Of a DNA stretch of 64,000 nt, positions 1 through 64,000 are shown in pieces. Numbering within the stretch: the first letter of the stretch is position 1; each line of letters begins with the position of its first letter. Under the pieces are notes generated by a model. The model saw nothing but the letters and a program-made list of their open reading frames with translations. It did no database searches and was not told where the DNA came from. The DNA is from Clostridium sp. HBUAS56010 (GTDB lineage: Bacteria; Bacillota; Clostridia; Lachnospirales; Lachnospiraceae): NCBI RefSeq assembly GCF_007115105.1, contig NZ_SULJ01000003.1, forward strand, positions 124,001 to 188,000, read 5' to 3'. Position numbers and translations under genes: made by a program.

Positions 1-189
1 GGTCGGATCATTATAAAGAGTTGGATTATTGTGACAGTATGTATATTTATTTAGGCTTAGAGAATCATCAATACCCTTTCCATCAGGCATTTTACGGACC
101 GTCTTATCAACGCTGTCCTCGGTTAAGAATCGACCGGTTTCAGCTCTATAATGCCTTGCTCGTAAATAATAGGTAAGGAAGATCTGTTT
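1..189 (-). pseudogene. orphan Rhs C-terminal core fragment
   Basis: The minus-strand translation reads YYLRARHYRAETGRFLTED and later LSLNKYTYCHNNPTLYNDP. This is the conserved RHS-repeat-associated core that precedes the variable toxin tip of Rhs/WapA proteins, and it closely parallels the same stretch of the intact Rhs gene downstream in this window. An in-frame stop (TAA at 190-192) lies just before the core and no start codon or YD-repeat region precedes it. The left end runs out of the window, so the tip and any immunity gene are not visible. It is most likely a displaced Rhs tip of the kind used as a recombination reservoir, or a decayed Rhs copy. Confidence 0.8.
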
Positions 190-646
190 TTACAGAGATA
201 TCCTCACACACTCCTTTTTCTTGATATTATTATAAAACTATTTTAAAATTTCAAATAATATTGTCTTTCATTATTTTAATTGCATTTTCAGGATAGTAAA
301 TTTCTCGTCTTATTTTACTCCAAAAATAGGGTTGACCCATGGGGGCTAAAATGATGCTGGTTAAAGAGCCGGGCAAACGCTTCCCCGGCTCGGCTAACAT
401 CAGCCTGCAATGCGAGCTGAGAGCACTTTATAATCAGAGTCGAATTCTTGCAATTGGGGGCGAATTTGCACCGAATGCCCATTTATGCAAAAGAGTTACA
501 GAATTATGAATAACTCCATTTAAACTAATATTGAACCAACGAATAAACAATCACTAAATCCTTTGAATTTACTTGTACAACAAAAAAACTAATTTCAACT
601 TCTTATATAAAGAAACAGAAATTGACACGTTTTTTCAATATTTTAT
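190..646. other. intergenic stretch with a GC-rich hairpin island
   Basis: No convincing gene is seen between the Rhs fragment and the immunity-like gene. Most of it is AT-rich, but about 335-470 is distinctly GC-richer and holds an 8-bp perfect hairpin (GAGCCGGG / CCCGGCTC, about 366-391). It also has a 56-codon + strand ORF from the ATG at 340 that I do not recognise and do not call as a gene. The composition change suggests an inserted or relic element. Confidence 0.5.
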
Positions 647-1132
647 TTATTCTTCATACATAGTAATTGATAAACCTAGTTCCCCCATAATTTCTTGATT
701 AACTTCAATCCGAATATTCCTAGAAGGAAGTATTTCCTTTAATCTTCTTGTCCAATTATAAATTAAGACATCTCCAAATTGCTTAAGCAGTATATCATTA
801 TTCATTGATGGTGTATCTTTGCCAAAAAAGAAATCCCCTAAGCTTCTACTATTAACATATCGCTCTATATCTCTTTTACAATAGTTAAACTGTTTTTCTA
901 ATCTTCTAATTTCCTCAATTGCGTCTTCTCCTCTTTCCTCGAACAAATCTCCCAAGAATATGTAGTCCTCTACCACTATTATATCCGGACATAGTACATA
1001 AGCAATTGATAGAAAATCTTCAATTGATGGACTATTCGAAGCATGGTTAAATAAACTCACCCCATTTTGTTCATAAAAAGATTTAAAAATCTCATTTTTT
1101 ACAATTCCCGTATATAAATTTACTTTTTCCAT
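647..1132 (-). CDS. putative Rhs-toxin immunity protein
   Basis: This 161-residue cytosolic-looking protein has no signal peptide or membrane segment. It begins one base after the stop of the large Rhs gene. The start is set at ATG 1132 (MEKVNLYTG), preceded by GGGTGGCGATAAA; a longer reading would need a TTG. It is acidic in the centre (LGDLFEERGEDAIEEIRRL), as many immunity proteins are. I do not recognise a family. The immunity role is inferred only from its position directly behind an Rhs toxin tip and from its size. It could also be an unrelated small cytosolic protein. Confidence 0.55.
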   Translation of the reverse strand: MEKVNLYTGIVKNEIFKSFYEQNGVSLFNHASNSPSIEDFLSIAYVLCPDIIVVEDYIFLGDLFEERGEDAIEEIRRLEKQFNYCKRDIERYVNSRSLGDFFFGKDTPSMNNDILLKQFGDVLIYNWTRRLKEILPSRNIRIEVNQEIMGELGLSITMYEE

Positions 1133-1133
1133 T

Positions 1134-4100
1134 TTATCGCCACCCAAATATATTTTTTATTGAATCCGGCACATCACCTTTTAATTTTACATCCTTATAG
1201 AACTCCTGGCCTGTATTGGGATTTATATGAAGCTCAAATCCTTTAACTCTACTACTACTAATGTCATATATTAACTTTCCTTTGGAATCATATGTAAAAA
1301 TATGTTCCCCATTTGCGGTTTTATAATAACTGTTTGGAGTACTAGTTAAAGGTCTATTACTACCAGATGTATTAACTTTAATTGTGCCATTATCTGTTAG
1401 TCCATTAAAGGTATTAGGATCTAATTCTGAAGCAGTTTTAACATTACGATCAAATTTTGCAACGTTCCCCGCCCCCGCAACAACTCTCATCTGCTGTGCC
1501 TGCACCAATTGCCGTGCCTGTGCGAATCCAGCTGCCCCAGCAGGTCCCACTGTTGTTACACCATATCCAAGACTTGATGCAACTGAACCCGTTGATGCTA
1601 ATACGCTGCCAGTAACTCCATATGCCAGTGCTCCTCCTCCAGTCAGACCAATGGTCGCACCAATTGCAGCTCCTTTAGCAACTGAAGTCCATGAAAATCC
1701 ACCTTGCATAGATGATGACACTGCACCTGCAATTGCTCCGGCAACTAAACCAGCTATAGCTGTTAAAACTAAAAGTGGAATATGACCACTAGGGTCAGTA
1801 TAAAGTAATGGATTATTATGACAATAGGTATACTTATTTAAACTTAGCGGATCTGTGATTTCCTGTTCATTGGGCATTTTCCTTGTAACGCTTCCAACAC
1901 TGTCCTCAGTAAGAAAACGACCAGATTCTGACCTATAGCTTCTTGCCCGGAGATAGTAAGTATTGGTATCTGAATCCAGGAATTCCCCACAATATCGAAA
2001 CGGATTCCCATCATCCTTATTCTGGTTTCTCTCAAATCCAAAAGCATCGTACTCATAGGAAGCTCTGCACGTTCCGCTTTGACTCAACAGCGTGGTCACA
2101 TCACCATGTTCATTAAATATAAAATAGTATACCACGCGATCTGTTTCACTGGCAATTAAATTGATTCCTCTTAAATAGGTTGTAATCTTGTTATCACTCT
2201 TCTGTTCTGCTGTTATATTGCTTTCATCCCAGTAATAAAGACTTGTTTTCCCTTGGTCTTCGGTTAGTTTTCTCACTTCTGTAGAGTGACGCAGTCCATC
2301 TCCCCTGTATTGGTATATAATTTCTTTGTCATCCTGATTTACACGGTTAAGCTGGTCAAATCCGTTATAATGTCTCCATTCATAAACGGTAGGAGTCTCC
2401 CTTTGATAGCTCCCCGATAATTTCACATTTCCGGGATAGTCCGGTGTTGGTGCAGTCTTCTCCCAGATACGGAAAATTTCATTTCCGTTATCATCATATC
2501 GGTACCGATGCGTTTCAGTGATTTTTCCCTGCTTTTTTATTTCTTTTTCCAACCGGTTGTTTAAACCATACTCATAACTGGTAACATGAACCAACTCACC
2601 CTTTGTTTTTCCTTGCACCATCATTTTAATGCGGTTGGAGTAGGAATCATAGGTGTAAATGGAGCGCTTCCAGCCAGAATAATCTTCTTCGGTCAGGCGA
2701 CCCAGCCGATCATACTGGTACAATATATTAACTGGGGAAATGTCATCTTTGCTCGTCTTACTTACAATATTTCCATCCACATCATAGACATACTCCCAAG
2801 AAGATATCACAATTCCATTTCTCTTATTTTCTAATGATGTTATTTTATTTCCATGATTGTATTTATAATTAACTTCTATAGCCGACTGCGGATAAAATAG
2901 GGTCTTACGATTCCCTTTTTCATCATATTGGTACTCTGCCAGTATTTCCCCGGCAACATTTCCTTTCCTTACCTGTTTTAAACGGTATAAGTCGTCGTAG
3001 ACATAATAGAGACTGATTTGCGGGGCGGTTTCTCCTTTTTTTATCAGTTGAAAGGACTGGCGGTTTCCATATATATCATAGGTATAATTTTTTTCTATTG
3101 TTCCAGGATCTACTTGGAGAACCATCTGCCCTTTATTATTGTAACGGTAATTTGTTTCCAGAAAAACGGTTTGTTCTCCTGCCACTGATTCACGGCTCAC
3201 TTCACGAATTTTCTTACCGCTGCTGCCATAAAAATATTCCCGTTCACTAACTACCGTTCCGGCTGGAGTTGGTTTTTGTACGGTCTCTTTTAACAAATAA
3301 TCCATGGCACCGTAATAATAAATGGTCCTATTCTTATTCCTGTCAGTTTTTACCTGCAATCTTCCTGTCTTATCATACTGATAGTATTCCGTATAACCGC
3401 ATGAGTCTGTTATCTTAGTGACATTTCCAAAGCAGTCATAGGCATACTTGGTCACTTCCCGACCTTCTTTAGATGGAGTATCTCCTGTTCTTCTTAAAAT
3501 GATCTGATCCAGCCCATCATAACGACAGACGGTTCTGATCCATTCCCCCTGACTTAGATACTGATAGGTATCGGTTAATCGGTTTCTTGCATCATATGTA
3601 TGCTTAGTCTCCTGCCACCCGTCCTTTTGCGCTTTCTTTTCCGCAATTATATTTCCTGCTGCATCATAATAATATTTTATAATCTGGGTACGATGGTCAA
3701 ATGGTGTATCAATTTGAATCAAACGTCCTGCCCTATCATATCGAAATTCAGTTTTATTTCCAACCTCATCCGTATAGAATCTTTTATTTCCCAACGCATC
3801 AAATTGAGTGTTGGTGACTCTTTCATGACCAGAATCTATCCATATGGATTTTACTGTACGACCTGCATAATCATACTCCCATCGTTCCACTCTATTTGAG
3901 GCATCAGCTCTCTGGATATTGTTTCCCGCATTGTCATATTCATAACTATAGATCCTTTCTCCGGCTAAAAACTTTTTCCGTACCCTTCCTTTCTGATCTT
4001 TATAAGATTCTGTGATGATATCCGGAGCGAAAATGTCTCCGACAACCCGTTTTCGTTCAGAAAAATATTTTTTACCATCCACCAGATCCGTACATACCTC

Positions 4101-6566
4101 ATTGTATTCATAGTTCTCTTCGTATCCAACTTGGGGAATGGTATAGGATAATATTCTTCCAAAGGAATCATAAGTATAATTCTCAGTTTTTCTTATATGA
4201 TCTATTGATGTTCCATTTCCATCATATGTGACTGCTTCTGTCAATTCTCTCCAGGAATTATAACGGTAGTCTTTCAATACAATATCATTTGAAACCGGTT
4301 CATCCGATTGGGTAAGACAGATTCTTTGAACCTGTCCGAATGGGGTATAATAAATTCGTCTTTTTTGGTTGTTCGCATCTGTTTTCGTTATATAGTTTAA
4401 GAAGTCATTATAATAAGTTTTGTTCAGTGACTGCTGACCTTCTACCGGAGGCAATGCCTCTTCCTCTACACGCCCTAATATGTCATAACGAATCGTACTA
4501 ACCTGATTTCTAGAATCTTTTTTATAGATAAGCCGTCCCCAATTGTCATATTGAAATTCTTCCTTAATGGAATCACATGGTTTACCATCCATATCTATTA
4601 TTCCGGTTTGTTCTTTTGATATAAAATTATGTGTATATTTGCTGACAGAACTGGAAGGTGAACTGTATTTGAAAATTATTTCCGTACAATTGTCTGACTG
4701 CTCCAGATCTCCACTGTCTGCAAGGAAGTACCTTTTTTCATTGGTCACGCAATATGGATTATTAGAATCCTTATACTCATATTTGGTTTTTTCTTTTAAA
4801 ACTCCATTCTCATAAATCCGCCGATATTTTATTACACGATTTCCCAATTCTGTATGAAGTTCATTGGTTTCCCTGATCCGGTCAGAGCCATTTTTTCTTT
4901 CAGTCTCAAGAATGATACTATAATCCCCATAACTTGTATTGACCTCCTGGTTACAGGAAGGGTCATCTGGATATTCTTCCATGTATTGTATAATATCTGC
5001 CTTTTGATCAGAAGAATATTTCCATGAAGTTCTCTTCTCCAGAAACTTCTGCTCATCGTTCCTGTCAAATTCCTGCTCAACTGATGATACAATAAGTTTA
5101 TTGTTATATTTATACACTCCTTTTGAAATAAGAGCATTTTGATGCCTGATCTCCTTTTTTAACAACTTTCCTTCCCGATCAAATTGATGATTTTCCAGAA
5201 TATCCTGGTGATGTTTTACTTCCGCATACTCAATATATTCTCCATTTCCAGAATCGTAGGAAGTTCGGGATTCAAGCCTATATCTGTACTCTGCCAAATT
5301 ATATTCAGTTCCATCAGAAGTATCCTTTTTTGTCGTCAGCGCAAAATGGGTAAGTATTCCACCAGCATCATTTACAATGCTGATTTTCTTGCCATAGATA
5401 AGTTGTGTAGATGCGTTATTTGGATATGTAATACTCTTTAAGAGCATAAATTTTCGTTCTTTATCTCCCGTATTATATCCCATTGTTTTTTTTGAAGCAT
5501 AACGCATAATGCCGGTATACTCTTCCGGATTAAAGTAGCTGTACTGGGTCCTGTGACCTGCCGGATCTGTTACTCCAGTAAGCTTTAAGGGATCCGTATG
5601 ATCAATGTGATAGGAAAATTCATTTGCTTTTCCAATCGTGCTTTCTGGCAATCTCCAAGTGAGACCATATTCTGTCTTTTCCAGACTGATTATACGTCCC
5701 CATGTATCCACTATCTCCATTCCACCCTGACTTTTCAGGTCATAACAAATTACATTTCCAAATTTATCCTGCCGAGAAACCAGAGTAAATCGCTGTGCAT
5801 ACTTTCCATCTCGTTCGTCAGCTATTTCACTTAAATTCTTAAAGTAATCTTTGTTTCCATTCTTATATTCAATTATGATATCATATTTTTTTATAACACC
5901 GACTGCATAGGGATGCTGAATCGTACCAGACCTGGTAATAACACGTACATCCTTTAAATTGTAACTTTCAAATCCATCTGAGGATTGTCTTATTTTTAAA
6001 TTTCTTCCATCTTCAAGATGAAGAATATAGTCATAACCAATCGTTGGAAGTAAAAACGGTTTTATTTCTTTAATTGGCATTTCTATAGAAGAATAATAAA
6101 CATACAGTACGGTTTCAATTGACGGCAAGACAAAGGACCAACCGTATCCCAATCCATATGTATTGACATAAAAGCTATTATTAATAGATCCAGTTTTTAT
6201 TTTGTCCTTTTTGACAGTTGGAAACATATCTACTAAATTAGCACAGCCAGAGTCATAGCGTCTTGCGATGGATACGTCAAATCCATCTCTTCCAGGCAGC
6301 ACAAAGTCCGTTGTCTCATATTGAACATCCCCTGTGCTTAGTTGAACATTTACCTTATTTGTTTCAAAGTAGGTATATGGAGATTGGGGGTACTGTTTTA
6401 TGTCCGTAATTTCTCCCTCTTCTTTTGGTAATGCGGACTGATTAAGCTGTACTTCCCAAACCTTTGCCTGATTTTCGTCTTTTGAAAGACTATCCTCTAT
6501 TTTTGTATCCGCTACTTCCCATTGATCATTATCAATGTAATTCTTTGTAGTTTTTTTATCGTCCAT
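1134..6566 (-). CDS. Rhs/YD-repeat polymorphic toxin
   Basis: The 1810-residue protein begins with an acidic leader without a signal peptide. A DUF6531-like entry domain follows (about 60-110, ending FDVSIARRYDSG), then a long run of YD repeats (for example YDNAGN, YDAAGN, YDSFGR) expected to form the Rhs cocoon. The conserved core motif YYLRARSYRSESGRFLTED lies near residue 1570 and ends at DPSGH. Two glycine/alanine-rich hydrophobic stretches follow, then a unique tip of roughly 100-130 residues containing GEHIFTYDSKGKLIYDIS and NPNTGQEFYKD. I cannot assign the tip to a nuclease or other family. The next gene down is a likely immunity gene, and the gene just upstream, only 17 bases away, is probably co-transcribed. 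The missing signal peptide argues against classical WapA-like secretion. Confidence 0.9.
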   Translation of the reverse strand: MDDKKTTKNYIDNDQWEVADTKIEDSLSKDENQAKVWEVQLNQSALPKEEGEITDIKQYPQSPYTYFETNKVNVQLSTGDVQYETTDFVLPGRDGFDVSIARRYDSGCANLVDMFPTVKKDKIKTGSINNSFYVNTYGLGYGWSFVLPSIETVLYVYYSSIEMPIKEIKPFLLPTIGYDYILHLEDGRNLKIRQSSDGFESYNLKDVRVITRSGTIQHPYAVGVIKKYDIIIEYKNGNKDYFKNLSEIADERDGKYAQRFTLVSRQDKFGNVICYDLKSQGGMEIVDTWGRIISLEKTEYGLTWRLPESTIGKANEFSYHIDHTDPLKLTGVTDPAGHRTQYSYFNPEEYTGIMRYASKKTMGYNTGDKERKFMLLKSITYPNNASTQLIYGKKISIVNDAGGILTHFALTTKKDTSDGTEYNLAEYRYRLESRTSYDSGNGEYIEYAEVKHHQDILENHQFDREGKLLKKEIRHQNALISKGVYKYNNKLIVSSVEQEFDRNDEQKFLEKRTSWKYSSDQKADIIQYMEEYPDDPSCNQEVNTSYGDYSIILETERKNGSDRIRETNELHTELGNRVIKYRRIYENGVLKEKTKYEYKDSNNPYCVTNEKRYFLADSGDLEQSDNCTEIIFKYSSPSSSVSKYTHNFISKEQTGIIDMDGKPCDSIKEEFQYDNWGRLIYKKDSRNQVSTIRYDILGRVEEEALPPVEGQQSLNKTYYNDFLNYITKTDANNQKRRIYYTPFGQVQRICLTQSDEPVSNDIVLKDYRYNSWRELTEAVTYDGNGTSIDHIRKTENYTYDSFGRILSYTIPQVGYEENYEYNEVCTDLVDGKKYFSERKRVVGDIFAPDIITESYKDQKGRVRKKFLAGERIYSYEYDNAGNNIQRADASNRVERWEYDYAGRTVKSIWIDSGHERVTNTQFDALGNKRFYTDEVGNKTEFRYDRAGRLIQIDTPFDHRTQIIKYYYDAAGNIIAEKKAQKDGWQETKHTYDARNRLTDTYQYLSQGEWIRTVCRYDGLDQIILRRTGDTPSKEGREVTKYAYDCFGNVTKITDSCGYTEYYQYDKTGRLQVKTDRNKNRTIYYYGAMDYLLKETVQKPTPAGTVVSEREYFYGSSGKKIREVSRESVAGEQTVFLETNYRYNNKGQMVLQVDPGTIEKNYTYDIYGNRQSFQLIKKGETAPQISLYYVYDDLYRLKQVRKGNVAGEILAEYQYDEKGNRKTLFYPQSAIEVNYKYNHGNKITSLENKRNGIVISSWEYVYDVDGNIVSKTSKDDISPVNILYQYDRLGRLTEEDYSGWKRSIYTYDSYSNRIKMMVQGKTKGELVHVTSYEYGLNNRLEKEIKKQGKITETHRYRYDDNGNEIFRIWEKTAPTPDYPGNVKLSGSYQRETPTVYEWRHYNGFDQLNRVNQDDKEIIYQYRGDGLRHSTEVRKLTEDQGKTSLYYWDESNITAEQKSDNKITTYLRGINLIASETDRVVYYFIFNEHGDVTTLLSQSGTCRASYEYDAFGFERNQNKDDGNPFRYCGEFLDSDTNTYYLRARSYRSESGRFLTEDSVGSVTRKMPNEQEITDPLSLNKYTYCHNNPLLYTDPSGHIPLLVLTAIAGLVAGAIAGAVSSSMQGGFSWTSVAKGAAIGATIGLTGGGALAYGVTGSVLASTGSVASSLGYGVTTVGPAGAAGFAQARQLVQAQQMRVVAGAGNVAKFDRNVKTASELDPNTFNGLTDNGTIKVNTSGSNRPLTSTPNSYYKTANGEHIFTYDSKGKLIYDISSSRVKGFELHINPNTGQEFYKDVKLKGDVPDSIKNIFGWR

Positions 6567-6583
6567 CTATTCCCTTCTTAACT

Positions 6584-7639
6584 TTAATATAGTGACACTG
6601 CTGCATTTCCTGTTTTTCTGGCAACAAATTCTACCAATGCAATGGGGCCGCTAAAACATTCATTCTCTTGTAACTGTCTGGTTGATTGGAACCATAAATT
6701 CCCTAAATTTTTAGAATATATTTTTAATTTTTCTTCTGGATAATTCCCCGGCTCCTTAACTTGCCTTGGGCTTTCTGCTGCAAGACTGATTAATTCCAGT
6801 AAATATGGATTATACCGAAGATTTATTCGTATTTTATACAGACTTTGAACTTCCTGAGCTCCCATCAAAACAATGTAATGCTCCCCGCTTCTTACCGGAT
6901 ATACCACTGCACTTCTACGGTAAAATATTGGTATAATAGGTACTTGTCCGGTTGACAAATACTCTGATACATCTCCTTTCGAATCATATGATCTAATACG
7001 ATACGATGCATTTATTGATCCAATTGATATGTTATCTGTCATTCCCCGATGCTTTTCTACCTGTTTCTGCCCATCCAGTTCAAAAAAGCTCAGATTTTTT
7101 TCTTCCCATTCATTAAATGTCAGCCATCTGGAATCAATGCTCTCCCATGAGATACCAGGTAACGTCATCCGCTCTTCTTCAGCCCATGAATGTATTGAAT
7201 TCTCCAAACTGTTCCATTCCTTATTAAACTCATCCAGCTCCAGCCAGGTACGTCCATGTTCCACATCAGGTTGTTCATTACCGGCTCCTTTAAATATCTC
7301 AAAGTTAATATCACAGTTCTCAAATTTCTGCCAGGTAAATGAATGTCCTTCAACTTCTTCCCAGTTTAACTGATTATAATCCAGACGTTCCCAGTGCTGA
7401 CCTTTTCCTGTTCTGTTTTCTAATTGATACCAGGAATCATCACCCTTATCACGGCTATTCCATTGCTCATTGGTACTATCAAAATTATCCCAGGTGTATC
7501 CCGATTGGGCTTGTAAAAACGATTCATTAAATACTCGTTCTATTATATAATGTTTGTCTTCCTCTGTTGCTTCCCAACTGATCTGTGCCTGTTCTCCTTC
7601 GTGGAGAGTTGGGATATGTAGACATTCCGGTCGCTTCAT
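6584..7639 (-). CDS. Rhs-linked protein with Trp-rich repeats, split FN3-like and cohesin-like parts
   Basis: The 351-residue protein has RBS GGGAGG 12 bases before its ATG. Residues 10-40 look like the first strands of a fibronectin type III fold. Residues 45-205 are a run of irregular units of about 20 residues, each with Trp and acidic or Asn residues (TWDNFDSTNEQW, SWYQLEN, TWQKFEN, SWEEVEG-like). Residues 210-240 (ASYRIRSYDSKGDVSEYLS) look like the closing strands of an FN3 domain, so the repeats appear inserted in it. The C-terminal 110 residues (KIRINLRYNPYLLELISLAA ... VEFVARKTGNAAVSLY) resemble a cohesin-type beta sandwich. There is no signal peptide. It is probably co-transcribed with the Rhs gene and may be a chaperone, adaptor or structural partner. 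The fold statements are by-eye inference. Confidence 0.6.
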   Translation of the reverse strand: MKRPECLHIPTLHEGEQAQISWEATEEDKHYIIERVFNESFLQAQSGYTWDNFDSTNEQWNSRDKGDDSWYQLENRTGKGQHWERLDYNQLNWEEVEGHSFTWQKFENCDINFEIFKGAGNEQPDVEHGRTWLELDEFNKEWNSLENSIHSWAEEERMTLPGISWESIDSRWLTFNEWEEKNLSFFELDGQKQVEKHRGMTDNISIGSINASYRIRSYDSKGDVSEYLSTGQVPIIPIFYRRSAVVYPVRSGEHYIVLMGAQEVQSLYKIRINLRYNPYLLELISLAAESPRQVKEPGNYPEEKLKIYSKNLGNLWFQSTRQLQENECFSGPIALVEFVARKTGNAAVSLY

Positions 7640-7860
7640 AGATGTTTGGCACCTCCCTTCATTTTATATAAATAACCTTTGGTTATCGTTTATGATTGAT
7701 TCACGTTCAAGTTTTTTGTGTGTTACATTGATAGCTGGTAGTGGTTATTACGTTTTTCTATTTGTTGGTGTTTAGTACCATTATTATGATGCAATATGTA
7801 AATAGTCATCCTTCTCTATAAATGGGCAAGAATGACTATTTATAATTTGACTTAAGTTAG
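7640..7860. other. intergenic region with a hairpin
   Basis: An inverted repeat AAATAGTCA / TGACTATTT at 7800-7841 could end transcripts arriving from the tail-fibre-like gene, although no strong U-run follows. The rest holds the ribosome binding site of the Trp-repeat gene and an AT-rich stretch with TATATAAAAT near 7660, a possible -10 element. Confidence 0.4.
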
Positions 7861-8025
7861 ATAAATAGCAATTTAACAGCTACAAACACGGGATTAAACA
7901 GTACAACCAATGCTCTCAATACTCGAGTTCCTTCCCGGATTGCTTTTCGGTGGGACGATGGCGGAGCCTTGCAGCTATATGTAGATGGCTATTACTTCGC
8001 CAGCTTAAAATTCATTGACAAATGA
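7861..8025 (+). pseudogene. relic of a phage-tail-like gene (3' end)
   Basis: A + strand open frame without a start codon reads NLTATNTGLNSTTNALNTRV and then FRWDDGGALQLYVDGYYFAS, ending FIDK-stop at 8025. The Thr/Asn-rich coil followed by a compact, aromatic, Gly-rich end resembles the distal end of phage tail fibres. A stop precedes it at 7858. It converges on the neighbouring tail-fibre-like gene, whose stop begins at 8026, so the two frames abut tail to tail. It is probably a leftover of an inverted or recombined fibre tip. Confidence in the exact origin is low. Confidence 0.5.
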
Positions 8026-8487
8026 TTATTTAAATGTCCAATCTGACCACGTCAATGTTGCATATTTGCGGTATGCTATCTGAACCGTACCAACAGCAAA
8101 TTGTGCTCCAACCGGATTTCCGTTGTTGTTATCAAGAGTACCTACAATAAGACCCCAGCCAATATCAGGAGAAACGTTAGCAAAAGTCAAATATGGAATG
8201 ACATTCCAACCAGAAAGATTAAAATAACTATTGGGATTATCAATGTAAGCTTCTGGAAGATATTTTATTTTCCCCAGCAATGTATCTCCTGTAGTCACGT
8301 TAGTTAAATTGCTATTTAACTTAGATATCTTCTCATCAACAAGAGCATTGCTTTTACCAAGATCCTCTTTTAAATTAGATACCTCCTCATTAATAATGCT
8401 GTTATCATTCACAAAATCCATTCTCACCGGTTTATCCGATGCTTCCCACATATTTAATCCTAATGATGTTTTATTTGTACTTGCCAT
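8026..8487 (-). CDS. small tail-fibre-like protein with pyocin-knob-like end
   Basis: The 153-residue protein starts at ATG 8487 (MASTNKTSLGLNMWEASDKP), set by the ribosome binding site AAGAAAGAGG; the frame is open further upstream but without a better start. The N-terminal motif 'LGLN.WE.SD.P.R.DFN.DN' is the one commonly seen at the start of phage tail-fibre or appendage proteins in Clostridia. A coiled middle (SIINEEVSNLKEDLGKSNAL) follows. The C-terminus (GTVQIAYRKYATLTWSDWTFK) has the Arg..W..W signature of the pyocin-knob domain at the tips of tail fibres. No other phage structural genes lie nearby. Its promoter is flanked by LexA boxes. It may be a fragmentary prophage or tailocin component retained with the Rhs locus. 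Confidence 0.7.
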   Translation of the reverse strand: MASTNKTSLGLNMWEASDKPVRMDFVNDNSIINEEVSNLKEDLGKSNALVDEKISKLNSNLTNVTTGDTLLGKIKYLPEAYIDNPNSYFNLSGWNVIPYLTFANVSPDIGWGLIVGTLDNNNGNPVGAQFAVGTVQIAYRKYATLTWSDWTFK

Positions 8488-8650
8488 ATCAATTACCTCT
8501 TTCTTATTTTTTATTTTTAACTCTAAAACCATTTAATCTGCTGTTCTTGTGATAACTTAAAAATAACTCCTATTTACACATTTCCTTAATGGAAGAATGA
8601 CTTCAGCAACGCCCCTTCATAAAAACAGTTCATGTTACTGCCATTGTTTT

Positions 8651-8664
8651 CGAACATATGTTCT
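8651..8664. promoter_or_regulatory. LexA (SOS) box 1
   Basis: CGAACATATGTTCT fits the Gram-positive LexA/DinR consensus CGAAC-N4-GTTYC except for the last base. It lies 16 bases downstream of the -10 of the minus-strand promoter at 8681-8709, where a bound repressor would cover the initially transcribed region. Confidence 0.8.
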
Positions 8665-8680
8665 GTTTGTCGACTCCTAG

Positions 8681-8709
8681 ATTATATCCCCCTAAAACTC
8701 TCCTGTCAA
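8681..8709 (-). promoter_or_regulatory. consensus sigma-A promoter between LexA boxes
   Basis: On the minus strand TTGACA (8704-8709) and TATAAT (8681-8686) are separated by exactly 17 bases. Transcription would start about 185 bases before the ATG of the tail-fibre-like gene and no other gene intervenes. LexA boxes lie just upstream of the -35 and just downstream of the -10, so the promoter should be strong but silent until the SOS response. Confidence 0.8.
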
Positions 8710-8718
8710 CCCTATTTT

Positions 8719-8732
8719 CGAACACACGTTCT
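8719..8732. promoter_or_regulatory. LexA (SOS) box 2
   Basis: CGAACACACGTTCT matches the same LexA consensus as box 1, also with only the last base off. It lies 9 bases upstream of the -35 element. Confidence 0.8.
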
Positions 8733-8755
8733 TTTTTCTGGTTTTACAATATGCT

Positions 8756-9076
8756 TCACAACCTGGCACCCCCAATATAAAACTTCCCCCTCCCAATTTC
8801 CCCAACAATCATAAGCGCACTTTTTCCTTTGAGATATCCCATAAATTGTGATACACTCAGTTTAGGTGGAATGCTTACAAGCATATGAATATGGTCGGGC
8901 ATTATATGACCTTCCAATATTTCTACACCTTTGTACCCACATAGCTGTTTCAGAATATCTCTGATACTCTCCTTGTACTGGTTGTAAATTATTTTTCTCC
9001 TGTACTTTGGTGTGAACACTATGTGATACTTACACATCCATTTGGTATGTGCTAAACTGTTTGCCTTATTGGCCAT
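8756..9076 (-). pseudogene. tnpA: truncated IS200/IS605-family transposase TnpA
   Basis: The start at 9076 (MANKANSLAHTKW) follows AAAGGAAAGGTGA. The protein begins like a Y1 single-strand transposase: KYHIVFTPKYRRK, then MPDHIHMLVSIPP with the HUH-type His-hydrophobic-His metal motif, then GYLKGKSALMI. It ends after about 106 residues (GRGKFYIGGARL), where intact family members have about 130-155. The C-terminal helix carrying the catalytic tyrosine is therefore missing and the copy should not move by itself. No TnpB/IscB gene accompanies it. Confidence 0.85.
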
Positions 9077-9162
9077 TAAAATCACCTTTCCTTTCGTTAT
9101 AAACTGGCTTGAACAACCTTATTATAACGGAAAGGTGATTTTTTTGTATAACAAACACCGCG

Positions 9163-9179
9163 CACCCGCAAAGCGGGTG
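9163..9179. repeat. hairpin near the IS200-like left end
   Basis: CACCCGC-AAA-GCGGGTG is a perfect 7-bp hairpin about 85 bases upstream of the truncated tnpA start. IS200/IS605 elements carry subterminal imperfect hairpins recognised by TnpA, so this is the probable left end of the element. Confidence 0.6.
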
Positions 9180-9224
9180 GTTTATATTTCGCACGCTTTG
9201 CGAGCTCAACAGGGTCACGACCCA

Positions 9225-9273
9225 TAAAAAAACCGCCACACAACAGGTAAATCCTTACCTGTCGTGCAGCGGC
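9225..9273 (-). terminator. intrinsic terminator of the Pro-rich protein gene
   Basis: On the minus strand a long stem (GCCGC..CGACAGGTAA pairing with TTACCTGTTG..GCGG) is followed by seven T residues, just beyond the stop codon at 9285. Confidence 0.85.
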
Positions 9274-9284
9274 TCACTTTCTTC

Positions 9285-10031
9285 CTACCTGCAACGCCCT
9301 GATCCGCACCTTCTCCGGTGCATTTCATTGAGAAGCAGAACAGAAATAATTTCATTTAACCATCCGTTATTCTTCGGTGGTCTTGATCCTGGCTTTTGTC
9401 CCCACGGTGGTCTGTGACCTGGCGGTGGTCCCCACTGGGGTGGTCTTGGTCCTGGTTTGTGTCCCGGAGGGTTCCAGGGCTGACCCCAGCCCGGCGGTCT
9501 GTGACCTGGCGGCGGACCCCAATAAGGGGGTTTTGGACCCGGAGGATTCCAGGGCTGACCCCAGCCTGGGGGTCTGTTGCCTGGCGGCGGACCCCAGTAA
9601 GGTCCGTTCTGTTTCTCCACCACTTCCTGAATCTCAGCCTCATCGTTATCCCATTCCGCGATTTCTTCCATCTGACCTTCTGACTCATTTCCTTCGTCAC
9701 GAAGAGTTCCCACAACTGGTTCTTCTGTGAGGACACCATCACTGTAAATCTGACTGCATATGGAATCACACATCTGATTAATCATCAGGCGGTCCGGATA
9801 TTCGTCGTACATCGGACTATTCTTATACTCCAGATGGTCACATGCAGAAACTACATATTCCTGCAGACGTTTCATATGTCCCGGGTACAATCCCTGCAAA
9901 TATTCCAGATCCTGAACGACCAGATCATTCCTCGCCTGAGGACCTGGGGTGCGGTCCCTGTCACCGTAAAGCATATACGGTTCCAAAGGTCTTCCATTAT
10001 TACCATAAGTATTATCCGGGTTTTTGGGCAC
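9285..10031 (-). CDS. proline-rich repeat protein, possibly spore-associated
   Basis: The protein has about 248 residues. The start is uncertain: a GTG at 10031 has GGGAG 11 bases ahead, and a GTG at 10043 has its Shine-Dalgarno directly abutting. The N-terminal 140 residues are a conserved-looking domain (QDLEYLQGLYPGHMKRLQ; CDSICSQIY) followed by an acidic linker. Residues 145-222 are a low-complexity repeat of the type YWGPPPGHRPPGWGQPW, and the short end is GWLNEIISVLLLNEMHRR. No signal peptide is seen. I do not recognise a characterised family. A sigma-K-like promoter just upstream (CACC, 16 bases, CATACTATA) and the Gly/Pro/aromatic repeats suggest a mother-cell spore coat protein, as inference. 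Confidence 0.6.
   Translation of the reverse strand: MPKNPDNTYGNNGRPLEPYMLYGDRDRTPGPQARNDLVVQDLEYLQGLYPGHMKRLQEYVVSACDHLEYKNSPMYDEYPDRLMINQMCDSICSQIYSDGVLTEEPVVGTLRDEGNESEGQMEEIAEWDNDEAEIQEVVEKQNGPYWGPPPGNRPPGWGQPWNPPGPKPPYWGPPPGHRPPGWGQPWNPPGHKPGPRPPQWGPPPGHRPPWGQKPGSRPPKNNGWLNEIISVLLLNEMHRRRCGSGRCR
9378..9599 (-). repeat. in-frame GPPPGxRPPGWGQPW repeats
   Basis: Three units of roughly 70 bases encode W-GPPPG-x-RPP-GWGQPW-NPPG, the last one degenerate. The DNA similarity of the units shows recent tandem duplication within the gene; length variation between strains would be expected. Confidence 0.85.
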
Positions 10032-10067
10032 GGCTGTTCTCACTCCCTGCTATAAGCTTATACATCA

Positions 10068-10096
10068 TATAGTATGCGCAGCCATAACAAAAGGTG
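10068..10096 (-). promoter_or_regulatory. sigma-K-like promoter candidate
   Basis: On the minus strand CACC (10093-10096) and CATACTATA (10068-10076) are separated by 16 bases. This fits the mother-cell sigma-K pattern mACm-N16-CATAnnnTA. It sits 37 bases ahead of the GTG start of the Pro-rich protein and overlaps the terminator of the preceding gene. Confidence 0.45.
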
Positions 10097-10109
10097 CAGA
10101 CACCTTTTT
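10088..10109 (-). terminator. terminator of the nucleotidyltransferase gene
   Basis: A short hairpin (AAAAGGTG / CACCTTTTT) lies directly behind the stop codon at 10111. Confidence 0.6.
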
Positions 10110-10110
10110 A

Positions 10111-11040
10111 CTATTTTTCGTCAAACAGCGGTGTCTGGTATACGCCCTTAGAAACCAAATCCTTTATTGAAGCAGCAACTGCCGGTTTGTCTTCTTTATA
10201 GGTCACACCGAACCATTTATCCTTTGTTTCAAGCACTTTGACTCTTGCATCACCAGACTGAACCAGACGGTCAATGATCTTTGGAAGCAGATACTCTGAC
10301 TTCATATCATCTACTTTAAGTCCCCTTAAGAACTCTGGAAAGCCTTTGGAAAGTTCCTCTAAAAATTCCGGAGAAAGTCCCCACATATTCATGGATACAT
10401 TCTGGGTCAGAGGAATCACCACCGGTTCTCCTGCTTCGTTACGCCCTTCTGCTCCTGCAGCAGTCTTTTTCAGTTCGTAAGTCTCTGTTACCTCCTGCAG
10501 CACGCCTTCTGCATCTACCTGACATACGCCTCTGGTTACGCCTCCATTTTCACTTAAGGTATTGCCCAGAATAAAACCGCCCATGCAGATATCGTAAGGC
10601 TTTGATTCCGGCTTCATGTCCTTTACCAGATAATCATGGATCTTCACAAAGCCTTCTTTTCCATAGTAATCATCTGCATTAATAACTACAAACGGGTCAC
10701 GGATCACACCTTTGGCACATAAGATTGCCTGACCGGTTCCCCATGGTTTTGTCCTGCCTGCCGGTTTATGAAACCCTTCCGGAAGATCGTCCAGTTCCTG
10801 ATACGCATAGGACACAGGAGCAATTTTTTCAATCCGCTTTCCGATAATCGTTTTAAAGTCTTCCTCTAAATCCCTGCGGATAATGAATACAATCTTATTG
10901 AAACCAGCTTCCAGCGCATCGTGGATTGAATAATCCATAATAATCTCTCCGCAAGGACCAACTGGCTCCAACTGTTTGATTCCTCCACCAAATCTGCTTC
11001 CAATACCAGCAGCCATAATCACTAATGACGTCTCTTTCAT
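10111..11040 (-). CDS. sugar-phosphate nucleotidyltransferase family protein
   Basis: The 309-residue protein opens with MAAGIGSRFGGGIKQLEPVG, the glycine-rich nucleotide-binding loop of NTP-transferases such as UTP-glucose-1-phosphate uridylyltransferases. The aspartate pair in VVINADDYYG is the expected metal and sugar-phosphate binding site. WGTGQAIL and the closing TYKEDKPAV also fit the superfamily. It should form a nucleotide sugar from a sugar phosphate and NTP in the cytosol, but the sugar cannot be named. It stands alone between two terminators. The start MKETSLVIM is the first good ATG, and a possible SD (ACAGGGAGTAAAT) precedes it. Confidence 0.85.
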   Translation of the reverse strand: MKETSLVIMAAGIGSRFGGGIKQLEPVGPCGEIIMDYSIHDALEAGFNKIVFIIRRDLEEDFKTIIGKRIEKIAPVSYAYQELDDLPEGFHKPAGRTKPWGTGQAILCAKGVIRDPFVVINADDYYGKEGFVKIHDYLVKDMKPESKPYDICMGGFILGNTLSENGGVTRGVCQVDAEGVLQEVTETYELKKTAAGAEGRNEAGEPVVIPLTQNVSMNMWGLSPEFLEELSKGFPEFLRGLKVDDMKSEYLLPKIIDRLVQSGDARVKVLETKDKWFGVTYKEDKPAVAASIKDLVSKGVYQTPLFDEK

Positions 11041-11089
11041 GAATATTTACTCCCTGTTTTGTTTTATCTGATTCATAGTATAGCATAAA

Positions 11090-11117
11090 AACAGCCTTTC
11101 CTCCACCTGGAAAGCCT
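11090..11117 (-). terminator. terminator of the AtpI-like gene
   Basis: The minus strand shows GGCTTTCC-loop-GGAAAGGC followed by TGTTTTT immediately after the stop at 11119. Confidence 0.65.
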
Positions 11118-11118
11118 T

Positions 11119-11523
11119 TTATGCTTTTGGAAAATGAAACCTTTCAAAACCTTTATGAATCAGGGGCTGGAGAAATGTCCCTGCCTTGATTCCAAAGATA
11201 CCAATGATGAGTGCAACCGGATGAAAAACCTCCGAATACCGTTTTACTACCACAGCAACAATTGCAAGAAGAACCAGATAACGGCTCATGGAACTTGTAA
11301 TGCTGAAAATGGTTGTGAATCTCTGGTTTCTGGTCTTTATGCAAAGCTTTAATACTGCCGCCATGGTTAAAAACATAACGAGAGACAGTATCATTCCAAG
11401 AAAAAGTCCTGCAAACACAGAAAATCCAGGTCTGATAAAACATGCCAGGATCATGGCTGCTGCTGTGAATACTACAATTCCTGCTGCAATTTCAAGGGTA
11501 ATATGTTTGTCCTCTTTTATCAT
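11119..11523 (-). CDS. ATP synthase subunit I-like membrane protein
   Basis: The 134-residue protein has four predicted membrane helices (about 10-30, 34-56, 75-97, 100-118), a basic loop (KTRNQR) between helices 2 and 3, and a basic C-terminus. Size and layout fit the AtpI / ATP synthase I family, which helps c-ring assembly or Mg2+ uptake. No atp genes adjoin it here, unlike the usual atpI position, so the role is uncertain. It is a single-gene unit between the microcompartment terminator and its own terminator. Confidence 0.6.
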   Translation of the reverse strand: MIKEDKHITLEIAAGIVVFTAAAMILACFIRPGFSVFAGLFLGMILSLVMFLTMAAVLKLCIKTRNQRFTTIFSITSSMSRYLVLLAIVAVVVKRYSEVFHPVALIIGIFGIKAGTFLQPLIHKGFERFHFPKA

Positions 11524-11602
11524 CGAAGTCTCTCCTGACTGACATCTGAAATTTTCTATTTATCTCCTTCCCATTATACCCGATAAAATTTATTTGTCTA
11601 CC

Positions 11603-11654
11603 AAAAAGGGTCTGGCTCCCTCCGGTAATACGGAGAGCTCCAGACCCCTTTTTT
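11603..11654 (-). terminator. terminator of the choline microcompartment operon
   Basis: A strong minus-strand stem (GGGTCTGG..CTCCG with CGGAG..CCAGACCC) is followed by TTTTT, eight bases past the last microcompartment gene. It is also flanked by A-rich DNA on the other side and could work in both directions. Confidence 0.9.
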
Positions 11655-11662
11655 CACATAGA

Positions 11663-11947
11663 TTACAGTTCTTTTGTTGCAGGAAGAATTGTTTCAACTT
11701 CTGCATGAGGACGAGGAATTACATGTACAGAAACAAGTTCACCTACACGCTGAGCTGCTGCTGCACCTGCATCAGTTGCTGCCTTAACAGCACCTACATC
11801 TCCTCTTACCATAACAGTTACAAGACCGCCGCCAACAAATTCCTTGCCGATTAATGTAACGTTTGCTGCCTTTACCATAGCATCTGCTGCTTCAATGGAT
11901 CCAACTAAACCTTTTGTCTCGATCATTCCTAATGCATCATATTTCAT
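11663..11947 (-). CDS. BMC-H shell protein, last gene of the operon
   Basis: The 94-residue single BMC-domain protein of the PduA/EutM type has the hallmark [17 protein letters not shown], lysine-containing hexamer edge and C-terminal HVIPRPHAE. The pore loop is VGGGL, giving a small glycine-lined pore. It should form hexameric tiles of the microcompartment shell. The protein is nearly identical to the one at 26500-26790, differing at two internal positions and the last few residues, while the DNA differs at many synonymous sites. The pair therefore bounds the shell-gene part of the operon. Confidence 0.95.
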
Positions 11948-11989
11948 ATCTTTAATCCTCCTGATTTATATAATAATTTTAATGGTTCC

Positions 11990-12625
11990 CTATTTAACAA
12001 TGGTAACGCTTGCAGAGCCGCCAAGCCCCATGGCATTGGCTTCTTCTGTATCTAAGTGGCATTCCAGACTGGAAGTATCGGTTACCCGAATGGCAACATG
12101 GTCAAAGATTCCTCCCCGGATTCCTTCTGTCTTAATGCTTACTGTCTGTCCATCCTGCACTCCGAATCTCAGAGCATCGGAAGGACTCATGTGAATATGT
12201 CTCTGGGCAATGATTAGCCCTTCTTTTGTCTCTACAGAACCATTTGGTCCAACCAGTGTAATTCCTGGTGTTCCGGCTAATTCACCAGACATCTTAGGCT
12301 CTGCCTTTTTCCCAAGCTTAAAACCATCTGCTACTAAAATCTCCACCTGGGTCTGTTTTCTGACAGGTCCGAGAATACGAACCTTTTCTATGGCTCCTTT
12401 GGGACCGCATACCGTTACTGTTTCTTTGCATGCGTATTGTCCCGGCTGGGATAATTCCTTCATATTGGTCAGTTCATATCCTTTGCCAAACAAAGACTCT
12501 AAATCCTCCTGGGACAAATGCACATGGCGGTTGGAAACGCCTACTGGTATTTTGGAGTCATCCTTTTTGGAGTCTGATTGTACAGCTTCCATTAAAAGCT
12601 TTATTACTGCTTCGTATTTATCCAT
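11990..12625 (-). CDS. pduL: PduL-type phosphotransacylase
   Basis: The 211-residue protein has two PduL beta-barrel repeats with the zinc-ligand motifs NRHVHL (about 32-37) and QRHIHM (about 139-144). It converts acetyl-CoA made by the acetylating aldehyde dehydrogenase into acetyl phosphate and regenerates CoA inside the compartment. The first 20 residues (MDKYEAVIKLLMEAVQS) form a short amphipathic helix followed by a charged linker, the usual encapsulation peptide. No acetate kinase gene is in the operon, so acetyl phosphate must be used outside the shell by a kinase encoded elsewhere. Confidence 0.95.
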   Translation of the reverse strand: MDKYEAVIKLLMEAVQSDSKKDDSKIPVGVSNRHVHLSQEDLESLFGKGYELTNMKELSQPGQYACKETVTVCGPKGAIEKVRILGPVRKQTQVEILVADGFKLGKKAEPKMSGELAGTPGITLVGPNGSVETKEGLIIAQRHIHMSPSDALRFGVQDGQTVSIKTEGIRGGIFDHVAIRVTDTSSLECHLDTEEANAMGLGGSASVTIVK

Positions 12626-12648
12626 GATTATTCCTCTCCCAGTTGTAA

Positions 12649-14175
12649 TTACTGACCTTTCATTGCCAGCACGATCTCTTTTACAAGAGCTGCCAGCTTT
12701 TCGTTATCATCACAGCCGGACTGGCATACCTGGGATGCTGCTGCCACAAAATCAGCCGGGCTGCATTCTGTTTTAGAAGTTTTGTCTTTCCATGTAAAGG
12801 TTGGATCAGTCTCTGCAATGGTCGCACAGTCTTTTAAGCCAAATGCAACCGTCTTAATATTGATTAAGTGCTTTGGACTTACATTCTCAGAAACAGAGCT
12901 TCCGCCGCAGGTTCCGCATCCTAATGTAAATGCAATCGGAAGTCCAGTGCTGATACCGGTTCCTCCCTGGCTGCCGCCTGTGTTTACAAGAATTCTGGAA
13001 GCAGGCTTTGCTGCAAATTTAAGAACCTTATCACGATCCTGGGTATGAATGCTCATGGTGTGACCAATGCCGTTCTGTAACAGACGGATGCTCAGTCCAC
13101 ATGCTTCTTCCCAATCCTTAACGGTATAGAAGCCAAGAACCGTTGTCAGCTTCTCATAGGATAACGGATAGCCTTCTCCAACGCCTTCCTGTTTTCCAAT
13201 TAAGACTCTGGTTCCTTCCGGAATCTGGATTCCGGCTGCTGCTGCGATCACCTGAGGAGAACGTCCAACAAACTTTGCATTCATGCTGTGTCCATTTTTA
13301 AATAACAGATTGCAGACCTTGTCTGTCTCTTCTTTTGTCATAAAGTAACCGCCCTGGCTCTTTAACTCAGAAACAACTTCTGCATGGTTGCTTTCTTCAC
13401 AGATAATGGACTGCTCAGATGCGCAGATTGTTCCATAGTCAAAGGTCTTGCTAGCCATGATTGTTTTCACTGCGTCTTTTACATTGGCTGTCTTTTCGAT
13501 ATAAGCCGGAGAATTTCCTGCGCCTACACCAATGGCTGGTTTTCCTGCACTGTAAGCAGCTTTTACCATTCCAGGACCGCCGGTTGCTATGATGATGGAA
13601 ACTTCTTTTCCCTTCATCAGTTCATTGGTAGAACCCATGGAGGGCATGGATACACAGCCGATAATTCCTTCTGGTGCACCTGCTGCAATTGCTGCATCAC
13701 GCATCACTTCTGCTGCTTTTAAAGTACACTTTGCAGCAGATGGGTGAGGAGAAAATACAATAGAATTTCCTGATTTAACAGCAATCATGGATTTGAAAAA
13801 TACAGTGGAAGTAGGGTTTGTGGAAGGAACAATTCCCATAACCAGACCTACCGGCTCTGCAACCTCAATGGTTTTATTAACTGTATCCTCGGAAAGAATA
13901 CCAGTCGTCTTCATGCCTTTGATCTGCTCATATAAAAGAGTAGAAGCCGCATGGTTTTTGTATGCCTTATCCATGACCTTACCAAATCCAGTCTCTTCTA
14001 CTGCCATTTCAGCCAGACAAAGAGAATGTTCTTCTCCTGCTTTTGCCATACTTCTTAAAATAGCATCAATCTGTTCATCGGTAAATTTAGCAATCGCTTT
14101 TGCTGCTGCCTCTCCGCTTCTTGCCAAGTCCCTTGCTTCCTGGATGGAACGTAAATCATAATCAAAATTTTCCAT
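12649..14175 (-). CDS. cutF: acetylating aldehyde dehydrogenase of the choline compartment
   Basis: The start is taken at ATG 14175 (MENFDYDLRSIQEARDLARS), where AAAAGGAG lies ahead, giving 508 residues. It belongs to the EutE/PduP acylating branch of aldehyde dehydrogenases. The catalytic cysteine is present in FDYGTICASEQ (about residue 261) and TGGPGMVKAAYSAGKPAIG forms the cofactor region. It should oxidise acetaldehyde with NAD+ and CoA to acetyl-CoA. The N-terminal helix with SIQEARDLA is shared with the other aldehyde dehydrogenase of the operon and is a likely encapsulation signal, and the C-terminus ends in another amphipathic helix. The gene name follows choline-cluster usage. Confidence 0.93.
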   Translation of the reverse strand: MENFDYDLRSIQEARDLARSGEAAAKAIAKFTDEQIDAILRSMAKAGEEHSLCLAEMAVEETGFGKVMDKAYKNHAASTLLYEQIKGMKTTGILSEDTVNKTIEVAEPVGLVMGIVPSTNPTSTVFFKSMIAVKSGNSIVFSPHPSAAKCTLKAAEVMRDAAIAAGAPEGIIGCVSMPSMGSTNELMKGKEVSIIIATGGPGMVKAAYSAGKPAIGVGAGNSPAYIEKTANVKDAVKTIMASKTFDYGTICASEQSIICEESNHAEVVSELKSQGGYFMTKEETDKVCNLLFKNGHSMNAKFVGRSPQVIAAAAGIQIPEGTRVLIGKQEGVGEGYPLSYEKLTTVLGFYTVKDWEEACGLSIRLLQNGIGHTMSIHTQDRDKVLKFAAKPASRILVNTGGSQGGTGISTGLPIAFTLGCGTCGGSSVSENVSPKHLINIKTVAFGLKDCATIAETDPTFTWKDKTSKTECSPADFVAAASQVCQSGCDDNEKLAALVKEIVLAMKGQ

Positions 14176-14201
14176 GTTCCTGTTCTCCTTTTCTAAAAAT
14201 C

Positions 14202-14795
14202 TCAATCATTTTGTCCATAAAACTTCCCGAATTCTTCCAGCAGCAGGGTTTTATTTGCCTTTGAAATCTCTCTTCCAGCTATGCTGAATTCCGGATATTC
14301 ACGGGCAAGTGTTCTGAGTTCTGTTACCTTCATATCTTCAAGTATCTTCATGGTTTCTTCCAGTCCATCCTGTGTGATCCATACATCTACGGTTTCTCTC
14401 TTAATGGTATCCACCCCATCTGTTTCACAGGAAGGATCTTCCTCTGTTTCCGTTTCAGACTGTTCTGCCTGGATCTGCTCTATCTGGACCGGTACTGGCT
14501 CCTCTGCCGGCTCTTTGGAATGCTGTTCACCTACGACAGCCACAAGCTCCTCATGCGGTCTTGGAATCACATGGCGTGTAATAAGAACAGCGCCATCAAT
14601 CCGCTCCACCGCTGCAGCTCCTGCATCCACGGCAGCTGTTACTGCCGCTACATCACCTGTCACCGTGACAGAGACCAGTCCTCCGCCGACTTTGGTCTTT
14701 TCTACCAGAGATACATCTGCTGCTTTTAACATGGCATCTGCCGCTTCAATTACCGCCAGCATGCCTTTTGTTTCTATAAAGCCAAGTGCCTGCAT
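14202..14795 (-). CDS. BMC-H shell protein with C-terminal Rho-N/SAP-like extension
   Basis: Residues 1-88 are a normal BMC-H domain (LGFIETKGMLAVIEAADAML, pore loop VGGGL, end HVIPRPHEEL). An acidic low-complexity linker follows (about 92-150, EQHSKEPAEEPVPVQIEQIQ and further Glu/Thr-rich sequence). The last 45 residues (MKVTELRTLAREYP, then KANKTLLLEEF) have the pattern of a Rho N-terminal or SAP helix-extended-loop-helix domain. Long C-terminal tails occur in PduK/CcmO-like proteins, but this small domain suggests an interaction, possibly with nucleic acid or other proteins, on one face of the shell. The stop overlaps nothing; the acetylating dehydrogenase begins 26 bases later. Confidence 0.85.
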   Translation of the reverse strand: MQALGFIETKGMLAVIEAADAMLKAADVSLVEKTKVGGGLVSVTVTGDVAAVTAAVDAGAAAVERIDGAVLITRHVIPRPHEELVAVVGEQHSKEPAEEPVPVQIEQIQAEQSETETEEDPSCETDGVDTIKRETVDVWITQDGLEETMKILEDMKVTELRTLAREYPEFSIAGREISKANKTLLLEEFGKFYGQND

Positions 14796-14806
14796 CTTTT
14801 ACCTCC

Positions 14807-15430
14807 TTAGACCAGATCCGCCCAGTTCGCCGGATAAGTTGCATAGAATATTCTCGCTTTGTCCGGTGATCCCCAGATCACTTTTGATCCTGACGGTACA
14901 AAAAGAACATCTCCAGCTTTTGCTGTATAGGTCTTTCCGTCAATTGTCACCGTAAGCGTTCCCTCAATTACATAGTCAATCTCTTCATATGTCAGTTCCC
15001 ATTCAAATTTTGAATGATCAATCACAAGAAATCCTGCACTGATATGAGACTCTTCTTTGCTTATCAGTTCCTGATAATATGCCTTTACAGACGGGTCACC
15101 GGTATCAAATACATCCATCTTTACAGAACTGCCCCGGACTACTTTTAAGCCATTTCCATGGGTTTCTGACTCATAAGGCTTTAAGACATCAGAAAGCATT
15201 CCCTTTTCCATCAGCATCTGAAGTACCTGATAGATCTTCTCACTGTCAATGTCTGCTCCTGCTAATGCTGGTGCTGCCTGAGGCTCTGGCTGACTGCAAA
15301 ATGTGATTCCGTAAGAATCAGCGGCATCTCTGGCTGATGGAGTGATAATGCTTCCGCTTTCCACATAATAAGTCTGTTTGCCTTCTGCATGAAGTGCTTC
15401 CACATCTTTGGCGCAAATCAACTGCTTCAT
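14807..15430 (-). CDS. eutQ: EutQ-like cupin protein
   Basis: This 207-residue protein begins with the EutQ-type leader (MKQLICAKDVEALHAEGKQ ... ITPSARDAADSYGI). A flexible middle follows, then a C-terminal cupin domain (about 110-205) with YVIEGTLTVTIDGKTYTAKAGD and VPSGSKVIWG. EutQ proteins of ethanolamine and glycyl-radical compartments have been linked to acetate-kinase-like activity and to compartment assembly. The leader resembles that of the EutT-like protein encoded nearby. It starts 16 bases after the BMC-P gene and is clearly part of the operon. Confidence 0.88.
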   Translation of the reverse strand: MKQLICAKDVEALHAEGKQTYYVESGSIITPSARDAADSYGITFCSQPEPQAAPALAGADIDSEKIYQVLQMLMEKGMLSDVLKPYESETHGNGLKVVRGSSVKMDVFDTGDPSVKAYYQELISKEESHISAGFLVIDHSKFEWELTYEEIDYVIEGTLTVTIDGKTYTAKAGDVLFVPSGSKVIWGSPDKARIFYATYPANWADLV

Positions 15431-15445
15431 ATGATCACTTCCCTT

Positions 15446-15709
15446 CTATATAAATTGACAATCCTCATCAATAATTCCAATTACTACCGCATCAATGGGA
15501 ATCTCATCATCTCCAAGCATACGCCTGGCAGAAGATCCGGTAGAAACGATCACACGGTCTCCGATTCCAGCACTGATAATATCCGCTACAATCAGCCGTT
15601 CCCCTTCCCGTGTACCTCCAATGATCTCGGCAAGCATAAACTTGTATCCGCTTAAGGATTCCGCTTTTCTGGTTGCCCAGATATTGTCAATCAACCTTGC
15701 CGCTACCAT
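15446..15709 (-). CDS. eutN: BMC-P pentameric vertex protein (EutN/CcmL family)
   Basis: The 87-residue protein of the EutN/CcmL/PduN family has VAARLIDNIWATRKAESLSGYKFMLA typical of strand 1 to 3, then VADIISAGIGDRVIVSTGSSAR and the final AVVIGIIDE. These form the pentamers that close shell vertices. It is the only vertex gene in the operon. Its start overlaps the end of the preceding BMC gene by a few bases, so translation is probably coupled. Confidence 0.95.
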   Translation of the reverse strand: MVAARLIDNIWATRKAESLSGYKFMLAEIIGGTREGERLIVADIISAGIGDRVIVSTGSSARRMLGDDEIPIDAVVIGIIDEDCQFI

Positions 15710-16008
15710 TCCATTCCACCTCGCTTCTCCCGTTGCTTTATCTCTTCAAGTGCTGCTTCCACTGATGCCGTATCTCCAAATATCGCCAGCATAATCATAT
15801 TCTGTGGGCAGCTTCCCCTGATATCTTCCACCGTTACGCCAACTGCCTTTTCTGCTACGTCAGCGGCACAGACCATCTCAATAATTCTTCCCTGGATCAG
15901 TCCTACTGCATCTACCTGCCCGATGGGGGCTGAGTTGCCGGAGCCTTTCCTCCGGTTCAAAATATCAAGAGTTCCTTTTGACGGTGATTTAATAATCCGG
16001 TATTCCAT
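15703..16008 (-). CDS. BMC-H protein with cysteine at the pore loop (GrpU-like)
   Basis: The 101-residue protein has one BMC domain (AVGLIQGRIIEMVCAADVAEK ... LAIFGDTASVEAAL) preceded by a basic, Ser/Gly-rich N-terminal extension (SPSKGTLDILNRRKGSG). The pore-loop position reads RGSCPQN, with a Cys-Pro where ordinary BMC-H proteins have Gly/Ser. GrpU shell proteins of other glycyl-radical compartments bind an iron-sulfur cluster through cysteines at the six-fold axis, so this may be their counterpart here. The sequence is far from the four ordinary BMC-H proteins of the operon. Assignment to GrpU is an inference from the Cys-Pro and the context. Confidence 0.75.
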   Translation of the reverse strand: MEYRIIKSPSKGTLDILNRRKGSGNSAPIGQVDAVGLIQGRIIEMVCAADVAEKAVGVTVEDIRGSCPQNMIMLAIFGDTASVEAALEEIKQREKRGGMEW

Positions 16009-16021
16009 TTGTCCACTTCCT

Positions 16022-16867
16022 TTATGCCATTTCCTCCTGCGTACAGGAAAATGCGATTCCGAGAGGAGTTACAAACATTGGGTTTTCAGGTTTTCTTGTC
16101 CTGATCCCCGTCTGTTTCTCAATAATGTTTTCAATTCCAGTCAGACAGCAGGTTCCACCTACTAAATAGATTTCATCTACGTCATGACCTTTTATGTGCT
16201 GGTTTATGATGGAAGCCACTTTCTCAACCACCGGTTTTAAAACCGGAAGCAGTTCTTTGTGGTGTTCTTCTTTTCTCTTATAGAGTTCCGCTTCTGGGAA
16301 TGTCAGACCATATGCGCCAGACACCACCAGGGAGAAATGAGTACCTCCGGTTGGTTCATCTGCGATATACACCACTTTTCCATCCTTTAAGATGGTAATT
16401 CCTGTGGTTCCGCCGCCGATGTCCACAACTGCTCCATTTTCAATCTGTAACACGGCATTGGCAGCTGTAGGCTCATCAAGAAGAGCTGTAATCTCAAAAC
16501 CTGCTCCCTGTACCACGTTTTTGATGGCTCCGCCGTCCAGACCATCGGTGCCCGGTGGAATTGCTGCTGCTGCATAAAGCAGCTCTGTATGAAGCTTCTC
16601 CTCCAGTTCTGCCTTTAGCTCACGGACAATGCGGATGGCACCGATATAGTCCACTACCATTCCGTCACGAACCACATCTGCATACCGGTAAGCACCGGCT
16701 ACCGGCTTATAATTTTCATCAAGCACGGCAATTACTACACATGCGGTTCCCAAATCGACTCCAGTATAGTAAACAGAGGAATTGCCCGTTACAGGTTTTT
16801 TCACCACTGCTTCAAACTGGCTGACCAGCTCATTGCAGCTATCAAATGTTATTTCCTTTTTTGACAT
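16022..16867 (-). CDS. eutJ: EutJ-like actin/Hsp70-fold ATPase
   Basis: The start is taken at ATG 16867 (MSKKEITFDS), where GGAGGAAAGAC precedes; 281 residues. It has the ASKHA fold signatures: phosphate 1 motif YYTGVDLGTACVVIAVLD, phosphate 2 AVVDIGGGTTGITIL and adenosine motif YLVGGTCCLTGIENI. EutJ proteins are present in many microcompartment operons and are thought to act as chaperones or reactivation factors. No B12-dependent diol or ammonia lyase is present, so it more likely assists assembly or cargo folding here. The start overlaps the end of the EutT-like gene by 19 bases. Confidence 0.88.
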   Translation of the reverse strand: MSKKEITFDSCNELVSQFEAVVKKPVTGNSSVYYTGVDLGTACVVIAVLDENYKPVAGAYRYADVVRDGMVVDYIGAIRIVRELKAELEEKLHTELLYAAAAIPPGTDGLDGGAIKNVVQGAGFEITALLDEPTAANAVLQIENGAVVDIGGGTTGITILKDGKVVYIADEPTGGTHFSLVVSGAYGLTFPEAELYKRKEEHHKELLPVLKPVVEKVASIINQHIKGHDVDEIYLVGGTCCLTGIENIIEKQTGIRTRKPENPMFVTPLGIAFSCTQEEMA

Positions 16868-17481
16868 GTCTTTCCTCCATATTCCATACAAATCATCTGC
16901 GATAAACGATTAATCACGGGATAAAACCGCTTATCTCCTGTTTCTGCTGCCAACTCCCTGGTGCAACAGCGCAGCCGGTGGAGCAAAACAATCTCTGCAC
17001 CTTTTTCCGACTGGGCATGAAAACCAGTGATCTCAAAACAATCTTCAAAGGGTTCATGAAGATTTTCTTTATCAAAACCCGTACAATCCTGAAACAGAGA
17101 TTCCTGACCAGAGCTCTCTTTTCCCACAAAAGAAAGTCTCCGCTCCAGATCAAAGACCTGCTCTGCCAACAGCACATCCCGCTTCATGAAAACAAGTCCT
17201 GCCTCCAAAAACTGTGCCTGAAGAGTTTTCCTCTTCCACAGAAACAGATCACTTTGTGTCTCTTTTTTGTCCGGTTCCTTTTTATCTATCTCTTCTTTTT
17301 TTAATTCTGTCCCGGGGTTTTTGCGTTTTACCGCCACCAGACCATCTTGAAAGGCAATCTTTTTATCCACCAGAAACTGCCTTGCCCCTGGCGTTAATCT
17401 GACACCCTCCGAAAGGTCATAAACAGTAAAGGGTTCTTTTTTAAATAAAATCCTTAAATCGTCTTCTGTAATGAATTTCAT
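16849..17481 (-). CDS. EutT-like protein without clear catalytic motif
   Basis: The first 45 residues (MKFITEDDLRILFKKEPFTV ... LTPGARQFLVDKKI) match the leader of EutT cobalamin adenosyltransferases and EutQ. A lysine/glutamate-rich linker (about 55-78) follows, then a helical region with LHRLRCCTREL near residue 170. EutT enzymes have a His-x11-Cys-Cys-x2-Cys metal motif; I see only part of that pattern (Cys-Cys after a His, with the wrong spacing). The glycyl-radical route needs no adenosylcobalamin, so it may be an inactive or repurposed member, perhaps targeting or structural. It is tightly packed between the alcohol dehydrogenase and eutJ. Confidence 0.7.
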   Translation of the reverse strand: MKFITEDDLRILFKKEPFTVYDLSEGVRLTPGARQFLVDKKIAFQDGLVAVKRKNPGTELKKEEIDKKEPDKKETQSDLFLWKRKTLQAQFLEAGLVFMKRDVLLAEQVFDLERRLSFVGKESSGQESLFQDCTGFDKENLHEPFEDCFEITGFHAQSEKGAEIVLLHRLRCCTRELAAETGDKRFYPVINRLSQMICMEYGGKTCQKRK

Positions 17482-18617
17482 TAAAATCCCCCCTTACATA
17501 ATTTGCGGTAAATCACTGCAATCTCTTCTGCAGACGGCACTCTTGGATTGGTTTTCGTACAGTTATCATGAAGTGCCTTTTCTGCCATTTCCTCAACAGC
17601 CTGTAAAAATTCGTCTCTGTCAACTTTTAAATCTGTGATCTGCTGCGGTATTTTGATTTTATTCATTAAATTCTTAATATGGCGCACCAGACCATGTACG
17701 GTTGCTTTTTCTGTTCCCGCTGCAATACCAAGCATGTTGGCAATCTCTATATAACGGCCGCAGGCTTCATAATTACCGGCCTCTTCTAAACCGGCATTAT
17801 AGCTGATTACATGAGGAAGCAGGATTGCGTTGCTTCTTCCATGGGGTATATGAAACTTCGCCCCCAGTGCATGAGCCATACTATGGCAAAGCCCTAAAGA
17901 CGCTCCGTTAAAAGCAACCCCTGCCAGACAGGATGCATTGTGCATATGGGTTCTTGCTTCCAGATCGCTGCCTTCTTCTACGGTCTTTGCTAAATACTTC
18001 CAGACCAGTCTGACTGCTTTTTCTGCACAGGCATCTGTAAAATCACCAGAATCCGTTGATACATAAGCTTCCAGCGCATGGGTCAAAACGTCCATCCCGG
18101 TATCCGCTGTAATATGAGGCGGAACCGATACCGTAAAACGGGGATCTAAAAATGCCACATCCGGCACCATACTGTCCGAACGAAGCGGGTATTTTGCCTG
18201 CGCCTGAGGATCTGATATTACGGAAAAATTAGTCACTTCACTGCCCGTACCGCTGGTTGTCGGAACTGCAATCAGAAACAGTCTCTCTTTTCCCATATGG
18301 CTATAGATCTGACTGGCTGCCTTTGCGGTGTCAATGGCGGACCCGCCGCCAAGTGCGATCACCGCATCCGGCTCAAAACACTGCATTCTGCCAATTGCCT
18401 TTGAAACCACATCAATGGTTGGATCGGGAACTACTTCTGAAAACACTTCAAAGCTGCTTCCTTTTTCAGCCAGTAAATCTGTGATCATATTCACTTTTCC
18501 TGACTGAGCCATAAAAGGATCACAGATGATATATGCTTTTTCTACAGGAAGCTCCTTAATCTTATCAAGACAGGAGGACCCCATATAAACTTTTGTGTTC
18601 ATTACAAATTGCTCCAC
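17481..18617 (-). CDS. iron-containing alcohol dehydrogenase
   Basis: The 378-residue group III alcohol dehydrogenase (EutG/PduQ/CutO-like) has the nucleotide motif VIALGGGSAIDTAKA. The metal-binding region includes DTGMDVLTHALEAYVS, CHSMAHALGAKFHIPHGRSN and the second histidine in the same stretch. It should reduce acetaldehyde to ethanol and recycle NAD+ inside the shell. AAAGGAGGG lies ahead of a GTG start at 18617; an ATG five codons later is the alternative. The stop overlaps the EutT-like start by one base. Confidence 0.93.
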   Translation of the reverse strand: MEQFVMNTKVYMGSSCLDKIKELPVEKAYIICDPFMAQSGKVNMITDLLAEKGSSFEVFSEVVPDPTIDVVSKAIGRMQCFEPDAVIALGGGSAIDTAKAASQIYSHMGKERLFLIAVPTTSGTGSEVTNFSVISDPQAQAKYPLRSDSMVPDVAFLDPRFTVSVPPHITADTGMDVLTHALEAYVSTDSGDFTDACAEKAVRLVWKYLAKTVEEGSDLEARTHMHNASCLAGVAFNGASLGLCHSMAHALGAKFHIPHGRSNAILLPHVISYNAGLEEAGNYEACGRYIEIANMLGIAAGTEKATVHGLVRHIKNLMNKIKIPQQITDLKVDRDEFLQAVEEMAEKALHDNCTKTNPRVPSAEEIAVIYRKLCKGGF

Positions 18618-18632
18618 GCTACATTTCCCTCC

Positions 18633-18700
18633 TTTCCTTATATTTGCCCTGCATTATGGGCATATAGGTATACTTTTTAGTGTTTCCTTATGTTTGCCCT
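18633..18700. repeat. 18-bp direct repeat before the alcohol dehydrogenase gene
   Basis: TTTCCTTATATTTGCCCT (18633-18650) and TTTCCTTATGTTTGCCCT (18683-18700) differ at one base and are 50 bases apart. They lie between eutP and the alcohol dehydrogenase. On the coding strand each reads GGGCAAAYATAAGGAAA, so the second copy carries an extra Shine-Dalgarno-like AAGGAAA. Confidence 0.7.
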
Positions 18701-18710
18701 TAGGTAGGTT

Positions 18711-19151
18711 TTATCTGTGTGATTCAATTGCTTTTGTCAGTTCAGAGATTCCAGTCTGGTTTCTGAGATTTATATGGCAATAGGGCTGTATCACACCTGT
18801 TTTTTCTAACTGCCGGATACACCATTCATCATTGTCCGGATTCTCACCGCTTCTGGTTATGACTCCAATTACCGGAACCCGGAATACTTTTGCAAATCCT
18901 GGCGGATAGTTTTCCCGCAGAGACGACTGGCTGACTAACATAAGTATATGGGAAGCCTCCTGGGCTGCTGCAATGATATGCTTATGCATCCACGGACTTT
19001 CCAGATAAGCACCTGGAACATCCAGAGTTCTTTTCCCATATACCATGTTCTGGGTTTTCCTCGCCGGTCCGTCAATGCCGTTAAGGACATTGGCAAGTGA
19101 GGTCTTACCGCTGCCATCCGGTCCTATGATCATGAGTCTCTTCTTTCTCAT
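18711..19151 (-). CDS. eutP: EutP/PduV-type small GTPase-like protein
   Basis: This 146-residue P-loop protein has Walker A GPDGSGKTS at residues 10-18. Further motifs are LDVPGAYLESP in place of the switch region and VIGVITRSG in place of the NKxD base-recognition motif, as in EutP/PduV. These proteins accompany compartments and are proposed to influence compartment movement or acetate kinase activity. It overlaps the EutS-like gene by four bases (ATGA type), implying coupled translation. Confidence 0.9.
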   Translation of the reverse strand: MRKKRLMIIGPDGSGKTSLANVLNGIDGPARKTQNMVYGKRTLDVPGAYLESPWMHKHIIAAAQEASHILMLVSQSSLRENYPPGFAKVFRVPVIGVITRSGENPDNDEWCIRQLEKTGVIQPYCHINLRNQTGISELTKAIESHR

Positions 19152-19486
19152 GTCTTCGTAATGGGAGGCACGGTATAGCCAAGGATCCGTTTCAATGTAT
19201 CACATACTGCGGTTAAAGCAGTTTCCACACTCTCTACGTCGCCTGCAATAATAACAGAACCGGTAAACCGGTCTAAAAATCCCACCTCCACATCCGCCGC
19301 CTTTGCCGCAATATCTGCGGCAATGATGGACGTTTCATAGGGAGACAATGTGAGAATTCCTATTGCACCAAGCTCATCAATACCCAGACAATCGTAGACT
19401 TCCCCAATGGGAGAGGCGATTACATGAGCGATAGTCACCTGTTTTCCAGGAACAGACTCTTCTATGACACGCTGCATCTCTGCCAC
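19148..19486 (-). CDS. eutS: EutS/PduU-like permuted BMC shell protein
   Basis: The 112-residue protein starts with the beta strand VPGKQVTIAHVIASPIGEVY that in circularly permuted BMC proteins (EutS, PduU) forms a barrel over the pore. GAIGILTLSPYETSIIAADIA and FTGSVIIAGDVESVETALTA follow. It is the only permuted shell protein in the operon and probably makes hexamers with an occluded pore. It is followed directly by eutP, the same arrangement as eutS-eutP in ethanolamine operons. Confidence 0.9.
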   Translation of the reverse strand: MAEMQRVIEESVPGKQVTIAHVIASPIGEVYDCLGIDELGAIGILTLSPYETSIIAADIAAKAADVEVGFLDRFTGSVIIAGDVESVETALTAVCDTLKRILGYTVPPITKT

Positions 19487-19502
19487 GACGTATTCCCCTT
19501 TC

Positions 19503-20456
19503 TTAGTGCTTTACTACAGTAACCGGAAATTGATATTCTTTCATCCAGCCCTCAATCCGGTCTAAATCCTCTGCACTTAAACTGGGATCGCCTTCAATTG
19601 GGTACTCTTTATCAAGCTGTTTATATTTATTGACGCCCAGCTTATGGTATGGAAGCAAATCAATTCCCTTAAAATTCTTACAATCACGGAACGGCATCAA
19701 AAAGCTGATTACCGCATCAATCTCTTCTTTACTTTCATTGATTCCTTTTAACATAGGCATACGCACCTTTACATTATACCGGCGGTGAAGCAGTTCCCTG
19801 ATATTCGTAAGAATCTGTTCATTGCTTACACCCACAAGCTCGTTGTGTCTCACCGGGTCCATATGTTTTATGTCAAACAGGAACAAGTCTACATATTCTG
19901 CAATCTTTAAAATGGTTTCCGTCTTCGTATAACCGCAGGTTTCAATTGCCGTATTGATTCCTTCCTGCTTGCATGCCATCAGAAGGTTTAAGGCAGCTTC
20001 CGGCTGAGCGGTGACTTCGCCGCCTCCAAGGGTTACCCCTCCGCCTGAGATATCATAAAACGCCTCATCCTCCTGAACAATCTTTAGCAGTTCAGAGATG
20101 GTCTTTACCTCCCCGGCAATGCTCAGTGCACTGTTGGGGCAGGCATTTTTGCATTTCATACAGCCAATACAGTCTTTTTCCCGCAGGATTTCATGCTTAC
20201 CGGTCTCCTTGGATATCACATGGATTCCCACTGGGCATACGTTTACGCATGCCCCGCAGTCTGCACAGGAATTTCGTTTATACATGACCTGGAATTTTCG
20301 TTCAAGCCCTTCCGGGTTGGCACACCATTTACACCGGAGCGGGCATCCTTTAAAAAACACCAGGGTTCTGATACCCGGCCCGTCATACATATTGTACTTC
20401 TGCACATTAAAGATCAGTGCCTTACGTTCAATCTCTCCTGTATTTCCATGGTCCAT
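19503..20456 (-). CDS. cutD: CutD, choline trimethylamine-lyase activating enzyme
   Basis: The 317-residue radical SAM activase has the motif CPLRCKWC (CX3CX2C, about 35-42), the [4Fe-4S]-SAM site. Two extra ferredoxin-type clusters follow, CADCGACVNVCPVG (about 58-71) and CIGCMKCKNACPNS (about 96-109), typical of activases for glycyl-radical eliminases. SGGGVTLGGGEVTAQPE is the glycine-rich SAM-binding stretch. It installs the glycyl radical on CutC anaerobically. It lies 22 bases behind cutC, the diagnostic cutC-cutD pairing. Confidence 0.97.
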   Translation of the reverse strand: MDHGNTGEIERKALIFNVQKYNMYDGPGIRTLVFFKGCPLRCKWCANPEGLERKFQVMYKRNSCADCGACVNVCPVGIHVISKETGKHEILREKDCIGCMKCKNACPNSALSIAGEVKTISELLKIVQEDEAFYDISGGGVTLGGGEVTAQPEAALNLLMACKQEGINTAIETCGYTKTETILKIAEYVDLFLFDIKHMDPVRHNELVGVSNEQILTNIRELLHRRYNVKVRMPMLKGINESKEEIDAVISFLMPFRDCKNFKGIDLLPYHKLGVNKYKQLDKEYPIEGDPSLSAEDLDRIEGWMKEYQFPVTVVKH

Positions 20457-20478
20457 TGTGATTAATCTCCATCTTTTA

Positions 20479-23025
20479 TTAGAAATGTGTCAGCATGGTT
20501 CTGCTTATGATTTCATCCTGTACATCTTTGCATAATTCAACGAAGAACGCACTGTAACCTGCAACACGGACGATTAAGTCGCGGTACTGTTCCGGATGCT
20601 TCTGAGCTTCGATGAGGGTGTTGTTATCCAGATAGTTAAACTGCATCTCCCCGTTTCCAAACATACATGCGGTACGCAAAAGGGTGATCAGACTCTCCTC
20701 TCCTTCCGGAGTATCAAGAAGTCCAGCCATGATCTTAAAGTTATGTACCATACCGATGTTCATGCTGTCATTGGACAGTTTGGATACGGACTTGATAATT
20801 GCAGTAGGTCCCTTATAATCAGCACCCTGAGTTGGACTGATACCATCGGAAAGAGGCAGCCAGGCATGTCGTCCATTGGCAGATGCACCTGTCAGCTGAC
20901 CGAACGGGGTGTTGTTGGAAATGGATAAGGTACCATGGCTTAATACAGAATACAATGTTTTGTGTTTTCTGTGTTCATGCTCTGTGAAATCAACCAGATC
21001 AGCAGCAATATTATCTGCATAATCATCATCATTTCCGTATTTTGGTGCGTTGAGGCAATCGGTACGGAGCTGGTCAAATCCAACAAAATCAGCCTTTAAA
21101 GCTTCATTTAACTGCTGTAATGTATATTTCTTTTCATCGAATACAAGTTTCTTGATTGCCGCCATGGAATCTGCATAAGTAGCCAGCCCTGACCATACAA
21201 CACCAGGTCCGAAGTTATACATTGCTCCGCCTGCGGAAACATCTTTTCCCTTTTCCATACAGCCTTCATACATAATGGACATAAGAGGCTTTGGTGCCAG
21301 ATCTCTATGAACACGCTGAGAAATTACAGTCGCTACATCAGTCCATTTAGTAATGTATTTAATCTCTTCTTTTACTGCTGCTTCAAATTCTTCATAAGTC
21401 TTAAACTGGCTTAAATCTCCCATATCCGGGCAGACCTGTTTGCCATACCACAATGGAACACCATGATTTAATACAAGCTCAATACAGATGGGCCACTGGG
21501 TATAAGCCGTTGATGTCCACTGGTACAGACGACCGGATTTCTGAGGTTCAACACAGCCCATCAGACAGTAATCACGGGCATCTTCGATGGAAACACCTTT
21601 TGCAAGCATCATCTTAATGTGGGCATCATCAAAGTGACACGCCGGGAATCCCATACCGGAACGGACAACGTCTACAATCTTCTTTAAGTACTTCTTCGGA
21701 GACTTGTTATGGATACGGCATGCAAGGGATGGCTGGTAAATCTTCACATGACGAACGGCATCCATTAACAGATAAGTTAAATCATTGGTTGCATCATGTC
21801 CCTTACGGGTCACACCGCCGACACACATATTAACGAATGGCTGATAACCTGCAAAGAACTTGGAACCGCCTTCACTGGTAATCCACATCATCTCAGACAT
21901 CTTAATCAGCATACAGCCGGAAAGTTCAAATGCCTGGAAATCATTCATACGGCCGGATTCGATATCAGCCTTATAAAATGGATACATATACTGATCCACA
22001 CGTCCAATGGACATACCGGTCTGGTTCTCTTCTACAACAAGTAAAGACTCGATGGTCCATACTGCCTGGATTGCTTCCCAGTAAGTTCTTGGTTTATGAG
22101 CCGGAACATGGGCATTGACTTCGGCAATCTTATACAGTTCTTCTTTACGCTTTGGGTTGGTCTCTTTTTCTGCAAGTTCCTTTGCATAATCAGAAAGTCT
22201 CTTTGCGTAAATCATAACGCCTTCTGTGGTATCAATAATGGATTTATAGAAATAAATCTTCTCAATATCTTCCGGGTTCTCATAGTGAAGCTCTTTTAAA
22301 TGATCCTTTGCTTCCTGCTGGATATCCAGCATACCCTTCTGCATTAAAATAACATCATAACCCGGGTTGGAATCTCCACCGCCGTTGATGGCATGATAGG
22401 AGCAATCGGATACAAAAGATTCTCCAGATAATTCCCATACGCCTGCTTCCCGGTACTGATCCTCACAGTATTCATCTACAGACTTTCCTGACCAGTAAGG
22501 GAACAGCTCTTCTCTCATGATCCTTTTGTCTTCTTCTGATATGTAGAATGGATCCTGAGGACGTTCTCCGATGGTATCAATCTCGTCCATCATCCATCTC
22601 CATGCAATATCAGGAGAGAATGCACCGGCACGGGGAGCACCGTTTGGCGCACCTACAATCAGCTCATTATCCTGAATAACAAGAGGTGCTGTCTCGCAGC
22701 AATAACGGAAACATTTTGCACGAAGCATGATCTTTGGCATACCTGGGTTCTCTTTTGCAATTTTTGTAATTGCCTGAGCACGGTATGTGGTGATAGATGG
22801 CTTGTGTGTCATGTATACATCTTTCAATTTCTGAAGTCTTGAGGTGATGCCGTCAGGTATTTGAACCCCTTCATCAAAGCTTATAGCAGCAGCTTTTGGT
22901 GCAGACTCCTTTTTATTGATCTCATCAGAAACAGTCTCAAACATCTTCATCAGGGAAGCTCTTTCTTCCGGTGACATGTTCTTGGTTGCTTCTACAAATT
23001 TATTAGAAAATTCACGAATATCCAA
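20479..23025 (-). CDS. cutC: CutC, choline trimethylamine-lyase (glycyl radical enzyme)
   Basis: The 848-residue enzyme is the size of the short type I CutC. It carries the thiyl cysteine in GCVEPQ (Cys491) with Glu493 two residues later, and the glycyl radical site RVAGYSAFF (Gly823). The residues known to line the choline site of the Desulfovibrio enzyme are all present with a constant offset of two: Tyr210, Asp218, Thr336, Phe397, Thr504 and Tyr508. It cleaves choline to trimethylamine and acetaldehyde. The first 45 residues are a helix plus Ala/Pro linker that may direct encapsulation. This separates it clearly from propanediol or glycerol dehydratases, which lack this residue set. Confidence 0.97.
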
Positions 23026-23046
23026 TACAAATTCCCTCTCTTTCTC

Positions 23047-24540
23047 TTATTTTCCGTCCAATTCCTTTGACAGTGCTTCTAAGATCTGCTTTAACAAAGC
23101 CTTCGCATCCTCTGTCTTTGAATCATCTTTTAAAGGCAGGGACTGTTCTGTCTTTATCTGCTCTGTCCGTTTCAGGAATTCATCCGCTCTGCGGACTCCA
23201 TAGGATGCCCTGCGGACATATATGAAGTTCATGGGAGAAACATTATCTGCCGTCATTCCTGCTCCGGATGTAATACTTCCTAACGTCATTGCCGGAAACA
23301 GATTTGTGGTGGCGCCCATACTTCCAAGGGTGGCTGGAGTGTTCACAAGGACCCTTCCAACCGGTTTTTTCAGTGCAAACTGACGGATTATCTCTTCGTC
23401 CGTGGAATGAATGACCAGGGTGTGTCCATGGCTTTCGTTCACCAGAAGGTTCATGCACTTTTCACAGGCATACATCCAGTCAGGCTCTATGTAATAGGCA
23501 AGTACCGGGCAGAGAAGCTCTTTTGCAAAGGGATTCCTGTCAGAGATGTACTTCTGTTCAGAAACCAGAACCGTGGCAGATTCCGGAACTTCAAATCCCG
23601 CCCGTTTTGCCAGTTCATATGCAGGTCTTCCCATTACCTCTGTATCCGCTTTTCCACTTTCCAGGCAAAGAAGGTCAATCAGAAGCTCCTCTTCCCTCTC
23701 GTTCATGAAGTAGGCACCGTTTTGTAGCATCTCTGCTTTTACTTCTGCAGCAATCACGCTCTCAACCACCATATACTGCTCTGCAGCAGAAACGATTCCA
23801 TAGTCAAACGTCCGGCTGGTAATAATATCTTTTACTGCCTGTTTTATATTGGCAGACCGTTCAATAAATACCGGTCCGTTGCCCGTTCCGCCATAGATGT
23901 AGGGCTTTCCGCTTTCCGCTGCTTTCCGGCACAATTCCGGGACTCCGGTATTAACAATCATGGCTGCGGCAGGATGATGGATCAGCTCCATGGCACCAGC
24001 TTCTGTTACCGTCTTTAAATAGCCGATAGCACCTTCCGGAAGACCACATGACTTTGCAGCCTCCTGCAGACGGCTTAAAAGCTTTCCGGTCACTTTTTTC
24101 GCTCTGTCATGAGGTGCAATTACAATAGGATTACCGGATTTTACAGCAAGAAGTACATTATATATAGCTGTAGAAACGGGGCTTACCGAAGGAGTCAGCG
24201 CTACAATCACACCGACTGGAACTCCGATCTCCATAATCTTTAACTGAGAATCTTCGCGTAAAACACCAACGCACTTCATGTCTTTTAACTGCTTTGGAAG
24301 AGTCTCACAGATAAATGTATTCTTCACATATTTATCCTGAAAACGTCCATATCCTGTTTCATCAGCAGACATGACCGCCAGCTCCTCTGCCAGTTCTCTG
24401 GCAGCGGCAGCAAGGACGCCTAAGATATCATCAAGCTTTTCCTGGGGGAAGGTAAGCATGCTTTCTCTGGCTTCTCGTGCGCTTTCCATTAAAATCCTTG
24501 CCTCCTGTATGGAGAGCAGGTCTTTATCTATAAAACTCAT
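23047..24540 (-). CDS. aldehyde dehydrogenase homologue lacking the catalytic cysteine
   Basis: The 497-residue protein is related to the acetylating dehydrogenase encoded later in the operon, with the same kind of N-terminal helix (MSFIDKDLLSIQEARILMES). Where that enzyme has FDYGTICASEQ, this one reads FDYGIVSAAEQ: serine (codon TCT, complement of 23788-23790) replaces the nucleophilic cysteine. The rest of the fold, including the TGNGPVFIE and LVNTPATLGSMGATTN regions, is intact and there is no frameshift. The C-terminal 20 residues (EDAKALLKQILEALSKEL) form a second amphipathic helix. It may be a structural cargo, a scaffold or a substrate-binding partner rather than an active dehydrogenase. 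Start chosen at 24540 (GGGAG eight bases ahead). Confidence 0.9.
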   Translation of the reverse strand: MSFIDKDLLSIQEARILMESAREARESMLTFPQEKLDDILGVLAAAARELAEELAVMSADETGYGRFQDKYVKNTFICETLPKQLKDMKCVGVLREDSQLKIMEIGVPVGVIVALTPSVSPVSTAIYNVLLAVKSGNPIVIAPHDRAKKVTGKLLSRLQEAAKSCGLPEGAIGYLKTVTEAGAMELIHHPAAAMIVNTGVPELCRKAAESGKPYIYGGTGNGPVFIERSANIKQAVKDIITSRTFDYGIVSAAEQYMVVESVIAAEVKAEMLQNGAYFMNEREEELLIDLLCLESGKADTEVMGRPAYELAKRAGFEVPESATVLVSEQKYISDRNPFAKELLCPVLAYYIEPDWMYACEKCMNLLVNESHGHTLVIHSTDEEIIRQFALKKPVGRVLVNTPATLGSMGATTNLFPAMTLGSITSGAGMTADNVSPMNFIYVRRASYGVRRADEFLKRTEQIKTEQSLPLKDDSKTEDAKALLKQILEALSKELDGK

Positions 24541-24570
24541 TTCCATTACTCCCTTCATTCGGGATGCCTT

Positions 24571-24879
24571 TTATTCCTCTGCTAAAGCTGTTGGGATCGC
24601 ATATCTCTTTACGATTTTCTCAAGATGGGGGTGGGGTCTTGGGATCACCACAGAGCTATATACTTCTGCTCCCATATTATGAACAGCCTTAACGCCCGCC
24701 TCTACTGCAGTCTTGCAGGCTCCCACATCGCCCTGAACCAGGACTGAGATATAACCGGAAGCTACGTTCTCATATCCAACCAGTTCCACTTCTGCCGCCT
24801 TACACATTGCATCAGCCGCTTCCAGTACGAATACCAAACCAAATGTTTCAATAGCGCCTATGGCTTCATATCTTTCCAT
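24571..24879 (-). CDS. BMC-H shell protein, variant pore VASGY
   Basis: The 102-residue BMC-H has AIGAIETFGLVFVLEAADAM and the C-terminal VVIPRPHPHLEKIVKRY tail. The pore loop is NVASGYIS, with a tyrosine after the usual glycine and an alanine in place of glycine, so the pore chemistry should differ from the VGGGL tiles of the same operon. It carries two cysteines (Cys27 and Cys56). It lies directly behind the next BMC-H gene, the usual tandem arrangement. Confidence 0.93.
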   Translation of the reverse strand: MERYEAIGAIETFGLVFVLEAADAMCKAAEVELVGYENVASGYISVLVQGDVGACKTAVEAGVKAVHNMGAEVYSSVVIPRPHPHLEKIVKRYAIPTALAEE

Positions 24880-24896
24880 ATACTGTTTTCCTCTCC

Positions 24897-25193
24897 TTAT
24901 GCGTCAATATCATGTACTGATACAATGTCGCCAACCTCTCTGATTGGTCTTGGCATAACATTCTTTGCTGTCAGCTTACCGATGGCTGCAGCAGCTTCTG
25001 CACCTGCTTCTACAGAAGCACGGACAGCCGCAACATCACCTTTTACCATAATGGTAACTAATGTAGAACCTATATTCTCATAGGAAATCAACTCTACATC
25101 TGCCGCTTTTAACATCTTGTCGGCAGCTTCCAGTGCCGGAACCAGTCCGACGGTTTCCACGAGCCCTAAAGCTTCCTCTCCGTAATATCTCAC
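24897..25193 (-). CDS. BMC-H shell protein (PduJ/PduA-like)
   Basis: The 98-residue BMC-H has EALGLVETVGLVPALEAADK and the pore loop NIGSTLVT, a serine/threonine pore close to the canonical IGSG. The tail VMPRPIREVGDIVSVHDIDA is longer than that of the twin VGGGL proteins. It is the third BMC-H in reading order and is followed by another BMC-H after 17 bases. Confidence 0.93.
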   Translation of the reverse strand: MRYYGEEALGLVETVGLVPALEAADKMLKAADVELISYENIGSTLVTIMVKGDVAAVRASVEAGAEAAAAIGKLTAKNVMPRPIREVGDIVSVHDIDA

Positions 25194-25212
25194 TGTGTAA
25201 ACCTCCTCGCCT

Positions 25213-25497
25213 TTATTTGTGGCGGTATTTTTTATCTACATATTTATCAACAGCGCTTTTTCCTTCATCGTTGATCTGATAGCACATGCGCAGTTCTCCG
25301 TTCTGATCCAGATCGTGACCGCTTAAATCCACTAAGCCGTTTGCTTCCAGGGACATCACATGATCGGTATAACGTGCTTTTGTAAACTGACGTTCGTTGC
25401 CGTAAAGAGGTTTCAATGCCTCCATGATCTGGTCTACGTCCGCATTCTTCACTCCATACAGATAGTTTAATACTGCTGTTCTTGCCGGTAATAACAT
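25213..25497 (-). CDS. small winged-helix-like protein of the choline operon
   Basis: The 94-residue protein starts at ATG 25497 (MLLPARTAVLNYLYGV), set by AAAGGGGAATAAAGGT. The order of helices and strands (TAVLNYLYG, ADVDQIMEALKPLY, TKARYTDHVMSLEANGLVDL, a turn, then MCYQINDEGKSAVDKYV) looks like a winged helix-turn-helix fold similar to PadR or MarR-type half-domains. It has no membrane segment. Its place between a transporter and shell genes is unusual for a regulator. It may modulate the operon or bind cargo. I do not recognise a characterised family. Confidence 0.6.
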   Translation of the reverse strand: MLLPARTAVLNYLYGVKNADVDQIMEALKPLYGNERQFTKARYTDHVMSLEANGLVDLSGHDLDQNGELRMCYQINDEGKSAVDKYVDKKYRHK

Positions 25498-25501
25498 ACC
25501 T

Positions 25502-26500
25502 TTATTCCCCTTTCTTAAAGAAATCAAGCGGATTCATGGTTACCAGAATCGCACCCAATACAATGACCACAGAACCGATTACAATGGTAGGGGTTACTGC
25601 CTGTCCCAAGAAAAGGATACAGAGGAAAACGCCCCAGAACGCATAGGTAACATTTAAAGACATACCTACCGCACAACCGACTGTAGAGTTGCTCTTATAC
25701 CAGCATACAAATGATACTGCCGCACTTAAGCCTGCTAATCCCAGCCAGATAACAGGAATACCTGATAACAGGGTTCCTCCTAAAAGACCAAGACCTCCAA
25801 CGATAGGAAGAATTACAAATAAATCTACGATACCGGAAATGAGCTGACGCAGGTTAACCGCTACATCGGTATCAATCATGGCACCGCCATAGGTAGAGCA
25901 TACGCCTTCCAGCGCCCAGCTGATTGCCGCAATAAAAGCACAGATAATTCCCAGTGTAAAGTTGGGACTGCCTTCTGGTTTTGCCCAGTTAATAATAACC
26001 GCTCCGGCTACACATACCAGCATACCTGTCATAACTCTCTTTGTGATCTTCTGCTTTAAGAAAATTCTTGCAAAAATCGCTCCGAACAGGCTGCATAATG
26101 CGGAAATCGGAATCGCATAAGCTCCTGCCATGGCAAGACCTACCAGGTAAGCACCATTGGCAATAGGACCGCCAAGTAAAGAACCAAGTACAATCATTTT
26201 ACCAGGGAATGTGTTAAGACATCTTCCCATCTCACGGATCCGGCCGCTTCTGGCATTGTATATGGTAAGCCAGATACCAGCAAAAAGGTCGTTTAAACCA
26301 GAACATACATATGGTCCGGCAAGCAGCCCTGCAGCACCTGCAAGAGGAGCGTAACGTCCGGCTATCAGAACAAGAACCGTATAAATTCCATAAGTAAGTC
26401 CGGATACTGCACCAGTTGTCATGCCTGTCACTCTGAACTTTTTGTTAACGGCTGCCATCTTCTGATCCGCTGACGCGGCTGTCATTCCTTGGTTATTCAT
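25502..26500 (-). CDS. DMT-superfamily (EamA-type) transporter 2
   Basis: The 332-residue protein has about ten membrane helices in two related halves. Motifs shared with the paralogue at 26794-27774 include YGIYTVLVLIAGRYAPL, GGPIANGAYLVGLAMAGAY, AISWALEGVCSTYG and NSTVGCAVGMSLNVTYAFWG. The pair is roughly 70 percent alike by eye. Drug/metabolite transporters of this sort move small organic cations or metabolites, so choline uptake or trimethylamine export is plausible. The start overlaps the stop of the preceding BMC-H gene. Confidence 0.8.
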   Translation of the reverse strand: MNNQGMTAASADQKMAAVNKKFRVTGMTTGAVSGLTYGIYTVLVLIAGRYAPLAGAAGLLAGPYVCSGLNDLFAGIWLTIYNARSGRIREMGRCLNTFPGKMIVLGSLLGGPIANGAYLVGLAMAGAYAIPISALCSLFGAIFARIFLKQKITKRVMTGMLVCVAGAVIINWAKPEGSPNFTLGIICAFIAAISWALEGVCSTYGGAMIDTDVAVNLRQLISGIVDLFVILPIVGGLGLLGGTLLSGIPVIWLGLAGLSAAVSFVCWYKSNSTVGCAVGMSLNVTYAFWGVFLCILFLGQAVTPTIVIGSVVIVLGAILVTMNPLDFFKKGE

Positions 26501-26790
26501 TACTTCGTCTCCTTGGTTGCTTTCGGAAGAATTGTCTCAACCTCTGCATGAGGACGAGGAATTACATGTACAGATACCAGTTCTCCAACTCTCTGTGCTG
26601 CCGCTGCGCCTGCATCTGTTGCTGCCTTTACCGCACCGACATCACCTCTTACCATAACAGTAACAAGTCCGCCGCCGACAAATTCTTTTCCCATCAGGGT
26701 AACGTTTGCTGCTTTCACCATTGCATCTGCAGCTTCAATTGAGCCGATCAGGCCCTTTGTTTCGATCATTCCTAACGCATCATATTTCAT
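26500..26790 (-). CDS. BMC-H shell protein, first of the operon
   Basis: The 96-residue PduA/EutM-type BMC-H ([17 protein letters not shown], pore loop VGGGL, tail [15 protein letters not shown]) is nearly identical in protein to the one at 11663-11947, whereas the codons differ widely. It sits between the two transporter genes, four bases behind the first and overlapping the second by one base. It probably shares the hexamer facets with its twin. Confidence 0.95.
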
Positions 26791-26793
26791 AAC

Positions 26794-27774
26794 TTATTCC
26801 TCCTTTTTACCGAACAGTTCAAGTGGGTTCACGGAAACTAATATTGCACCGATAATGATGATAATAGAGCCAATGACAATTGTGGGGGTTACCGGTTGCT
26901 TTATAAACAGAATGCAGAAAAGAACACCCCAGAAAGCATAAGTAATATTTAAGGACATTCCTATGGCACAGCCTACTGTACTATTGGCTTTATACCAGCA
27001 CAGATAGGAAACTGCCGCACAGAAACCGGAGAGTACCAGCCATGCAACCGGTGGTGCTGATTGCAGGGTATTTCCTAAGAGTCCCATACCGCCGATAATC
27101 GGCAGAACCACAAACAGATCTACAATACCGGATAACAACTGACGGATATTGATCAGTACATCAGAATCCAGCACTGCACTGCCGTAAGCTGCAAATACTC
27201 CTTCCAGCGCCCAGCCAATGGCTGCAACGAAAGCAAATATAATTCCCAGTGTAAAATTGCTGCTTCCTTCTGGTTTTACCCAGTTAATGATAATGGCTCC
27301 AATTACACAGATAAACATACCGGTACCTACTCTTGGTACGATCTTCTGTTTTAGAATAATTCTTGAGAAAAATGCTCCAAATAGTATGTACATTGCGGAA
27401 ATTGGAATCGCATATGCTCCCGCCAGGTTAAGTCCTAAAAGGTAAGCGCCGCTGGCGATGGGACCTCCTACAAAAGAACCCAGCAATGAAATCTTTCCAG
27501 GGAAAAGCTTAAGGCTTCTTCCCAGCTCCCTGATACGGCCTGTCTTAAAGTTATAAGCAGTAAGCCATAGTCCTGCGAACAAATCGTTAAGCCCTGACGT
27601 TACATAAGCAAGAATAAGCGCGCCTGTAAGTCCTGGAATAAGATCTGAGGCTCCCTCCAGCGGTTTGTAAAAACCGGCTATTAATACGAAGGTTGTGTAC
27701 AAACCATACGTAAGTCCGGATATGATACCCACTGTAATACCAATTCTTCTGAATCTCTTTCGTGTTTCTGTCAT
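26794..27774 (-). CDS. DMT-superfamily (EamA-type) transporter 1
   Basis: The first structural gene of the operon; 326 residues with about ten membrane helices in two repeats and a basic N-terminus (MTETRKRFRRIG). The conserved patches named for transporter 2 are all present. No signal peptide is needed for this family. Being promoter-proximal, it is likely the main importer of choline or an ion-coupled exporter for trimethylamine. The substrate cannot be read from the sequence. An SD (GGGGGAGG) lies ahead of the ATG. Confidence 0.8.
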   Translation of the reverse strand: MTETRKRFRRIGITVGIISGLTYGLYTTFVLIAGFYKPLEGASDLIPGLTGALILAYVTSGLNDLFAGLWLTAYNFKTGRIRELGRSLKLFPGKISLLGSFVGGPIASGAYLLGLNLAGAYAIPISAMYILFGAFFSRIILKQKIVPRVGTGMFICVIGAIIINWVKPEGSSNFTLGIIFAFVAAIGWALEGVFAAYGSAVLDSDVLINIRQLLSGIVDLFVVLPIIGGMGLLGNTLQSAPPVAWLVLSGFCAAVSYLCWYKANSTVGCAIGMSLNITYAFWGVLFCILFIKQPVTPTIVIGSIIIIIGAILVSVNPLELFGKKEE

Positions 27775-28116
27775 GTTTAATTTCCTCCCCCACTTGAATG
27801 ATGCACAAAAAATGCACTTATTCTGTTTCTCTTTCTTTCTCTACGTTCAGCTGAAAACGTTTAGAAAACACCCTTTCCAGTTAATGTTACCAATTCAAAT
27901 ATGGTTCCAGGTGTTTTTCTATACATTTAGTATAAGACTTACCCCTAGGGGGAATGTCAACCAATTTCTGCTTTTTTCGTAACCAAAAATTGGAAAGCAG
28001 ACAAATCCCGCCTGAAATATGCCTGATTTATGTAAAATACAGACTTAATCGCCATATAAGTCTGTAAAATAAAAAACACTGACACAGAATCAATGACGAA
28101 TTCTGTGTCAGAGAGA
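27775..28116. other. intergenic region between regulator and operon
   Basis: It contains the MerR-type promoter at 27929-27960, a leader of about 150 bases before the first transporter gene, and a hairpin near the regulator's stop (ACACTGACACAGAATC with GAATTCTGTGTCAG, about 28078-28111) that probably terminates the regulator transcript. Confidence 0.6.
27929..27960 (-). promoter_or_regulatory. MerR-type promoter of the choline operon
   Basis: On the minus strand TTGACA (27955-27960) and TATACT (27929-27934) are 20 bases apart, too far for unaided sigma-A, with the dyad CCCCCTAGGGG inside the spacer. An over-long spacer holding the operator is the hallmark of promoters twisted open by MerR-family activators, and a MerR gene lies immediately upstream. 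Confidence 0.8.
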
Positions 28117-28968
28117 TCACGTTCTGAATATGGGAACATTAACCTCAGTAACAAATTCTTCCGGATTCCTGGTGGTCCAGTAATCCACCACATAACGCTC
28201 GTAGCTTTCCTTTGCACACTGATAGCCTTTTTTCCCTGCCCAGTCTTTAATCTTCTTATATTCTTCATCAATCGTCTCAAGCTTACCGATATGATAGACC
28301 GACGCTGCCATAAAGCCACCGTACTTGCGGCGGTTAATACATTCCCTGCAGGGATGGATTGCCTCCTGCATAATGGTCGCCCGCTTACACGTTCCCTCCA
28401 TCTTATCCTCAAAGGACTGGAATTTTAAAATTACCGCTCCGGTAATCTCATTCTCTGCATGTTCCAGGTGATTGGTCCATTCAATATTAATAATGGACTC
28501 CATATAATTGTAATCAAAATCCTGTTCCAGGCTGCAATAGGTCGTCTCGGGTATATACTTGACCGCAACATCATGTACATCATTCTCCCGTACCATCTTG
28601 GCTTCCTGAATCAGTTCGTACCAGTCCTTCACCGCTATGAAGCTGTTATGAATCTGCTGTTCCTGATAACGAAGCTGATCAATCTTATTCCTGAAATTCT
28701 GTTCCAGATAATAGTATGTATTCCCTTCTACTAATCCCTGCATCTCTTCCAGTTTAAACCCCATCTGCTTGTAGTACTTGACCACCGGAACCGTTAAGAG
28801 TGTCTCCTTGTTATAATACCGGTAACTGTTCTCCTTACAGATCATATCCGGAGAGATAATACCGATCTTATCATAAAAGCGCAAGGCCTTGGTGGAAATA
28901 TTGCAGATCTTACTAACTTCCCCAATTGAAAATAATTTTTTTCTTTCCATTTGATCCCCCATAATCAT
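28117..28968 (-). CDS. MerR-family activator of the choline compartment
   Basis: The protein has 277-283 residues. The N-terminus (LFSIGEVSKICNISTKALRF through NSYRYYNKETLLTV) is the MerR winged helix, followed by a dimerisation coiled coil (about 85-120). The C-terminal 150 residues resemble GyrI/BmrR-like effector domains (KYIPETTYCSLEQ ... RRKYGGFMAASVYHIGKLE) and contain a cluster of cysteines (CRECINRRKY). Such domains bind small, often cationic, ligands; choline is the obvious candidate. Two starts are possible: ATG 28968 (AAGGA five bases ahead) or 28950 (GGGGGATCAA). It precedes the operon and both promoters share the same dyad. Confidence 0.9.
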   Translation of the reverse strand: MIMGDQMERKKLFSIGEVSKICNISTKALRFYDKIGIISPDMICKENSYRYYNKETLLTVPVVKYYKQMGFKLEEMQGLVEGNTYYYLEQNFRNKIDQLRYQEQQIHNSFIAVKDWYELIQEAKMVRENDVHDVAVKYIPETTYCSLEQDFDYNYMESIINIEWTNHLEHAENEITGAVILKFQSFEDKMEGTCKRATIMQEAIHPCRECINRRKYGGFMAASVYHIGKLETIDEEYKKIKDWAGKKGYQCAKESYERYVVDYWTTRNPEEFVTEVNVPIFRT

Positions 28969-29033
28969 CGTTGTCCTTACATTATCAGGTTCATCTGCCT
29001 CTTCTTACACGCCCCTTGTGAATTGCTTAACTA

Positions 29034-29065
29034 AGTATAACCCCTCCCGTATAGGGGAAGGTCAA
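29034..29065 (-). promoter_or_regulatory. MerR-type promoter of the regulator gene
   Basis: TTGACC (29060-29065) and TATACT (29034-29039) on the minus strand are again 20 bases apart with CCCCTATACGGGAGGGG between them. Elements and flanks (GACNTTCCCC ... TTATACT) match the operon promoter, indicating autoregulation by the same MerR protein. Confidence 0.8.
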
Positions 29066-29121
29066 CCCGGTTATAGTAGTATTCTAATATATATTGTCGA
29101 ATTTGAAAAGCTTAAAAAACT

Positions 29122-29168
29122 GTAAAAAAATAACCACAGGTTATTTCTTCTGAAAATAACCTGTGGCA
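29122..29168 (-). terminator. thioredoxin gene terminator
   Basis: The minus strand has a 15-bp stem (GCCACAGGTTATTTTC with its complement, loop AGAA) followed by seven T residues, 12 bases after the stop of trx. Confidence 0.9.
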
Positions 29169-29179
29169 TCTCATACTTT

Positions 29180-29500
29180 TTACTTCAACTTCTCAATCAT
29201 ATCCAGTATTTCTTTTTTAGATTTCACTCCTACAGAAGTTGCTGCAAGCTTTCCATCTTTAAAAAATCCTACGGTTGGAATACTCATGACCTTAAACTTA
29301 CCTGCCAGATCCTGATTCTCATCTACATCAACCTTTCCTACCTTTAAGTCCGGAAGATTCTCGGATGCTATCTCATCAATGATAGGAGCAAACATCTTAC
29401 AGGGACCGCACCAGGTTGCCCAAAAGTCCACCAGTACAATGCCCTTGCTGTTTTCTACTTCCGCTTCAAAATTCTGTTGTGATAATGTTAAAACTGACAT
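29180..29500 (-). CDS. trxA: thioredoxin
   Basis: The 106-residue protein carries the classic active site WATWCGPCKMF at about residues 28-38, the cis-proline region SIPTVGFFKDG, and buried Asp in VDFW. It is a cytosolic thiol-disulfide reductant working with a thioredoxin reductase encoded elsewhere. It is a single-gene unit with its own promoter at 29651-29679 and a strong terminator. Confidence 0.97.
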   Translation of the reverse strand: MSVLTLSQQNFEAEVENSKGIVLVDFWATWCGPCKMFAPIIDEIASENLPDLKVGKVDVDENQDLAGKFKVMSIPTVGFFKDGKLAATSVGVKSKKEILDMIEKLK

Positions 29501-29614
29501 ATCTATTCCTCCTTTTTCGTCTAAAATGATCTTACATAAAAGTGTAACCAGTTCATCTTAGTAGTTTTATCAATATTATATGTATTATCCTGATTCTTAC
29601 TTGAAATAATAAAA

Positions 29615-29679
29615 AACTGTAACTTTTGTAAATCCAGCTTTCTTACTGTTATTATAAAAGTTACAGTTCCATTTGTCAA
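29615..29679 (-). promoter_or_regulatory. trx promoter overlapping the upstream terminator
   Basis: TTGACA (29674-29679) and TATAAT (29651-29656) on the minus strand are 17 bases apart, and the -35 overlaps the stop codon of the upstream gene. The spacer carries AACTGTAACTTT (29657-29668), whose complement lies at 29615-29626 and is followed by TTTTTTATT, forming the terminator of the upstream operon. Confidence 0.8.
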
Positions 29680-30848
29680 TAGATATTTTTTTCTTTCAAA
29701 TCAAATCCAAGAATCTTTACTTTTTCAAGAAAACGGTTTTTCGCATGCAGGATTCCATCCTGTCCCGGATCTCCACCGGCGGGGTCTAACTGATTCTGTG
29801 CCATTGCGCTGGCTGGTATCCTTCCGCCCTGATATCCGCCGCTTAATTCCAGATCCAGGTCAAATTTTTCGTTTCTACTTGTTATATTTAATCTGGATAT
29901 CTGGAAAGAACGTTTTCCTTTTTCACCATTTCCAAAATTCAGTTTCGTATCCAGAGTAAACGCTCTTCCATCACAATCTGCATTCCCCTTTAAGGAAAGA
30001 CCGCCATGATCCTCTAACAGCATGGCAAGATCTAAAAGACCTTCCACGTGGACTTCCGACAGATTGCTGCTCTTATCAATAACAAACGTAATCTTCTGAA
30101 ACTGCCCTGGAGTTTTTCTCTCTTTCAGCATCTCTCCCCACATCTTCATCCCTTTTAAAGGACCTTCCAGAAGGTATCCGCCGATTTCGCCCAGATAGGC
30201 ATCAAATTCCTCTGATGCAACCTCTGCTTCTATCATAACAGCAGAGCCTTTTCTTCCCGAAAAGTGTATGGAACTCTGACTGATCAGCTTAATGGTATCT
30301 TTCTCTATGGTTTTTATCCGGTCATGTATCTGACTCTTCTTCTGAGGAGTCACAGTAAATCCTACGGTATTTTCTAAAGAGTCCTGCGATGCCTGGGCAG
30401 ATGCTTCGGTAATGCCTGGGATATGAAATACTACATGATCCTGATCTGCGGTGTAGGTGATTCCCTCCCGGATAGAACCGAGGAAATAGACATTTAACGC
30501 ACCTGATGCAAGGGTATTATCATGGTTGCGCTGCTCGCTAAAGGAGATTCCAAGCCCTCCGGGCAGAAGCAGGACAGAATGCCCATTCCATCTCACTTCA
30601 TCCGCCACCAGTTTTAAGCTGTCCTCATATCCTTCCCCTTCTCCTTCGTCCTGCTGCCATAACTTCATCACTTTTGTTTTCGTCTCCAGCGCAGAACGGG
30701 TCAGATAAAATTTCGCACGATATACGGGCATTTTGTACCAGATAACCAGGAGAACAGCAGCCAGAATCACAAGTGCCGCTCCCACTTTTATTCTTCTGTT
30801 TTTTTTAGAAGATCCCTGTTTCGCTAAGTTTTTCTTCAAAGAATTCAT
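29676..30848 (-). CDS. membrane-anchored extracytoplasmic protein next to YhgE
   Basis: The 390-residue protein has a basic N-terminus and one membrane helix (about 22-42, VGAALVILAAVLLVIWYKM), then a large exposed part of mixed beta structure. No cysteine lipobox or catalytic motif is visible. The final third (GHGG.. FDLDLELSGGYQGGRIPAS) looks like repeated beta strands of a lipid-binding or adhesion type fold. Its start overlaps the YhgE/Pip gene's end by 44 bases, so the two are co-translated and probably act together. Family and function not recognised. Confidence 0.6.
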   Translation of the reverse strand: MNSLKKNLAKQGSSKKNRRIKVGAALVILAAVLLVIWYKMPVYRAKFYLTRSALETKTKVMKLWQQDEGEGEGYEDSLKLVADEVRWNGHSVLLLPGGLGISFSEQRNHDNTLASGALNVYFLGSIREGITYTADQDHVVFHIPGITEASAQASQDSLENTVGFTVTPQKKSQIHDRIKTIEKDTIKLISQSSIHFSGRKGSAVMIEAEVASEEFDAYLGEIGGYLLEGPLKGMKMWGEMLKERKTPGQFQKITFVIDKSSNLSEVHVEGLLDLAMLLEDHGGLSLKGNADCDGRAFTLDTKLNFGNGEKGKRSFQISRLNITSRNEKFDLDLELSGGYQGGRIPASAMAQNQLDPAGGDPGQDGILHAKNRFLEKVKILGFDLKEKNIY

Positions 30849-33000
30849 TTAGTTCAAGCACCTTCTTTCGCAATACAATTCCAACCAACAGGGAGATAGG
30901 AATAAAGACTGTAACAATTCCTAAGTATCTCCAGTAATCATTCTGATAAAGTCCGCCAACACATTCCCTCATGGCATTGATCAGATGGGTAAACGGGAGC
31001 AGAGGGTTCACCATCTGGAAAAATCTTGGTGTCACCTGAATTGGGAACGTTCCGCCGGAACCAGCCACCTGGATTACCATAAATACGATGGAAATCGCTT
31101 TTCCCACGTCACCAAAGGACACGGTCAGAGAATAAATAATACTGTTAAATATCACACTTGCTACAATTGCCGCCAGCACGAATTTGCCGGGGTGGATACA
31201 CTGAATCCTTAACAGATACAGATCTCCCAGAGCAACAATGAGTGCCTGTGCAATTCCAAAGAGCAGGAACGTCATATATCTGCCCAGATAAGTCTCATAA
31301 AGTTCCATCCCAACCGCACGTTTTTCTTCCACCTTGCATTTTAACAGTGCCACTAAAAGCATACCGCCAACCCAGATTGCAAGAACGGAATAAAATGGAG
31401 CCATGGCAGAACCATAAGTCTCAACGGGGTAGAGCTTGTTGGTCACCATATCCGTCGGTGTCTTCATGAATTCACTGAACCTCTCGGGATCATTCTTCAT
31501 GATGTCCATAATTTTATTAAGCTGCTTATTGTCTGCGACCTTGTTGACATCTTCAATCATGTCGTCGATCCGTTCCTGGCCTCTTGCAATCAGACTCTTT
31601 GCACTGTCCAGAGATTCAATCAGACTCTGGGAAGAGGTGGTGACACTGGATAATGTGCCGTCTACCTGCCCAACCATTCCTCCCACACTATCTAAGGCTC
31701 CTGATGTGGCACCAAGCATGTCATAGGTTTTATCGACGCTGTCCTTGAGAGGAACTTCCACTTTTCCATTATAGAAATTCAGGACATCAGAAACATTATT
31801 ATAAAGTCCGTCCAGGGAGTTACCGATATCTTCTTCCATGTCATCAGGCAGATGCTTTGTCTGGCGCACAGTCTTCTCTGCGGCTGCCAGCTTGTTAATT
31901 ACCTCCTGCTGCTGTTTTGCCAGAGCGGCAAGACGCTGCTGGAGAACCCCTGCATCTGCAATTGGCTTAGGCAGAATCTTATTGATGGTGCCAATAACCT
32001 TGCCAAGGGAATTCATCTGTTCCAATCCGCCCTGCAAAAGGCGCTGCATGGTTTTTAAAGAATCAGCCGCCGCATCAGCGGAAGAATCTGTCAGTTTCTC
32101 TACAGAACGGAAGGTGTCATAAACGGTTTCTTCAATATCCATAATGTGATCAAGAGTATCCCCAAGTCCATCCGTAAGAATATCAGAGAATCCTCTGGAC
32201 GCATCAATCAGCTCTTTTGCACTATCCGCAGTCTGACCACCGGATTCCACTAATCTATCCACATCAGGAAGGGTCCCTTTTACTCCGTCATTTAATGAGT
32301 TTACCGTCTTTAAAGTAGATTGAAGCATGGTTATGGTGTCTGTTAACTGGTCTAAATCCTTCCTTGCATCAGAAAGAGCATCAACCGCATCATTTCTTCT
32401 GGTTTCTTTATCCGTTCCCCAGTCCTCCGAATAGTTATTCAATACCTTGCCAAGGACCTTTGAGGTGGTATTGATAAATGTCTCATTGATCTGCTGCTGG
32501 ACAGTCTCAACACCCTTATCCGTAATTTTTGTAGCAATGGCATTCTTTTTCTCGTTTACATAATATTGGAGAACCGGGCGTTCAATATCGGTGGTAAGAA
32601 CACTGGATATCTTCTGGCTGAAATCCTCTGGTACCACAACGGCTGCATAATACCTGCCGGATTCCACTCCGTCCATGGCATCAGAACTGTCCACAAACTG
32701 CCAGCCGATCTTATCGTTCTTTCTCAGTTCATCTGTAATCATCTCACCGATGTTAATGGAGGAGTCATCAATATCTGTGTCAAATATACTGTCGATGGAA
32801 GCACCTTTATCCTGGTTCACCACCGCAACCTTAAGCCCCTTTGTGTTCGAATAAGGGTCCCAGCTTGCCGCAATATTAAACCAGGCATACAGAGAGGGAA
32901 TCAGAATAAGTCCCAAAGCAATCAAAATTGCAACAGGATTCGACGTAATATGCTTCAGATCATCAAAAAAGATCTTCCATATATTTTTAACATGTATCAT
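30805..33000 (-). CDS. YhgE/Pip-family membrane protein
   Basis: The 731-residue protein starts with a membrane helix and the YhgE hallmark SLYAWFNIAASWDPYSNT followed by LKVAVVNQDKGA. A long extracytoplasmic, largely coiled-coil region (about 200-520; many Asp/Ser heptads) precedes an ABC-2-like permease end of five or six helices (LLPFTHLINAMRECVGG). Proteins of this family serve as phage infection receptors (Pip) and as parts of type VII-like secretion or lipid export. No ABC ATPase or WXG gene is adjacent. It heads a two-gene operon with the membrane-anchored protein. Confidence 0.88.
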   Translation of the reverse strand: MIHVKNIWKIFFDDLKHITSNPVAILIALGLILIPSLYAWFNIAASWDPYSNTKGLKVAVVNQDKGASIDSIFDTDIDDSSINIGEMITDELRKNDKIGWQFVDSSDAMDGVESGRYYAAVVVPEDFSQKISSVLTTDIERPVLQYYVNEKKNAIATKITDKGVETVQQQINETFINTTSKVLGKVLNNYSEDWGTDKETRRNDAVDALSDARKDLDQLTDTITMLQSTLKTVNSLNDGVKGTLPDVDRLVESGGQTADSAKELIDASRGFSDILTDGLGDTLDHIMDIEETVYDTFRSVEKLTDSSADAAADSLKTMQRLLQGGLEQMNSLGKVIGTINKILPKPIADAGVLQQRLAALAKQQQEVINKLAAAEKTVRQTKHLPDDMEEDIGNSLDGLYNNVSDVLNFYNGKVEVPLKDSVDKTYDMLGATSGALDSVGGMVGQVDGTLSSVTTSSQSLIESLDSAKSLIARGQERIDDMIEDVNKVADNKQLNKIMDIMKNDPERFSEFMKTPTDMVTNKLYPVETYGSAMAPFYSVLAIWVGGMLLVALLKCKVEEKRAVGMELYETYLGRYMTFLLFGIAQALIVALGDLYLLRIQCIHPGKFVLAAIVASVIFNSIIYSLTVSFGDVGKAISIVFMVIQVAGSGGTFPIQVTPRFFQMVNPLLPFTHLINAMRECVGGLYQNDYWRYLGIVTVFIPISLLVGIVLRKKVLELNEFFEEKLSETGIF

Positions 33001-33114
33001 AGCAACCTCCTTGGTATTCTATTTTGGAATTATGGATTTATGTAATTCCGTATTATAGTATTATCCATTCTTAAATGCAATGCCTGAATCCGTTAAAATA
33101 ATAACTGCCGCAAT

Positions 33115-33140
33115 GAGAAAGAGACAGCATGAACTGTCTC
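33115..33140 (-). terminator. terminator of the metal-chelate operon
   Basis: GAGACAG-CATGAA-CTGTCTC on the minus strand followed by TTTCTC lies 70 bases behind the bicupin gene. Between it and the YhgE start is only AT-rich sequence. Confidence 0.6.
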
Positions 33141-33209
33141 ATAATGGATTCTAACGCAATAAATTATAGTATACCACAGTTGATTTGTTTCTGTAAATAC
33201 TCAACCCCT

Positions 33210-33866
33210 TTACTCCAGGGTAAGCAGAAGTGCCATTTTAAACCGGCCGTTCGCTTTCACACTGTGAAGACCATTCTTTTCAAAACGGAAATTCTCCCCT
33301 TCGCTTATGGGGTAACTGGTTCCTTCATAGACAATTTCCGCCTTACCTTCCAGTGCAAAGAATAGCGCATCTCCAGGTGCCTTATGTTCGGAAAGCCTGC
33401 AGCCATCATCAAAGGAAAGAATCATAAACTTCATACCGCTCCCGGCTGCCAGGTCCACATTAACAATACTCCCCTCCTCATAGTCTATCAGATTCTTTAA
33501 TTGAAATACCTCATTTGCTTTTAAGATTTCGTTCATTTTACTTTTCCTCTCTAATAAAATTTCTGTATATACAAATCCCTCTTCTGTGGAATTCACTCCA
33601 CATAAGGTTCCTTCCTGCAAAAAAATAATATCCTGTGACTTCATCTGCAGTTTGCAATTCCCATCTGTCCCAATATCAAACATGCCTGTTCCCCAGGCTC
33701 CAATATAGATAACCGGATTGCTATAAGCTTCCGGGCTTATATCCGTGCCGCTTCCCAGGGAAAAGTGATGCACTGCAGATGTTTTCCCCATTTTCGCATT
33801 TGTAGAAATTGTCATGCCTGCTTTTGGTACATGTTTTTTTGAAATAGAATATACTCCTGTCTCCAA
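33210..33866 (-). CDS. bicupin protein of the metal-chelate operon
   Basis: About 218 residues with two cupin domains. The first ends with GDVIF-like sequence QDIIFLQEGTLCG, the second with PGDALFFALEGKAEIVYEGT and ISEGENFRFEKNGLHSVKAN. Cupin histidines that would bind a metal are few (HSVKAN, HHFSLGS), so it may bind a ligand rather than catalyse. A TTG start at 33866 is favoured because GGGAGGACTATA precedes it; the ATG at 33884 has no Shine-Dalgarno. It closes a five-gene operon and may bind or modify the chelate. No family name recognised. Confidence 0.65.
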   Translation of the reverse strand: METGVYSISKKHVPKAGMTISTNAKMGKTSAVHHFSLGSGTDISPEAYSNPVIYIGAWGTGMFDIGTDGNCKLQMKSQDIIFLQEGTLCGVNSTEEGFVYTEILLERKSKMNEILKANEVFQLKNLIDYEEGSIVNVDLAAGSGMKFMILSFDDGCRLSEHKAPGDALFFALEGKAEIVYEGTSYPISEGENFRFEKNGLHSVKANGRFKMALLLTLE

Positions 33867-33886
33867 TATAGTCCTCCCATTCATGT

Positions 33887-34726
33887 TCAGTCACGCCTAA
33901 GTTCATAACAATCCATATAGGATAAATCCATTCCTTCCGGAATCGCTGCAAACGTGGACTTATAGTATGCTTCCTTATCCTTTACCGAAGCGCTGAATAT
34001 ATAGTTATATCCCAGATCAAACAGATATTCCGGTGAAATCTCTGCGCTGGGTCCATAAATCCCTCTGATTTCTGCATGTTTGCAGGTATCCAGGATGTCC
34101 TTATAGGTGTTATTTACAATGGTACAGCCAGTCATTACCACAATATCCAGACTTTCAAGCACTTCTTTATGCAAAAGGGCATTTTCTCCAAGATGCCAAT
34201 GAATATTTTCCGGATATACGTTTGTCTCATTTCCAATTTTATAATTCAAAATTCCTTTCGGGTCCCGGAAATCAAAGGCATGAAATTCTTTACATTTTCC
34301 AAGAAAAACTTCATTATACAGTCCATATCCAATGATTCCAACCTTCTTATCTTTTACATCGTAGTCAAATTTACGTCCTTCTGTTCTGATGATCCTTCTG
34401 TCTTTCAGACGTTCTGTGGAGTTAAACGGCTTGCTTAGCAGATTGCATAAACAGGCTGCAATGGTCCGAAGCTCAGGATCAGCCTTCTTAATCAGTTCAT
34501 AAACACAATCGTCTGCCGGTCTGCCAATGAAGGACTTTAATATTTTCTCATATTCCTCAAAACTCTTTTCCTGTCCTACCCGCAATGACATGGATAACCG
34601 GTCATTGGTGTCAGATACCATAAACCACCGGTATCCCATTACAAATTCTTTTACTACGGGCACAGGCTCTTCATATGTTTCATAGTTTTTCTGTATTATT
34701 TCCAGGGCTGCGCTTAAATCCTTCAT
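33887..34726 (-). CDS. DUF364/DUF4213-type putative metal-chelation protein
   Basis: The 279-residue protein starts at ATG 34726 (MKDLSAALEII), chosen because AAAGGAG precedes it; the longer frame overlaps the ATPase gene further. The N-terminal part resembles DUF4213. The C-terminal Rossmann-like part has GIIGYGLYNEVFLGK, VMTGCTIVNNTYKDILD and GPSAEISPEYLFDLGYN, the GPS-x-x-hydrophobic-x-P-x-x-L motif of DUF364, a family labelled as putative heavy-metal chelation. Its location directly behind a FecCD-type ABC transporter fits a role in releasing or handling the imported metal. Confidence 0.85.
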   Translation of the reverse strand: MKDLSAALEIIQKNYETYEEPVPVVKEFVMGYRWFMVSDTNDRLSMSLRVGQEKSFEEYEKILKSFIGRPADDCVYELIKKADPELRTIAACLCNLLSKPFNSTERLKDRRIIRTEGRKFDYDVKDKKVGIIGYGLYNEVFLGKCKEFHAFDFRDPKGILNYKIGNETNVYPENIHWHLGENALLHKEVLESLDIVVMTGCTIVNNTYKDILDTCKHAEIRGIYGPSAEISPEYLFDLGYNYIFSASVKDKEAYYKSTFAAIPEGMDLSYMDCYELRRD

Positions 34727-35531
34727 AATTCTCTCCTTTGCCATCTGTAATTGAAATTGGGACAACACTCTTTACCGTTCGTCCGCTGTGTTGAAATTGG
34801 TTCACTGCAACATTTACATGAAATGCTTTTGAGATATTTTCTTCGTTCAGAATATCCTCTGTCCGTCCGTATACATATTCTCCGGTGCTGTTGAGCATAA
34901 GTGTTTCATCAGAAACAGAAATTGCATTGGTGGGATAATGGGTATTCATAATGGCACAGATCCCGTCCTCATGCGCCATGCGTTCAATCAGATCCAGTAC
35001 CAGTATCTGATTATGGAAATCAAGACCCGTCTCCGGTTCATCAAGAATAATAAGGTCTGGTCTGTTGATTAAGGCCTTTGCAATAAGTACCATCTGCAGT
35101 TCGCCTCCGCTCATACGGTTACAGTCCTTGTCTGCCAGTCTTTCTATTCCAATCTCCTTCATGATTTCTTCTGCCATCCCGATCTCTTTCATACCCGGCT
35201 GTTCAAAAACACCAAGATGGGCACTGCGCCCAAGAACAACCATCTCAAGACCTGTGATTGAAAATGCAAATCCATGAGACTGGGGAATATAGGAAACCTT
35301 TGACCACAGCTTCCTGGAGTTCATATTCTTTATATCTTCTCCATATAAAAAACTTTTCCCCTCCCCCCAGTCTAAAAGTCCTACCATACACTTTAAAAGC
35401 GTTGTTTTTCCGACTCCATTGGGACCAAGCACAGATAGAATCCTGCCCTTATTTAACTGAAAGCTGATATTTTTTATTATCTTTTGCTGATGCGGATAGC
35501 CGAAGCTTCCATTCTGTACTTCAAGAATCAA
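34680..35531 (-). CDS. iron/metal-chelate ABC transporter ATPase
   Basis: The 283-residue FepC/FecE-type ATPase has Walker A GPNGVGKTTL (about 35-44), Q-loop YIPQSHGFAF, signature MSGGELQMVLIAKAL, Walker B LIILDEPETGLDF and H-loop MNTHYP. A 30-residue tail (SITDGKGENYEGFKRSPG) runs past the usual end and overlaps the DUF364 start by 47 bases. It energises uptake with the permease encoded just before it, with ATG/TGA overlap on that side. Confidence 0.93.
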   Translation of the reverse strand: MILEVQNGSFGYPHQQKIIKNISFQLNKGRILSVLGPNGVGKTTLLKCMVGLLDWGEGKSFLYGEDIKNMNSRKLWSKVSYIPQSHGFAFSITGLEMVVLGRSAHLGVFEQPGMKEIGMAEEIMKEIGIERLADKDCNRMSGGELQMVLIAKALINRPDLIILDEPETGLDFHNQILVLDLIERMAHEDGICAIMNTHYPTNAISVSDETLMLNSTGEYVYGRTEDILNEENISKAFHVNVAVNQFQHSGRTVKSVVPISITDGKGENYEGFKRSPGNNTEKL

Positions 35532-36553
35532 TGTAAACTCCCCCTATTCCTTTTTAACAATGAGATAAATACCGGCGCTCCAATAATTGCGGTAAGAATG
35601 GACAGCGGAAGTTCAATTACACTGATGCTTCTGGAAAATGTATCAATCAGAATCATGAAACTGGCACCAATGCTGATTCCGACCGGAACCACATAGCGGT
35701 TGTTGCTTCCTACCAGCATTCTGGAACAGTGGGGAATCAAAAGTCCGATCCACCCAACCTGTCCGCACATGGAAACACAGGAAGCAGTTATGACAGTTGC
35801 TGCCAGTACAAAAACCAGACGGGTTTTCTTTAAATCCATTCCGCTCGCTCTTGCCTCATCGCTGCTTAAGGACAATATATTTAATTTCCATCTCATCAGA
35901 TAGATAACTGCAATCCCGGCAAGAATCAGCGGAGAGCCTACCAGGATTTTTTTATAGGAGGCACTTGTAAAGCTTCCCATGAGCCAATAGGTAATGGCAG
36001 GCAGTTTGTCCAGGGGATCTGCTGTATATTTTAATAAAGAACCAAAGGCATTAAACAATGCGGATATAATCACTCCCGCCAGTACCAGAAATACCACGGA
36101 CTGTCCATTTCTGTCTTTTGCCAGCATCATTGTAATCCAAACGGATAACAGTCCAAAAGCCAGTGCAAGCAACTGGGTCTCCATAATTCCCATGGACATA
36201 ATAATAGCAATGATGGCTCCTACACAGGTTCCGCTTGTAACCCCCAGTACGTCTGGAGTTGCAAGTGGATTGGAAAAAAGTGACTGAAACGCATTTCCCG
36301 CACAGGTAAGACCGGCACCAACAATGATTGCCATTAAGATTCTTGGCAATCTTAAATTTATAACAATGGAATAATTCTGGCTCTGCTTATCCCCTTTTGC
36401 TGCATCCGCTAACGTATGAATTACGTCTGTGACAGAAAGATTCATTCTTCCTATGCACAAGCTTATGAGGGCAGCGCCAACTGGTAATACAATCATTACC
36501 AGTATAGCAGCAGCCGTGAATTTATTATGTCTGACCCAAACTGTATTTTTCAT
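35528..36553 (-). CDS. FecCD-family metal-chelate ABC permease
   Basis: The 341-residue permease has nine or ten membrane helices. It has the FecCD family landmarks LRLPRILMAIIVGAGLTCAG, FQSLFSNPLATPDVLGVTSG (the cytoplasmic coupling region) and GQVGWIGLLIPHCSRMLVG. It probably homodimerises. It overlaps the binding-protein gene upstream and the ATPase gene downstream by four bases each, consistent with one operon. Confidence 0.94.
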   Translation of the reverse strand: MKNTVWVRHNKFTAAAILVMIVLPVGAALISLCIGRMNLSVTDVIHTLADAAKGDKQSQNYSIVINLRLPRILMAIIVGAGLTCAGNAFQSLFSNPLATPDVLGVTSGTCVGAIIAIIMSMGIMETQLLALAFGLLSVWITMMLAKDRNGQSVVFLVLAGVIISALFNAFGSLLKYTADPLDKLPAITYWLMGSFTSASYKKILVGSPLILAGIAVIYLMRWKLNILSLSSDEARASGMDLKKTRLVFVLAATVITASCVSMCGQVGWIGLLIPHCSRMLVGSNNRYVVPVGISIGASFMILIDTFSRSISVIELPLSILTAIIGAPVFISLLKRNRGSLH

Positions 36554-37728
36554 TGCAATTGGAGCATTCCCTTCATCTCTTCTTCGGTGATCTCATAGCC
36601 GTAAAAGTTCTTGTAATAATCACGGATTACGGTTTCCAGAGGGTAGTCTTGAAATTCTTCCGGATACGTCTGATAAGCAAGCCATGCTAACACAAGAGGT
36701 GCATCAGGATTGGGGGTAAACCAGTTCCACATCCCCAGTGTTGTGTTGTATACACGCTGGTTTTTTACTGCCTGGATTGTTGAAAAATCTACGCCTTCCA
36801 CTTGATTGCCGATCACATCCTGCCTGTTTAACTTTAAAAGACCAGGGCCATTTAAAAATAACACCTGTGGATTCCATTCATAGATTTGTTCAAAACTAAC
36901 CTGTGCAAATCCTTTTGTTTCTTCTGCCACATTCATAACTCCCAGGTGCTGCAGCCAGTAATCACCAAATACCCCTTTGCCTGCTACCTGAGGAACACCA
37001 TCAATCAGCTTAAATAAAATCATTGTACTTGGGCGCTTATCCTCAGGAATCTTCTCTATTCTGGTTTCCACCTCTGCAACAATTTTATCTCCTGCTTCAA
37101 TAAAGTCATCCATCTTCCCCTTCTCGCCAAATACCTCTTCAAGAAGTTTGAGCCACTCTTTATACCGCTTAATCGGATCTGCCGGGGAATCTGTGCCTAC
37201 TGTGGCAAATCCTATGGCTGGAATTCCGCTGGAAGCTAATATCTCTGCATGTTCTTTATTACCTGCATTATAGAAAATCACATCTGGTTTCAGCTTAATG
37301 ATTTCCTCAATATTTAAGTCTGACTGCGCATAGACGGTACTTGATGAATCAAGAAGTTCCGGCGCAATGTTTTTTAAGGCTGTCTCTGAAATAGTTTCCT
37401 TAAAGGAACCGCTGTACCCCACAATATGAGGAGCTGAACCTTCAAAATATGACATGTAGGTTGATAAAATGGGAATCTGGTCTATTACAATCCGTTCGAT
37501 CTTATCCGGAACTTCCACACGATTCCCACCATGATCCACTACAATATGGGTTCCTGCCTGTCCGCTGTCTGTTTGAGAACCGGTTTCCTTTCCTGCTGTA
37601 ACGGTCTCTTGTGCCGCAGTCTCAGGCACTGATTGAGCCGTTGTATCTTGATTGCTGCCTGGGGCACATGCAGTTAATAACAAGATTGATGCGAATAAAA
37701 GTGAAGTCGTTTTAAATCCCAATTTCAT
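36550..37728 (-). CDS. metal-chelate substrate-binding lipoprotein
   Basis: The 392-residue protein carries a signal peptide with lipobox LLLTACAPG (Cys21) and a Ser/Thr-rich linker (about 23-60). It has two Fhud/BtuF-type lobes joined by a helix. Motifs such as RIVIDQIPILSTYMSYF, LKPDVIFYNAGN and VLFLNGPGLLK mark the family that binds siderophores, haem or cobalamin. The ligand is unknown. It starts the five-gene operon; AAAGGAGGATATT precedes the ATG, and a GTTAG-N6-CTAAC palindrome lies between the promoter and ribosome binding site. Confidence 0.93.
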   Translation of the reverse strand: MKLGFKTTSLLFASILLLTACAPGSNQDTTAQSVPETAAQETVTAGKETGSQTDSGQAGTHIVVDHGGNRVEVPDKIERIVIDQIPILSTYMSYFEGSAPHIVGYSGSFKETISETALKNIAPELLDSSSTVYAQSDLNIEEIIKLKPDVIFYNAGNKEHAEILASSGIPAIGFATVGTDSPADPIKRYKEWLKLLEEVFGEKGKMDDFIEAGDKIVAEVETRIEKIPEDKRPSTMILFKLIDGVPQVAGKGVFGDYWLQHLGVMNVAEETKGFAQVSFEQIYEWNPQVLFLNGPGLLKLNRQDVIGNQVEGVDFSTIQAVKNQRVYNTTLGMWNWFTPNPDAPLVLAWLAYQTYPEEFQDYPLETVIRDYYKNFYGYEITEEEMKGMLQLQ

Positions 37729-37745
37729 AATATCCTCCTTTTGTT

Positions 37746-37761
37746 GTTAGTTGTAACTAAC
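37746..37761. promoter_or_regulatory. GTTAG-N6-CTAAC operator of the metal-chelate operon
   Basis: GTTAGTTGTAACTAAC is a near-perfect palindrome 17 bases upstream of the binding-protein ATG and downstream of a likely -10 (TATAAA, complement of 37773-37778). The same palindrome occurs before the crp-like gene and before the AraC-lipoprotein gene. Confidence 0.7.
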
Positions 37762-37780
37762 TTGTATATAAGTTTATACA

Positions 37781-37830
37781 AAAAAAAGGATTAATTCCAT
37801 TGCAACCGCAACGAAATAAATCCTTTTATT
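37781..37830 (-). terminator. terminator of the Crp-like regulator gene
   Basis: The minus strand has AAAGGATT..ATTtC pairing with GGAATTAATCCTTT around an inner loop, followed by TTTTTTTTG, overlapping the end of the regulator gene. Confidence 0.75.
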
Positions 37831-38488
37831 GATATTTATTTACTATAAATACGTTTTTTCTGAAATCTATAAATCCTTCTTTTTTCATTTTCCCCAGTTC
37901 TCTTGATAAAGCACTTCTCTCAACCCCAAGATAGTCTGCCATCTCCTGCCTGTTCATAGGAAGAAGACACTGATCCCCTTCCATGGGCGTATCTTTTAAC
38001 AGTGCCCAGATCTTATCACGGACAGAGCGCCTGCTCATTATATGAATCCTTTTATTCTGTTCAAGATTGGCAACAGCGGTCTGTCTGAGCAGATTGGCTG
38101 TTACCAGTGAGGCATAACTGCATCGTATGGCTTCCTGGCTAAATAGCTTTGACATCTTTAGAAACAGAATCTTTGTCTTTTTACTTGCAATGACTGTCAC
38201 AAGGGAAGGCTGGTCTGTGAGACAGGAATGGGAACAGCCAAAGGAGTCCGAAGGAACAGCCACCTTGATACTTGAATCATCTCCGATTATTCCTGGTACA
38301 ATCAGTTCCACCTTTCCCTCCAAAACAATACCGGCATTGGAGATCATATCCCCATACTGATATATAATCTCTCCCTTGCCATACAGTCTGGTATGCCCCT
38401 CCAGACAAAAGAGGACACGTTTTATGGTCTCATCATCCGCCGATTGAAACAGCTCAGATTTTTTTAGAATTTCATAATATTCTTCCAT
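37826..38488 (-). CDS. Crp/Fnr-family regulator
   Basis: The 220-residue protein has an N-terminal cyclic-nucleotide-binding-type jelly roll (about 20-130) with two cysteines in SFGCSHSCLTDQ and one more in IRCSYAS. A long dimerisation helix and a C-terminal HTH (MNRQEMADYLGVERSALSRE) follow. It lacks the Glu/Arg/Thr/Ser cAMP-binding signature and the N-terminal Fnr cysteine cluster, so the effector is unclear; the cysteines could sense redox or a metal. It is transcribed alone, and its promoter carries the same palindrome found at two metal-uptake genes. Confidence 0.9.
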   Translation of the reverse strand: MEEYYEILKKSELFQSADDETIKRVLFCLEGHTRLYGKGEIIYQYGDMISNAGIVLEGKVELIVPGIIGDDSSIKVAVPSDSFGCSHSCLTDQPSLVTVIASKKTKILFLKMSKLFSQEAIRCSYASLVTANLLRQTAVANLEQNKRIHIMSRRSVRDKIWALLKDTPMEGDQCLLPMNRQEMADYLGVERSALSRELGKMKKEGFIDFRKNVFIVNKYQ

Positions 38489-38520
38489 TTGTCCTCCTTG
38501 TAAGTCTGGTGAGCGACCGT

Positions 38521-38565
38521 AAGTTAGTTATATCTAACTTTATAATATTTTGTTTTAATTGTCAA
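38521..38565 (-). promoter_or_regulatory. promoter and GTTAG-N6-CTAAC operator of the Crp-like gene
   Basis: The palindrome AAGTTAGTTATATCTAACTT (38521-38540) has 7-bp arms and a 6-bp centre. The minus-strand -35 TTGACA is at 38560-38565 and a TATAAA -10 at 38539-38544, touching the operator. Binding there should block the promoter, suggesting autoregulation. Confidence 0.75.
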
Positions 38566-38652
38566 ATAAATTCAGACTCTGGCTTTTACAGTCCGATGTG
38601 CGTTAAAGAAGTTTGTTTCCAGATAGAGGAAAAGATTATGACAGATACAAAA

Positions 38653-38688
38653 TAGCCGGAACCCTTTGTAAAATCAAGGTTCCGGCTA
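38653..38688 (-). terminator. terminator of tRNA-Gly
   Basis: TAGCCGGAACC and GGTTCCGGCTA form an 11-bp stem, followed on the minus strand by TTTTG. It lies 13 bases behind the tRNA 3' end. Confidence 0.85.
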
Positions 38689-38700
38689 CCTAATAATAAG

Positions 38701-38773
38701 AGCGCGAGACGGGACTCGAACCCGCGACCCCGACCTTGGCAAGGTCGTACTCCACCAACTGAGCCACTCGCGC
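38701..38773 (-). tRNA. tRNA-Gly (anticodon GCC)
   Basis: The cloverleaf is intact: acceptor GCGCGAG/CTCGCGC, anticodon arm CGACC-TTGCCAA-GGTCG with anticodon GCC, and TTCGAGT in the T-loop. CCA is not encoded. It is a single-copy unit with its own promoter and terminator. Confidence 0.97.
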
Positions 38774-38810
38774 ATAACTGACGCTTTCTTACGTCATTTA
38801 TGACATCAAA

Positions 38811-38839
38811 ATTATAACATGCGAAACCGGAAAATGCAA
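38811..38839 (-). promoter_or_regulatory. promoter of tRNA-Gly
   Basis: The minus strand shows TTGCAT (38834-38839) and TATAAT (38811-38816) with a 17-base spacer, about 38 bases before the tRNA 5' end. Confidence 0.75.
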
Positions 38840-38868
38840 GATAAAAAATCACTTTTTGCACCTCCCGG

Positions 38869-39618
38869 CTACGCATGGTACTTCAATTTTGTTTCAACCA
38901 GAAAGTCGACTCCCAACCCGTCCGCTTCCCGTCTGACCTCCGCCTTCTCATGGTCAAAAAGATCCGTATATTTGGACACCAGAGGACGTTCCTTATTCAC
39001 CAGACGGTTTAAATGGTGGTTCAAAATACTGGTAAGACGTTCAGAATCTTTGGCAAGAATGGCGTCGAGCATCTCTCTATGCTGTTTTACAACGCCCTGC
39101 TCAATGCCGATATCCGCCATATAAAGCAACCGGATTCTGTGGTAATGACCAGAATTTGCCTCTAAAATATCATTGCAATACCCTTTATTCGCTCCATCAT
39201 AAAAAATAGAATGAAAATAGTTGTCCTCAGCAAGAAATGCCCGGATATCTCCGGTCTTCTCTAACTCTTCCTGTCTTTCCAAAGACATCTCCAACGCGGT
39301 AATTGCCTTTAAGTTGCACACCGCCATAAATTCCAGCATCACATTCTTTTCCACACAGGTTCTCATAAATCGTTCATTTCTTACTTTTTCATAGTCGATC
39401 TTAGATATCATGGTTCCCCGCTGTGGTAAAAATGTGATAAGCCCTTCCTTGGAAAGGCTTATTAACGCATCCCTTACCGGAGTCCTGCCAACCTGATAGG
39501 ACTCACTGATGTCCTTAATGCTGAAAATCATTCCAGGGCGCAGCTTTAAATCCAGTATATCCGCCCGCAAAACATCGTAAATAGGTTCTACCTGGCTGTT
39601 GTCTGTCTCGCCCATCAT
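38869..39618 (-). CDS. GntR/FCD-family regulator
   Basis: The 249-residue protein has an N-terminal winged helix (ISESYQVGRTPVRDALISLS, wing LPQRGTMISKID) and an all-helical FCD ligand domain. The metal/ligand residues of FCD are visible: Asp in EDNYFHSIF with its His, and two later His residues (VKQHREML, NHHLNR). Members respond to organic acids or sugar acids. It closes the transporter/HyuA operon, nine bases behind the metallopeptidase-like gene, and probably controls it through the palindrome at 43935-43950. Confidence 0.9.
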   Translation of the reverse strand: MMGETDNSQVEPIYDVLRADILDLKLRPGMIFSIKDISESYQVGRTPVRDALISLSKEGLITFLPQRGTMISKIDYEKVRNERFMRTCVEKNVMLEFMAVCNLKAITALEMSLERQEELEKTGDIRAFLAEDNYFHSIFYDGANKGYCNDILEANSGHYHRIRLLYMADIGIEQGVVKQHREMLDAILAKDSERLTSILNHHLNRLVNKERPLVSKYTDLFDHEKAEVRREADGLGVDFLVETKLKYHA

Positions 39619-39626
39619 GCCTCCTG

Positions 39627-40274
39627 CTAAAAGCTCATTACTTCTCTGTACATATTCAGAGCCTCATCTGGACTATAATTATAATACAAAAGTATGTCTA
39701 ACGCAAATGGTGAATATGGAAAACTGTTGATTTTCTTAGAAAAGTACATTCCACCGATTTCTGACAAAGCTCTTATTGTTGATTTATTCTCAAATCCAAG
39801 GAATTTCCATAAGATAATGGTCTCATCTCTTGTATAGATTTTCTCTTTTTCCTCTTCCAGATAGTGAAAGATTTCATGAGCAAGAATCAGCCCTTCTATC
39901 TCCTTTTTTGTGATCAGATCTGATAATCCATCCTGCTTCATCGCTTTTTCAATCGGTTCTGTCATAATTTCAATGTGGCTGGGTGGAGTAAAAAGGGCAA
40001 ATAACACTCTGTCTGCTATCTGCCCTCTGTCAACAAAATCCACCTTTAATTTCAGTTTTTCTGCCATCTCCCACGGGTCGCTGGTTCCAAGAAGACGGAC
40101 TGCTTCCACAGCCATCTCTTCGCCGCAGGCAATGGATTTTTGAATCATTATTTCCTTTTGGGCTTTGTCAATTTTGTTGCGGAGAAGATCTCTGGAGAAT
40201 GCGTACATTCCCCAGGACTGATCCGTCACTTGAAACAATTGCTGTGCCATACTCTGCAGTTTTATATTCTCCAT
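39627..40274 (-). CDS. HExxH protein, ImmA/IrrE-like
   Basis: The 215-residue protein contains LILAHEIFHYLEEEKEKIY, a zinc-metallopeptidase-type HExxH motif followed by a glutamate-rich helix as in ImmA/IrrE-like peptidases. No membrane segment. The N-terminal part is helical. It sits inside the operon for the HyuA-like protein, 17 bases after it and nine bases before the GntR gene. ImmA-type peptidases cleave repressors, but the surrounding operon is metabolic. The cognate target is unknown. Confidence 0.65.
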   Translation of the reverse strand: MENIKLQSMAQQLFQVTDQSWGMYAFSRDLLRNKIDKAQKEIMIQKSIACGEEMAVEAVRLLGTSDPWEMAEKLKLKVDFVDRGQIADRVLFALFTPPSHIEIMTEPIEKAMKQDGLSDLITKKEIEGLILAHEIFHYLEEEKEKIYTRDETIILWKFLGFENKSTIRALSEIGGMYFSKKINSFPYSPFALDILLYYNYSPDEALNMYREVMSF

Positions 40275-40291
40275 ATTGTTCTCCAGACAGG

Positions 40292-42421
40292 TTAGCTCTG
40301 TTTTCTGTTGGCAGCTACCACTAACACTTCTTCGTCGGCATCCAGTGCTGATACTTCCAGATCCACCAACAATTCAAGCTGTTCAAAATCTACTGCTGAA
40401 AAATCCATAACGCGGGCGCCCATACACAGATAATAGTCTGGTCTGATTATTAAATCTGTCTGGTACACAGCCATATCTTCCCAAAGCTTTTTCAGTGCAT
40501 CATTGCAGCCTTCTGCTGTGGTTTTCAGGCACATGCCTCTTCCCCGCTGAACTTTAATAAATCCCTTTTTGTCAATAATGCGGACCGCTCCTGCCGTATT
40601 CTGATCAGGCTGATCCCCATATATATAGAAATAACTGGAACTTTCCAGAAGTTTTGCATCTTCATCTTTGATTCTCATATCCTCTGCTGCCAGATGGCGG
40701 GCTTCGGATTCATCACATTCTTTCAAAAGATCTGCTGTCTTTACTTCCGTTGATCCGGTTGCAATGGCAGTTACTTTTGAGGTCTGGGGATCAATCTCAA
40801 TATGAATCTCCACGGATTCTGCAGTTGCACCTGATTCAATCGCTTTATTCAGAGCCTCATTTTTAATGGCTTTAATATCTTCTTTGGAAGGAGAAGGAAT
40901 AATACGCTCTACCACATCACGAACCATGGAAAGGGCAACACCGATGGAGGAAATAACTTCTGCATTCTCTGGAATGGAATACTTAACTCCCATCTTTTCG
41001 CTGAAATAGATAATCAGGGAAGCAGCTCCCCCGCCAACGCCTACCAGGGATATCTGATCTTTCTCCAGTCTGTATTTCTCTGCCAATTCTAAGATCACCG
41101 GTTCAATCTTTAAATAAGCCTTTTCCATAATCTGCTTTGCAATATCTTCCGGAGTGGTATTGCAATAATCCGCAAGTGCCTGCATTGCTTTTCTGGCTGA
41201 TTCCACGTTACCATATGAGAAATGTTCTTTCTTTACAAGTCCCAGGACATTTGCCGCACAAGAGTTGGTAATGGTAACGGCTGATCCATCTTCCAGGCGG
41301 ATGCGTACATAATCATCTGGATCACCTGGCTTTGGAGAGAAGAATTCTACTTTTGGTCCTTTGATCTTATCGGTATCTGTAAAGACAGAATAATCAAGAC
41401 CTGCAATATGGGCAGACCGGGGACCTACATCCACAATTCCCTGTTTGTTGGCACGGACCATAGAACCTCCTGCCACACCCAGTACCCTTACATCAAGGGA
41501 AGAAATATAAGTGGGATGACCGCCAACAATGGAATAGTCAATAGCCGGACGGCCATTTTTAATAACACCGATATTGGTGGTGGTTCCTCCAACTTCAAAA
41601 TAAACACCATTGGAAGCTCTAAGATACATCAGGGATCCCATAACAGAAGCCGCCGGACCGGAAAGCATGGTGAGAACCGGACGTTTCTTCATCTCTGTAA
41701 TCTCCATAACACCGCCGTCCCCTCTCATGATCATAAGAGGAACAAATACTCCTGCTTCTCTTACAGAATCTTCTGTAGAGGTTGCAGTATCAAGCATCTT
41801 AGGCAGAATGGAAGCATTAATGGCTGCTGTTCTGGTTCTCCTTGTCAGGCCATAAAGTTTTGTAATATCCGATGCCATCGTAGTGGGAATTCCCTTTTCA
41901 CTGGCAACTTCATAAACTTCCTGCTCCGGACCGCCGTCATCTACCCCAAACGCCATGGAGGAAACAAAAACCTGTGCTCCTGCCTGCTTCATGGTATCAA
42001 TGGTACTCTCAACCAGAGAGCGGTTCATCTTTTTCACATTAATAAACTCGTTAACAATATTTATCTTCTTCTGGTTTCCCAGATCAATATCCGCAATCTT
42101 TGTCTGTCTCTTTGCCAGAAAGCCTTCAAATCCGCCCTTTGCCATACCGATGACGCCTACCGTAGCTACATCCCCTTCAATCAGGGCATTGGTCGCCTGA
42201 GTGGTGGAATGGGCAACGAATACAACATCATCCGGGCTGATATTATTTTCTTTTAAACAGTTTTCAAATGATGCAACAACTCCTGCTGCTACACCTCTGG
42301 GATCATCATGTGTTGTCTTCACCGAAGATTTCCCAATGATTTCGTGGGTGGCGTTGTCGATTGCAACTGCTTTTGTATGGGTGCCTCCCACATCGATGCC
42401 CATTCTTACTGATCTTTTCAT
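40292..42421 (-). CDS. HyuA-type hydantoinase/oxoprolinase family protein
   Basis: The 709-residue protein starts with MGIDVGGTHTKAVAIDN, the ATP-binding phosphate 1 loop of the actin/hexokinase-like hydantoinase A family. VAHSTTQATNALIEGDVATV, YFEVGGTTTNIGVIKNGRP and GVGGGAASLIIYFSEKMGVK follow. The family hydrolyses or carboxylates lactams, amides or ketones with ATP, usually as A+B subunits. No HyuB partner is present here, and the C-terminal 130 residues extend beyond the core. It may act on a cyclic or carboxylated substrate brought in by the adjacent transporter. Confidence 0.85.
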   Translation of the reverse strand: MKRSVRMGIDVGGTHTKAVAIDNATHEIIGKSSVKTTHDDPRGVAAGVVASFENCLKENNISPDDVVFVAHSTTQATNALIEGDVATVGVIGMAKGGFEGFLAKRQTKIADIDLGNQKKINIVNEFINVKKMNRSLVESTIDTMKQAGAQVFVSSMAFGVDDGGPEQEVYEVASEKGIPTTMASDITKLYGLTRRTRTAAINASILPKMLDTATSTEDSVREAGVFVPLMIMRGDGGVMEITEMKKRPVLTMLSGPAASVMGSLMYLRASNGVYFEVGGTTTNIGVIKNGRPAIDYSIVGGHPTYISSLDVRVLGVAGGSMVRANKQGIVDVGPRSAHIAGLDYSVFTDTDKIKGPKVEFFSPKPGDPDDYVRIRLEDGSAVTITNSCAANVLGLVKKEHFSYGNVESARKAMQALADYCNTTPEDIAKQIMEKAYLKIEPVILELAEKYRLEKDQISLVGVGGGAASLIIYFSEKMGVKYSIPENAEVISSIGVALSMVRDVVERIIPSPSKEDIKAIKNEALNKAIESGATAESVEIHIEIDPQTSKVTAIATGSTEVKTADLLKECDESEARHLAAEDMRIKDEDAKLLESSSYFYIYGDQPDQNTAGAVRIIDKKGFIKVQRGRGMCLKTTAEGCNDALKKLWEDMAVYQTDLIIRPDYYLCMGARVMDFSAVDFEQLELLVDLEVSALDADEEVLVVAANRKQS

Positions 42422-42461
42422 ATTAAGAATTCTCCTCTCTTGCTTTGATCCCTTTTAGAAA

Positions 42462-42489
42462 AGAAACTGGCGGATGCCCACCAGTTTCT
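42462..42489 (-). terminator. hairpin between transporter and hyuA-like gene
   Basis: AGAAACTGG / CCAGTTTCT stem and a following TTTTCT on the minus strand lie 40 bases ahead of the hyuA-like start, suggesting partial termination within the operon. Confidence 0.7.
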
Positions 42490-42495
42490 GACTAT

Positions 42496-43839
42496 TTACA
42501 TTAATCCGCCGTAGAGAACAAATACTGCGATACAGCAGATGATACCGATAATCCAGCCAGTCGGTATGGACATCTTCATATAATCCTTTGTAGAAACTTT
42601 GGTATATCCAAATCCCCATGCAACCCAGGACTGGGTAATATCCAAATGCTGAGGTGCAATGGTTGTAATGGCGAACAGAGGGAATAAAAATGCAATTGGC
42701 GCATTGGGAATTGCTGCGACCACAACTGCCAGGATTGCTGTTCCAGAACCAACCAGGTTTAACGGTCCGCGGAAGAATCCGAGTGGTGTAAGGACTGCAA
42801 AGGTAATTGCCAGTAAAATGGCAGTCTTAGGAATGAATCCACCAAGGATTGCGGTAAAGTAAGGTGCTGCATAAGTTGCTGCATTGTTAAACATTGCCAG
42901 TGTAAGCAAAAATCCAACCATTGGAGCTACATCAATGGAACCATCTGTAAAGAGTTTTGCGAAAAGACGGCAGATCTCTGAATAGGTTCCTTTCATCTTA
43001 CCAGTTGTAATTAAAGCATAAATACCGGATAAACAGAATCCGAGAATGATGGGAATCTTAAATACTACAACGCCGATTACAGGGAGAATAACGGAAATCC
43101 AGGAAATTGCCGGAGCATTGTCACTGGTATTGGAAGCCGTTGCTGCCCATGCGTGAGACGTTTTCTTATTCATGGAAAGATTGGCTACTGTAAGTACTAC
43201 AACCAGGGCAACAACCATGCAGATAATACCAATTTTAAAATAATCATTATAGGTATAAGCTTCTGCTGCCGGATTAAAACCTGCATAAATGGTCTGATAC
43301 TGTTTGAAGTTTACAATATTGCCGAAAATTCCTGCCATGATGGAACCCATGAAGCTGAACATGGCAATTGGTGCCGGGATTCCAAGTGAGAGAAGAATCG
43401 GAAGTACAATGACCGCAATTGAGATTACCGGTCCGATTCCTGTCATGGACATGAAGATAACGGCTGTAACCACGCATAACAGTCCCATGGTAATTCTTGG
43501 CTTATCACCGCCCAGCTCTACTACCTTACGGATCAAGGTTGCTGCGATTCCGGTATCAACCAGAACTCTTCCAAAGAATGCGCCGAAGAATACATTAACC
43601 AGAATTGATTTTGCGTAGCCTGCCGGACCTTCTGCATATACATAGGTCAGGACATCAATTATGGACTTGCCCTCCATGTTGGCATTTGGTGAAAATGAAT
43701 TTCCCACCAGAGCGAGTACGGTCCAGAATGTAGCCATGATCGCAAAACCCACCATAAGATTCAGACCTTTTACACAGTACCAAACCATGCCAAGGAATGA
43801 CAAAATCATAATAATACCGATGATTACATTGATGTTCAT
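42496..43839 (-). CDS. CitMHS/GntP-like anion transporter
   Basis: The 447-residue protein has about 11-12 membrane helices and no signal peptide. GGDKPRITMGLLCVVTAVIF, SMTGIGPVISIAVIVLPILL and the reentrant-type segment FFRGPLNLVGSGTAI fit the ion-transporter superfamily that includes citrate, gluconate and dicarboxylate carriers. The exact subfamily is uncertain. It heads the operon with hyuA, so it likely imports an organic acid that the HyuA-like enzyme uses. A 16-bp palindrome lies about 95 bases upstream. Confidence 0.75.
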   Translation of the reverse strand: MNINVIIGIIMILSFLGMVWYCVKGLNLMVGFAIMATFWTVLALVGNSFSPNANMEGKSIIDVLTYVYAEGPAGYAKSILVNVFFGAFFGRVLVDTGIAATLIRKVVELGGDKPRITMGLLCVVTAVIFMSMTGIGPVISIAVIVLPILLSLGIPAPIAMFSFMGSIMAGIFGNIVNFKQYQTIYAGFNPAAEAYTYNDYFKIGIICMVVALVVVLTVANLSMNKKTSHAWAATASNTSDNAPAISWISVILPVIGVVVFKIPIILGFCLSGIYALITTGKMKGTYSEICRLFAKLFTDGSIDVAPMVGFLLTLAMFNNAATYAAPYFTAILGGFIPKTAILLAITFAVLTPLGFFRGPLNLVGSGTAILAVVVAAIPNAPIAFLFPLFAITTIAPQHLDITQSWVAWGFGYTKVSTKDYMKMSIPTGWIIGIICCIAVFVLYGGLM

Positions 43840-44182
43840 ACGAACCCTCCTTAAATAAAGTGTTTAAATAGTAACCCGCAGAAGATATGGGGTATCTTCC
43901 GCCTCCCCTGCAGAGAGCTGATGCTCGCTGCTGATACTAATATATTAGTACTAAAATATCAGTCTGTATATGGGGATAATCCCAGTTTTTGCCCCTTATT
44001 TTTGTCGATTATTAACAAAATATAAGAGTTATATAAAACTAATTAATGTATTATTAACACTGGGCTAACAAGAAATGATTCCTTATTTCCTTATTGATAT
44101 ATCAGTTTACATGATATGCTTCTTATTTATTTTACCCATATTCCAGGGTTCTACTATTTCTTTTTTATTTTTTCTCAAAATA
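43840..44182. other. control region of the transporter/hyuA operon
   Basis: No gene is seen. It contains the perfect palindrome TACTAATATATTAGTA (43935-43950) and a hairpin (GAAGATA-TGGGG-TATCTTC, about 43882-43900) in the leader. Long AT-rich tracts at 44010-44080 may form promoter UP elements. The palindrome is the best candidate operator for the GntR protein. Confidence 0.55.
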
Positions 44183-44212
44183 GAAAAGCCTGTCCTACGA
44201 ATTGAGACAGGC
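44183..44212 (-). terminator. terminator of the YiaK-like gene
   Basis: GCCTGTC / GACAGGC stem followed by TTTTCTATTTT on the minus strand, about 50 bases behind the stop at 44261. Confidence 0.8.
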
Positions 44213-44260
44213 AGTATGATTCCAGTTGTATTTTAAATGTCTGATGCAGCAATGAAACAA

Positions 44261-45310
44261 TTATCTTCCAGACAGATCCTTAAAATCCTGTCTTCCTTCT
44301 GAAAGAGCTACCACCTGCTCCCATATAGATTCATTTACGGAAACGCCCTCTTTTAAACTCTGCTCTCTGGCTTCAGCCGTCCGTTCTCCAGGACAGGTTA
44401 CTCTTCCTCCCTCTTTTTCAGGGTGGCTTGCATCCGCCGCTTCTACTCTCCGGTTCAGCATATCCTGGATCTCTTCTTTCGTTCCAAACAGATAAGGATC
44501 ATAAGCAATAAAGATCTGACAACAGCCAGTGCAGCTTCCCTGACCAGCTTCATCGAGATCACTTCCGCTGTTGCCGTTTGCCATAAGCGCCGCTGCCAGA
44601 TCCAGGGCAATCGCCATTCCGCTTCCTTTCCAGTATCCGGCTGGCAGAATGCGCATGGTTTCCTCAATCGCTCCCGGATCATCGGTTAGATTCCCCTCCT
44701 GATCAAAGCCACCTGGGTAAGGTAGTTTCTTACCTGCCAGACGGTAAACTCCCAGTTTACCATAAGCATACTGGCTCATTGCCATGTCAAGCACAACCGG
44801 TCCGTCTTCTCTTGGAATGGCAATGCAGAAAGGATTGTTTCCCACACCAGGTTCATCGCTTCCCCAAAGGGGCATACAGCTTTCTGTATTAATCCAGCTC
44901 ATTCCCATAAATCCTGCCTCTGCCATACGCCAGGCATAAGTTCCCCCTCTCATCCAGTGAGTGGTATTCTTAAGGGAAACACAACCGATTCCATGTTCCT
45001 TCGCCAGTTCCATGGCACGGTCTGCGCAAAAAATTGCATTGGTAATCCCAATTCCCAGATTACCGTCATAATTTTCAACAGCCCCCTTCGCTTTTACCAG
45101 TTCCGGCTTCCCCTCAGGGTTAATCCAGCCCTTGTTCACATATTCCAGAAAACGGGGAACACGGTTCAGTCCATGGCTTTCCACCCCATCTGCATTGGAT
45201 TGAGTATGAACCGTGGCACACACCTCTGCCTGTTCCTCGGAAAGACCATTCTTTAAAAGTGCTTTTTTTACCGTTTCCTTTACGGTGTCATATGGGATTC
45301 TCAAACTCAT
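44261..45310 (-). CDS. YiaK-like 2,3-diketogulonate/malate-lactate dehydrogenase
   Basis: The 349-residue protein of the Ldh_2 family starts at the second of two ATGs (spacing from AAAGGAG). ADGVESHGLNRVPRFLEYV and LKNTTHWMRGGTYAWRMAEA match YiaK particularly well, with the catalytic histidine in THWM. DMAMSQYAYGKLGVYRLAGK and MRILPAGYWKGSGMAIALDL also align by eye with E. coli YiaK, so a 2,3-diketo-L-gulonate or similar ketoacid reductase is likely. It is transcribed alone between terminators. The substrate may relate to the neighbouring transporter. Confidence 0.9.
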   Translation of the reverse strand: MSLRIPYDTVKETVKKALLKNGLSEEQAEVCATVHTQSNADGVESHGLNRVPRFLEYVNKGWINPEGKPELVKAKGAVENYDGNLGIGITNAIFCADRAMELAKEHGIGCVSLKNTTHWMRGGTYAWRMAEAGFMGMSWINTESCMPLWGSDEPGVGNNPFCIAIPREDGPVVLDMAMSQYAYGKLGVYRLAGKKLPYPGGFDQEGNLTDDPGAIEETMRILPAGYWKGSGMAIALDLAAALMANGNSGSDLDEAGQGSCTGCCQIFIAYDPYLFGTKEEIQDMLNRRVEAADASHPEKEGGRVTCPGERTAEAREQSLKEGVSVNESIWEQVVALSEGRQDFKDLSGR

Positions 45311-45490
45311 CATCTCTCCTTTTCAAGTCCTTATTAAATGCCAAAGAATTCCAGACGCAGCGCATCTGGTTTTAACATACCATATCCAACTATCATAATC
45401 AACTATGTATTATCTATATACCCTTATATCTTTATACACTTTTCACAACATTCGCCTTATAAGGAAGTTTAAGAAACTTCTCTGTCAAAC

Positions 45491-45525
45491 AAAAAGGCCC
45501 CGGAAGCATAAAGCCGCCGGGGACC
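45491..45525 (-). terminator. terminator of the aldehyde dehydrogenase gene
   Basis: GGCCCCGG / CCGGGG-ACC stem with TTTTTG on the minus strand directly behind the stop at 45533. The remaining stretch to the YiaK-like gene is AT-rich and carries its promoter region. Confidence 0.85.
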
Positions 45526-45532
45526 AGACTCA

Positions 45533-47020
45533 TTATTTTTTCGGATAAAATCCGGAAGGAGTATCATTTAAATTGATTAAAATATTTTTCACCTGGCTGT
45601 AGTGCTCCAGCATAACTTTATGGGTCTCTCTGCCGATTCCAGAAGTCTTATATCCTCCAAACGGCGCACCCTCCGGAATGCTGTTATAAGTATTCACCCA
45701 CATACGTCCGGTTTCTACAGCTCTTGCAACCCTGATGGCACGGTTAATATCTCTGGTCCAAACTGCTCCGCCAAGTCCAAACTCACTGTCGTTTGCCATT
45801 TTAATCACTTCATCTTCTGTCTTAAACTTAATGATACTTGCAACCGGTCCAAAGATCTCTTCCTGAGCCACTCTCATGTCATTGGTCACATTGCCAAGCA
45901 AGGTGGGTTTCATAAATGCGCCTTTTTCCAGTCCGCCTTCTGTCACCTTTTCTCCACCGCATAAAACGGTTGCACCCTCAGATTTTGCTATGTCCACATA
46001 GCTTAAAATCTTCCTTAACTGACCATTGCTGATCTGGCTTCCCATCTGTGTATCATCTTCCCAGGGAAGACCTACCTTTACCTGATTAAACCGCTTTACT
46101 GCCTCTTCCACAAACTTGTCATAAATACTTTCCTGGACAAAAACTCTGGAACCGGCACAGCATACCTGCCCCTGATTAAACAGGATTCCAAGCTGAACGC
46201 CGTCCATAGCCATCTCCCAGTCACAGTCTTCAAAGAAGATATTCGCAGACTTTCCGCCTAATTCCAGAGTTGCAGGAATCAGTTTTTCTGCGGCTGCCAT
46301 CGCTACGTTTTTACCAATCTCCGTGGAACCGGTAAATGCGAGCTTGCGGAATCCGTCATGCTCCAGCATATACTGACCAGACTTGGAACCAGCTCCGGTA
46401 ATGACATTGAACACCCCTGCCGGAATTACATCCTGAACCAGTCTGGCAAGTTCCAGAACGCTTAAAGGAGTGGAGCTGGAAGTCTTAAATACGGTACAGC
46501 ATCCGCTTGCAAGAACAGGTGCCAGTTTCCAGGATGCCATTAAGATCGGGAAGTTCCATGGCACAATCTGACCGACAACACCAATTGGTTCTCTTAAAAT
46601 AAGGCTTAAGGAGTTTCCTTCCAGTAAATTCGCACTGCCCTCATCTGCAAGAATACAACCGGCAAAATACCGGAAATGCTGGGCAGCCAAAGGAACGTCA
46701 ATGGTTCTGGTCTCACGGATCGGCTTTCCATTATCAAGAGATTCTACCATTGCCAGATGTTCTCTGTTATCATCAATGATATCAGCAATCTTATTCAGAA
46801 TTGCAGCTCTGTCTTTTACGGCTACATGTTTCCATGTTTCAAATGCCTTCCAGGCTTCCTTCACGGCTTCATCCACGTCTTCCCTGGTTGCCTCTGCACA
46901 TTCTGCAAGAAGTGCGCCGTCAGAAGGAGATGTGGTTGGAAATGTTTTTCCATCGGAAGCATCCTTCCACTTTCCTCCTATAAATAAACCATATTTCTTT
47001 TGAAGTTCTATGTTCACCAT
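45533..47020 (-). CDS. NAD(P)-dependent aldehyde dehydrogenase
   Basis: The start is ATG 47020 (MVNIELQKKYGLFIGGKWKD), since AAAGGAG lies eight bases ahead, giving 495 residues. All landmarks of the classical ALDH superfamily are present: PWNFPILMASWKLAPVLASG, FTGSTEIGKNVAMAAAEK, the Glu in LELGGKSANIFFEDCD, and the nucleophilic Cys in FNQGQVCCAGSRVFV. It oxidises an aldehyde to a free acid, unlike the acylating dehydrogenases of the choline operon. Betaine aldehyde or other small aldehydes are possible substrates. It has a strong promoter at 47095-47122 and its own terminator. Confidence 0.93.
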   Translation of the reverse strand: MVNIELQKKYGLFIGGKWKDASDGKTFPTTSPSDGALLAECAEATREDVDEAVKEAWKAFETWKHVAVKDRAAILNKIADIIDDNREHLAMVESLDNGKPIRETRTIDVPLAAQHFRYFAGCILADEGSANLLEGNSLSLILREPIGVVGQIVPWNFPILMASWKLAPVLASGCCTVFKTSSSTPLSVLELARLVQDVIPAGVFNVITGAGSKSGQYMLEHDGFRKLAFTGSTEIGKNVAMAAAEKLIPATLELGGKSANIFFEDCDWEMAMDGVQLGILFNQGQVCCAGSRVFVQESIYDKFVEEAVKRFNQVKVGLPWEDDTQMGSQISNGQLRKILSYVDIAKSEGATVLCGGEKVTEGGLEKGAFMKPTLLGNVTNDMRVAQEEIFGPVASIIKFKTEDEVIKMANDSEFGLGGAVWTRDINRAIRVARAVETGRMWVNTYNSIPEGAPFGGYKTSGIGRETHKVMLEHYSQVKNILINLNDTPSGFYPKK

Positions 47021-47094
47021 ATTGTGTTCTCCTTTTTTAATAGAATTTATATGTGCATTCAATCCATCGGGATTGGTTTGTGTCTATACTCTTG

Positions 47095-47122
47095 ATTATA
47101 TGCGGGAGATCGAATCTGTCAA
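47095..47122 (-). promoter_or_regulatory. promoter of the aldehyde dehydrogenase gene
   Basis: TTGACA (47117-47122) and TATAAT (47095-47100) on the minus strand are 16 bases apart. The leader contains a small CAATCC-CGAT-GGATTG hairpin about 30 bases before the ribosome binding site. Confidence 0.8.
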
Positions 47123-47579
47123 TTTAAATATTTTTTTCACATTATATTGACAATTATTTATCCCATTCTGTCTGTTTCTTCACAACCATAGGATTCATAT
47201 CTAAAATTTCTTCCTCATTTTTTCAGCAAAAAGGCAATTTCTTCCCAAAATATAGTCGAAATACCAGTTCTAAAACCCATTAATTCAGTATACTAATCGG
47301 TTATCATTTTTCCTTGTCAAACCTTTGACAAAAAAATCTTATAAGCAAAGATAAAAGGAAATATCTTGAGATTTTTCCGTTATAGTTTTCACAAACTTTC
47401 CTTTTTTCAACTCTGATCACCTGGTATTTTCCTGTCTCCTGGTTTCTTTCCTGGTTTGCCTCAAAATCTTTTCTCTTATTTCGCTTAATTTATCAATTAC
47501 AGCTTAAGTTGTGAAATTATTAGCATGCCATTTTCATATGACCTGACAGCAATGGCAACATGGTGTTTTCTCTTCTTCG
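47123..47579. other. AT-rich intergenic region
   Basis: No gene or RNA is recognised between the AraC fusion's stop and the aldehyde dehydrogenase promoter. There are poly-T tracts and a TTGTCAAACCTTTGACAA inverted repeat near 47320-47337. No clear terminator for the AraC fusion gene is seen. Confidence 0.45.
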
Positions 47580-48575
47580 CTACTTGTCTGCTTCCAGAAG
47601 ATTGTCCGTAATCAGATCCACCAGTGCACTGGAAGACATAATATCGGTGTACCATGTGATGGATGTATCCAGACTTCCAAGCCGTCCTTTTTGAATGGCA
47701 GGAATGGACTTCCAGACAGGACTTGACTGTAAGGAATTGCTGACTTCTCCCAGAGATATCATATAATCTCCGCAGAAAGGTTCCAGCACTTCCAGGGAAA
47801 TATTCCCCCAATACTGGTCTTTGTCAATGATTTCAGTCTGAATCTTTTGAGGAACCTTTAATCCCATCTCATGATAAGCTACAACACCTGCAGCATGTTT
47901 TGCTCCCGCTATATAATTTCCTTCATCAGAGAACTGTCCGATGGTAACCGTTGCTTCTGATAGCCCAGCATCTTTAATTGATTCTTTTGCTTTTGATAGT
48001 TTATCGTTATAATTATTTAAAACCGTCTCTGCCTCTTCCTGCTTATTTAATACATCTCCAATGAACCTTACCCTGTCGTGGGTAGTCATCTCTCCGTAAG
48101 GAACGTAGATGGTCGGTGCAACCTTTGACAGGTCTTCATAGGAATTCTTTGAAAATGACAGGATAATCAGATCCGGTTCCAGTGCCATAATTTCTTCGGC
48201 TTCCATATCCCAGCTATTGATGTTGAGAGATTCTGTGATTTTATCTGCAAATGCAGTCCTCGAACCTCCCTCTTCTGCTTTCGCCACTGCCAGAGGTGTT
48301 ACCCCAAGAGCAACGACGTCGCCAATTACATAATCTACAACTACCCGTTTCGGGTTAGCAGGCACTTCTACGTCTCCCATGACAGTCTGAATCGTTCTGG
48401 TTCCTTCTTCCAACGGCTGTTCTCCTTTTGTTTCTTCTGTCTGATTGGCAACCGCCGTTGTTGGTGAACCAGTGGTGCTTCCAGTATTAACCGGCGCCCC
48501 ACTGCAGGCAGTCATCATTAACATCAGAGAGGAAGCGGCTGCAATCACCGCTTTGCTTCTTATTTTCTTAAACAT
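47580..48575 (-). CDS. nested lipoprotein: siderophore-binding protein from internal start
   Basis: From the internal ATG at 48575 (residue 324 of the fusion) the protein starts FKKIRSKAVIAAASSLMLMM then TACSGAP, a signal peptide with lipobox MTAC. AAAAAGGAG lies eight bases ahead, a textbook ribosome binding site. A Thr-rich linker and two lobes follow (TRTIQTVMGDVEVPANPKRV, LEPDLIILSFSKNSYED, YWGNISLEVLEPF). A 331-residue surface lipoprotein could therefore be made from the same mRNA as the AraC fusion. Whether both products exist, or whether a stop codon was lost between two separate genes, cannot be settled here. Confidence 0.75.
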   Translation of the reverse strand: MFKKIRSKAVIAAASSLMLMMTACSGAPVNTGSTTGSPTTAVANQTEETKGEQPLEEGTRTIQTVMGDVEVPANPKRVVVDYVIGDVVALGVTPLAVAKAEEGGSRTAFADKITESLNINSWDMEAEEIMALEPDLIILSFSKNSYEDLSKVAPTIYVPYGEMTTHDRVRFIGDVLNKQEEAETVLNNYNDKLSKAKESIKDAGLSEATVTIGQFSDEGNYIAGAKHAAGVVAYHEMGLKVPQKIQTEIIDKDQYWGNISLEVLEPFCGDYMISLGEVSNSLQSSPVWKSIPAIQKGRLGSLDTSITWYTDIMSSSALVDLITDNLLEADK

Positions 48576-49544
48576 TTCGATTGCTCCTTTTTCTTTGAGT
48601 TGGTCAAGACTAACCAGACCACCTTCATTATAAGAAAAAGAAGACTTCTTTTGAAGCACTCCATCTCTCATACCGGTATACAAATTCTCTCTATATGCAC
48701 TGGGGGACATCCCTGTTTTTTTCTTAACCAGACGGTATAATCCCTGTTCATCCAGCAAACCGCAGCGTATTCCGATTTCCCGAAGAGAGGCGCTGGTCGT
48801 CTCAAGAAGAATCAGCGCAGCGTCAAGCCTTCTCTGAATCAGATATTCCTGGGGACTGCTTCCTGTCTTCTGCTTAAAGCTCCTGTGAAAATGGCTATAG
48901 CTGATTCCAAGCATCTGGCAAAGTTCCTGTATGGAAATGTCTTCCCCGTAATGTTCCTCCAGATACCGGACTGCCACTAAAATAGTATCCGGTTTCAAAA
49001 CCTGAACATTCCCCTTCTCAAGTTCGCTGTATACTTCACTGACAAATTGATAAAATACCCCTTTTCCATAAAATAAATCCAGGGCAGTCATACCATTAAA
49101 ACGTTCATAAAGACGTTTTAACTGATCTGCAAAAAAAAGCGGATTGGAAGGAGAGAATCCATACTGCTGTTGAAAAGGGTTTCTCTTTTCCATCAGCCTG
49201 CAAAATTCAAGTCTGTTAAATACGGGTTCTCTGGCTTTATAAAAAACCAGATAATATTCCAGCCAGTGACTTAAGGGATAAATGGACAGGCTGGCACCTT
49301 TCCCTCCATGAAACAGACCAAACCGTTCAGAATGAAAACGGGTATCGCCAAGAGATACGGCTGCCATGCCAGAGGTAAAGACAAATGCACTGGCTGGCAG
49401 AAAATAACTTCTGACTGCCTCTTCCTGGGTGATTAAATTGTGCCGAATATCCAAAAGTGAAATCACTGCCAGATTCCAGATCTGAAGTGAAGCCTGGATC
49501 TCCTTTTGTGTAACATGCAATTGTGCCTGATCCTGTCTGTCCAT
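47580..49544 (-). CDS. AraC regulator fused in frame to an iron-chelate binding protein
   Basis: The 654-residue frame has an N-terminal helical sensor region (about 1-190), an AraC HTH domain (about 193-293; ISIQELCQMLGISYSHFHRS, SLREIGIRCGLLDEQGLYRL, MSPSAYREN), a 30-residue linker, and a FeuA/FhuD-type periplasmic binding domain. Bacillus Btr is a comparable AraC-binding-protein fusion that senses a siderophore inside the cell. The join here differs: it contains a full lipoprotein signal peptide with its own ribosome binding site (see nested gene). No stop or frameshift is visible. It lies downstream of a GTTAG-N6-CTAAC operator. No permease or ATPase genes are adjacent. Confidence 0.85.
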   Translation of the reverse strand: MDRQDQAQLHVTQKEIQASLQIWNLAVISLLDIRHNLITQEEAVRSYFLPASAFVFTSGMAAVSLGDTRFHSERFGLFHGGKGASLSIYPLSHWLEYYLVFYKAREPVFNRLEFCRLMEKRNPFQQQYGFSPSNPLFFADQLKRLYERFNGMTALDLFYGKGVFYQFVSEVYSELEKGNVQVLKPDTILVAVRYLEEHYGEDISIQELCQMLGISYSHFHRSFKQKTGSSPQEYLIQRRLDAALILLETTSASLREIGIRCGLLDEQGLYRLVKKKTGMSPSAYRENLYTGMRDGVLQKKSSFSYNEGGLVSLDQLKEKGAIEMFKKIRSKAVIAAASSLMLMMTACSGAPVNTGSTTGSPTTAVANQTEETKGEQPLEEGTRTIQTVMGDVEVPANPKRVVVDYVIGDVVALGVTPLAVAKAEEGGSRTAFADKITESLNINSWDMEAEEIMALEPDLIILSFSKNSYEDLSKVAPTIYVPYGEMTTHDRVRFIGDVLNKQEEAETVLNNYNDKLSKAKESIKDAGLSEATVTIGQFSDEGNYIAGAKHAAGVVAYHEMGLKVPQKIQTEIIDKDQYWGNISLEVLEPFCGDYMISLGEVSNSLQSSPVWKSIPAIQKGRLGSLDTSITWYTDIMSSSALVDLITDNLLEADK

Positions 49545-49569
49545 GGGAATACCTCTTATAAACGGGGGA

Positions 49570-49617
49570 GTTAGTTTTAGCTAACCAAAGTATAACATAG
49601 GATCTTATGGCTGTACA
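49570..49617 (-). promoter_or_regulatory. promoter and GTTAG-N6-CTAAC operator of the AraC fusion
   Basis: GTTAGTTTTAGCTAAC (49570-49585) starts three bases downstream of the -10 TATACT (49589-49594). A weak -35 (TGTACA, 49612-49617) is at 17 bases. The layout matches the other two copies of the palindrome: operator just downstream of the -10. Confidence 0.75.
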
Positions 49618-49755
49618 GTCTGGTTTGCTTTCCTGGGGTAGTTTTTACTGGAAATTGAGAAAAAAAGAAGTATCTTCTTTATATTAAAATACTTCCTGAC
49701 GGAAACCCTATGCCTTTGCATTTAGATATAGGAATCCAATTTCTGCGTTTTTTAT

Positions 49756-50130
49756 TTATAGCCCACCCTCTATTTGATAACCAGCTTGTTCTAAAACCTC
49801 TAATGCCTTGCTATAATTTTCGCTTTTGGTTAAAATATAATCCGTGTTATAAGTGGAAATGGCAAAAATGCTAATCTTGTTATCGGCCAATATGGTAGCA
49901 ATGTTTGCCAATATTCCGATAAGAGAAAAGTCCAAAATGCCTTGAATTTTCAGCGCCTTCCAACCATCGTCTCTTTCAATGGTGTTTACTGGAACATGTT
50001 CTGTCATGCATACTAACGATAGTTCTTCGTCTGTTTTTCCGATGAAATAGAATTCATCTTTTACATCAACCTCCACTAAATTTTTTATTTTACATACTGA
50101 AAACGGATGTTTAATCGTTCTGATTTTCAT
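49756..50130 (-). CDS. ACT-domain protein
   Basis: The 124-residue protein starts at ATG 50130 (MKIRTIKHPFSVCKIKN), with AAAAAAGGAG ahead. It has two ACT-like halves: DEELSLVCMTEHVP region and LDFSLIGILANIATILADNK with FAISTYNTDYIL, the typical beta-alpha-beta amino-acid sensing fold. It is similar in layout to small stand-alone ACT/CASTOR-like proteins. No enzyme domain is attached. It is probably a regulatory amino-acid sensor. The gene stands alone before the tRNA cluster. Confidence 0.85.
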   Translation of the reverse strand: MKIRTIKHPFSVCKIKNLVEVDVKDEFYFIGKTDEELSLVCMTEHVPVNTIERDDGWKALKIQGILDFSLIGILANIATILADNKISIFAISTYNTDYILTKSENYSKALEVLEQAGYQIEGGL

Positions 50131-50177
50131 ATACTGGACTCCTTTTTTCAACGCTTACTGCCCTTTCATTATAATAT

Positions 50178-50224
50178 AAAAGCAGGTTAAAAACGACATA
50201 ATACCGTTTTCAACCTGCTTTTTT
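50178..50224 (-). terminator. terminator of the tRNA-Phe/tRNA-Gly unit
   Basis: A stem AGCAGGTT..AAACG with its complement and T-runs on both sides lies just past the tRNA-Gly 3' end; it could function bidirectionally. Confidence 0.85.
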
Positions 50225-50227
50225 CAA

Positions 50228-50298
50228 AGCGGGTGATGGGAATCGAACCCACGTATCTAGCTTGGAAGGCTAGTGTTCTACCATTGAACTACACCCGC
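50228..50298 (-). tRNA. tRNA-Gly (anticodon TCC)
   Basis: Acceptor GCGGGTG/CACCCGC, anticodon arm CTAGC-CTTCCAA-GCTAG with anticodon TCC, T-arm GTGGG-TTCGATT-CCCAT. CCA not encoded. It is co-transcribed with tRNA-Phe. Confidence 0.97.
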
Positions 50299-50338
50299 AA
50301 AGGAATTTCAAAATGTAACAAAGTGTGCAAAAGCACAA

Positions 50339-50411
<73 letters not shown>

Positions 50412-50432
50412 TAGCCTCTTGGAACATGAGTA

Positions 50433-50461
50433 ATTTTACAAGATTTCCCGCCTTTTGTCAA
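50433..50461 (-). promoter_or_regulatory. promoter of the tRNA-Phe/tRNA-Gly unit
   Basis: TTGACA (50456-50461) and TAAAAT (50433-50438) on the minus strand with a 17-base spacer, about 22 bases ahead of tRNA-Phe. Confidence 0.8.
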
Positions 50462-50604
50462 GAGAAGTTTTCTAAATATTATAAAAAATCCGAAAAAACA
50501 GAATTATATTTTCCATGCTTTCTGTCCTCTGGTAAAAGTTGGTGTTATGTTTTCCTCACTCTCAGGGAATTCTGATAAATAAGATCAATAAATTGGAGGC
50601 ACTT

Positions 50605-50997
50605 ATGAACAAGGAACCGGTATTTTTAACAGATCAGAATCGAAACATCATTTTAGAAGCAATTCTAGGAACACCAAACGCAGCCATTCCAGATAGCTTA
50701 AAACCATTTATCATTCTGGAGCCTAACACCTCAGACGGCGCATCAGAAAAACATGCACCAGTTATTGAAACCAGTGGAAACCATGTAACAGTAAAAGTGG
50801 GCAGTACCTTTCATCCTATGTCTGAAGAACACAGCATTACCTGGATCTGTCTTTTTACAACCGCAGGGTGTCTGATGCGGGTGCATCTCCAGCCTGACTG
50901 CGAGCCTGCTGCCTATTTCACATTAGAAGAAGGTGATAGCCCGAAAGCAGCTTATGCCTACTGCAATCTTCATGGGTTTTGGAAAACGGAGGCATAA
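50605..50997 (+). CDS. superoxide reductase-like (desulfoferrodoxin family) protein
   Basis: One of the few + strand genes; 130 residues from ATG 50605 (MNKEPVFLTDQ), with GGAGG ahead. It shows the Fe(His)4Cys site of neelaredoxin-type superoxide reductases: His in EKHAPVI, HPM and EEHSITW, and Cys-Asn-x-His in AYCNLHGFWK. The N-terminal desulforedoxin domain with four cysteines is absent, so it is the single-domain type. It reduces superoxide to peroxide in the cytosol of anaerobes. The iron-binding residues are only inferred by eye. Confidence 0.85.
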   Translation: MNKEPVFLTDQNRNIILEAILGTPNAAIPDSLKPFIILEPNTSDGASEKHAPVIETSGNHVTVKVGSTFHPMSEEHSITWICLFTTAGCLMRVHLQPDCEPAAYFTLEEGDSPKAAYAYCNLHGFWKTEA

Positions 50998-51053
50998 AAA
51001 AGAAGCTTATACAGAAAAGGAATTCTTCCAATCACTGTATAGGCTTCTTTTTT
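50996..51053. terminator. bidirectional terminator
   Basis: AAAAAAGAAGC.TATACAG and CTGTATAGGCTTCTTTTTT form a long stem with A and T runs on the two sides, between convergent genes (stop codons at 50997 and 51059). Confidence 0.9.
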
Positions 51054-51058
51054 GCTGA

Positions 51059-51490
51059 TTACAACACCTTCTTCAACCGCTCAATATGATTCTCTTCAAT
51101 TTTTAAAAGCTTCTTCATCAGGTCCACAATATCCTTTTGTGCCTCTCCTTCATACTGCCCAATGCGCTTGATACAATCAATCACTCCCATGGTTCCGCCT
51201 CGAATCAACATTTCCGCCATATGGGAAGCAGACTTATCCACAAACGTTTTCATATCAATGGTCAGATATGCCATGACTTTTTCCATGGCTCCTATTTCTT
51301 TTTCCTTTAATCCATGTTGATTCAGCAGTTCCTTTGCCTCTTCATGAATCTGTGTATATTCTTCTAATTCTTCTTTCAGATGATTGGCAAAGCTTTCGTT
51401 ATCGGTCATGGGAAGAAGCTGATTGACCGTCTCCACTCCCATCTGGGAATTCTGATAGATAAAATTTAACAATTCTGCATCTGCGTTCAT
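51059..51490 (-). CDS. ferritin-like four-helix protein
   Basis: The 143-residue, all-helical protein has ELEEYTQIHEEAKELL and KIEENHIERL, the spaced Glu and His pattern of ferritin-like or DUF2383-type proteins. No membrane segment and no signal peptide. It may bind a diiron site or a spore-coat partner; it is next to a superoxide reductase-like gene on the other strand, which suits an oxidative-stress role, but the family is not certain. Confidence 0.6.
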   Translation of the reverse strand: MNADAELLNFIYQNSQMGVETVNQLLPMTDNESFANHLKEELEEYTQIHEEAKELLNQHGLKEKEIGAMEKVMAYLTIDMKTFVDKSASHMAEMLIRGGTMGVIDCIKRIGQYEGEAQKDIVDLMKKLLKIEENHIERLKKVL

Positions 51491-51532
51491 GATTCCACCT
51501 CATATCTTTTTTCTTTTAGTATGGGATAAAAA

Positions 51533-53500
51533 TCAGTTTTCTATGAAAATACCTTCCTGCTCCTGCAAAAGCTGGAATTTTTCCACTTCTTTTTGAAGCA
51601 TTTCAGCCTGGCTTTTCAGTTCTTCTCCCGCAGAGGAATTTTCTTCTGCCATTGATACGTTGGATTGAATGACCGCGGATACTTTTGACAAGCCCTGATT
51701 GATCTGCTCCATGGACCGAACCTGATCCAGAGAGGAAGCCTCCACCTCTTTTATCGTCTGCTCCACCTGACCGGACTGCAAGGCGATCTGGCGGAATACT
51801 TCTCCGGTTTCTTCTGTCAGCCGCTTCCCCTCAGTGACGGATCGAACGGATTGCTCAATCAGTTCAGAGGTCTGCTGTGCAGCTTTTGCTGATCTTTCAG
51901 CCAGATTCCTGACTTCGCCGGCAACCACCGTAAATCCTTTTCCTGCAGTTCCTGCCCGGGCAGCCTCCACCGCAGCATTTAATGCAAGAATATTGGTCTG
52001 AAACGCAATGTCTTCTATGAGTTTTGTAATACTGGAAATCTTACCAGATGACAGGCTGATTTCTTCTATGGCATGCTGCAGTTGTTCCATGTGCTGGTTG
52101 CCTGCCTCTACTTTCGCTCCTGATTCATGGATATGTCTGGAAGCCAGACCTACGGATTCCACGTTTTTTTCCGTCTGGCGCTGTACCTCTTTTATGACGG
52201 AGTGAAGATCTTCTACTGCCACAGACTGCTCTTCACTTCCAGAAGCAAGAAAATGAGAAGCATCTGAGACCTGGGAAGCTCCGCTATTAACTGCCTGTGC
52301 CGAATCCTGAACGCTTCGAAGGGTTTCGCTCAAACGTAGGGCAATGGATTCCATTGAGGTACGGAGACGGTCAAATTCTCCAGGGTATTCACAACTGCTT
52401 GCAACAGACAGATTTCCGTAAGAAATCTCCTTGAGATAAGATGAAATGTCTCCAATGATCTCTTTATATTTGGAAGCCATATCATTAATCCTTTGCGTGA
52501 TCTCTCCAATCTCATCGTCCCTCTCAACCAAAAGCTCCATATCTAAGTCTCCCTGCGAGAACCGCTGAAGAGAAGCCACCACTTTTCCAACAGGTCCGGT
52601 GATCCGGTTCACAACCTTTAAAATAGTCAGCACTCCAAAAGCCAGAGAAAAGAAGCCCAGCACAACCGCACAGACTACAGAAGTCCAGATTCCCGACATG
52701 AATTCTGACTGCAGGGCTGTTACATTTACAGACCAGCCATTGGTTTCTTTAATGGGTGCATAAGACCCGATTTTTTTCTTGCCATCTGCATGAAAAAAGC
52801 GGAATCCACTCCTGCCTTTTATCATGTCCTCTTCCAGGTCTTTTATCTCCTTGTAGGCTGCAGGATTCTTTTTCCCGTCTTCTATGGAATTCTGCCTGCT
52901 CTGGACCAGGGAAAGATCCTCGCATGCCACCTTGGTCCCGGCACTGTCCAAAATATATGTGCTTCCAGTCTCTCCTAACCTGGCATCCTTTATAATGGTT
53001 TCAAAGACAGAATAAGGAAATTCCAGTAAAATGACAAGATCCCCATATGGGTAAGCATATTGAAAGGAAACAGAATCTTTTTGAATCACGGGGTCTGATA
53101 AAAATGGAGTTCCCTCTTTTGCCCTTTGATAGGCCATGTTTTCCTGATAGGAACTTCCGCTTACAATGGATTTGCCATCTGGTGAGATAATATCTATCTT
53201 ATTCAGACCGTATTGGGAACTGGATATGGTCAGAAATATGCTGATATTTCCTCCACGTCCTGCACTTCCTTTTTCATAAAGAGCAATGGATTCTGCAATA
53301 ATAGAATAATCTTTTAATTGTTGTGTGACTTTCTCAGCCACCAGTTCCGATGTCTCATTGAGACTTTTTGCCAGTGATTTGTGCGCGGTATCATAAATAA
53401 GAAATATGGAGCTTACAGACAATAGAATTATGATGCAGGTAATACTGCTTATGGTGAATAAAACCAGTTCCTTTTTTATTCCTTTTCGACGTCTGGCCAT
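51533..53500 (-). CDS. methyl-accepting chemotaxis protein with dCache-like sensor
   Basis: The start is ATG 53500 ([13 protein letters not shown]), after GGAGG; 655 residues. It has an N-terminal helix (about 12-32), an extracytoplasmic Cache domain (about 35-275; RKGR-type ligand region around [20 protein letters not shown]), a second helix ([18 protein letters not shown]), HAMP ([20 protein letters not shown]) and a signalling domain with [20 protein letters not shown]. Cache sensors bind amino acids, organic acids or amines. No che genes are adjacent. A 27-base hairpin lies in its leader. Confidence 0.95.
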
Positions 53501-53528
53501 CTGTTTCAAACCTCCAACCTATGATTTG

Positions 53529-53555
53529 TTGGTCCCCTGTTCCTTTAGGGACCAA
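53529..53555. other. leader hairpin of the chemoreceptor gene
   Basis: TTGGTCCC and GGGACCAA form a perfect 8-bp stem with an 11-base loop, about 15 bases before the GGAGG of the chemoreceptor. No T-run follows, so it is not a terminator; it may shape translation initiation. Confidence 0.6.
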
Positions 53556-53696
53556 TGTATATATCGGAAACCTTTTCCTCTTCAAATAGACAGTTTACAG
53601 ACTCTTTACCTGATTTTACAGAATCATTGCATTACTTTACCTTTATTTTTCTTAACTTACATAAACTTTACAAATTGTCTTTCTTTTAATACAACA

Positions 53697-53730
53697 AAAA
53701 AACCTTGTACTCAATATCGAATACAAGATT
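53697..53730 (-). terminator. terminator of the tRNA-Tyr/tRNA-Leu unit
   Basis: CTTGTA / TACAAG stem and TTTTTTTG on the minus strand, just beyond tRNA-Leu. Confidence 0.75.
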
Positions 53731-53740
53731 TTCACATTCA

Positions 53741-53826
53741 TGCCGGCGACCGGAATCGAACCGGTACGGGCGATTAAGCCCGCAGGATTTTAAGTCCTGT
53801 GCGTCTGCCAGTTCCGCCACGCCGGC
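53741..53826 (-). tRNA. tRNA-Leu (anticodon TAA)
   Basis: Class II tRNA with a long variable arm (CGGGCTTAATCGCCCG). Acceptor GCCGGCG/CGCCGGC, anticodon arm CAGGA-CTTAAAA-TCCTG with anticodon TAA. It is second in the tRNA-Tyr/Leu unit. Confidence 0.97.
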
Positions 53827-53866
53827 ATTCTCATATATAACTACAGTTTCCTGCTGCTATACGGAG

Positions 53867-53948
53867 TGGGCGGAGAAGGATTCGAACCTTCGAAATCGTC
53901 GATAACAGATTTACAGTCTGCCCCCTTTGGCCACTCGGGAACCCGCCC
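53867..53948 (-). tRNA. tRNA-Tyr (anticodon GTA)
   Basis: Class II tRNA; acceptor GGGCGGG/CCGCCC, anticodon loop CTGTAAA with anticodon GTA, variable arm TCGACGATTTCGA region. It is first in the unit and lies directly behind the promoter. Confidence 0.97.
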
Positions 53949-53972
53949 ATGCTTTTTAAGTAAGCGTTAGTA

Positions 53973-54001
53973 ATTCTAACACATGGTCGAAAAAAAATCA
54001 A
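53973..54001 (-). promoter_or_regulatory. promoter of the tRNA-Tyr/tRNA-Leu unit
   Basis: TTGATT (53996-54001) and TAGAAT (53973-53978) on the minus strand, 17 bases apart, about 24 bases ahead of tRNA-Tyr. Confidence 0.7.
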
Positions 54002-54026
54002 GGGTTTTTTGTAAATTTTTTAACTT

Positions 54027-56069
54027 TTATGTTGTCTTTAAGACAAGAAGAACAGAGCTTGTTTCCGGCATCCATACGTTCACATGGCCATTCTGTACGG
54101 TATAGGTAACCTTCCCCACATTATAGCCCCTTTCATCAGTAAACATATGCCTGATCATCTTCTCTCCATTCCGGACTCCAAGCTGCCACACCGGAATCTC
54201 CACCTCCCGTTTTATAAGGCAATGATTGACTGCAACCGCACATACACTTCCTTCACAGAATCTGCCATAAGAGATCAGATGATCTTCTGCAAGAAGCTGT
54301 TTTAAGGAGCCTTTCCGAAGGGCTTTCATTCTCCGGTGAAAGGAAGTCATATACCGGTGAAACTCAATCAACTCAAAATCTTCTCTGCCCCACGGATACG
54401 TCCTCCGGTTGTCCGGGTCTGTAAAGCCGCACAGACCGGCTTCATCTCCGTAATAGATGGCAGGTGCTCCCGGCCAGGTCATCTGAATCATCACCGCTTC
54501 CCGGAATATTCCATAGTGAACCCCAAGAGAAGCCGCCTCCGGTCCAAGGGTTGCTGCTCTGCCCGTCTTTTGATTGGTTCTCGTAAGAAAACGAGAGTGA
54601 TCATGATTGGACAATTGGTTCATCGCCGCAAACAAAGACCCGGTCATCATACGGCTCATATGCTCATTCATGGATTGAAAGAAACGTTTCCCATCTCCAA
54701 ATAAATCCATGTTTTTTTCATCGCTGTGCTTCTCCATTCCAGTAAGGAACCAACTGACCGGTTCCATAAATCCATCATAGTTCATTATGGTATCCCACTG
54801 ATCTCCCTGTAGCCAGTCAGACGGGTCTCCATAGTGTTCAGCAAGTATCAGCGCCTCAGGATTGGCTTCCTTTACGGCTTTGCGAAATGCCCGCCAAAAC
54901 TCATGGTTATACTGGCTGGTACGCCCCAAATCTGCCGCCACATCAAGGCGCCAGCCATCTGCGCAGTAAGGCGGAGAGACCCATTTCCTGGCAACAGCAA
55001 GGATTTCTTCAAATAGGGCAGGCGATTCTTCATAATTCAGCTTAGGAAGGGTCAAATGCCCCCACCAGCCATCGTAAGTGTCATTATAAGGCCACCCTTC
55101 CTGGTCTGAGAACCGGAAATAGGACTGGTACGGACTTTCCTTTGTTAAAAAGGCTCCTGGCTCATAATCTCCGGACATGGCATAGATTCCTTCTCCATCA
55201 AGCCACTTATGAAACGAACCACAGTGATTAAACACGCCATCAAGAATTACCTTCATTCCCCGTCTGTGAATCTCTTGTATAAACCTGGAAAAAAAAGCGT
55301 CACTGGCAGCCAGATTATCCTGGTCTGTGGTGCGAATCATATATCTGGTTGCTCCTTTGTTGTCAAAAGCCCCCTCTTCCACCACTTCACCGCCGTCTTT
55401 TACAAGGACCCCGTAATGAGGGTCAATGTGATCATAATCCTGACAGTCGTATTTATGATTGGAAGGTGATACAAAGATGGGGTTTAAATAGAGTACTTCC
55501 ACACCAAGAGTCTGTAAATAATCCAGCTTTTTCAACACTCCCTGTAGATCTCCTCCGTAAAAGAATCCTACATCCATCTGTTCCGGGAATTTCTCCCAGT
55601 CCGTCACCTGAGTAACCAGCTTTCCAAGATAGATATATTCCCGGTCCTTTACATCATTATCCGGATTCCCATTATAAAACCGATCTACATAAATCTGATA
55701 CATCACAGCCCCCTTTGCCCATTCCGGAACAGAGAATCCGGGAATCAGGCGAAAGCGGTACTGGGGAAATGATGTTTCAGAAACACCAAGGCGGTTATAG
55801 AACACATGTTCTTCTCCGTTTTCTATATAAAATACATAATAAAGAGGCTGGAGACCTGGAATTTGTCTGTGTTCATAGTAATCAAACACTCCATCGGAAC
55901 AGACCTTCTTCATGATTGTCTTACGTTTTTCTTCCTCTTCTACAAAATAAACCTGACTTCCGTCATCGGCTGCCGTACGGAACAAAAAGCACACTTCCTC
56001 TGCTTCTCCCGGCTCCGCTGGAAAACGGAAATTCTCTGTCTCATCGGCAAACAATGCGTCTATATTCAT
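54027..56069 (-). CDS. GH13 alpha-glycosidase (neopullulanase/cyclomaltodextrinase-like)
   Basis: The 680-residue intracellular enzyme (no signal peptide) has an N-terminal beta domain typical of neopullulanases (about 1-120) before the TIM barrel. The four GH13 regions are present: DGVFNHCG, GWRLDVAADLG (nucleophile Asp), LILAEHYGD (acid/base Glu) and LSNHDHSRF. It should hydrolyse or transfer alpha-1,4 or 1,6 glucan oligosaccharides or cyclodextrins. It is transcribed alone, preceded by a candidate terminator at 56164-56189. Start MNIDALFADET after AAGGAAATGG. Confidence 0.92.
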   Translation of the reverse strand: MNIDALFADETENFRFPAEPGEAEEVCFLFRTAADDGSQVYFVEEEEKRKTIMKKVCSDGVFDYYEHRQIPGLQPLYYVFYIENGEEHVFYNRLGVSETSFPQYRFRLIPGFSVPEWAKGAVMYQIYVDRFYNGNPDNDVKDREYIYLGKLVTQVTDWEKFPEQMDVGFFYGGDLQGVLKKLDYLQTLGVEVLYLNPIFVSPSNHKYDCQDYDHIDPHYGVLVKDGGEVVEEGAFDNKGATRYMIRTTDQDNLAASDAFFSRFIQEIHRRGMKVILDGVFNHCGSFHKWLDGEGIYAMSGDYEPGAFLTKESPYQSYFRFSDQEGWPYNDTYDGWWGHLTLPKLNYEESPALFEEILAVARKWVSPPYCADGWRLDVAADLGRTSQYNHEFWRAFRKAVKEANPEALILAEHYGDPSDWLQGDQWDTIMNYDGFMEPVSWFLTGMEKHSDEKNMDLFGDGKRFFQSMNEHMSRMMTGSLFAAMNQLSNHDHSRFLTRTNQKTGRAATLGPEAASLGVHYGIFREAVMIQMTWPGAPAIYYGDEAGLCGFTDPDNRRTYPWGREDFELIEFHRYMTSFHRRMKALRKGSLKQLLAEDHLISYGRFCEGSVCAVAVNHCLIKREVEIPVWQLGVRNGEKMIRHMFTDERGYNVGKVTYTVQNGHVNVWMPETSSVLLVLKTT

Positions 56070-56163
56070 AGGATCTCCATTTCCTTCCTTCTCTTCTATC
56101 TATTACTATCTTATCCGATTGATCTCAAATATACAACCCGGCTTTTGTTTTTGAAATAGAAAA

Positions 56164-56189
56164 AACGGTCAGCGGGGTAGCTGACCGTT
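56164..56189 (-). terminator. orphan intrinsic terminator upstream of the amylase gene
   Basis: AACGGTCAGC / GCTGACCGTT is a perfect 10-bp stem followed on the minus strand by TTTTTTC. No annotated gene ends there. Confidence 0.75.
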
Positions 56190-56357
56190 CTTCGGAGAAG
56201 GTATTTCGTTTCTTATGGGGTGTAGCAAAAACTATATAATGTATTGGGGGGGTTTACGTTTATAAATATACCATGAAGCTCAGAATAAGTGTGCACAAAC
56301 ATCATTTTTTTGAATCTGTTTTTTTATGCACTTTTGCATACCATGTAGATAGGTTAC

Positions 56358-56406
56358 AAAAAAGCAAAGAATCTCAGACAAAAGTTAGATATTTTATCTG
56401 AGATTC
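56358..56406 (-). terminator. ftsH terminator
   Basis: GAATCTCAGA and TCTGAGATTC form the stem and TTTGCTTTTTTG follows on the minus strand, directly behind the ftsH stop. Confidence 0.85.
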
Positions 56407-56413
56407 TCCACTT

Positions 56414-58261
56414 CTATTTTAGGAAGTCATTAGAAATCTGTTCTGCTTCGGAAGAAGCAGGGAAAAGACTTTCGAATTCCTTTTGACCAATTTTTTCCTT
56501 TTCCATGAGCATTTTACAGCAGGCATGGAGTACATCTTCATGCTGCAAGATAATCTCCTTTGCCTTTTTGTAGCACTCATCAATAATCCGTTTTACCTCA
56601 TTGTCTATGGTATTGGCTACCTGACTGCCGTAGTTCTTGGTATGAGCCAGATCCCGGCCGATGAAAACTTCATCTCCATCATTGTCATAATTAATCATGC
56701 CCACCTGATCAGACATTCCGTACTGGGTTACCATGGCACGAGCAAGAGCAGTTGCCTGCTTAATATCCTGGGAGGCTCCGGTGGTAATATCCCCGAAGAT
56801 AATCTCTTCTGCTATTCTGCCGCCTAAATCAACCATAATATCCTGCAGCATCTTCCCTTTGGTATTAAACATATGATCATTCTCCGGCAAAGGCATGGTA
56901 TATCCGGCAGCACTCATCCCGGTTGGAATAATTGAGATGGTATGAACCGGTCCTTCATCCGGAAGAAGATGGAATAAAATTGCGTGACCAGCTTCGTGAT
57001 AAGCGGTAATCCGCTTCTCCTTTTCGGTAATAACCTTGCTCTTTTTCTCGGCTCCGATGCCGACCTTAACAAATGACTTATCAATATCAGCCTGGGTAAT
57101 AAACTTTTTGCTGTGTCTGGCTGCATAAATAGCGGCTTCATTGAGAAGATTCTCTAAGTCCGCCCCGGTAAATCCGGAGGTGGTCTGGGCAACTCTTCTT
57201 AAATCCACGTCTTCTGCCAAGGGCTTTTCTTTGGAATGAACTTTTAAGATTTCTTCTCTTCCCTTTACATCAGGTCTGCCTACACCGACCTTTCTGTCAA
57301 ACCTTCCGGGACGCAGAATGGCAGGATCTAAAATATCCACACGGTTAGTGGCTGCCATAACAATAATTCCTTCATTGATCCCAAACCCATCCATCTCCAC
57401 CAGAAGCTGGTTTAAGGTCTGTTCACGTTCGTCATGTCCTCCACCCATCCCCGTTCCTCTGCGGCGGGCAACTGCATCAATCTCATCAATAAATATAATA
57501 CAGGGCGCGTGCTTCTTGCCCTCTTCAAACAAATCTCTGACACGGGATGCACCCACACCGACAAACATCTCCACAAAATCCGATCCCGATATGGAGAAGA
57601 ATGGAACACCAGCCTCTCCTGCAACGGCTTTGCCAAGGAGCGTCTTACCGGTTCCCGGAGGTCCTACAAGCAGGATTCCTTTGGGGATTCTGGCACCAAC
57701 TCCCGTATACTTCTGAGGATTTTTCAAAAAGTCAACGACTTCTTCCAGTTCCTCCTTCTCTTCTTCCAGTCCTGCTACCTTGCTGAAATTAATCTTATTG
57801 GCATCCTTTGCCAGAAGCGCCCGGCTTCTTCCAAAATTCATCATCTTGGAATTGGCACTGCCTGCTCCTGCTCTGGCATTCATTACCATGAACAAAAATA
57901 CTACGGCAACGGCGGTAAGTATCAGCGGAAGAGTGATGGTTAAAAACAGATTCTCTTTCTGTACCGCATCCACCGTATAGGTAATTCCGCTGCGGTCCAG
58001 ACGGTCCTGAATCCCGATCACATCGGATACATTCGCCTGCTTTGATGTGCCGTCAGTCATGGACATCTCAATCTTGCCTGTTGGGGGCGGATCATTCTGT
58101 CTGATGTTCGCAGATGCTATATTCCCGTTGTCAATAGCCAGCATCAATTCCTGGTTGGTGATGATCTGACTCTTTTGGGGAAGCCTGCTGGCAAATAAAA
58201 GCATGATAACCAGAAGGAGCAGAAATCCCAAGCCTTTAAATGGTTGCTGTTGTTTCAACAT
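56414..58261 (-). CDS. ftsH: FtsH, membrane AAA+ zinc protease
   Basis: The 615-residue protein has two membrane helices (about 10-28 and 106-125) enclosing a small outer domain. The AAA+ module follows, with Walker A GPPGTGKT (about 198-205), Walker [11 protein letters not shown] and the SRH arginines in [20 protein letters not shown]. The zinc site is [13 protein letters not shown]. It degrades membrane and cytosolic proteins and is needed for sporulation in related species. It ends the tilS-hpt-ftsH operon, nine bases after hpt. The C-terminal region is complete. Confidence 0.97.
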
Positions 58262-58270
58262 GCTGCCTCC

Positions 58271-58798
58271 TTATTGCTGTTCTATAACTCCTATATATGG
58301 CAAATTCCTGTATATCTGATCGTAATCAAGACCATATCCCACGATAAACTCATCCGGGACTGTGAAACAGGTATACTTCACCTGTACCTGCTTTTTCACC
58401 CTGCGTTCCGGTTTATCAAGCAGAGTACACAGTTCGATGCTGTTTGGATTTCTTTGCTTTAATACCTCTATTAAATACGATAAGGTATTACCGGAATCAA
58501 TGATATCTTCAACGATCAGGACATCCTTTCCCTCAATGGGATCATCAAGATCCTTTGTGATCTTTACGATACCGCTTGATACGGTGCCGGACCCGTAACT
58601 GGATACGGACATGAAATCCATGGTAAGCGGCAGGCTGATTCGTTTTGCAACTTCACAGGTAAAGAAAACTCCTCCTTTTAAAATACAAATCAAATGAAGC
58701 TTCTTTCCTTCATAATCCTTGCTTACCTGATCTGCGATTTCCTTAATTCTTTCTGCCACTTTTTCTTCTGATAATAATACACGTATCTTATCATCCAT
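58271..58798 (-). CDS. hpt: hypoxanthine phosphoribosyltransferase
   Basis: The 175-residue enzyme carries the PRPP loop VLIVEDIIDSGNTLSYL and the flexible loop SYGSGTVSSG. It salvages hypoxanthine and guanine to IMP and GMP. It overlaps tilS by eight bases and precedes ftsH, the classic tilS-hprT-ftsH order of Firmicutes. Confidence 0.96.
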   Translation of the reverse strand: MDDKIRVLLSEEKVAERIKEIADQVSKDYEGKKLHLICILKGGVFFTCEVAKRISLPLTMDFMSVSSYGSGTVSSGIVKITKDLDDPIEGKDVLIVEDIIDSGNTLSYLIEVLKQRNPNSIELCTLLDKPERRVKKQVQVKYTCFTVPDEFIVGYGLDYDQIYRNLPYIGVIEQQ

Positions 58799-60167
58799 TG
58801 TATTTTCCTCCGTCTAGCTGCATTTGTATTACTGTATGGGTATCATCTGTTATCTTATAGTATTCACTGATCCGGTATCCGATGACCCACAGGACATGGG
58901 AACCCTCCGCAATAAGCGGGATCCTTCCCCGGTCTTCTCTGGGTATCTTTTCATCAATCATAAATGCTTTGACGGTCTTTCTGCCGCCTCCGGCCAGTGT
59001 CATGTAATCTCCGGTTTTCCGATACCTCACAGAGAGCGCACATTTGATTTTATCATAATCAAACCATTTCGTATACCCGTTTTGGGGAATTTCCTGACCT
59101 TTTTTATAGGGAAAGACTTGAAAATCAACCTGGGGAAGCAACATATCCCTGGAATAATCCACAGATTCATTTCTATATTTGTTCTTTATCCACAAACGAT
59201 CCGTAATTCTTACTGCTAAAAGTCCTCCGGGAAGATCAATCTGCCTGCCTGCTAACGAAGAAGCAAGTGACTTGATGTTTTCCACATGAGTCATGGTAAT
59301 ATCTTTCATGGAGGAATGAACCTGATGAATCATTTGGCGGATTATATAAGTGATGATAATGTCTTCCTGAGAAAGAAGCTGTTCTGTGCAAAGCGCACAG
59401 GCTGTAACCTGGTTTTTCTCATCAAACTCCCAGGAACCATGCTGCTCCAAATACCTGCATGCCTGCTTTTCTAAATATGTGTCTGCTTTTGCCGCCAGTT
59501 CTCCGGCATGAACAATGTTCTCTGCAGCACGGGTATTGATCTGTTCCCGGATCTGAGGCAGCAGGGAAATCCGGAGTCGGTTCCTTGCATAATCCGTATG
59601 GGAATTTGTAGAGTCCTCACAATAAGATATCCCTTTTCCCTCCAGATATGCAACAATTTCCTTCTTGCCCGTAATCAGCAACGGCCGGACAATACGCTCT
59701 CTTACCGGGCGCATTCCTCCAAGCCCTTTTAATCCAGTTCCCCGGAAAAGATGGTAAAGAATGGTTTCTGCCTGGTCATCCGCATGATGGGCAACTGCGA
59801 TTTTGTCTCCATGAAAGGCAATCCGCTGTTTTTCAAAGATTTCATACCGCAAATGTCTTCCAGCTTCTTCTACTGACATCTTATGCTCTCTTGCATATTC
59901 TGCTGCATCCACTGAAACACATTCGAACGGAACAGAAAGAGACCTGGAAAGTTCTCTGGCATAATTACTGTCCCTGTCTGCCTCCAGACCTCTTAACCCG
60001 TGATGGACATGGACCGCTTTTAAGGTCAGTCCAAGCACATCCTTTAATTCATTTAAAATTACAAGAAGACAGACCGAATCGGCTCCTCCGGAAAGCGCAA
60101 CAATAATGCGGTCTCCCGGAGTAAACAGCCGGTTCCGTCTGATAAAATCCAATATCGTTTTGTACAT
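58791..60167 (-). CDS. tilS: tRNA(Ile)-lysidine synthetase
   Basis: The 458-residue enzyme has the P-loop pyrophosphatase motif VALSGGADSVCLL (about 24-36) and HADDQAETILYHLFRGTGLK, then a C-terminal tRNA-binding part. It makes lysidine at position 34 of the AUA-reading tRNA-Ile and is essential. A promoter region with no strong elements precedes it; it may be co-transcribed with spoIIE across the 74-base gap. Confidence 0.96.
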   Translation of the reverse strand: MYKTILDFIRRNRLFTPGDRIIVALSGGADSVCLLVILNELKDVLGLTLKAVHVHHGLRGLEADRDSNYARELSRSLSVPFECVSVDAAEYAREHKMSVEEAGRHLRYEIFEKQRIAFHGDKIAVAHHADDQAETILYHLFRGTGLKGLGGMRPVRERIVRPLLITGKKEIVAYLEGKGISYCEDSTNSHTDYARNRLRISLLPQIREQINTRAAENIVHAGELAAKADTYLEKQACRYLEQHGSWEFDEKNQVTACALCTEQLLSQEDIIITYIIRQMIHQVHSSMKDITMTHVENIKSLASSLAGRQIDLPGGLLAVRITDRLWIKNKYRNESVDYSRDMLLPQVDFQVFPYKKGQEIPQNGYTKWFDYDKIKCALSVRYRKTGDYMTLAGGGRKTVKAFMIDEKIPREDRGRIPLIAEGSHVLWVIGYRISEYYKITDDTHTVIQMQLDGGKYNG

Positions 60168-60241
60168 TCAGCCACCTTCCTTAGTTGATTTTCTCCCCTC
60201 TTTATTATAAATATACCCGTAAAACATGTCTGTTGCAATTA

Positions 60242-61657
60242 TTATTTTCTTTTCCATATGCCGGCAGTGAGTACGGTCATATCATCCGCCGCTGTTTCCG
60301 TAAAGGATCTGGCAAATAGCAGAATCCGGTCCGCCATATCCTGTGGATTCTTTACCGGCATGCCTTCAATGAATTCTTTCAGCATTAATTCCTTATCGTC
60401 AGCAGGAAGTGCATCTAATATGCCATCACTCACCATAATGATCCGGTTGTCATCCCACAGTTTCTTGGATAGCAATACGGGTTCCACAGGATTTAAAATT
60501 CCCATGGGAACGTCACCTGCCTCTAAAAGTTCCACCCCCCGCTCACTTAATATGTAAGTAGCGGCGGCTCCAAGCTTCATGGCTTCCATGATTCCGGTCT
60601 TTAAATCAATACAGCACAGATCCAGGGTAGCCGGGTGCTGGGAGATTCCGGTGAGAAGCAAAACCGTATTGACCATCTTTAAAGCGGCTCTGCAGGAAAA
60701 TCCTGCTTCCAAAAGTCTCTGGGTCAGTTCAATGACCTGGCGGCTCTCTTCTTCTGCTGCCTTTCCGCTTCCCATGCCATCTGACAGACTTATGATAACT
60801 TGTCCCGGCTGGACTTGTCCAAAGGTGTAATTGTCTCCAGAGACTTCTTCTCCCGACTTTACTGCCTTGGCAGCTCCATATATCACCTGATACTCTCCCC
60901 GTTCCACAAACCGTATGGTATCCGCCTGTTTGGTCACCAGATTTCTTCCGTCCGGTGCCACGGTCCACTCCCCTTCTTCCATGGCTCCTTCTAGAATCTC
61001 AGCGGCTTCTTTCACGGTAACACAGCGCCCATTCATGGTGCGCATGGTTAAAAATGCTTCTCTTTGCTGATTTTCATATTCCAGCACCAGCATTTTCTCT
61101 ATTATGATGCGGTTGCGGCGAAATGCCCGTTTTACCTCATCTTCCCAATCCGGAGTGATATCAACCGCATGCTCTACCTGATGAGAAAATTCTTCCAGGA
61201 TCACCGCCAGTTCCTGAAACTGGACAATGACAGCATCTCTGCTTTCCAAAAAGCGGTTTTTCCATGCCAGATTCATGGTAGCTCTTCCAAGGCCTCTGTT
61301 TAGATGGCCCATGTATTCATCTTTCTTTTTGCAGGTTTCCAGAAAAAAACGGGGCATGTCCCCGTAATCCACGTTGCCCTTTTGTTCAAATGCACGAATC
61401 AGATACTGCAGATAATACTGGTTATCCTGTTCTTTCCCGGGATGCACAAAGCATTTGTTACAGCCTGCGCATACCATGGCTGCTGCTGTCTCTAAAGCCG
61501 CAACGCCATCTTCCTTCGTAAGTCCCTGTTCTGTGGACAGGTCATCTGTGCACGCTCTGGCAAGTTCTCCCAAAGAGTTTGCCATGTCGTTTAATCTTTT
61601 AGCCGTGTATACATTCACATCAGCCATATCGTGATGTGCTGCCTTACGTCTGAACAC
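60242..61657 (-). CDS. spoIIE: SpoIIE-type PP2C phosphatase without membrane domain
   Basis: The 471-residue protein starts with GTG (AGGAGGG eight bases ahead). The C-terminal domain has the PP2C metal motifs LSDGMGSGKAAEEESRQVIE, MVSDGILDALPADD and TAADDMTVLTAGIW. The middle region (about 150-245) matches the SpoIIE regulatory domain. It lacks the ten-helix membrane segment that makes B. subtilis SpoIIE about 820 residues. The N-terminal part carries a cysteine cluster (VCAGCNKCFVH). It dephosphorylates SpoIIAA to release sigma-F in the forespore. The 21-base promoter spacer and Spo0A-like boxes upstream support the identity. Confidence 0.93.
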   Translation of the reverse strand: MFRRKAAHHDMADVNVYTAKRLNDMANSLGELARACTDDLSTEQGLTKEDGVAALETAAAMVCAGCNKCFVHPGKEQDNQYYLQYLIRAFEQKGNVDYGDMPRFFLETCKKKDEYMGHLNRGLGRATMNLAWKNRFLESRDAVIVQFQELAVILEEFSHQVEHAVDITPDWEDEVKRAFRRNRIIIEKMLVLEYENQQREAFLTMRTMNGRCVTVKEAAEILEGAMEEGEWTVAPDGRNLVTKQADTIRFVERGEYQVIYGAAKAVKSGEEVSGDNYTFGQVQPGQVIISLSDGMGSGKAAEEESRQVIELTQRLLEAGFSCRAALKMVNTVLLLTGISQHPATLDLCCIDLKTGIMEAMKLGAAATYILSERGVELLEAGDVPMGILNPVEPVLLSKKLWDDNRIIMVSDGILDALPADDKELMLKEFIEGMPVKNPQDMADRILLFARSFTETAADDMTVLTAGIWKRK

Positions 61658-61694
61658 AAAAAATCCCTCCTGCCTGTTTCATGCTATCGACCAC

Positions 61695-61760
61695 ATTATA
61701 TACAGACAGAAGGAAAATATTTGTCAAAACAACTAAGCCATTATTAAAAATCGTACGACA
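61695..61760 (-). promoter_or_regulatory. Spo0A-type promoter of spoIIE
   Basis: TTGACA (61722-61727) and TATAAT (61695-61700) are 21 bases apart on the minus strand, the same unusual spacing as the Spo0A-activated spoIIE and spoIIG promoters of Bacillus. TTTGTCAAA (61720-61728) overlaps the -35 and TGTCGTA (complement of 61754-61760) lies upstream; both resemble the 0A box TGTCGAA. Confidence 0.8.
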
Positions 61761-61816
61761 GGTTTCTCCTTTTAAGTTCACACCCTCCGGGCATGAAAAG
61801 AAATCCGCAGGGAAAT

Positions 61817-62140
61817 CTACTGCCGCTGCGATGGTTTCAACAAAATCTCATCAGGCTTTACAAGACCAAGCTTCTGCTTTGCCACTTCTTCTACATACTG
61901 TTTGGTTTGTACATAGACCCGGTGATCCTCCAGCTTCTTCGCCCGTTCTTCCTCCTTGTCCACCTGCGCCTCAAGATTCTCAAGGCGTATGGAATACTCC
62001 CGTTCCTTTTCCTTTAAAGATGCACCTTTAAGGGTCACAGTCACGGCAAGGCTGAATACAACAAAAGTAATACCGATGAGAGCCATGCGGTTGCCCCATT
62101 TATCTTTTCTTTTTCTTCTAGTTTTACCTATCCTATTCAT
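61817..62140 (-). CDS. divIC: DivIC/FtsB-type septum formation initiator
   Basis: The 107-residue protein has one membrane helix (about 20-40) after a basic cytosolic start (MNRIGKTRRKRKDKWGNR), then a coiled coil (EKEREYSIRLENLEAQVDKE) and a conserved end (YVEEVAKQKLGLVKPDEIL). It joins the divisome at septation and is placed between yabQ and spoIIE as in Bacillus. Confidence 0.92.
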   Translation of the reverse strand: MNRIGKTRRKRKDKWGNRMALIGITFVVFSLAVTVTLKGASLKEKEREYSIRLENLEAQVDKEEERAKKLEDHRVYVQTKQYVEEVAKQKLGLVKPDEILLKPSQRQ

Positions 62141-62157
62141 AAATTCACCAGTCGTCC

Positions 62158-62514
62158 CTATTGCCGCCGTTTATGGCGAAAAAACCTACGCAGTTTCATT
62201 TTAAGATATTTCCAAAACTTTTTCAAGAACTTTAGGAAAAACCTGCTGATCATCCTGTCATACAGAAACATTCCAAGAAATATTCCTGCAATCACATAAC
62301 CTCTTAATCCGCCGTCATTCTGCTCATATAGAAGGGAAAATACCGACAAGGCGGCATATACCCAGAAGATCATATCCTCAATTCCTGTAAAGACATAGGA
62401 GTGGGGAATGAAGATACGGAAAGCGCGCAACAGGTCATATGTCATCATAAGCCCTGCACCCGTCAAAAAGCTGTAGAGCAGAAGTTTTACTTCATATATA
62501 ATATGAACGCTCAT
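62158..62514 (-). CDS. yabQ: YabQ, spore cortex membrane protein
   Basis: The 118-residue protein has about three to four membrane helices (LLLYSFLTGAGLMMTYDLLR, DMIFWVYAALSVFSLLYE, GYVIAGIFLGMFLYDRMIS) and a basic end (KFWKYLKMKLRRFFRHKRRQ). It is needed for spore cortex formation in Bacillus. It lies between yabP and divIC. Confidence 0.92.
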   Translation of the reverse strand: MSVHIIYEVKLLLYSFLTGAGLMMTYDLLRAFRIFIPHSYVFTGIEDMIFWVYAALSVFSLLYEQNDGGLRGYVIAGIFLGMFLYDRMISRFFLKFLKKFWKYLKMKLRRFFRHKRRQ

Positions 62515-62531
62515 ATGACTCCCTCTGATTC

Positions 62532-62816
62532 TTATTTAAACAGTCTGGACAAAAGAGATTCCCCGGATCTGCGGAGTGCCTCATTGGAGGAATAATTCAA
62601 ACTTTCAATGGTGCCGTTTAAATCCACTTCCCCTTTTTCCAATGTCAGCCGGCTGACATGAAGGTCTTTGCCCTTTAAAGTCAAAAGCCCCATATCCGTA
62701 TCCAGAACTACCTGATTTTCATCAAAAGACACCACTTCCCGTATTCCTGTTAACGTACCGGAGGCACGATTTTCTATTGTCAGCCTGTGAGGGCGGATAT
62801 TTACTTTCTCTTCCAT
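62532..62816 (-). CDS. yabP: YabP, sporulation protein
   Basis: The 94-residue protein has the YabP signature HRLTIENRASGTLTGIREVV and TDMGLLTLKGKDLHVSRLTL. It is mother-cell expressed in Bacillus and works with YabQ. The ribosome binding site AGGAGG is the end of a 13-bp stem (62825-62859), unlike its neighbours. Confidence 0.93.
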   Translation of the reverse strand: MEEKVNIRPHRLTIENRASGTLTGIREVVSFDENQVVLDTDMGLLTLKGKDLHVSRLTLEKGEVDLNGTIESLNYSSNEALRRSGESLLSRLFK

Positions 62817-62824
62817 AAGAAAAA

Positions 62825-62859
62825 CCTCCTAATATACCTGTCTTAAGTATATTAGGAGG
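62825..62859 (-). terminator. terminator-like stem that sequesters the yabP ribosome binding site
   Basis: CCTCCTAATATAC and GTATATTAGGAGG are a perfect 13-bp inverted repeat with a 9-base loop. On the minus strand it is followed by TTTTTC and then the yabP ATG. The AGGAGG Shine-Dalgarno is inside the 3' arm. It probably terminates the hup-rqcP transcript while also masking the yabP start on read-through RNA. Confidence 0.8.
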
Positions 62860-62904
62860 AATGCTCCAATATTCCTGAAATTTATCATGCGTAAAGACTA
62901 AGAG

Positions 62905-63144
62905 TTAAAGATACCGGTACAGTTCCTTCGCCTCATCTTTTTTCACCGTTTCTGCTACATCAAGAACCTCTACCTTAACCGAACTGGTCCCAAAATGTAT
63001 CTGAATCACGTCACCCTGTTTGATGTTCAGAGAAGCTTTTGCAGGCTTTTCATTCACAAGCACACGACCAGCATCACAGGCCTCATTGGCTACAGTCCTT
63101 CTTTTAATAAGGCGGGAAACTTTAAGAAACTTGTCTAATCTCAT
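62905..63144 (-). CDS. rqcP: RqcP/YabO, S4-domain RNA-binding protein
   Basis: The 79-residue S4-domain protein (MRLDKFLKVSRLIKRRTVAN, VLVNEKPAKASLNIKQGDVI) belongs to the YabO/RqcP group that binds stalled 50S subunits in ribosome quality control. It starts three bases after the hup stop and is co-transcribed with it. Confidence 0.94.
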   Translation of the reverse strand: MRLDKFLKVSRLIKRRTVANEACDAGRVLVNEKPAKASLNIKQGDVIQIHFGTSSVKVEVLDVAETVKKDEAKELYRYL

Positions 63145-63147
63145 GGA

Positions 63148-63423
63148 TTATGCGTTAACCATATCCTTTAAAGCTTTTCCAGCTTTGAATTTTGGTGTTT
63201 TGGATGCAGGGATGTTCATAACTTCACCGCTCTTTGGATTTCTGCCTTCTCTTGCAGCTCTTTCAGATACCTCAAATGTACCAAAACCAACTAACTGGAT
63301 TTTCTCGCCGTTCACTAACTCTTCAGATATAACATCTGTCAAAGCTTTTACTGCCTTCTCCGCATCTTTTTTTGACAGCTCTGCTTTCTCTGCTACTGCT
63401 GCGATTAACTCTGCTTTGTTCAT
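63148..63423 (-). CDS. hup: HU-type histone-like DNA-binding protein
   Basis: The 91-residue protein starts at ATG 63423 ([17 protein letters not shown]) with AGGAGG ahead. It has the HU signature [20 protein letters not shown] and the basic beta arms that bend DNA. It is a nucleoid-associated dimer expressed at high level, consistent with its consensus promoter. Confidence 0.97.
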
Positions 63424-63741
63424 TGATATCTTCCTCCTGAAATGTAGCACTTTGCTACTATTTTTCGCATTAACACGATTACTATATCATTTATAGCTGT
63501 TTCTCCTGTTTTTGTCAAGGTTTTTTCCTCTTTTTACAGGCTTTTTAACCCTTTTTTATCACATCGGGGAGAGCCTTTCTTCCTTCCGACGAAATCACCT
63601 TTTTCTCGTCAAAAAACAAGACATTTTTATTAGAAATTTTTCCCAATTCTGAAGATTTTCTGACATTTGCTTTTTGCCCCTGTTAAAACAGAACGGTTTC
63701 TTATATAATAAGTTATAATTTAATTGAAACCGGAGGCTCTT
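63424..63741. other. divergent promoter region
   Basis: Holds the hup promoter at 63490-63518 and, at the right end, a promoter for the + strand gene (TATAAT near 63702 and GGAGG 63732-63736). The centre is AT-rich with T-tracts but contains no gene. Confidence 0.6.
63490..63518 (-). promoter_or_regulatory. hup promoter
   Basis: TTGACA (63513-63518) and TATAAA (63490-63495) on the minus strand with 17 bases between, about 65 bases before the hup ATG. Confidence 0.85.
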
Positions 63742-64000
63742 ATGAAAGAATTCAATATCTGGAAAAAAATGGCAGCATGCCTGCTGTTTTTAAACATTGT
63801 TTTTTCTGCATTTCACATGCAGACCGTATCACCCGGTCAGGCAGAAGCGGACTTATCTGCAAAAGCCATGGGCTTTGGTCCGTCCATTGCCATGGGACCT
63901 GGAGCAAAAGTATTTGGCGGCGGCAGCTTATCCCTCCTTGCCGATTATGATAACAGACAGATGCTTTCCATGGTTCTCCAGGACAAGCAGGGCAATGTGG
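63742..64000 (+). CDS. secreted protein, 5' part only
   Basis: From ATG 63742 (CGGAGG ahead) the visible 86 residues have a basic start, a hydrophobic signal sequence (ACLLFLNIVFSAFHM) and a Gly-rich mature start. The frame then reads DNRQMLSMVLQDKQGNV and is cut by the window end. This last piece resembles the beginning of secreted metallo-beta-lactamase-fold (ComEC-like) hydrolases, in which an Asp-Gly-Gly motif would follow. The assignment is weak until the rest is seen. Confidence 0.55.
   Translation, partial: MKEFNIWKKMAACLLFLNIVFSAFHMQTVSPGQAEADLSAKAMGFGPSIAMGPGAKVFGGGSLSLLADYDNRQMLSMVLQDKQGNV

Follow-up and report, generated by a model that had tools for sequence, protein, structure and literature searches.

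Btr (YbbB) of Bacillus subtilis is presented as an AraC-FeuA-like one-component regulator of iron-siderophore uptake that stands under fur (PMC9609785, PMC3896406). In B. pumilus, ybbB and feuA are given as two genes (PMC9609785 / PMC3896406), whereas the reading frame described here holds both parts. The window that we analysed, a stretch of 64,000 nucleotides from Clostridium sp. HBUAS56010, contains an open frame that resembles Btr in having an AraC HTH in mid-protein and a siderophore-type substrate-binding protein (SBP) domain at the C-terminus. It differs from Btr in that a lipoprotein signal peptide, a Shine-Dalgarno (SD) sequence and a start codon lie between these domains. To our knowledge, the SBP domain of Btr is without an export signal, and the lipoprotein signal peptide between the domains sets the window protein apart from the Btr type. 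The best NCBIfam match of the window protein is the Btr entry NF049932, reached through the HTH alone with 71.9 bits, far below the cut-off of 900; all 25 members of our set A2 match the same entry at E <= 1e-5.

The C-terminal half invites comparison with the FhuD and FhuD2 lipoproteins, with which it shares PF01497, the fold and a lipobox. FecCD permease genes follow directly in 7 of 29 loci drawn from named genomes, which adds to this likeness; the difference is that here the SBP is encoded in the 3' portion of an ORF that also codes for a regulator. Pairs of N-terminal proteoforms in one bacterial frame are described as arising from internal starts, with products that may differ in location (PMC11005335). 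The window gene is like these pairs in having two in-frame starts within one ORF, and unlike them in that its inner product apparently has a promoter and an operator of its own inside the ORF and in that its long product is a multi-domain regulator. ToxR/CadC-like regulators combine a DNA-binding domain, one hydrophobic helix and an outer sensor. The long product could share this layout, but here the helix corresponds to a lipoprotein signal peptide that includes a cleavage site, and the DNA-binding domain is of the AraC type, not the OmpR type. A search of the open-licence literature returned no description of a regulator frame that harbours a receptor gene together with an operator for it.

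Based on sequence comparison, we consider it quite probable that the window holds such an arrangement, namely a lipoprotein gene under iron control, nested within a regulator-receptor fusion that is itself under selection, and hence a two-product gene. The features on which this proposal is built are collected in Table 1.

Table 1. Features of the fused gene and its surroundings, with positions in the window.
Feature	Position	Strand	Remarks
Long ORF, 654 aa	47580..49544	(-)	siderophore-type SBP behind an AraC-type regulator, with a lipoprotein signal peptide between
N-terminal sensor-like domain, residues 1-188	48981..49544	(-)	beta-rich in AF2 model, strands 27-105
AraC-type HTH DNA-binding domain, residues 195-286	48687..48962	(-)	PF00165, PF12833 (HTH_AraC/HTH_18)
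Siderophore-type SBP domain, Pfam part	47670..48320	(-)	PF01497 Peripla_BP_2, residues 409-625
Nested lipoprotein ORF, 331 aa, start ATG (Met324)	47580..48575	(-)	
Lipoprotein signal peptide, lipobox LMMTA-C (Cys347)	48504..48575	(-)	sequence; helix 319-347 in AF2
Internal Shine-Dalgarno AAAGGAG	48584..48590	(-)	8 bases from ATG
Internal operator-like site GTTAGTCTTGACCAAC	48599..48614	(-)	inside coding sequence
Candidate internal -10 box TATAAT	48627..48632	(-)	
Candidate internal -35 TTCAAA, weak	48650..48655	(-)	17 bp from -10
External operator, candidate, perfect palindrome GTTAGCTAAAACTAAC	49570..49585	(-)	upstream of long ORF
Candidate external promoter TGTACA-17-TATACT	49589..49617	(-)	TG before second hexamer

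The region reads as a single open frame of 654 codons, and Pfam places both an AraC regulator and the SBP in it, in agreement with the earlier note on this DNA, which had described an AraC regulator and a siderophore-binding domain in one frame. By Pfam and NCBIfam, the order is that of the Btr type, an AraC HTH followed by a C-terminal siderophore-type SBP. The AF2 model of the long ORF (25-row alignment, mean pLDDT 79.6, pTM 0.45) displays a beta-rich N-terminal domain, the HTH part up to residue 291, a low-confidence linker, the single helix, a second low-confidence stretch and finally the SBP, which is well predicted as residues 382-653. By eye, the N-terminal domain appears cupin-like in this model. 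The nearest relatives of the SBP by sequence profile and fold are FhuD, FhuD2, FtsB and YfiY, all siderophore binding proteins, and fold comparison of the modelled SBP with 4b8y gives a TM of 0.86 by target length at 24% identity. The label of siderophore binding is thus supported only at the level of family and fold.

Both halves were found together in 44 members, the window's own included, which reduce to 29 at 90% identity (21 clostridial and 8 paenibacillar). Some loci are probably of the same species across sets, so the counts given here rest mostly on these 29 non-redundant members. A second fused gene, 49% identical, is present in the same genome. Across 25 genomes of the genus, 13 fused ORFs occur in 6 genomes, none of them with an inner stop, and 21 matches at E <= 1e-50 consist of the SBP only. 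The AraC N-terminal domain is found in these 25 genomes in the 13 fused ORFs and in one 30-residue piece, and apart from that piece it does not occur alone. One other genus of the family supplied two further fused members. Patterns from the AraC N-terminal half, run against named genomes, yielded 31 loci, two of which were dropped (L082, cut by a contig end, and L085, a Pseudomonas HTH match); each of the remaining 29 presents a single open frame across the join. These loci come from [Clostridium] aerotolerans, Lacrimispora xylanisolvens, Scatolibacter, Konateibacter, Tissierella, other clostridia and Paenibacillus/Cohnella, and in two of them (L072 and L078) the AraC N-terminus is broken and out of the open frame. 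Since 29 of the 44 members were found with AraC N-terminal patterns, the fusion was not selected for by the search. Scans of larger samples, which are lower bounds with few candidates scored per genome, detected the fusion in 3 of 397 genomes of the family at E <= 1e-60 and, among 391 genomes of the class, at E <= 1e-80 in the window's own genome and G017 only, with two other genomes matching in the SBP part alone.

The frame is open across the join in all 44 members, and a stop between the halves is found in none of them. Conservation of the fusion in relatives, which the earlier note had named as one check on its proposal, is therefore complete in this set. The linker measures 36 codons in 26 of the 29 non-redundant members. 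Of these 29, none has a linker stop in its own frame, while 26 and 29 have stops in the other two frames; when all 44 are counted, the numbers of members with stops are 0 against 37 and 44. With linker stops absent in frame and present in the other frames of most or all members, the comparison provides evidence that the fusion protein itself is under selection. Two ordinary adjacent genes, with a stop that was lost or mis-assembled in this genome, would be in line with the existence of stand-alone SBP relatives that have their own start, SD and operator. The linker stop counts speak against such a gene pair, as does the fact that the 49% paralogue and 42 other members are fused alike, and we assign it next to no probability. 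The lost stop codon, which the earlier note had offered as its alternative, is accordingly rejected. An assembly error at the join was also considered and discarded, as the paralogue and the other members carry an equal fusion.

The join reads AAAGAAAAAGGAGCAATCGAAATG and contains a ribosome binding site, a start codon and a lipoprotein signal peptide, just as had been noted earlier. The signal peptide of the 331-residue product starting at Met324, MFKKIRSKAVIAAASSLMLMMTAC, lies directly after the SD-bearing start codon, as in a ferric-siderophore SBP lipoprotein (PF01497). The SD duplex of Met324 ranks first among the 36 ATGs in the open frame. In all 29 non-redundant members, the internal SD is among the best six of the 24-55 ATGs per frame, and it is the first in 13. 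An internal ATG is present in 44 of 44 members (one codon later in L056), preceded in 43 by AGGAG or AGGGG and in the exception, L073, by CGGGGAG, so that conservation of the internal ribosome binding site, another check named in advance, is likewise observed. The lipobox Cys is retained throughout the 44; the lipobox is canonical in 43, as scored by a pattern written for this analysis, and reads STC with its Cys kept in L055. Relatives as distant as 23% identity to the window protein still have the internal start, SD and lipobox, and the second in-frame start thus has conserved initiation signals, as in an in-frame proteoform pair.

The SD bases of the clostridial members are AAGGAG in 20 of 21 and AAGGGG in one, while the residues encoded over them vary, with K/Q/E in the first position, then G, then A/V/D/E. 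The third residue is always of the GNN-codon type, since the GGAG motif demands GNN. Lipoprotein processing could act on a lipobox within a long chain. The long chain might thus be inserted and cut at the lipobox, with the fusion serving mainly as a precursor of regulator and lipoprotein, and the lipobox, which stays intact inside the long chain of 43 of the 44 members, is compatible with this pathway. Such a precursor would need neither an internal SD nor an operator, and it would require signal peptidase II to cut after an N-region of 323 residues, which makes it, in our judgement, extremely unlikely.

The DNA of the join is also constrained in Clostridia to a degree beyond chance. When synonymous identity is compared along the 21 clostridial members, residues 311-322 rank first of 655 windows of codons, with 979 of 1195 codon pairs alike versus 411 expected. 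In the first set (13 ORFs, 7 representatives), the stretch of residues 311-323 has 102 of 109 codons identical versus 35.6 expected, with a z of 13.6 versus a median of 1.15 over 609 windows; these z-scores ignore common descent, and a fairer measure is the rank among all windows of the genes concerned.

A TATAAT box and a palindrome-like site are also present at the join, features that go beyond what the earlier note mentioned. Promoter-like matches in the window region number 7 versus 4.0 +/- 2.0 expected, so that one such match by itself is no proof of a promoter; agreement at the -35 hexamer is weak across the members, mostly 4 of 6. The codons TAT AAT occupy the -10 position in all 21 non-redundant clostridial members. 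The distance from the TATAAT to the aligned start column downstream is 57 bases in 19 members and 54 and 60 in the other two. The internal operator-like site is similar to GTTAG-N6-CTAAC, with a mismatch only where the consensus T would give an in-frame TAA. The external palindrome sits just downstream of the candidate external promoter.

GTTAG-N6-CTAAC occurs at 22 sites in the 3.95-Mb genome versus 5 for the reversed control. By comparison of coordinates by hand, such sites precede both fused genes and 6 of the 9 strong FecCD loci (147 bits or more, with two weaker loci left aside). Among the other sites assigned to genes, some precede FTR1-like and superoxide dismutase genes, as identified by eye, one adjoins a Fur-like gene, and some lie within about 0.3-0.55 kb in front of three DtxR-like matches, of which the genome has 7, 6 of them above cut-off. 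This placement before iron-uptake and related genes indicates that the palindrome is probably a metal operator, most likely one for iron. The IdeR/DtxR consensus TTAGGTTAGSCTAACCTAA has its arms one base apart (PMC10317159). A strict DtxR/IdeR box was rejected for our palindrome, which shares the half-site GTTAG/CTAAC but has arms six bases apart. In the 372,507 bases of the 21 clostridial named loci, a redundant set, GTTAG-N6-C(A/C/G)AAC occurs 27 times on either strand, and 20 of these occurrences sit at joins.

The internal operator lies 39 bases upstream of the start column (36 bases in L017), and in this register an intact palindrome, with the reading ..NNC TAA C.., would put a stop in frame. 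This T is the sole position, out of the 10 fixed bases, at which 18 of the 21 clostridial members depart from the consensus. Among the external copies, 17 of the 21 match in full and 3 at 9/10; that of L072 is missing, since with its broken N-terminus the promoter region probably lies outside the searched stretch. Poor join operators are seen in L002, the closer paralogue from the same genome (6 of 10), and in L054 and L056 (8 of 10 each). In L054 the site lies one base off, in a register in which CTAAC causes no stop; its CTAAC arm is complete, though the other arm has two mismatches. Stand-alone SBP genes vary at the same T (four CGAAC, five CTTAC and four CTAAC among those listed), so avoidance of a stop is not the sole possible cause of the mismatch.

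The clostridial palindrome is absent from the join in all 8 Paenibacillaceae members, where the best matches reach 5-7 of 10. The Fur box has the consensus TGATAATNATTATCA. It is found at the join in two of these eight, with 14/14 in L073 (TGATAATGATTATCA) and 13/14 in L081; at the other six joins no Fur box of 12/14 or better was found, and only a -10-like hexamer (TATACT or TATTCT) is present, in the same column. At the front of the long ORF, 5 of the 8 have a Fur box of at least 12/14, and matches of this quality form 14 clusters across the 137,317 bases of Paenibacillaceae loci, as counted from the list. The Paenibacillaceae join displays no peak of synonymous constraint, ranking 101-130 of 632 among 8 sequences that include close pairs. 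Judged from these alignments, the constant core of the arrangement is SD, ATG and signal peptide, with the inner operator present in most Clostridia and in a minority of Paenibacillaceae.

The same observations bear on whether the gene has one product only, a membrane-spanning one-component regulator with its AraC part inside and its SBP outside, whose internal start signals go unused. The layout of the AF2 model, with AraC part, linker, single helix and SBP in succession, fits this architecture, as does the open frame in all 44 members; the lipobox, in turn, suggests cleavage. A single product would leave unexplained the base-level constraint before Met324, an SD that stays AAGGAG while the residues change, a lipobox Cys in every member, and the palindrome or Fur box within the frame. 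We therefore regard it as unlikely. A membrane location of the long product can nevertheless be combined with two products. In the two-product reading that we prefer, the long product, which the earlier note had pictured as intracellular, may be cytosolic or, with the signal peptide as an internal hydrophobic helix, could span the membrane.

The gene neighbourhood offers a further view of the nested product. In seven named loci (L059, L068, L073, L074, L075, L078 and L079), two FecCD permease genes lie directly next to the fused gene on the same strand, and a similarity search of open frames of at least 120 codons found no other SBP gene between the fused gene and this pair. Uptake operons require a binding protein that is exported, and in these seven loci we therefore expect the nested lipoprotein to act as receptor for the adjoining FecCD permeases. 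The other 22 named loci are without a directly following FecCD pair; FecCD genes are located elsewhere in L055, where a separate SBP gene is present, and in L062 and L065. No permease genes were found beside the fused gene in the window, where the neighbours are an aldehyde dehydrogenase, a malate/lactate dehydrogenase and an ACT-domain protein.

These loci are also informative about a cytosolic, Btr-like fusion in which the signal peptide is a relic of an old lipoprotein gene and the long protein alone matters. The domain order, AraC HTH and then SBP, equals that of Btr and would agree with this explanation. A relic would decay, yet the lipobox is canonical in all members except one, the join is the most constrained synonymous stretch in Clostridia, and in the seven permease-linked loci the search found no other SBP gene between the fused gene and the permeases. 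Taken together, this leaves the relic explanation very unlikely, and the two-product gene is the reading that we follow below.

One copy, L014 in G007, lacks the AraC half and has an SD and start as in the fused genes. This stand-alone L014 groups with the fused L010 at a support of 0.997. As judged by peptide, L014 likewise adjoins an aldehyde dehydrogenase frame. In the midpoint-rooted tree, stand-alone SBPs are interspersed with fused ones at several points, and this scatter points to repeated gain or loss of the halves. The AraC and SBP trees conflict with each other: L002 and L063 are 77% identical in the AraC part and 33% in the SBP, and L058 and L069 are 42% and 65% identical, respectively. 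The identity shifts within the signal peptide and the early SBP, at about residues 340-405, and not sharply at the promoter, and for this reason we do not claim the promoter as a recombination crossover point.

From these features we infer a scheme in which both proteins are produced and an iron-type repressor binds to the palindrome. The external promoter, under its iron-type operator, would give the 654-aa AraC regulator with its siderophore-binding domain. Inside the frame, the second promoter, operator copy, Shine-Dalgarno and start codon would give the 331-aa lipoprotein, which would be exported and bind substrate for an iron-siderophore ABC transporter of the FecCD type. At low iron, repression would be relieved at both operators and promoters, and internal initiation on the long mRNA probably yields lipoprotein as well. 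The earlier note had proposed that the same mRNA could give both products, which is probably only half right: since promoter-like and operator-like elements occur at the join itself, a short mRNA is likely in addition. The core of that proposal, a regulator fusion and a separate surface receptor from one frame, is strongly supported by the comparison with relatives. The lipoprotein would capture the ferric siderophore while the fused copy senses the same ligand; as both are read from shared codons, identical ligand specificity is to be expected. Once bound to its ligand, the fusion would activate uptake genes through its AraC domain, like Btr in Bacillus. A more tentative extension, which we consider possible but on balance doubtful, is that one frame places the receptor in two locations, as a free lipoprotein for uptake and, joined by way of its own signal peptide, as the outer sensor of a membrane-spanning AraC regulator.

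If this scheme is true, the gene represents a compact sensor design. Protein frame, promoter, operator and ribosome site overlap at the join and appear to be selected together, and two kinds of operator are found near the same joint, the GTTAG palindrome in Clostridia and a Fur box in 2 of 8 Paenibacillaceae. If the receptor does occupy both locations, siderophore outside the cell would be measured by the same protein that takes it up, and the ratio of the two forms would be set by two copies of an iron operator, one of them in frame and one base from a stop. Annotation may miss the receptor of such operons, as gene callers are expected to report the long frame only. Provided that two products are made, the shared codons would keep the ligand specificities of receptor and regulator from diverging.

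The genome of Clostridium sp. HBUAS56010 (G000), which carries the fused gene for an AraC-type regulator and a siderophore-type binding protein (SBP), also harbors the ordinary multi-gene form of this arrangement at L005/L006, and a GTTAG-N6-CTAAC site precedes that gene set. Genome-wide, 22 sites of this palindrome were counted, and one lies at most about 0.55 kb upstream of each of three DtxR-like matches. The palindrome appears to be an iron or metal operator; a spacing of six bases between its arms sets it apart from the IdeR box. A 25-mer, CGTGTGAATATTCTATACATCAGAC, is common to the loci L037, L038 and L101 on contigs C1 and C2 and is possibly a repeated element of regulatory or mobile nature; at L037 and L038 such a site immediately adjoins it.

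Features with coordinates
Feature	Location	Description
Unfused version, L005/L006	G000:C65:152914-157012	Separate AraC and SBP genes, then FecCD (permease) genes
AraC N-terminus fragment, L096	G003:C1:101227-101316	30 residues, immediately after the G003 fused gene

In the relatives' loci L063 and L064, the fused gene is followed after 93 or 55 bases by another ORF, 657 or 683 codons long, that resembles SBPs. These second ORFs are probable tandem copies, and the L096 fragment is probably the leftover of a lost copy. Two large ORFs in L055 and L066 were noted along with the second ORFs.

In pairwise comparisons of fused genes, the identities of the AraC and SBP halves diverge strongly in both directions (AraC/SBP 77/33% and 42/65%). 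The two halves have differing histories in L002 (the second fused gene of G000), L063 and L072, in L058 and L069, and in L055 and L068. This pattern suggests that receptor modules have been exchanged.
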